A DNA stretch of 24,798 nucleotides from Candidatus Abyssobacteria bacterium SURF_5 (GTDB lineage Bacteria > Abyssobacteria > SURF-5): NCBI GenBank assembly GCA_003598085.1, contig QZKU01000104.1, forward strand, positions 1-24,798, given 5' to 3'. The notes below the pieces were generated by a model. It saw nothing but the letters and a program-made list of their open reading frames with translations. It had not been told where the DNA came from and made no database searches. Position 1 is the stretch's first letter, and every line of letters starts with the position of its first letter. Below are positions 1 through 24,798 of the stretch, one piece after another. A program made the position numbers and the translations under genes.

Positions 1-67
1 CTTCAAACTCGACTTTCGATTCAAATGAAGAGATGAAAATGTAAAATAAACTGTTTCAATAAAATCT

Positions 68-87
68 CTGCGAAAGCAGGAATCCAG
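68..87. repeat. Small GAAA-loop hairpin with GAATCCA tail (REP-like)
   Basis: CTGC-GAAA-GCAG forms a perfect four-base stem closed by a GNRA-type tetraloop (68-79), followed by GGAATCCA. The layout resembles short dispersed REP-like repeats found between genes in many bacteria. A related arrangement, TCGCC-AAA-GGCGA then GAATCCA, lies at 23001-23020 in the other long gene-poor stretch. Two short matches in one window cannot prove a repeat family. Confidence 0.3.
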
Positions 88-187
88 GGTCTGGCAGAAT
101 AAGACAAATCCCAATTACGGGATAGCCTCTGAAGCCTGATTTTTGTACCGGACGATCATTTCACGCTCCACGCGGGCGATTTCCAGG

Positions 188-217
188 TTGAAATACAGCA
201 ACGGTTTATGCTATAAA
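188..217 (+). promoter_or_regulatory. Candidate sigma-70 promoter for ppdK
   Basis: TTGAAA (188-193), an 18-base spacer and TATAAA (212-217) lie about 65 bases before the ppdK start. The -35 matches 5 of 6 consensus bases and the -10 matches 5 of 6. No competing promoter is obvious in the leader. The rest of 1-281 holds only the small hairpin at 68-79 and a short minus-strand open stretch (115-201) that I cannot identify. Confidence 0.4.
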
Positions 218-281
218 AAAGATAGGAATTAGTGTTAAACCTCAGTGCAATATATCTTAATGACCTCGTGGAGGACTGGCA

Positions 282-3047
<2,766 letters not shown>

Positions 3048-3150
3048 GGGAGTTGCAGTGCGCTGAATAGCGCCTCTATTAATCAAAAATTCTGGCGGCT
3101 AAGCTATGAATGCGCCGGAGGGAACTTAAAGTAAAACCTTAAGGTAAAGT

Positions 3151-3246
3151 ATGGAAAACTATGGTATAATTGAATATGTGCAAATTGTGCTGGTGGGCAT
3201 CTATTGCATCGCCCTCTGGTTCTATCTCGACAGAGCCTTGAAATAA
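3151..3246 (+). CDS. Possible 31-residue single-pass membrane peptide
   Basis: An ATG at 3151 opens a 31-codon frame ending TAA at 3246, 19 bases before the binding-protein start. The predicted peptide has an acidic N-terminus (MENYGIIEY), a hydrophobic stretch of about 20 residues (roughly 6-25, VQIVLVGIYCIALWFY) and a charged end (LDRALK), a typical small transmembrane protein. AAGGTAAAG before the ATG is a mediocre ribosome binding site. Against it, an extended -10 sequence (TGGTATAAT, 3162-3170) overlaps its first codons. If that is the operon promoter, the message would start inside this frame. Function unknown; it could be an accessory membrane peptide of the transporter. Confidence 0.35.
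   Translation: MENYGIIEYVQIVLVGIYCIALWFYLDRALK
3162..3170 (+). promoter_or_regulatory. Candidate extended -10 promoter of the peptide transporter operon
   Basis: TGGTATAAT is a perfect extended -10 (TGnTATAAT). No good -35 is visible 16-18 bases upstream, which extended -10 promoters tolerate. It would start RNA near 3177 and leave a leader of about 90 bases before the binding-protein gene. It conflicts with translation of the small ORF beginning at 3151, so only one of the two calls is likely to hold for the main transcript. Confidence 0.35.
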
Positions 3247-3265
3247 GAAAGAAGGAATCACTCAT

Positions 3266-5071
3266 TTGAACAATAACAAGCGGATCGGGAGGATTCTCTT
3301 TTTAATTGCGCTGGTCTCGACGGTTTTAGTTGTTTGGATCGGGTGCGGGCAACAGAGCCCCAAAACGGCTCAACCGAAATCATCGGCGCCGGCGGGGACC
3401 GCCGCTTTGGATATTCCTCAAACTGAATACAGGCCGCAAATTGGCACGTACGGCGGCTATCTTATAGACAGCAGCATATCTAATCCAAAGAGCTTCAACC
3501 CCATCATTGCGCAGGAAACCTCCACTACCGAACTCACCCAATATATTTTCGAAGGACTCACCCGGATAGACGGCATTACGAACGAGCCCGTCCCGTCCCT
3601 CGCGAAAAGCTGGGAGGTATCGGAAGACGGATTGAGCTGGACGCTTCATCTGCGCGAGGATGTGAAATGGAACGATGGCAAGCCGTTAACCGCCGCCGAC
3701 GTCGTGTTCACGTATAAGCAGCTCATTTACAACAAGGATATTCCAGCGAACAGCCGCGACATTTTTACGCTTGAGGGCAAGGAGTTCGAAGTCAAGAAGC
3801 TTGATGCGCATACAGTCGTTTTCACAACGCCTTCGATCTTTGCGCCGTTTCTCCGGGGGCTCACTCAGGCGATCATGCCCAAACACGTGCTCGAGGAGCC
3901 GGTAAAGAATGGAGTTTTTAACTCCACTTGGGGTGTCGATTCCAAACCTGAGGCCATTGTGGGAACCGGTCCATTCATGCTTGAGCGATACGAGCCCAGC
4001 CAGCGCGTGGTCTTCAAGCGGAACCCCCACTATTGGGACACCGACGCTCAAGGGAATCGGCTTCCGTATCTCGATGGTATCATCGTGCTGATCGTTCCCA
4101 ACCCTGATGTGGCTCTGTTGAAGTTCCAGGACGGTGAAATCGATTTCTTCGGTCTCCGCGGCTCTGATTTTCCCATCCTCAAGCCGCTTGAAAAGGCGAA
4201 AAACTTCACCGTTTTCCGTGTAGGCCCGGCACTCGGGACCAACTTTGTGGTCTTTAACCAGAATCCGGGAAAGAATCCGGAAACCGGAAAGCCGTACCTC
4301 GATCCACGGAAGCTGAAATGGTTTACAAACCAGGAATTCAGGAAAGCCGTCGCCTATGCGCTTGACCGGCAGGGGATGATCAATTCTGCGATGAACGGAT
4401 TGGCGTATCCGCAGCATGCCTCGGTCAGCCCGAGCGCCGGCTTCTTCCATAATCCCAACGTCAAGAAATATGAGTATGAGCCGGAGAAGGCCCGCTCGAT
4501 TCTGGCCTCGGCAGGTTTTATCGACAGGAACGGCGACGGCTATATCGAAGACTCCGACGGAAACAAGGTGGAATTTAATCTGTTCACAAATGCAGAGAAT
4601 ACCGTGCGCGTCAAGCTGTCGGATATCATACGAAAAGACCTCGAATCCATTGGAATGCAGGTGCATTTTACACCGCTCGAATTCAACAACCTGGTGGACA
4701 AAATGAATGCTACCATGGATTGGGACGCCATTCTCCTTGGTCTCACGGGAGGACCAGAGCCTCACTTCGCCAAGAACGTCTGGTATTCATCCGGGCAGCT
4801 CCATCTGTGGAACCCGCGCGAGGAGGAACCGGCAACCGAATGGGAAGCCCGGATCGATGAGATTTTCAATCAGGCGGTCAAGGAACTCGATCAGAACAAG
4901 AGAAAAGAACTGTATGACGAGTGGCAGTTGATCGTATCGGAGCAACTTCCGCTCATTTACACGGTTTTGCCTGATTCCATTTATGCCGTCCGCAATAAAT
5001 TCGGCAATTTGCACCCCACAGTTCTCGGAGGTCCTTTCCATAACATCGAGGAGATATACGTCCTCAAGTGA
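3266..5071 (+). CDS. Peptide ABC transporter substrate-binding lipoprotein (SBP family 5)
   Basis: Binds oligopeptides or a related solute outside the inner membrane and delivers it to the permeases encoded next. The N-terminus is basic (KR), then hydrophobic, with a lipobox-like VWIGC giving C27 as the lipidated residue. The body has family-5 features: a SFNPIIAQE segment, an EGLTRIDG region, LAKSWEVSEDGLSWTLHLR with DVKWNDGKPLTAADVVFTY, and VGTGPFMLERYEPSQRVVF. A DRNGDGYIEDSDGN segment near residues 418-431 resembles the calcium-loop-like insert seen in some members. At 601 residues it is normal to slightly long. The start is TTG, supported by GAAGGA at 3251-3256. It is the first clear gene of the transporter operon. 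Substrate is not predictable from sequence. Confidence 0.93.
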   Translation: MNNNKRIGRILFLIALVSTVLVVWIGCGQQSPKTAQPKSSAPAGTAALDIPQTEYRPQIGTYGGYLIDSSISNPKSFNPIIAQETSTTELTQYIFEGLTRIDGITNEPVPSLAKSWEVSEDGLSWTLHLREDVKWNDGKPLTAADVVFTYKQLIYNKDIPANSRDIFTLEGKEFEVKKLDAHTVVFTTPSIFAPFLRGLTQAIMPKHVLEEPVKNGVFNSTWGVDSKPEAIVGTGPFMLERYEPSQRVVFKRNPHYWDTDAQGNRLPYLDGIIVLIVPNPDVALLKFQDGEIDFFGLRGSDFPILKPLEKAKNFTVFRVGPALGTNFVVFNQNPGKNPETGKPYLDPRKLKWFTNQEFRKAVAYALDRQGMINSAMNGLAYPQHASVSPSAGFFHNPNVKKYEYEPEKARSILASAGFIDRNGDGYIEDSDGNKVEFNLFTNAENTVRVKLSDIIRKDLESIGMQVHFTPLEFNNLVDKMNATMDWDAILLGLTGGPEPHFAKNVWYSSGQLHLWNPREEEPATEWEARIDEIFNQAVKELDQNKRKELYDEWQLIVSEQLPLIYTVLPDSIYAVRNKFGNLHPTVLGGPFHNIEEIYVLK

Positions 5072-5095
5072 GGCAGTCGTTTCTGAGATGTCTGC

Positions 5096-5118
5096 GCCCA
5101 CGAATACGGATCGTGGGC
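5096..5118 (+). promoter_or_regulatory. Intercistronic hairpin between binding-protein and permease genes
   Basis: GCCCACGA (5096-5103) pairs perfectly with TCGTGGGC (5111-5118) around a seven-base loop, followed by TTCCTTGTGTTT rather than a clean T tract. An 8-bp GC-rich stem here fits partial termination or 3' end protection, so that the binding protein is made in excess over the membrane components, as is known for other ABC importer operons. The structure is read directly; the role is inferred. Confidence 0.6.
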
Positions 5119-5146
5119 TTCCTTGTGTTTGGAAGCAATTGGTGAA

Positions 5147-6133
5147 ATGAAAGCGTACATAGTTAGAAGATTACTCACTCTCTTCCCGCTGGTGCTTGCG
5201 ATGTCGTTTGTCACCTTCATGTTCATTCAGTTGGCGCCCGGAGATTATTTCGCCACATTGCGGCTCAACCCGCAGATTTCGGAAGAGACGGTGGCTCGCC
5301 TCGAAGCCCAGTATCACATGGACAAGCCTCCTATTGTCCAGTACGGATACTGGCTGAAAAATATCGTTGTATCGGCGCGGCATCTGCGACTCGATCTCGG
5401 GTACTCCATCTCGCAAAAGCAGCCTGTCTCCACCGTGATCGCGAGCAGGCTCGTCAATACCCTGCTTCTCTCGATATCCGCGATCCTGATCACGTGGCTC
5501 GTGGCGATTCCCATCGGCATTTATTCGGCCGTGCACCAGTACTCCTGGGGCGACAAGTTCTTTTCCGCCCTCGCATTCGTGGGAATGTCGCTGCCGGGGT
5601 TCTTCCTCGCGCTGCTCATGCTGTATTATTTCGGGTCCGAATTGGGAATCCTGCCCATCGGCGGCCTGAAAAGCCCCAACTACGACCAGCTCTCGGCGAT
5701 GGGAAAAGCCGGAGATATGGCGGCCCATTTGGTCATACCGACCGTAGTTCTGGCCATCGGCGGGCTCGCAAGCCTCCAGCGGATCATGCGGGGGAATATG
5801 CTCGAAGTGCTGAGAATGCAGTACGTCACCACGGCCAGGGCCAAGGGACTTCCGGAAAAACGGGTGATTTACCGGCATGCGCTTCGCAATGCGATCAATC
5901 CAATGGTGACCATTTTCGGATTCGAGCTTTCCAGTTTGCTCAGCGGAGCCGCTCTCCTCGAAATCGTGTGCGGGTATCCCGGCCTCGGTCAGGTGCTGCT
6001 CGAAGCGGTACGCAGTCAGGATATTTTCCTGGTGATGGGCAGCATGCTTATAGGAGGCGTCATGCTCATTGTGGGCAATCTGGTCGCCGATGTGCTTCTG
6101 GCCATCGTTGACCCACAGGTATCATATCAATGA
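5147..6133 (+). CDS. oppB: Peptide ABC transporter permease, OppB/DppB type
   Basis: Inner-membrane permease of the importer, pairing with the next gene product. It begins MKAYIVRRLLTLFPLVLAMSFVTFMFIQLAPGD in family style, with the first membrane helix at about 10-29, and has further hydrophobic segments and the cytoplasmic EAA loop YVTTARAKGLPEKRVIYRHALRNAINP that contacts the ATPases. The length of 328 residues is normal. I chose ATG 5147 over an in-frame TTG at 5123 because the homologous N-terminus begins with M-K-A-Y; GGAAG (5131-5135) is a modest ribosome site. Its stop overlaps the next start by four bases (ATGA), implying translational coupling. Confidence 0.94.
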   Translation: MKAYIVRRLLTLFPLVLAMSFVTFMFIQLAPGDYFATLRLNPQISEETVARLEAQYHMDKPPIVQYGYWLKNIVVSARHLRLDLGYSISQKQPVSTVIASRLVNTLLLSISAILITWLVAIPIGIYSAVHQYSWGDKFFSALAFVGMSLPGFFLALLMLYYFGSELGILPIGGLKSPNYDQLSAMGKAGDMAAHLVIPTVVLAIGGLASLQRIMRGNMLEVLRMQYVTTARAKGLPEKRVIYRHALRNAINPMVTIFGFELSSLLSGAALLEIVCGYPGLGQVLLEAVRSQDIFLVMGSMLIGGVMLIVGNLVADVLLAIVDPQVSYQ

Positions 6134-7254
6134 ACGAGCGTGCTCGAGAAACAAAGATGAACCAGCCTGTCTCGCAGACCAGGATAGCCTTGCGCCATCT
6201 CCGCCGCCACAAACTGGCCATGATGAGTCTCGGCGTGCTCGTCGTCCTGTACGTCGTGTCGACTTTCGCCGATTTCATCGCGCCCTACGGGTTCGATAAC
6301 GAAGAGAGAGGCCTCTCGTACTGTCCGCCGATGCAGGTCCATTTCGTTGACGAGAACGGCGATTTTCATTTACGGCCGTTTGTCTATCGGTATTCCTATG
6401 CGTTCGACGAATTCTACAATCGCATCTATGTCCAGGACACGTCCGTACGCTATCCGATAAAGTTTTTTGTCGAGGGTGACCGGCACCGCCTCCTGGGCAT
6501 TATTCCCGTGACAACGCATCTGTTCGGGGTGGATCAGCCGGCACGGCTCTACCTTCTCGGCGCCGACTATCGCGGGCGCGACGTGCTCTCCCGCATCCTG
6601 TACGGCAGCCGCGTCTCCCTCTCGATCGGATTTATCGGCGTCGCCATTTCCCTTTTTCTCGGAATGATTATCGGAGGCATCTCCGGATATTTCGGGGGGA
6701 AAACCGACAATGCTCTCATGCGCCTGACTGAGATGGTGATGATGATACCCGGCTTTTACCTGATGTTGGCGCTTCGAGCCGCGTTCCCGCCCGGACTGTC
6801 TTCGGTCGAAGTGTACCTCATGATCGTTCTCATCATGAGTTTTATCGGGTGGGCCGGCCTGTCGCGCGTCATTCGCGGAATGGTGCTTTCGATTCGCGAA
6901 AAAGAATACGTCACTGCCGCGCGCGCATCCGGAGAAAACTCCATGCGCATCATCGTCCGCCACATTTTGCCGAACACCCTTTCATATGTTATCGTGGCGG
7001 TGACGCTGAGCATCCCCGGATACATCCTGGGCGAGTCGGCGCTCAGCCTGATCGGGGTGGGCATACAGGAACCATACGCGAGTTGGGGCAACATGCTCAG
7101 CGAAGCCATGAATATCGGTGAAATCAAGTTTCATCCATGGATTCTCATTCCTGGAATCTTCATCTTTGTCTCCATCATGGCGTTCAACTTCCTCGGCGAT
7201 GGGTTGAGGGATGCCTTCGATCCGAGATTGGCTATGGGAGAAGAAAAAGCCTGA
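6130..7254 (+). CDS. oppC: Peptide ABC transporter permease, OppC/DppC type, with large periplasmic insert
   Basis: Second membrane permease. After a cytoplasmic [10 protein letters not shown] stretch there is one helix (about 29-50), then roughly 100 residues of charged and aromatic-rich sequence (about 53-150) up to the conserved [23 protein letters not shown] segment. The remaining helices follow, with the EAA loop [24 protein letters not shown] (259-282). At 374 residues it is longer than the roughly 300 of E. coli OppC, and the excess is the extracytoplasmic insert, also known in some subfamilies. It starts in the ATGA overlap with oppB; an in-frame ATG at 6157 is an alternative start. 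It ends in a TGATG overlap with oppD. Confidence 0.93.
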
Positions 7255-8222
7255 TGAAACCGCTCCTGCAAGTCAAAGATTTAAAAACTTATTTTTATTC
7301 AGATTCAAAGGTGGCCCGCGCCGTCGACGGAGTAAGCTTCCGGATAGGGGAGGGGCGCACCTTTGGTCTGGTCGGCGAAAGCGGATGCGGAAAGAGCATG
7401 ACCGCCCTCTCCATTCTCAGGCTGGTACCCTCGCCGCCGGGAAGGATCGTGGGCGGCGAAATCATTTTCGAGGACCGAAATTTGCTGAAGTTGTCTGAAC
7501 CGCAAATGCGGGCGGTCAGGGGCAACGACATCGCCATGATATTCCAGGAACCGATGACCTCGCTCAACCCGGTTTTTACCGTCGGTTATCAGGTGGCTGA
7601 AGCGATTCGCCTCCATCGAAAAGTCTCCCGCGCCGAAGCGAAGGCGATGGTGATCGATCTCTTTCGAAAAGTAAAAATTCCTTCGCCCGAGCAGCGGTAC
7701 AAGGACTATCCGCACCAATTGTCGGGCGGAATGAAACAGCGCGTGATGATTGCAATGGCCATCTCATGCAATCCGAAGCTTCTGATCGCGGATGAGCCGA
7801 CGACCGCTCTCGATGTCACGATCCAGGCGCAGATTCTCGAACTGCTGAACGATTTGAGGAAAGAGTTCAACATGTCGACGCTCCTGATCACCCACGACCT
7901 GGGCGTCATCGCCGAGACGACCGATGATGTGGCAGTCATGTATGCCGGCCAGATCGTCGAGTACGCCACCACCCGCACCCTGTTCACAAATCCGAAACAT
8001 CCGTATACGATCGGCTTGTTCGGATCGCTTCCGCGAATGGGGGAAAAGGGCGAATCGCTGAGAACAATCGAAGGCTTTGTTCCCGATCCCGGTAATTATC
8101 CCGGCGGCTGCCGCTTCGAGCCGCGATGCAGCTATAGTGATGAACCGTGCAGGCGAGTTGAATCCGAGCTTCGCGAAATAGAGCCGGGACATTCTGTCCG
8201 CTGCCTGAAAGTGAGAGAATGA
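7254..8222 (+). CDS. oppD: Peptide ABC transporter ATP-binding protein, OppD/DppD type
   Basis: Cytoplasmic ATPase subunit. It has Walker A GESGCGKS, the Q-loop region [11 protein letters not shown], the ABC signature LSGGMKQRV, Walker [14 protein letters not shown], and the switch His in [12 protein letters not shown]. The C-terminal OppD/F domain has [12 protein letters not shown] and a cysteine-containing [14 protein letters not shown] segment resembling the iron-sulphur or metal-binding tail of this family. ATG 7254, in the TGATG overlap with oppC, gives 322 residues, the family norm. The open frame continues upstream to 7137, but that part only shadows oppC. The end overlaps the next gene by four bases (ATGA). 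Confidence 0.95.
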
Positions 8223-9703
8223 CTATTCTTTATTGGATCATCAGCGTTAACACCGCCTTCGCTCTTGCATTTGCATTCTGGGTGAGCGCCGACGCGAGAC
8301 GCAATCGGCGGCCGGCTACCCGCTGGTTCTTCGGATCATTATTGATCGGTGCCGCTTTCGGGGCGCCCAATGGCGCTTTCTCATATCACGTTTTCTATCA
8401 GGCGATCGAGCGCGGTCATAGTGCAAAAAGATGGGCCGCATTCTGCGCAGTGTTCTCCTTACCGGCTTTCCTCGCGTTTTGCACATATGACGACTGCGTG
8501 TCGCGCGGGATGAATACTATCCTCTGGCCGTCGATCGCATTTGTGCTTGCACTGGCCGGATTTATTCCCTGGGTTTTCTTCCAGATAGCTTACCTGAAAT
8601 TGCGGTCTCCGGTGACAAGTCCCACGATCACCGTAGATTCGATCAAGGAGCGGTATGCACAACGCCGGCTCCTCCAGCCGGGAGACAACGCGCTGCTGCG
8701 CGTAGAAGCGCTCAAGAAGTATTTTCCCGTGCGCGCCGGCGTGTTTGCGCGGACACGAGACTATGTGAAGGCTGTCGACGACGTCAACCTGTTTGTTCGG
8801 CCGGGGGAGACTTTGGGTCTGGTAGGGGAGAGCGGCTGCGGCAAAACCACGCTCGGCCGGACGATCCTGCGCCTGATTCCGCCGACTGAAGGACGGGTGT
8901 TTTTTGACGGCCTTCCCCTCGAATTGCTTACCGAATCGGAACTGCGCGTGATGCGCAAGGAGATGCAGATCATCTTTCAGGACCCGTTCGGCTCGCTTAA
9001 TCCGCGGATGAACATCGAGAACATCGTCGGCGAACCGATGACCGTCCATAAAATCGCCGAGGGGACAAGAAGACGCGAAATGGTGGTCCGCCTGCTCGAA
9101 CGAGTTGGACTCTCAGAAGAACACTTGGAGCGGTATCCACACGAGTTCAGCGGTGGCCAGCGACAGCGCGTCGGAATCGCAAGGAGCCTCGCGCTCAACC
9201 CGCGCTTTATCGTCTGTGACGAACCGGTTTCAGCGCTCGATGTCTCGATTCAAGCGCAGATCATTAACCTCTTAAAAGACCTGCAGGATGAATTCGGCAT
9301 CTCCTATCTCTTCATTGCGCACGACCTGAGAGTCGTCGAATTCATCAGTCACCGCGTCGCAGTCATGTATCTGGGAAAAATTGTCGAACTGGCGACGAGC
9401 GAGGAACTGTACCGCAGTCCCCGCCATCCGTATACCGTTGCGCTGATGTCGGCGATCCCAATCCCGGACCCGGAGCGAAAGCGGAAAAGAATTCTGCTCC
9501 CGGGAGACGTCCCATCTCCAATCAATCCTCCGCCCGGCTGCAGTTTCCATCCCCGCTGCTTTAACGCGCTTCCCGTCTGCACCTCGGTCGTGCCAGGCCT
9601 TATCCAGCACACGCCCGGCCATTACTACGCCTGCCATAACCCGGTGCCGCCCAACGTGCGAGAGCAGAATGGGATTGAGCTCGCAGGCCGCGCTTCCGCC
9701 TAG
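8219..9703 (+). CDS. oppF: OppF/DppF-type ABC ATPase with N-terminal multi-spanning membrane domain
   Basis: Residues about 161-494 are a standard OppF-type ATPase: [13 protein letters not shown], Walker A GESGCGKT (203-210), [11 protein letters not shown], signature [14 protein letters not shown] (311 onward), Walker [14 protein letters not shown] (331 onward), switch His in [11 protein letters not shown], and a cysteine-containing tail [14 protein letters not shown]. The first 150 or so residues are extra. They contain about four hydrophobic segments (roughly 3-22, 37-58, 72-89, 102-125) separated by charged loops, then a linker. OppF proteins are normally soluble at about 320-330 residues; this one has 494. 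The ATG sits in an ATGA overlap with oppD, and no start fits the ATPase domain alone as well, so the fusion looks genuine. I do not recognise the membrane part as a named family. Confidence 0.92.
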
Positions 9704-9736
9704 CAGGAGCGCCAGAATCCCGCTATTCCTTCCCAC

Positions 9737-9757
9737 TGGCCAATTTCGGCCACTTTT
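9737..9757 (+). terminator. Weak terminator-like hairpin after the transporter operon
   Basis: TGGCC (9737-9741), a six-base loop and GGCCA (9748-9752) are followed by CTTTT. The stem is short and the T run brief, so termination would be partial. The position, 34 bases after the last transporter stop and before the next promoter candidate, is suitable. Confidence 0.3.
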
Positions 9758-9759
9758 CA

Positions 9760-9788
9760 TTGCATTATTTTTCGGGTTCGTGTATCAT
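9760..9788 (+). promoter_or_regulatory. Candidate sigma-70 promoter for the GHMP kinase operon
   Basis: TTGCAT (9760-9765), a 17-base spacer and TATCAT (9783-9788) lie about 38 bases before the GHMP kinase start. The -35 is weak (3 of 6), the -10 good (5 of 6), and the spacing ideal. This could drive the eight-gene run to 18973. Confidence 0.35.
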
Positions 9789-9826
9789 TGACTTATTCTC
9801 GAAATGGTGCGGCATAAGGGCAAAAA

Positions 9827-10858
9827 ATGCTCAAGAATGTAAGAATGCGAGCCACCACGCCGACCCGCATCGACTTGGCTGGCGGAACGCTTGATCTTTA
9901 TCCTCTGTATCTATTTGAGGATGGCGGGATTACAATAAATTTCGCCATCGATCAGTATTGTACGGCGGTTCTTGAGCCAAGGGACGACATGAAAATCATC
10001 ATTAGATCCCTGGATCAGGCGGTCGAGGAGACCCATGCGGATTCGGCCTCAATTGAGACTGGCGGTCCGCTTGATATTGTTTCGCGAGCTGTCAAATTTT
10101 TCCGGCCGAAAAACGGGATTTCCTTGACCACTGAAAACTGCGTTCGCAAGGGATCGGGGCTTGGCGCGTCTTCGTCCTTATTGATCGCCGTTCTCGGCGC
10201 ATTGAACGAGTTCACGCAATCGGGATATACTCCCGAATACCTCATCGATATCGCGGCCAACCTGGAAGCGCAGTGCATCGGTGTGCCCACCGGCAAACAG
10301 GATTATTTTGCGGCCGTCTTCGGTGGAGTCAATGGGCTCTGGTTCGAAGTGCATGGCAATAAGCGTGAAAGTCTTTTGCCGGCTGCCGATTTTCGAGAGC
10401 TTGAAAAAAGACTGATCCTCTCGTTTACTGGAGAGCCCAGATTCTCCGGCGCCAGTAACTGGAGCATGTTGAAAAATTATATTGACCGCAATCCGCTGAC
10501 TCTGAGCGGCATGAAGCATATCAAAGATATTGCGTTCGCAATGCGCTCCTGCGTAGAAGAACGAAATTGGGACAATTTCGCGGCGCTGATCGACCAGGAG
10601 TGGCAGAGGAGGCGCCTGTTGGCGGACGGTGTCTCGAACGAAATGATCGAGAAAATCATGTCGGCGGCCCTCAATGCTGGCGCTCTCGCAAATAAATTGT
10701 GTGGAGCCGGAGGTGGCGGCTGCATGATAACGGTCATAAATCCCGAGGACAGGACGGAGGTTGAATCGGCGCTCATCTCTGAGGGAGCCGATCTCCTGCC
10801 GTTTCACGTCGTTCAAGAAGGGCTGAAAATCGAATATCAACCCATGGAGAAGGCATAA
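9827..10858 (+). CDS. GHMP-family small-molecule (probably sugar) kinase
   Basis: Cytoplasmic ATP-dependent kinase of the galactokinase/homoserine kinase/mevalonate kinase/phosphomevalonate kinase superfamily. Motif 1 is PTRIDLAGGTLDLYP (12-26), close to the substrate loop of galactokinase-like and heptose-7-phosphate kinase-like members. The ATP-binding motif is GSGLGASSS (109-117) and motif 3 is CGAGGGGC (292-299). A PTGKQDYFAAVFGG segment (about 154-167) fits the HddA-like/galactokinase-like branch. The length of 343 residues is typical. The ATG follows AAGGG (9816-9820). It is first of eight co-directional genes, and the next gene starts one base after its stop. The exact sugar is unknown. 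Confidence 0.88.
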   Translation: MLKNVRMRATTPTRIDLAGGTLDLYPLYLFEDGGITINFAIDQYCTAVLEPRDDMKIIIRSLDQAVEETHADSASIETGGPLDIVSRAVKFFRPKNGISLTTENCVRKGSGLGASSSLLIAVLGALNEFTQSGYTPEYLIDIAANLEAQCIGVPTGKQDYFAAVFGGVNGLWFEVHGNKRESLLPAADFRELEKRLILSFTGEPRFSGASNWSMLKNYIDRNPLTLSGMKHIKDIAFAMRSCVEERNWDNFAALIDQEWQRRRLLADGVSNEMIEKIMSAALNAGALANKLCGAGGGGCMITVINPEDRTEVESALISEGADLLPFHVVQEGLKIEYQPMEKA

Positions 10859-10859
10859 G

Positions 10860-11486
10860 ATGAAATTAGGAACCCTTTACGAAGCACTGCTGACGACAGC
10901 TCTGGCCTTCGCAGTATTCGCCTGTTCATCCACCGACAGAATTCGAACTCCCGAGAACCCCGATCCGGTAATAAAAGGCGAGATAACCGAGGAAAAGGTG
11001 CAGCAGGCACTCCAACTGAAACTCGATCGAGAAATCAAATTCCTCCAGGAAAACAGCGAGCGCTTTAAACAACAGGTTGTTGCAGTCCCGATGAACAGTA
11101 CGACCTATTACTACAAGTATTACGACGAGTTTCCCGAGGGTCCTGCAGGAGTAAGAATTACCGTTACTCCGGCCGATTCCCTGTCGTCTGCATACAATGC
11201 GACGGCCACATGCCGAAAGGTTCGCTATCAGACACACCTTTCCAAATCGCGAGGGAAAGCGGCCGAGAACGATGATTTCACCAAGGATGAAGGCGTCCAG
11301 AAAAATTCTTATATATTTGATGGATCGATCTGGCGGCTACGAAGCTCTATCTTCGAAGTTACAAAGACATCCGTATACAACGAAGATCAGTGGGTAGCTT
11401 CGCGGGACCGCATAAGGCGTGTCGAGGAAGAAAAGCCGGAATACTTTGTCGATAAGCTCCGCACGCTTTTCGGTTTATTGGATTAA
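10860..11486 (+). CDS. Putative lipoprotein of unknown function
   Basis: I do not recognise this family. The N-terminus (MKLGTLYEALLTTALAFAVFACSS) reads as a lipoprotein signal with a lipobox-like VFAC and C22 as acceptor, although a Glu at residue 8 is unusual. The mature part of about 187 residues begins Pro/Asp-rich, then has an amphipathic charged stretch (KLDREIKFLQENSERFKQQ), a Tyr-rich TTYYYKYYDEFPEG segment, and alternating beta-like sequence ending FVDKLRTLFGLLD. It starts one base after the GHMP kinase stop and 15 bases before the metV start, so it is probably co-transcribed. It may be anchored in the outer or inner membrane; partner unknown. Confidence 0.75.
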   Translation: MKLGTLYEALLTTALAFAVFACSSTDRIRTPENPDPVIKGEITEEKVQQALQLKLDREIKFLQENSERFKQQVVAVPMNSTTYYYKYYDEFPEGPAGVRITVTPADSLSSAYNATATCRKVRYQTHLSKSRGKAAENDDFTKDEGVQKNSYIFDGSIWRLRSSIFEVTKTSVYNEDQWVASRDRIRRVEEEKPEYFVDKLRTLFGLLD

Positions 11487-11501
11487 ACAGCGAGGCGGGA
11501 A

Positions 11502-12143
11502 ATGATCATCACTTCGCAAAAACCGCTGGAAGAAATAAAGCGGGCGGTCGCGCCCTTTGGCAGGCTTGCTTTGATCGGCTGCGGCGGATGCGCGTCAGTC
11601 TGCCAAACCGGTGGAACCAAACAGGTCGAAGAGCTTGCCCGCCGGCTGGACGATAAGGAAATTGTTTTCACATTTCAAATTGAGGAGCCGTGCGATCACC
11701 GGGTCCTTACGCGCGAGCTGGCGCGGATAGAGGACCGGCTGGCGCAGGTGGATGCCGTTCTTGTGCTTGCGTGCGGAATCGGGGTTCAACTGATCGGCGC
11801 CTCGATCGATAAACCGGTTCTCACTGGATTGGACACGATCTTCCCGGGAGCGGTAATCCATTCGGGCAAGTTCCTCCAAAGCTGCGGCGCCTGTGCTCAA
11901 TGCCTCCTCAACTCGACCGCCGCCATTTGCCCGCGCACCCTGTGTCCGAAGGGGATCGCCGAAGGTCCTTGTTCTGAAAAAGTTGATGAGAGATGTCCCG
12001 TTTATCCGGAAGAGACGTGCGTCTGGATTCGCATTTCAGACAAGCTTGAAAAAGCCGGGACGCCGTCATCTGATTTCCTTCCCCTCGATTGGGCAGCCCG
12101 CTCTGTTCGCCGGAAACATCCTGTTCCGTCGGATCAGCAATGA
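11502..12143 (+). CDS. metV: MetV-type methylenetetrahydrofolate reductase zinc/Fe-S partner subunit
   Basis: Matches the 'methylene-tetrahydrofolate reductase C-terminal' family, the small partner of MetF in Wood-Ljungdahl-type organisms, thought to link MetF to ferredoxin or other electron carriers. Visible cysteines: IGCGGCASVC (C27, C30, C34), then SCGACAQC (C128, C131, C134), C143, C148, C157, C165 and C173 in CPRTLCPKGIAEGPCSEK...CPVYPEETCVW, the characteristic C-terminal array with its GPC and PEExCVW signature. The length of 213 residues is normal. GAGGCGGG before the ATG supports the start. The next gene encodes a MetF-like protein, the expected partner, 15 bases downstream. Confidence 0.85.
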   Translation: MIITSQKPLEEIKRAVAPFGRLALIGCGGCASVCQTGGTKQVEELARRLDDKEIVFTFQIEEPCDHRVLTRELARIEDRLAQVDAVLVLACGIGVQLIGASIDKPVLTGLDTIFPGAVIHSGKFLQSCGACAQCLLNSTAAICPRTLCPKGIAEGPCSEKVDERCPVYPEETCVWIRISDKLEKAGTPSSDFLPLDWAARSVRRKHPVPSDQQ

Positions 12144-12158
12144 AAATGGAAGAAGCCA

Positions 12159-12827
12159 ATGGAGAAATTAGCAGAGTTCTGCACGCCTGCAGTGCCCCAA
12201 TTCGCCGATATTATCGGTCAGATGTCACGGCTGAACATGTTTGATTCCATCATTCTGCGAGAAGAAGGTGGAATAGATAAAATTGTAGTGGCGGAAAAGC
12301 TGCGCGCGCATATCAACAAAGACTTCTATTTGAAGATATCCTGCTCGGACAAGAACAGGATCGCGCTGAATTGTGAGCTGATCACAGCGGCATCATTGGG
12401 CTTTTCCCGACTCGTTCTCGCCGATGGACCGCATCCGCTCAACACCAGATTTCCTTCAGCTAAGCCAGTCTATGACTTTGATGCTCTGAGCCTGCTGCGT
12501 ATGCTGAAGCAGGCAGGCGTTCCCGATATGACACCGCTTCACAGCCTGGCACCGTGGCGAGTGGCGATCTGCATTGGCGGAACCACCAAATCGGATCTCG
12601 CCCGCGCTGAAAAAAGCCTGTCCCTCGGGGCGGATTCGTTCTTCGTCTCTTCAAAAGAGTCGGTGGAACAGTTGCGCCGGATCACCGACAGGCAAATTAT
12701 CCTGAGCGTGCAGGCCGAAGCGGTCCGAGATTTTTCCTCTGCTGAGAATGAGGCGCAAAAAGCCGGCGCTGACGGGATCAACGTCGTTTTCAATAGCACG
12801 GGGGCCGACGCTTGGACGATCTCCTGA
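12159..12827 (+). CDS. metF: Short MetF-like methylenetetrahydrofolate reductase homologue
   Basis: A TIM-barrel folate/flavin protein related to MetF, which reduces 5,10-methylene-THF to 5-methyl-THF. Visible relationship: E6 in EFCTP takes the place of the catalytic Glu of the usual first strand, KISCSDKNRIAL (59-70) corresponds to the 'LTC.DRNR' strand, LGFSRLVLADGPHP (80-93) to the 'LGIRN.LALTGD' strand, and AKPVYDFDALSLLRML (101-116) to the conserved 'AKPVFDLDSVQLL' segment. At 222 residues it is well short of the roughly 290 of MetF, with a compressed second half. It may be a reduced catalytic subunit needing MetV, or a divergent paralogue. Its last 16 bases overlap iorA. Confidence 0.75.
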   Translation: MEKLAEFCTPAVPQFADIIGQMSRLNMFDSIILREEGGIDKIVVAEKLRAHINKDFYLKISCSDKNRIALNCELITAASLGFSRLVLADGPHPLNTRFPSAKPVYDFDALSLLRMLKQAGVPDMTPLHSLAPWRVAICIGGTTKSDLARAEKSLSLGADSFFVSSKESVEQLRRITDRQIILSVQAEAVRDFSSAENEAQKAGADGINVVFNSTGADAWTIS

Positions 12828-14731
12828 AAAAAGAGGGCGAGGTCATTCTCGCAATGGGTAATGAGGCCATCGCCAGGGCAGGGATTGAAGCCGGAATCGG
12901 CTACTTCTCGATGTATCCCGGCACCCCGGCCACTGAGATCGGACAGTCTTATGAGAGGCTCCATAGCCGCCTCACCGGCCTGCACATGGAATACAGCGCC
13001 AACGAGCACGTCTCGCTGAATGGGGCAATGGGCGCATGCTGGGCCGGAGTGCGGGCGATGACTGCCATGAAGCATGTGGGGCTGAATGTCGCGGCCGAGC
13101 CGGCGCATTTTCTGTCGTATACCGGAGTTGACGCCGGATTGGTGATCATTATCGGAAGCGATCCGGGAGCCACCAGTTCGACCGGCGAGCAAGACGATCG
13201 ATGGTATTCTCTCCACACGCATCTGCCACTGCTCGAGCCCGCAACAATTCAGGAGGCTAAAGATTTCACCGTCGCTGCGTTTGCGCTCTCTGAAAGATAC
13301 AGTCTGCCGATTGTCGTGAACGCTCCGTCCCGTTTGTGCCATAACATTGGCGATCTTCGCCTCGGCCCGATCACACTGCGGCCGGGCAGGGCAGGATTCC
13401 GGCCGAACTACCAAAGATATTTCAACCTGTTCGGACAGGCGGTCGCAAATCATCAAGCCGGCATTGATCGGGTCGAACAATTGAGTCTCTCCGCCGAGTC
13501 CCGCGCCTTCAACAGAATAATTCCCGGCGAGGCGTCGTGGGGAGTCATCACTTCCGGAGTCAACTACCTGTACGTCATGGAGGCTCTGGAAATCCTTCGC
13601 CTGTTCGATGTGCCGGTTCTCAAGATTGGCATGAGCTATCCCTTTCCGGCTGAACAACTCAATGAATTCACCAAAAATCTCGAGAGGATTGTTGTCGTGG
13701 AAGACCTCGAGGGCTTCGTCGAGTTTCAGGTGAAGAAGCACGCCTACGATCTGAAGCTGACGTGCGAGATCCTCGGGAAATCGCTGATTCCTCCGTCGGG
13801 CGAGACAACGGTCGACCTTGTCCTCAAATCGCTCAGTTCCGTTTCGGGCTCGGCAATCCCTGCGCCTATACGCGAAGCAGCGGCCATTGGCGACCGCATC
13901 GCCTCCGCGATTCCATCCAGGATCGCGACCTTCTGTATCGGTTGCCCGCACCGCGCTTCCGTATATGCGCTCGTAACCGCAACGGATGGCAATGCCATTA
14001 TCGGAGGAGATATCGGCTGTTATACGATGGCCTCGCTTCCTCCGTTCAAGGCGGCTGAATGGTGTACCTGCATGAACTGCGGCCTGAGCGCCGCCCAGGG
14101 AATTGCACACGTAAGCAACGAAAAGAAACTGGTTGCACTCGTTGGAGATTCGACGTTTTTCCACTCGGGAATCCAAAGTCTGCACAATGCGGTCATGAAT
14201 AAAGCCGACGTCTTGCTGATTATCCTGGACAACCGCTGGATCGCGATGACCGGCCATCAAAGGAGTGCGACGACGGTTTGCGACGTCAGGGGGAACCTGC
14301 TGGATGCCATCGATTTGAAGGGGTTCCTGAAGACGCTCGGAGTGCGGCGCGTTCGGACGCTTGACGCCTTTGACGTCCCACGCCTGCGGGCGGCCATCGC
14401 AGAGGAACTGAAACGTGACGGCGTCAGGGTGATTATTGCGAGGGGCGAGTGCGCACTCCAAGCACATCGGAGGGAACGCTATCTTCCGGAATCCAACCGG
14501 AAATTCTATTCGATCATCCGGGAACGATGCCAGCGGTGCGGACAATGCTATAAAGATTTCGGATGTCCCGCGATTATGGAAGATCAGGGGGAAATTGAGC
14601 CATATTATTATATAAATGAAAGCGCATGCGTACGATGCGGCGCATGCAGAACAATATGTCCAAACTCCGCAATTGTGGTTTCCCAGCTTTCTCCGGCTCG
14701 CGCCGAAGCACAGGAAACGGTCAGGAGCTGA
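12812..14731 (+). CDS. iorA: Indolepyruvate ferredoxin oxidoreductase alpha subunit
   Basis: Catalytic subunit that decarboxylates aryl-pyruvates to aryl-acetyl-CoA while reducing ferredoxin. The N-terminal pyrimidine-binding domain contains GNEAIARAGIEAG (16-28), SMYPGTPATEI and MKHVGLNVAAEP. The central domain has SWGVITSGVNYLYVMEAL. The C-terminal TPP-binding half has CIGCPHRASVYAL (375-387), GGDIGCYTM and GDSTFFHSG (445-453) with LDNRWIAMTGHQ. Two ferredoxin-type motifs close the protein: C573, C576, C579, C585 and C606, C609, C612, C616. At 639 residues it is full length. The TTG start at 12812, behind GGGGG (12800-12804), overlaps the MetF-like gene by 16 bases. The only nearby ATG (12857) would cut off the first strand, so I kept TTG. 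Confidence 0.92.
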   Translation: MDDLLKKEGEVILAMGNEAIARAGIEAGIGYFSMYPGTPATEIGQSYERLHSRLTGLHMEYSANEHVSLNGAMGACWAGVRAMTAMKHVGLNVAAEPAHFLSYTGVDAGLVIIIGSDPGATSSTGEQDDRWYSLHTHLPLLEPATIQEAKDFTVAAFALSERYSLPIVVNAPSRLCHNIGDLRLGPITLRPGRAGFRPNYQRYFNLFGQAVANHQAGIDRVEQLSLSAESRAFNRIIPGEASWGVITSGVNYLYVMEALEILRLFDVPVLKIGMSYPFPAEQLNEFTKNLERIVVVEDLEGFVEFQVKKHAYDLKLTCEILGKSLIPPSGETTVDLVLKSLSSVSGSAIPAPIREAAAIGDRIASAIPSRIATFCIGCPHRASVYALVTATDGNAIIGGDIGCYTMASLPPFKAAEWCTCMNCGLSAAQGIAHVSNEKKLVALVGDSTFFHSGIQSLHNAVMNKADVLLIILDNRWIAMTGHQRSATTVCDVRGNLLDAIDLKGFLKTLGVRRVRTLDAFDVPRLRAAIAEELKRDGVRVIIARGECALQAHRRERYLPESNRKFYSIIRERCQRCGQCYKDFGCPAIMEDQGEIEPYYYINESACVRCGACRTICPNSAIVVSQLSPARAEAQETVRS

Positions 14732-14732
14732 A

Positions 14733-15356
14733 ATGCCTGTCTATAATGTTTTGATCGCAGGAATAGGCGGGCAAGGGGTTATTACGCTTGGGACCTATCT
14801 GAAGAAGGCCGCCTTGAGAAGCGGGCTTCACGTAAGTGGGTCCGAGCGCAGGGGCGGCGCACAGCGGGAAGGCCATGTGTCGTCAATTATCAGATATCAA
14901 TGGTCGGATGTTCCGGCTGGAGCCGACGAGCGGCACGAAGTGTGTTCGCCTCTTATTCCCTCCGGAGGCGCTCATTTATTGATAGGGCTTGAGCCGCTTG
15001 AGGCGCTGCGGGTTTCCCGCCATCTTCAAAAGGATTCCGTGGTCGTTTTGAATCTCTCTCCGATTCCACCCGTTTCGGTCAGGCTCGGGGAGGCGTCTTA
15101 CCCGCCGGCTGACAAAATTCTGGACATGCTTCGCACTGTGACCGAAAACATCTTCGCCTGGAATCTCACCCAAATAGCCGAGCAGGCGTTCGGAACAGCT
15201 CATGCTGCTAATGGCATTTCGCTTGGCATCGCTTCGCGTGTGGCGCCTTTGCCGGTGTCGGAAACCGATCTGATCGACACGATTCGGCAGGAAGGCCGAC
15301 CTGAGGAACTCGAACACTTCCGTCTGGGAGTTGAGTTAAGCAATGAAAGACGATAG
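14733..15356 (+). CDS. iorB: Indolepyruvate ferredoxin oxidoreductase beta subunit
   Basis: Gamma-type partner of IorA, from the pyruvate/ketoisovalerate ferredoxin oxidoreductase gamma family, needed for the 2-oxoacid:ferredoxin oxidoreductase complex. It opens with NVLIAGIGGQGVITLGTYL (5-23) holding the GIGGQG loop, then SGSERRGGAQREGHVSS, characteristic of IorB. The length of 207 residues is normal. ATG 14733 lies one base after the iorA stop with AGGAG at 14723-14727, so the longer open frame back to 14616 is an artefact within iorA. Its last 14 bases overlap the sensor kinase gene, suggesting coupling to a regulatory gene. Confidence 0.92.
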   Translation: MPVYNVLIAGIGGQGVITLGTYLKKAALRSGLHVSGSERRGGAQREGHVSSIIRYQWSDVPAGADERHEVCSPLIPSGGAHLLIGLEPLEALRVSRHLQKDSVVVLNLSPIPPVSVRLGEASYPPADKILDMLRTVTENIFAWNLTQIAEQAFGTAHAANGISLGIASRVAPLPVSETDLIDTIRQEGRPEELEHFRLGVELSNERR

Positions 15357-17550
15357 TATCGATCGCGCAATCAACGAGATTGCGGAAAATGTGCTTCTCA
15401 CCGCCCAGCGCAAACTGCTCAAGCCGCGCATCCAGAACAAGCTGATTTTTGCATTCGTCTCGACCGCCGTTGTCTCGATTGCGCTTTCCACCTATTTCGC
15501 CGTCTGGATCACCTCTTTATTGACAGAAAGAGAAATCGAAAAGAAAATCCGCGAGGCAAATGCCGTCGCCCTTTCAATCATCGAAGAGTATGAAGGGCAG
15601 GCCTTGCAAAGCCTGACGACGCTGCTGGAGAAGCCGGGGTTCATCGAAACGCTTCGGAAAGAGAAGGTATCCTATGTCTTTACTCCCCCCATAATGAGCG
15701 GCAGCGAGATCCCGATCGGGCTCTGGGTTCCCAGCGGACAACCGCTGCCGGCTACCGGGCCCCCAACGCCGATAACACAATTGCCTTCGACTGTCACGAA
15801 AACGGTCATGACCGCCGAAGTCGGCGGCATCCAAACGCTGCTGGCCGGCGCAGTGGTTCCTGTCATCGAGGGAGATCGCTCCTATGGAACCATTGCAATA
15901 GGATATGCACTCGGAAAGAGCTTCGCTCAAGATATCGAAATCATCACCGGCGTCGATATACGCATCTTCCACGAGAAAATTCCCGCCGGGCCTTCCAGTA
16001 TCTATTTTGAGGGAAGCAGCGCCGGTCTTCCCGCCGACGCGCACGAGGAAATCGAACAGATTGCAAAGATAATGCTCAATAAGCGCGAGCTTATGCTGGT
16101 GGTGGAAGGCCATACCGATTCGATCGGCGCCGAAAGAGATAACTATCGCCTCGGACGCAGACGCGCCGAAGCAGTCAAAGACGCTCTCGTCGAGGCGGGA
16201 ATAGAAGAGTTTAGGATTCAGACGATTAGCTTTGGCGAAAGTCGCGCCTCCGCCCCGGAAACCAGTGAAGAAGGGCTGGCGCTGAATCGAAGAGTCGAAT
16301 TGGAATTCAAGACTCATGAAGACCCGCTGGTCGGCGCGATTAAAGACCTGCCAATGACTTCCGCGATAAAGCAGAGCATCTCGGTGCATAAACAATCCTA
16401 TTACGATCAAGGCGCATTCTTGAAAGGAGAACCATATCGCGCGATCTATCAGCCCCTGGTTGGCTATGGCGGGAAGGTGCTGGGATTGATCTTCGCCGGC
16501 ATCCCCAGAAAATATACATTCGCAGCCACCGTCACCACCTGGTATTTTTTCCCGCTTATCCTCCTGGCGGGCTTCGCCCTTGCATCGGCTATCGGATACA
16601 CAATTTCGCGCGGGATCTCGCAGCCGATCAGGATTCTCTACCGTAAGGTGCTCGCCGTTGCCTACGGAGACCTCGACCAGCACTTCGATGCGCGAACGAA
16701 AGACGAAATCGGCGACCTGGGCCGCGCCTTTAATATTATGACGATGAAGTTGCACCAGCTCCGTGAGCTCGAGCACGAAATGCAGAGGAGAAATCGACTT
16801 GCGGCGCTGGGTGAGCTGTCGGCAGGCGTCGCACATGAAATCCGTAATCCGCTCGGGATCATCAAGAACTCCGCAGAAATGCTTCGAGACCGCATCCAGG
16901 ATGACGCCAAGCGGCGGGAACTCACGGATTTCATCGTCGAAGAGGTCGCTCGACTCAATAAGGTGGTAACTGATTTTCTGCTTTTTGCGCGACCGCTGGA
17001 GCCCGATCTCGAGCCGGTGGATATTAATACCGTTCTTGAGCATACGCTGGCATTTCTCAAATCTGATTCGCGACCGGATCAAGTTCGGATTGAGAGAAAA
17101 CTGGCTGAAGGCCTGCCCAAAGTGCTGGCCGACCCGGAACAGTGCCGCCAGGTTTTCTTGAATCTGTTTATGAACGCTTTCCAGGCAATGAACGGCAAGG
17201 GAACAATATCCGTGGAAACCAGGCCTTCGCCACAACCACCTTTATTTCCCGAGCGAACTCCCGAATCAAACGATTATTCGCCGGCCTTTCCTTCCTCCTC
17301 CGTTCAGGAACCGAAGAAAATGGTGGATGTCGTGATCTCCGATACGGGAACGGGCATTCAGACCGAATTGTTGCCGCGGATTTTCGACCCGTTTTTCTCT
17401 ACCAAAGATGAAGGGGCCGGCCTCGGTTTGTCGTTGGTACACAAAATTATCGAGAACCACAACGGACGCATAAAGGTTACGAGCAAACCCGGCGCGGGCA
17501 CAACTTTTATAATCTCCTTGCCAGTGGCTTCGAACGAAGAAAGAGGATGA
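15343..17550 (+). CDS. Sensor histidine kinase with OmpA-like domain inserted in a periplasmic Cache-like sensor
   Basis: Order: cytoplasmic start, membrane helix (about 34-59), periplasmic region (60-396), helix (about 397-421), HAMP (422-475), HisKA with phospho-acceptor H498 in HEIRNPL, and HATPase with N611, DTGTGI (667-672) and GAGLGLSLV (691-699). The periplasmic part reads like a Cache fold split in two: AGAVVPVIEGDRSYGTIAIGYALGKSF...GVDIRIF before, and GEPYRAIYQPLVGYGGKVLGLIFAGIP after. Between them (about 218-325, bases 15994-16317) is an OmpA C-terminal-like domain with EGHTDS (D259), NYRLGRRRAEAV (N267, R274) and ALNRRVELEF. D259 and R274 align with the residues that hold diaminopimelate of peptidoglycan in OmpA. 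A Pro/Ser-rich insert (628-656) interrupts the ATPase domain. Partner: the next gene. Confidence 0.93.
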   Translation: MKDDSIDRAINEIAENVLLTAQRKLLKPRIQNKLIFAFVSTAVVSIALSTYFAVWITSLLTEREIEKKIREANAVALSIIEEYEGQALQSLTTLLEKPGFIETLRKEKVSYVFTPPIMSGSEIPIGLWVPSGQPLPATGPPTPITQLPSTVTKTVMTAEVGGIQTLLAGAVVPVIEGDRSYGTIAIGYALGKSFAQDIEIITGVDIRIFHEKIPAGPSSIYFEGSSAGLPADAHEEIEQIAKIMLNKRELMLVVEGHTDSIGAERDNYRLGRRRAEAVKDALVEAGIEEFRIQTISFGESRASAPETSEEGLALNRRVELEFKTHEDPLVGAIKDLPMTSAIKQSISVHKQSYYDQGAFLKGEPYRAIYQPLVGYGGKVLGLIFAGIPRKYTFAATVTTWYFFPLILLAGFALASAIGYTISRGISQPIRILYRKVLAVAYGDLDQHFDARTKDEIGDLGRAFNIMTMKLHQLRELEHEMQRRNRLAALGELSAGVAHEIRNPLGIIKNSAEMLRDRIQDDAKRRELTDFIVEEVARLNKVVTDFLLFARPLEPDLEPVDINTVLEHTLAFLKSDSRPDQVRIERKLAEGLPKVLADPEQCRQVFLNLFMNAFQAMNGKGTISVETRPSPQPPLFPERTPESNDYSPAFPSSSVQEPKKMVDVVISDTGTGIQTELLPRIFDPFFSTKDEGAGLGLSLVHKIIENHNGRIKVTSKPGAGTTFIISLPVASNEERG

Positions 17551-17560
17551 TAAGTCTGCT

Positions 17561-18973
17561 ATGCCGCCTAAATTGCTTGTTGTCGATGATGAAGTGAAGA
17601 TGAGACGAGTCCTCCAACTGTTTTTCGAGGATTCCGGATATGTGGTGGATCAGGCCGAGAATGGGGAAGAGGCACTGCAGGAACTGGATTCCTCGCGCCC
17701 GGATCTGGTTATTTGCGACATGCGAATGCCCCGAATGAATGGAATGGAGCTGCTGCGCCGTATCAAACTAAAATCGCCGGAACTCCCGGTTATCCTCATG
17801 ACTGCGTACGGGGAAGTCAAGACGGCCGTCGAAGCGATGAAACTCGGCGCCGAAAGCTACGTGACAAAGCCCCTCGATATGGAGGAACTTCGTATCCTGG
17901 TGGGCCGGGCCATAGAGAAAACCTCGCTGATCAAAGAGAACCTTCAATTGAGAGCTCAACTCGATTCGAGATTCGATCTCAGCAATTTTGTCGGTGAATC
18001 GCAGGTGATGCGGCAGGTTTTCAAGCTGATCGACCAGGTCGCCCCAACGAATACCACCGTCCTTGTGACCGGGGAGAGCGGCACCGGCAAGGAACTTGTT
18101 GCTCGCGCCATCCATTCTAAAAGCAACCGCCGCCAAAAAGCTTTTGTCGTTGTCAACTGCGCCGCTCTTTCGGAACATCTGCTCGAAAGCGAACTATTCG
18201 GCCATGTCAAAGGCGCCTTCACCGGCGCTCACAGCGACAGACAAGGACGATTCGAATTGGCCGATGGCGGTACCCTTTTTCTCGATGAACTCGCCCTCAT
18301 GTCAATTCCTCTGCAGGGCAAACTGCTGCGCGTGCTGCAAGAAAAGGAATTTGAACCCGTCGGCGGCGCCAAAACGATCAAGGTGGATGTGCGGATTATT
18401 GGCGCCACGAACAAAAATCTCGAACGGCTGCTGGAAGAAAAGACTTTTCGAGAGGACCTGTACTACCGGCTCAATGTAGTCGAAATACGTCTGCCACCGC
18501 TTAGGGAACGAAAAGAAGATATTCATCTTTTGCTCGCTTACTGCATAAATAACCTGAATCGTGAACTCGGGAAGTCTGTCAAAGGCCTTTCCGAAGAGGC
18601 ATACAAACTGTTCCTCGAGTACGACTGGCCCGGCAACGTTCGGGAAATGGAAAATCTGATCGAACGCGCCATGGTCCTTGGAAAATCAGATGTGCTTGGA
18701 CCTGAAAATTTCCCGGCTCAAATAAGGCGCCAGCGCGAGCAAATAGATTCTCCAAAAAACCTCTTGGGGCAATTGAAGCTTCCTGATGCCGGGATCTCTC
18801 TCATTGAAACCGTTGAGGAAATGGAAAAGAGGCTTATACAAGAGGCGCTGGAAAAAACGAATGGAAACAAAACGAAAGCAGCAGAGTTGCTTGGAGTTAC
18901 AAGGAAGATCATGAGGTACAAGGTAGAGAAGTACGGTCTCGCCAATTACAAAGATGACCTTGATGGGGTTTGA
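17561..18973 (+). CDS. NtrC-family sigma-54-dependent response regulator
   Basis: Cytoplasmic transcription activator, the cognate regulator of the preceding kinase, ten bases downstream. The receiver domain has VVDDE (8-12), phospho-acceptor D53 in ICDMRMP, and T81 and K103 (KPL). The AAA+ domain has Walker A GESGTGKE (171-178), the sigma-54-contacting loop GAFTGA (218-223), Walker B GGTLFLDE (236-243) and [13 protein letters not shown]. The C-terminal Fis-type helix-turn-helix is in [33 protein letters not shown]. The length of 470 residues is normal and all motifs are intact. A sigma-54-like promoter lies downstream at 19191-19206 before the LpxD-like gene and is a possible target. No clear terminator follows. 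Confidence 0.95.
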
Positions 18974-19190
18974 TTACATTGTGCCGGTCTTTTTGGCCCA
19001 TTTTTCATAAGCCTTTGCAACAAATAGTTTTATCGTAGTTTTTCATCAAAAATGAGAAGTTCAAGCGGCCGAAAATGGTCGGAATGGCAACCAAGAGCCG
19101 TATAGCCATACAGAGAAATAAACGTTGTAAGTCACGATGGATACAAGGTTTGCTGTATTTCATCAAGTTCATTCCCCCCTTTTTCAAAGA

Positions 19191-19206
19191 TGGTATAGTT
19201 ATTGCT
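19191..19206 (+). promoter_or_regulatory. Candidate sigma-54 (-24/-12) promoter
   Basis: TGGTAT-AGTTA-TTGCT keeps the invariant GG (19192-19193), ten bases, and GC (19204-19205) of the TGGCAC-N5-TTGCW consensus. The deviations are T for C at two positions. Transcription would start near 19217, about 63 bases before the LpxD-like gene. An NtrC-type activator is encoded immediately upstream. Confidence 0.5.
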
Positions 19207-19216
19207 TTTATCTGTT

Positions 19217-19229
19217 CTCTAATTTAGAG
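19217..19229. promoter_or_regulatory. Perfect 13-base palindrome at the predicted start site
   Basis: CTCTAA-T-TTAGAG is a perfect inverted repeat with six-base arms, starting at the base where the sigma-54-like promoter would initiate. It could be an operator for a dimeric repressor. A short AT-rich palindrome can also arise by chance. Confidence 0.3.
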
Positions 19230-19279
19230 TGTATCGATTTGTGAATATTCGGTTTAAAGGAGATAATTGAGGAGGTAAG

Positions 19280-20095
19280 ATGTTAAGATCCCTTTGGGCG
19301 CCTGTGGTAAGCGAGAAACCTCAGAATGGCTTGCAAATACTTGCTCCAAGAGGGTTTATTCATTATACAGCTGTGATTGGAAAGGATGTAGTTCTTGGAA
19401 AAGATGTAGTTGTCGGACCTTTTGTAGTCATCGATAATGGAACGGAAATTGGAGACGAAGTAGAAATAGGACCTCATGTATCCATAGGACAACTGGTAAA
19501 AATCGGGTCCGGAACCGTAATTCACCCGCACGTTTCGATCCGGGAAAAAGTCGAAATCGGACAAAATGTCGTGATCAACAGCGGCACCGTTATTGGCAGC
19601 GACGGATTCGGGTTTACCAACAGCGGCGGAAAAAATTATAAGATCCCACAGTTGGGGACCGTAGTAATAGAGGACGACGTTTGGATCGGATCCAATGTTA
19701 CAATAGATCGGGCCACCGTTGGCGCAACAAGGGTGAGACGCTCGGCCCAGATCCACAACCTCGTGCAAATAGGCCATAACGTCGATATCGGCGAAGAGAC
19801 AATCGTGAGGCCGAGAGTCGGCATCGCGGGAAGCACTACCATCGGCTCCGAAACTTATGTCGGCGAGCAAGCCGGCATCATCAATCATATCGAAATCGGC
19901 CGCAGAGTTACCGTGCATCCATTCTCAGGCATCACCAAGAAAGTGGGCGATGGCGAGAGCGTGATGGGTGCTCCGGCAAGGCCGCTCGAGGTGGAAAAGT
20001 CGGTCCAGTCATTCCTGTTGGAACTGCCTGACCTCGCAAGAAATATCCAGTCCCTCAAAAGAAAATTCCTGCCGGATAACGGGCAGACGGAATAA
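19280..20095 (+). CDS. LpxD-like left-handed beta-helix acyltransferase lacking the N-terminal domain
   Basis: Hexapeptide-repeat acyltransferase related to LpxD, which adds a 3-hydroxyacyl chain to UDP-3-O-acyl-glucosamine in lipid A synthesis. After about 25 residues the protein is a run of hexapeptide repeats (31-215), including [21 protein letters not shown] (104-124), [10 protein letters not shown] and [11 protein letters not shown] with H166 in place of the LpxD catalytic His, then [10 protein letters not shown]. The C-terminus is an LpxD-like helix ([23 protein letters not shown]). At 271 residues it is about 70 short of LpxD because the N-terminal uridine-binding domain is absent. The start is firm: GAGGAGG at 19269-19275. 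It may be a paralogue acting on another nucleotide sugar or acyl donor. A strong terminator follows. Confidence 0.82.
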
Positions 20096-20112
20096 CACTG
20101 TATCCTTTCCAT

Positions 20113-20156
20113 CCGGACGCGTCTCCGAATTCTCAGGAGCGCGTCCGGCTTTTTTT
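20113..20156 (+). terminator. Strong intrinsic terminator after the LpxD-like gene
   Basis: CCGGACGCG (20113-20121) pairs with CGCGTCCGG (20140-20148). Inside, CTCC (20123-20126) pairs with GGAG (20136-20139), extending the stem past a bulged T. Seven T residues follow (20150-20156). It starts 18 bases after the stop codon and isolates the gene from the next cassette. Confidence 0.92.
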
Positions 20157-20218
20157 GCCCCCTAAAAGCAGCGTAATCCCTTTTATTGCAAAGAGTTAAA
20201 TGGCAGCCACTTTTTCGA

Positions 20219-20247
20219 TTGACACTACTCTCCCATTTGTGTATAGT
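20219..20247 (+). promoter_or_regulatory. Strong sigma-70 promoter of the HExxH/MoxR/VWA cassette
   Basis: TTGACA (20219-20224, perfect), a 17-base spacer and TATAGT (20242-20247, 5 of 6) form a near-consensus housekeeping promoter. RNA would begin near 20254, giving a leader of about 125 bases before the first gene. With the terminator just upstream, this makes the three-gene cassette an independent transcription unit. Confidence 0.75.
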
Positions 20248-20378
20248 TTATCAGATTCAAAGATGAGCTTTATTAGTCCCCGATGGAACTGCAGTCTTTA
20301 TCCCGTCTCAGGACACTCTTATTGTACTGACTGATTAGTGATTTGGGGCTAAGTTCACCCTATGGAGAGGCAGTGGAA

Positions 20379-20966
20379 ATGTATAATTTCTCTTTCCATA
20401 TGAAGCAGTTGATCAAGGACATTTCGCGCAGTTGTCGAGAGCTTCGTCACATTGACAGCAAGAAATTATTAGTCGCAATATCACACTCGAGGAATAATAA
20501 GAAGTATGGATTGCAGGCGAAACTCGTTCCACTCAAATTTCAGGGCGGCCGCCGGGTCATTCGTGCCAGCGGCGACTGGTACTGCAAGATGCCCCCGCTC
20601 AAATACGAGGGCGAAGATATTCTTTATGTAATCTATTTCTGCCTTCCTCGTTTCCAGAACCTTGACTTCAAAGAAAAGTTGACCATCGTTTTTCACGAAT
20701 TGTACCACATCAATCCCATGTTTAACGGCGATATTCGCCGGTTCCCCGGCAAATTCTATCAACATACGCGCTCCGAGAAAGAATACGATCAGACAGTTCA
20801 GACGTTGTCGCAAAATTATATTCGCACCACTCGCCGCAAGTGGTTGACCAACTTTCTCCTTTACAGCCATGATGAGTTGCGGCGGAAGTACGGGGATATC
20901 ACCGGTCTGAACCTTCGCTTGCCCGAACCCATCTTATTCAAAAGAAACAAAGCAAGAGCGGAATAG
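20379..20966 (+). CDS. Putative zinc metallopeptidase-like protein (HExxH)
   Basis: A 195-residue protein without signal peptide or membrane segment, so probably cytoplasmic. The key feature is FHELYHINP with H106, E107 and H110 forming an HExxH zinc motif, followed by MFNGDIRRFPGK and HTRSEKEYDQ, which could supply a third ligand (H129, E133 or D137). It resembles small 'putative metallopeptidase' proteins with HELxHI-P motifs. Such proteins may cleave peptides or be non-catalytic, and I cannot tell which. ATG 20379 has GGAGAGG eight bases upstream; the longer TTG frame from 20343 lacks a ribosome site. The MoxR ATPase gene begins 11 bases later, implying joint action. Confidence 0.75.
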   Translation: MYNFSFHMKQLIKDISRSCRELRHIDSKKLLVAISHSRNNKKYGLQAKLVPLKFQGGRRVIRASGDWYCKMPPLKYEGEDILYVIYFCLPRFQNLDFKEKLTIVFHELYHINPMFNGDIRRFPGKFYQHTRSEKEYDQTVQTLSQNYIRTTRRKWLTNFLLYSHDELRRKYGDITGLNLRLPEPILFKRNKARAE

Positions 20967-20977
20967 GAACGGCCGCT

Positions 20978-21817
20978 TTGGAAAGAAACGAAATTCAAAA
21001 CACGTACAGAATCATCGGCCGCACTGACGAACTGGCGGCGGCAATTGCCTGCATTCACCTGAATAAGAATCTCCTGATCGAAGGCCCCGTGGGAGTGGGG
21101 AAGACTGTGTTGGCTCTGGCGGCGGCTCGCCACCTGGGCAGACCTTTCTTCCGGGTTGATGGCGACGAGCGATATTCTGAACAAAAGCTTACGGGATGGT
21201 TTGATCCCCCAATCGTGCTCGCCAAGGGTTACAACCACGAGGCCTTCATTCCCGGACCGTTGACCCAGGCAATGCTTGAATCCGGTATTCTCTTCATAAA
21301 CGAACTGAATAGAATGCCTGAAGCAGTGCAAAACGTCCTGTTGCCAAGCCTGGACGAACGATACCTCGCGATTCCCAAGTACGGAGATATCCGGGCAAAA
21401 AAACAGTTCACCGTTATAGCCACCCAAAATCCACGCGAGTTTATCGCCACGAGTCACCTGAGCGAGGCGCTCCGCGACCGATTCGAGCTGATCGTGCTCG
21501 ATTATCAGCCCGCCGATGAAGAAATTGAAATCGTCCGCCTCAACCTTTCCGACGGCGCCCGTACAATTGACTATTTGATCCACGAAGCTGTTAGCATCGT
21601 TCGCGCAACACGCGAGTCTCCCAAGATCAGGCGCGGCGCAAGCGTAAGAGCGGCGATCAGTATGGTTGAATTGGCCGGCCAATTCAATACTCCGGATGCT
21701 CTCAAGAAAGCGGCTCGAATCGCTTTGCCAACTCGAATCGAGCTAGCCGACGATATCCATGAAGACGTGCGTGATCTGATTGATGCTCTGGTCGAAAATG
21801 TAAAAAAAAAGACCTGA
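20978..21817 (+). CDS. MoxR-family AAA+ ATPase
   Basis: Chaperone-like AAA+ ATPase that typically works with a VWA-domain partner to insert metals or remodel target proteins. Walker A is EGPVGVGKT (36-43 for the P-loop core), Walker B GILFINEL (103-110), sensor 1 ATQNP (148-152), and the arginine-finger region SEALRDRFE (162-170). The C-terminal lid helices include KIRRGASVRAAISMVELAG. The length of 279 residues is slightly short of the usual 310-330 at both ends. The start is TTG at 20978; no ATG occurs before the P-loop and family alignment needs this N-terminus. It ends NVKKKT-stop in an A9 run containing A AAA AAG, where a -1 shift would continue into the VWA frame. Confidence 0.9.
   Translation: MERNEIQNTYRIIGRTDELAAAIACIHLNKNLLIEGPVGVGKTVLALAAARHLGRPFFRVDGDERYSEQKLTGWFDPPIVLAKGYNHEAFIPGPLTQAMLESGILFINELNRMPEAVQNVLLPSLDERYLAIPKYGDIRAKKQFTVIATQNPREFIATSHLSEALRDRFELIVLDYQPADEEIEIVRLNLSDGARTIDYLIHEAVSIVRATRESPKIRRGASVRAAISMVELAGQFNTPDALKKAARIALPTRIELADDIHEDVRDLIDALVENVKKKT
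21802..21811 (+). promoter_or_regulatory. Candidate -1 slippage site (A9 run with A AAA AAG)
   Basis: Nine A residues (21802-21810) followed by G contain the heptamer A AAA AAG (21805-21811) with AAA and AAG as zero-frame codons of the ATPase gene, the register of the dnaX-type -1 frameshift signal. A -1 move continues as GAC CTG AAA TCG into the VWA frame, open from the in-frame TGA at 21781-21783 to 22734. An A9 run can also cause RNA polymerase slippage. I found no clear downstream stem-loop and no upstream Shine-Dalgarno-like enhancer. Confidence 0.6.
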
Positions 21818-22734
21818 AATCGGATCTCTTCTCAAATAGACGAAGTAAATCGGGCAACCTCCTCAAACTCGACCCGCCGAATGCACCCTTCAATCCACGA
21901 GATCTCGAATTTATTTCTGAATTCGGTGAAGCAGGGGATGATGATTTTGCGTGGAGAATAGCAACACAGTACCATGAAATATATCCACGGCTCCGTCACG
22001 ACTTGCAAAAACTGAATTTCGTCCGTGCTTCAGCCGTTCGCGCAGTCCTTGCACGCGCCCGAGCCGCTATCGGTTCATCCAAAAAGGAGACGAAGAGGGC
22101 ATTTGCCTCCTCTCAGGAAAAGCCCTACTGCGAATTGGACCTTGACAAAACCGTCGAGCAGGTTCTCGGAAAGCCGTTCCCCGAGCCAAGTGACCTCTGC
22201 GTCGAATATAAAGAACAGAAAAGGTTCGATTGCGCCCTTATCCTCGACACCTCTTTGTCCATGTCCGGAACAAAACTGGCGCTTCTTGCGGTCGCCGCCG
22301 CCGTCGTAGCTCTCAAACTGCCATCCGAAGATTTTTCCGTCGTCTCTTTCGAATCCAGCGCGCGGATTATCAAAACCATTCGCAAGTCGCTGGCAGTTGA
22401 GAAGTTAATAATAAAGCTCCTCGAGGTTCCCGCCGCCGGCTATACGAATATTCGGGCTGGCCTCGATGAGGGACTCAAGCAACTCAAACTTGGGCGCCGC
22501 CCGGATCGCCTCGGAGTCCTGCTCTCGGATGGCAAGTATACCCTCGGCGAAGATCCGCTTATAGCCGCGGCACGCTTTCCGCGCCTGCATGTGGTCGCGC
22601 TCGGGGACTTCAACGTAGATCCCGAATTCTGCGCATCGATGGCTTCAGCCGGAAAAGGGCGACTCTACGAAGCGCCATCCTTTGAGGGCCTGCCTCGCGT
22701 CCTGCATCGGCTGCTCGTCGACCTGCTTACCTGA
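21811..22734 (+). CDS. VWA-domain protein, probably made as a frameshift fusion with the MoxR ATPase
   Basis: A partner of MoxR-type ATPases. The MIDAS metal site is complete: DTSLS (bases 22246-22260), the Thr in GYTNIRAG, and Asp in LLSDGKYT. An ELDLDKTVEQVLGKPFPEP segment before the VWA domain is typical of VWA partners of MoxR proteins. The frame is open across 21811-22734, about 307 residues, and its first 64 codons read like real protein (RDLEFISEFGEAGDDDFAWRIA within them). That segment has no ATG, GTG or TTG; the first candidate is TTG at 22003, without a good ribosome site. I therefore infer synthesis by -1 slippage at 21805-21811, giving an ATPase-VWA fusion of about 585 residues. 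Alternatives: a homopolymer error, or start at 22003 (243 residues). Confidence 0.8.
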   Translation, partial: DLKSDLFSNRRSKSGNLLKLDPPNAPFNPRDLEFISEFGEAGDDDFAWRIATQYHEIYPRLRHDLQKLNFVRASAVRAVLARARAAIGSSKKETKRAFASSQEKPYCELDLDKTVEQVLGKPFPEPSDLCVEYKEQKRFDCALILDTSLSMSGTKLALLAVAAAVVALKLPSEDFSVVSFESSARIIKTIRKSLAVEKLIIKLLEVPAAGYTNIRAGLDEGLKQLKLGRRPDRLGVLLSDGKYTLGEDPLIAAARFPRLHVVALGDFNVDPEFCASMASAGKGRLYEAPSFEGLPRVLHRLLVDLLT

Positions 22735-23260
22735 TCGAACGCCTCCACCGCAACATGCTTTACCCTGAACTTTAGCACCAGCATCTCGGAAGAACCCTTT
22801 GGCCGCAGCCTTCAAGCGCGACGCCAGTCGATTAACTCCGACTTTTCGGCTGTGCGGTCGCCTCGGTGTCTATGGCGGCGTTGCCAGAAACACGCATTCC
22901 GGAATGTCTGATAATATATCTTATGTCTACTAGAGCGCGGCCCGGTCAATTCACAGCAAGTGCTCCAAGCGCCAAAGCTTTCAGCATTTCCCCAGTTTCA
23001 TCGCCAAAGGCGAGAATCCATCGCGAAAGGCATCACGAAATACACCTGAACTAAAAGATGAACCCGGATGCTCTAAGAATAACTATGAGCGTACCTTACA
23101 AAGTATCTCCCGGCACATCCGACGCTCGGGGCGATCTTTTTTTGTCCATGGAAATGCGAAAGTGGCGGCGTCTCATGATGATACATGAAGAAAAGGAAGA
23201 AAAGTTAGCCGGAGATCAGGGCAAACGAAGGGCGGGAAACGGAAAGGAATGGTTGAGCCT
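22735..23260. other. 526-base stretch without a convincing gene
   Basis: Two plus-strand frames (22866-23054, 62 codons; 23058-23264, 68 codons) have no ribosome sites and no family resemblance. Minus-strand frames are broken by stops, although a few short runs read protein-like, so a decayed gene is possible. A hairpin TCGCC-AAA-GGCGA with GAATCCA lies at 23001-23020. No terminator is evident for the VWA gene, nor for the convergent fmdB-like gene. Confidence 0.5.
23001..23020. repeat. Second AAA-loop hairpin with GAATCCA tail
   Basis: TCGCC (23001-23005), AAA, and GGCGA (23009-23013) form a perfect five-base stem, followed by GAATCCA. The arrangement matches the element at 68-87 (stem, A-rich loop, stem, GAATCCA) although the stem bases differ, as expected for REP-like repeats kept for structure. 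Confidence 0.25.
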
Positions 23261-23482
23261 TTAATGGCAGCTTGAGCAACTCGAGGAGGTGCATGATCCG
23301 CAACCGGAGGAACCCGTGGAAGTGACGGTCTTTCCCCCGACGGAGAAGCCGAACCTGGAGACGCACTTCTTCACTCGTTTGCTCTGGCACTTTTCGCACC
23401 GGGGAAACGTTGAACTGGAGCTCTGCAGAAGCGCTTCAAAAGAGTGGTGGCATTTCTGACATTCAAATTCATAGATAGGCAT
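23261..23482 (-). CDS. fmdB: FmdB-type zinc-ribbon protein
   Basis: A 73-residue protein of the FmdB/CxxC_CxxC_SSSS family, historically named as a putative regulator next to amide-utilisation genes; its real role is unsettled. It begins MPIYEFECQKCHHSFEALL with C8 and C11, then FPRCEKC with C29 and C32, the four zinc ligands of the ribbon. The C-terminus is the usual low-complexity Gly/Ser/Cys tail, here rich in CGSC, SSCSSC and a final His that may bind metal. GGGGAG nine bases before the ATG supports the start. It lies 27 bases downstream of tRNA-Gly on the same strand and is probably read from the same promoter. Confidence 0.93.
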   Translation of the reverse strand: MPIYEFECQKCHHSFEALLQSSSSTFPRCEKCQSKRVKKCVSRFGFSVGGKTVTSTGSSGCGSCTSSSCSSCH

Positions 23483-23509
23483 GAATCGGTACTCCCCTTC
23501 TTCTTGAGG

Positions 23510-23582
23510 AGCGGGAAACGGGATTCGAACCCGCGACTTTCAGCTTGGGAAGCTGACACTCTACCAGCTGAGTTATTCCCGC
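23510..23582 (-). tRNA. tRNA-Gly (anticodon CCC)
   Basis: A complete 73-base cloverleaf on the minus strand: acceptor GCGGGAA/TTCCCGC, D arm ACTCAGCTGGTAGAGT, anticodon stem TCAGC/GCTGA around loop TTCCCAA with anticodon CCC (read from the loop), and T arm GCGGG-TTCGAAT-CCCGT. The discriminator is T, as in bacterial tRNA-Gly. CCA is not encoded (CCT follows), so it must be added by the CCA-adding enzyme. It reads GGG glycine codons. Confidence 0.95.
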
Positions 23583-23594
23583 ATCGATAAAAGT

Positions 23595-23623
23595 ATTATA
23601 AGCGGTTGATCGAAAAATTGCAA
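23595..23623 (-). promoter_or_regulatory. Sigma-70 promoter of tRNA-Gly
   Basis: On the minus strand, TTGCAA (23623-23618), a 17-base spacer and a perfect TATAAT (23600-23595) place the transcript start about six bases before the mature tRNA 5' end. The fmdB-like gene, 27 bases past the tRNA, has no promoter of its own that I can see, so it probably shares this transcript. Confidence 0.82.
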
Positions 23624-23655
23624 GAAGGGGCGGGAAGAACGCCGTGCTGAAGTCA

Positions 23656-24561
23656 TCAAGGGCTGAAGCGCGTGATTTCAAGGAACTCTTGATAGCGTGA
23701 GTGAATCTGTTCTGTGGAGAGATCAATCAGGCGGTCCACTCCGAAAAGTTCTACCGTAAAGGAGGCCAGGACGCTCCCATAGACAATTGCGCGCCGGATG
23801 GTAAAATCATCTATATCCCCACTCTGCGAGAGGTAACCCATAAACCCGCCGGCAAAGGAATCGCCCGCTCCCGTCGGGTCGTTGACCGACTCGAGCGGGT
23901 AGGCTGGAGCGGAGAAATGGCTGTGAGGCGTGAAAAAGAGGCAGCCGTGCTCTCCTTTTTTGATGATGACCCGGCGGCAGCCCATCTCGTGGATCTGTCG
24001 CGCCGCCTTTGCCAGATTCGGCTCCTGTGCGAGTTCACGGGCCTCAGAATCATTCAGAACGATGGCGTCGACGCGCTTGATGAGCCTGCACAGCGTGTCG
24101 CGCTCGTTCTCGATCCACAGGTTCATCGTATCACACGCGATGAAAACCGGGTCTGAAATTTGATCGAGCACCTCGAGTTGGAGGCTCGGGTGTATGTTTC
24201 CCAGAAAGACGAACTGCGAATTCTTGTATGCGCTGGGTAGGCGCGGATGAAAATTCTCAAAGACATTGAGGTGCGTGGCCAGTGTGTCGCGCTGGTTGAG
24301 ATCGTAGCCGTATTTACCGGTCCATCGGAATGTTTTTCCTTGCTGTACTTCGAGTCCCCGCAGGTCGAGGGAACAGGCGGTAAGAAGCTCCATATGCTCC
24401 GCAGGAAAGTCATTTCCGACAACGGCGACAAGGCGTGGCTGATTGAAATATCTCGCCGCGAGAGCAAAGTAAACGGCCGAGCCGCCAAGAGCTTCGTTAT
24501 TCTCTCCGAACGGCGTAATAACCGTATCCAAAGCGACGGATCCTACAATAAGAACGGACAT
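23656..24561 (-). CDS. PfkB-family (ribokinase-like) carbohydrate or nucleoside kinase
   Basis: ATP-dependent kinase of the ribokinase/PfkB superfamily, cytoplasmic. It begins MSVLIVGSVALDTVITPFGENNEALGGSAVYFALAARYF, with the GGSA-type N-terminal signature and a GNDFP segment. The C-terminal signature DPTGAGDSFAGGF (228-240) contains catalytic base D234 and the anion-hole GAGD. The length of 301 residues is typical. I chose ATG 24561 because GAGGAGAAGG lies just upstream; the open frame continues to 24699, but those 46 residues do not resemble the family. The substrate cannot be told; the GGSA.YFALAARYF and LGNIHPSLQ segments suggest a sugar-kinase subgroup common in anaerobes. It is followed by tRNA-Gly. 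Confidence 0.92.
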   Translation of the reverse strand: MSVLIVGSVALDTVITPFGENNEALGGSAVYFALAARYFNQPRLVAVVGNDFPAEHMELLTACSLDLRGLEVQQGKTFRWTGKYGYDLNQRDTLATHLNVFENFHPRLPSAYKNSQFVFLGNIHPSLQLEVLDQISDPVFIACDTMNLWIENERDTLCRLIKRVDAIVLNDSEARELAQEPNLAKAARQIHEMGCRRVIIKKGEHGCLFFTPHSHFSAPAYPLESVNDPTGAGDSFAGGFMGYLSQSGDIDDFTIRRAIVYGSVLASFTVELFGVDRLIDLSTEQIHSRYQEFLEITRFSP

Positions 24562-24798
24562 ACCTTCTCCTCGCTTGACGTCATAGGAGTTCGCAACAGG
24601 AAATTTAATGCGGTCCTGCAGGGACAGCGGATGATTCGATCCTATCATATCCGATCGCAGAATGCAATGAAAGGAGCAGGCTTGGTAGGGCTTACGCATC
24701 TAAATATAGCGTCCTAAATAATTGCGCATAATTTCCTAAGGGTCTGGTTAGGTTTGCGCCATGAATGAAACTGCGTGCAGACGGTCTCGATCAGCTCT
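24562..24798. other. Upstream region of the PfkB-type kinase and window edge
   Basis: No assignable gene. On the minus strand TATATT, preceded at 17 bases by a poor -35 (TTATGC), is a weak promoter candidate near 24709-24737. Reading in from the right edge, two minus-strand frames are open for 16 and about 27 codons before stops, so the 3' end of another minus-strand gene is possible, but the sequence is too short to identify. Confidence 0.3.

Follow-up and report, generated by a model that had tools for sequence, protein, structure and literature searches.

The closest described parallel to the locus reported here is fs-chlD, where a single locus yields a short ATPase subunit and, by a -1 shift within a run of A's, a longer fused one (PMC3711429). 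When chlD cassettes with 11, 9 and 7 A's were placed in E. coli, frameshifting amounted to 63, 40 and 10%, respectively (PMC3711429). A run of nine A's whose length is conserved among homologues is considered very likely to represent purposeful transcriptional slippage (Baranov et al., PMC1088944), and ribosomes are able to slide along AAA repeats (PMC4363877). As for ATPases that act with a VWA partner, the NorQ hexamer binds one NorD, and the MIDAS of the NorD VWA domain is needed for activity and has been proposed to bind the target (PMC9976466).

Here we analysed a locus of Candidatus Abyssobacteria bacterium SURF_5 (contig QZKU01000104.1). The window, by which we mean the whole stretch of DNA that was analysed, comprises 24,798 nucleotides. 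In it, a frame encoding a MoxR-type ATPase and a frame encoding a VWA domain meet at a run of nine A's (A9). Judging from sequence comparison, we are highly confident that this run is a point of frame change joining the two in one gene, a confidence that covers a frame change producing the fusion irrespective of which machine slips.

Organization of the locus

The operon and the elements of the junction are the following:

20219-20247, + strand: match to a sigma-70-like promoter upstream of the operon, TTGACA-17-TATAGT (11/12 consensus bases; a weak match, the number of matches being as in shuffled sequences)
20343-20966, + strand: zincin-like metallopeptidase, PF18894, HELYH motif (33.1 bits, cut-off 23.7)
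20978-21817, + strand: MoxR/NorQ/CbbQ-type AAA+ ATPase, 279 aa, TTG start, zero frame (AAA_5, 88.7 bits)
21784-22734, + strand: VWA-encoding -1 frame, stop to stop, 316 codons (22734 is the end of the stop)
21802-21810, + strand: putative A9 slippage site (direct read; identical length at the matching junction in both other genera)
22231-22698, + strand: VWA domain with intact MIDAS (DTSLSMSG ... GYTN ... SDG; PF00092, residues 141-296 of P0002)

Besides AAA_5, the ATPase matches AAA_3 (51.5 bits), and its Walker A (GPVGVGKT) and Walker B (LFINELN) motifs are invariant in the three genera compared below. An AAA_5/AAA_3 domain with both Walker motifs identifies it as a MoxR-type AAA+ protein, and its relatives among solved structures are the midasin AAA domains, NorQ, CbbQ and CobS. 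The 3' end of the ATPase frame reads gtc gaa aat gta aaa aaa aag acc tga, the TGA stop (21815-21817) being located one codon past the codon that ends the A run. Two heptamers stand in zero-frame register here: A_AAA_AAA (21802-21808) and A_AAA_AAG (21805-21811, including the G after the run). The latter had been noted, in this register and inside the A9, in the preliminary description of the locus, and our re-reading of the A9, the ATPase stop and the -1 frame found its coordinates and frames to be correct.

Read from 21811, the -1 frame gives 307 residues including the VWA domain. This too agrees with the preliminary description, since PF13519 and PF00092 both match the -1-frame product above cut-off. 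The section after A9 consists of an N-terminal helical-looking region followed by the VWA domain. The MIDAS pattern DxSxS...T...D is represented by DTSLS, T212 and D240 of P0002, which do not vary among the three orthologues. Modelling of the VWA half gave a low-quality structure (pLDDT 43) that was unsuitable for a fold search and lends no support. Downstream of the operon lies a tRNA-Gly (CCC) gene (23508-23582, - strand).

With normal decoding, this arrangement would produce the MoxR-type ATPase alone, 279 aa in length and ending one codon after A9. A slip within A9 would give entry into the -1 frame, and thereby an ATPase-VWA fusion of about 585 residues. One route to the fusion would be a backward shift of the ribosome by one base; the other would be RNA polymerase gaining one A (A10) or losing two (A7).

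Conservation of the junction across the phylum

The comparison set consisted of three genomes of the phylum, each representing its own genus and only three in number: that of the window, Candidatus Abyssobacteria SURF_17 (QZKI01000065.1), and a groundwater MAG (JACRIR010000173.1) whose deposited name is Candidatus Poribacteria. The locus of the groundwater MAG (L033) is common to SURF_17, and its genome (G001) was placed in the family of the window; its Candidatus Poribacteria label is probably wrong.

The ATPase and VWA pair was present in all three genomes. The junction reads GTA AAA AAA AAG ACC TGA in the window, and TCT AAA AAA AAA GAC TAG and GCT AAA AAA AAA GCT TCC TAG in the relatives. 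Each time the run is exactly A9, the VWA frame is offset by -1 relative to the ATPase, and the zero-frame stop follows one or two codons past the run, the stop codon itself being TGA in the window but TAG in the two relatives. The preliminary description had pointed to an A10 run, which would make a plain fused gene, as evidence to the contrary; exactly A9 and the -1 offset are kept in both relatives, with no A10. In both of them a -1-frame TAA directly adjoins the run, and the A9 is thus the sole possible crossover.

Runs of exactly nine A's are few in the three genomes (16, 11 and 11, both strands, genomes of about 5 Mb), a frequency of about 1.3e-6 per strand-base. That A9 is found at the junction in all three despite this rarity is more than chance. 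Third codon positions differ most between the orthologues, with dN of 0.18-0.48 over both halves and saturated dS. Given saturated synonymous sites and most of the change at third positions, an A9 that was not selected would not be expected to survive. A protein ending in KKK could by itself preserve part of the A run; the Lys codons in the ATPase and VWA genes are a mixture of AAA and AAG. The ATPase halves are 72-75% identical among the orthologues, the ATPase of the window sharing 72-74% with the other two. The VWA halves are 49-56% identical, contain no internal stop codon in any of the three genera, and have a dN of 0.39-0.48, again with saturated dS (three orthologues). These substitution patterns show both halves to be under purifying selection.

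The locus therefore has what defines a recoding gene, namely frames of fixed offset that meet at a slippery sequence, kept in three of three genera. Since the A9 and the frame change are identical in all three genomes, the arrangement looks like a deliberate two-product device, and on this comparative evidence we take it to be a real, conserved recoding site. A different use of the same run would be a contingency tract, the length of which varies in the population and toggles the fusion on and off. Long A runs are indeed prone to replication slippage (PMC1088944), but a switching tract should appear at other lengths, and the run was exactly A9 in each of the three genera. We consider such switching very unlikely.

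Other A9 loci of the three genomes were examined by eye for their flanks and frames, and among those examined no second junction recurring between genomes was found. One locus of the groundwater MAG (L060, G001:C159) carries an A9 right after ATG (ATG AAA AAA AAA CTT CTA), which seems to be a normal gene start that overlaps the stop before it. The dnaX genes of the three genomes were considered as a second A-run frameshift gene and rejected; they are single open frames, in which the longest A runs are 7-8.

Plain fused genes in other phyla

MoxR and VWA are found in one open frame, of 624-683 aa, in the distantly related families G074, G344 and G088. A virtual fusion of the two halves of our gene aligned with the fused proteins of G074 and G344 over nearly the full length, junction included (30% over 642 aa, E 1e-69), and with the G088 protein as two blocks. 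Collinearity with single-ORF MoxR-VWA proteins of other phyla shows what the frame change restores.

G344 also contains a MoxR-VWA gene that is interrupted by a frame change (L087/L068, G344:C531), in a 780-contig assembly. We considered this copy as a second frameshifted case and rejected it: its shift lies within the ATPase domain rather than at the junction, as in an ordinary break.

Could the locus described here likewise be a pseudogene, or the result of an assembly or sequencing error, with a plain A10 fusion as the true gene, or with a dead VWA half? The plain fusions of other phyla lend some plausibility to this idea, and so does the broken copy of G344, even though its shift is placed elsewhere. 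However, the same A9 and offset are present in three independent genomes of different genera, and the VWA frame has an intact MIDAS, no stops and the signature of purifying selection. Because the same A9 recurs in three genera next to an intact VWA domain, we reject the idea of a pseudogene or error as scarcely credible.

Initiation of the VWA frame

Two features are relevant to a possible separate start of the VWA half:

21943-22002, + strand: conserved coding segment (DFAWRIATQYHEIYPRLRH) ahead of the first possible start (local alignment)
22003-22005, + strand: TTG, the first ATG/GTG/TTG of the VWA frame (not conserved; no purine-rich ribosome site just upstream, ctccgtcacgac)

The TTG at 22003 is codon 64 of the post-run frame, counted from 0. 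The corresponding first ATG, GTG or TTG is at codon 114 in SURF_17, only shortly before the VWA domain, and at codon 49 in the groundwater MAG, within the conserved motif DxAWEIAxRYHD. When the ATG, GTG and TTG codons of the three VWA frames were compared, no common start codon was found. The segment preceding the first start gave local alignment scores of 62 and 61, against maxima of 45 and 42 in 2000 shuffles, and of only 20-24 in the other frames. The VWA frame is thus under coding selection without a start of its own, as would be expected of a recoded frame.

An alternative reading would be two ordinary genes, in which translation of the VWA protein starts independently or through reinitiation after termination at the junction. 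Separate MoxR and VWA genes are the usual arrangement elsewhere (NorQ/NorD), the TTG at 22003 does exist, and in the window a CTG at 21814 overlaps the TGA stop. This CTG is not conserved, however, both relatives having CTA at that place, and the first starts of the VWA frames, at codons 64, 114 and 49, fall inside or past conserved protein sequence. We reject a separate start or reinitiation at the CTG or TTG because no start codon is common to all three genomes, and consider the two-gene reading highly improbable. The preliminary description had reached a similar view. It had found the codons ahead of the TTG coding in appearance, and the protein is in fact conserved there in the VWA frame only; it had judged the case for independent initiation to be weak, which accords with the lack of a start common to the three genomes and of a ribosome site at the TTG; and the homologue with a normal VWA start, which it had named as counter-evidence, is not to be found in the two relatives.

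RNA polymerase or ribosome

Frames computed for altered run lengths indicate that A10 or A7 leads to the fusion, and A8 or A11 to short tails. The preliminary description had ascribed the fusion to -1 slippage on A_AAA_AAG. A frame change at the A run is upheld by our findings, but neither the register of this heptamer nor any stimulator is conserved. Of the three genomes, only that of the window has A_AAA_AAG in register, the relatives having AAA AAA AAA G in another register. No downstream hairpin was seen in the three junctions (z between -1.8 and 1.0), nor was a consistent upstream Shine-Dalgarno-like element, GUGGGGA being present in SURF_17 only. The composite signal of the E. coli dnaX type, in which A_AAA_AAG is accompanied by a Shine-Dalgarno-like stimulator and a hairpin, is therefore lacking at these junctions. 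In addition, each of the three genomes has a gene for tRNA-Lys(CUU), a tRNA that should make slipping on AAG less frequent (PMC4066793). With a differing register, no conserved stimulators and tRNA-Lys(CUU) present, a ribosomal shift on A_AAA_AAG is not specifically supported. What is constant among the homologues is the length of the homopolymer (A9 in three of three), as is expected of transcriptional slippage. A run length that is kept while the register moves, together with the lack of stimulators and the presence of tRNA-Lys(CUU), makes us lean to polymerase slippage.

This preference should not be overstated. An E. coli dnaX-type ribosomal -1 frameshift on A_AAA_AAG would be a sub-case of the same explanation, and in its favour the window has the heptamer in zero-frame register, A_AAA_AAA is in register in all three genomes, and chlD A-runs shift efficiently in E. 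coli. Furthermore, many bacteria with tRNA-Lys(CUU) use A_AAG motifs in IS elements (PMC4066793), and this coexistence makes the tRNA argument soft. In our assessment, slippage by RNA polymerase is no less likely than a ribosomal -1 shift. Ribosomes can slip on A_AAA_AAA even where stimulators are lacking, and this, along with the softness of the tRNA argument, makes the division between polymerase and ribosome a weak one. Our confidence is evenly balanced for RNA polymerase as the machine that slips, lower for the ribosome, which we regard as a possible source of the fusion, and lower again for a real contribution of both, which seems rather unlikely.

Proposed function

The PF18894 metallopeptidase gene adjoins the ATPase-VWA pair in all three genomes of the phylum, and is not found in the genomes whose MoxR-VWA genes are plain fusions. 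The metallopeptidase may belong to the same machine and act on its substrate. By analogy with NorQ/NorD, where a NorQ hexamer is joined by one NorD, and with ChlI/ChlD, we propose a mixed ring: a few VWA-tethered subunits would join the ATPase ring and target it to the substrate via the VWA MIDAS. The VWA partner would in this case be tethered, and made in the minority by slippage. Both the ATPase alone and the ATPase-VWA fusion would presumably be produced, and the slippage rate would set the ratio of bare to VWA-bearing subunits. It is therefore our tentative suggestion, held at somewhat less than even confidence, that the MoxR-VWA operon across this candidate lineage uses transcriptional slippage at A9 to set the ratio of bare to VWA-tethered ATPase in mixed rings.

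MoxR-VWA machines are widespread and, to our knowledge, it is not generally settled how cells control how many VWA adaptors an ATPase ring receives. A ratio fixed by a nine-base run would provide a direct handle: alter the run, and the ratio is altered. If our suggestion is correct, this would be the first recoded MoxR-VWA gene, independent of chlD, no report of such a gene having been found in a search by titles and abstracts, mostly of non-subscription papers. A further implication would be that a frame change at an A run has arisen repeatedly in the evolution of AAA+/VWA machines. The VWA half is probably labelled by gene callers as truncated or as a pseudogene, and further cases may thus be missed.

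Comparison with known systems

Phage and defence associations were considered and rejected: no phage or viral-contig relatives matched the VWA half, and PADLOC gave only weak AAA matches. In jumbo phages, a metallopeptidase, a MoxR ATPase and a VWA form one module, as in our operon (PMC7824862); there, the metallopeptidase is fused to the VWA, whereas here it is encoded by a separate upstream gene. NorQ/NorD and CbbQ/CbbO resemble our system in combining an AAA+ ring with a VWA partner that has a MIDAS, and NorQ and CbbQ are relatives of the ATPase. NorQ and NorD are separate proteins, while the VWA described here can be reached only via a frame change; a finger entering the ring pore is a feature of the NorD VWA. 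In Thermus thermophilus dnaX, slippage on a run of nine A's likewise gives two products from one gene (PMC1088944). The direction is opposite, however, since the templated A9 specifies the long product in dnaX and the short one here, where slippage would give the long product.

The likeness to fs-chlD (Antonov et al., 2013, PMC3711429; Kuznetsov et al., 2022, PMC9227772) lies in a single locus that encodes an AAA+ ATPase and a -1 fusion with a C-terminal half, and in the existence of plain fused homologues for both. In contrast to chlD signals, which usually have a downstream hairpin, none was seen at the A9 junction. The ATPase here is MoxR/NorQ-like, scoring 29-30 bits against ChlD model cut-offs of 499-779, and ChlD membership was rejected on this ground. 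Elsewhere, the same genomes moreover contain separate genes of the ChlI-like kind (363-370 aa) and ChlD-like genes without a break (732-817 aa), which score just below the curated cut-off of the model. The ChlI/ChlD parallel drawn in the preliminary description thus applies to the layout, although the gene itself is not a ChlD. The locus is a new gene family for a known recoding device and, if the frame change operates as proposed, a second AAA+/VWA family beside chlD with a frame change at an A run.
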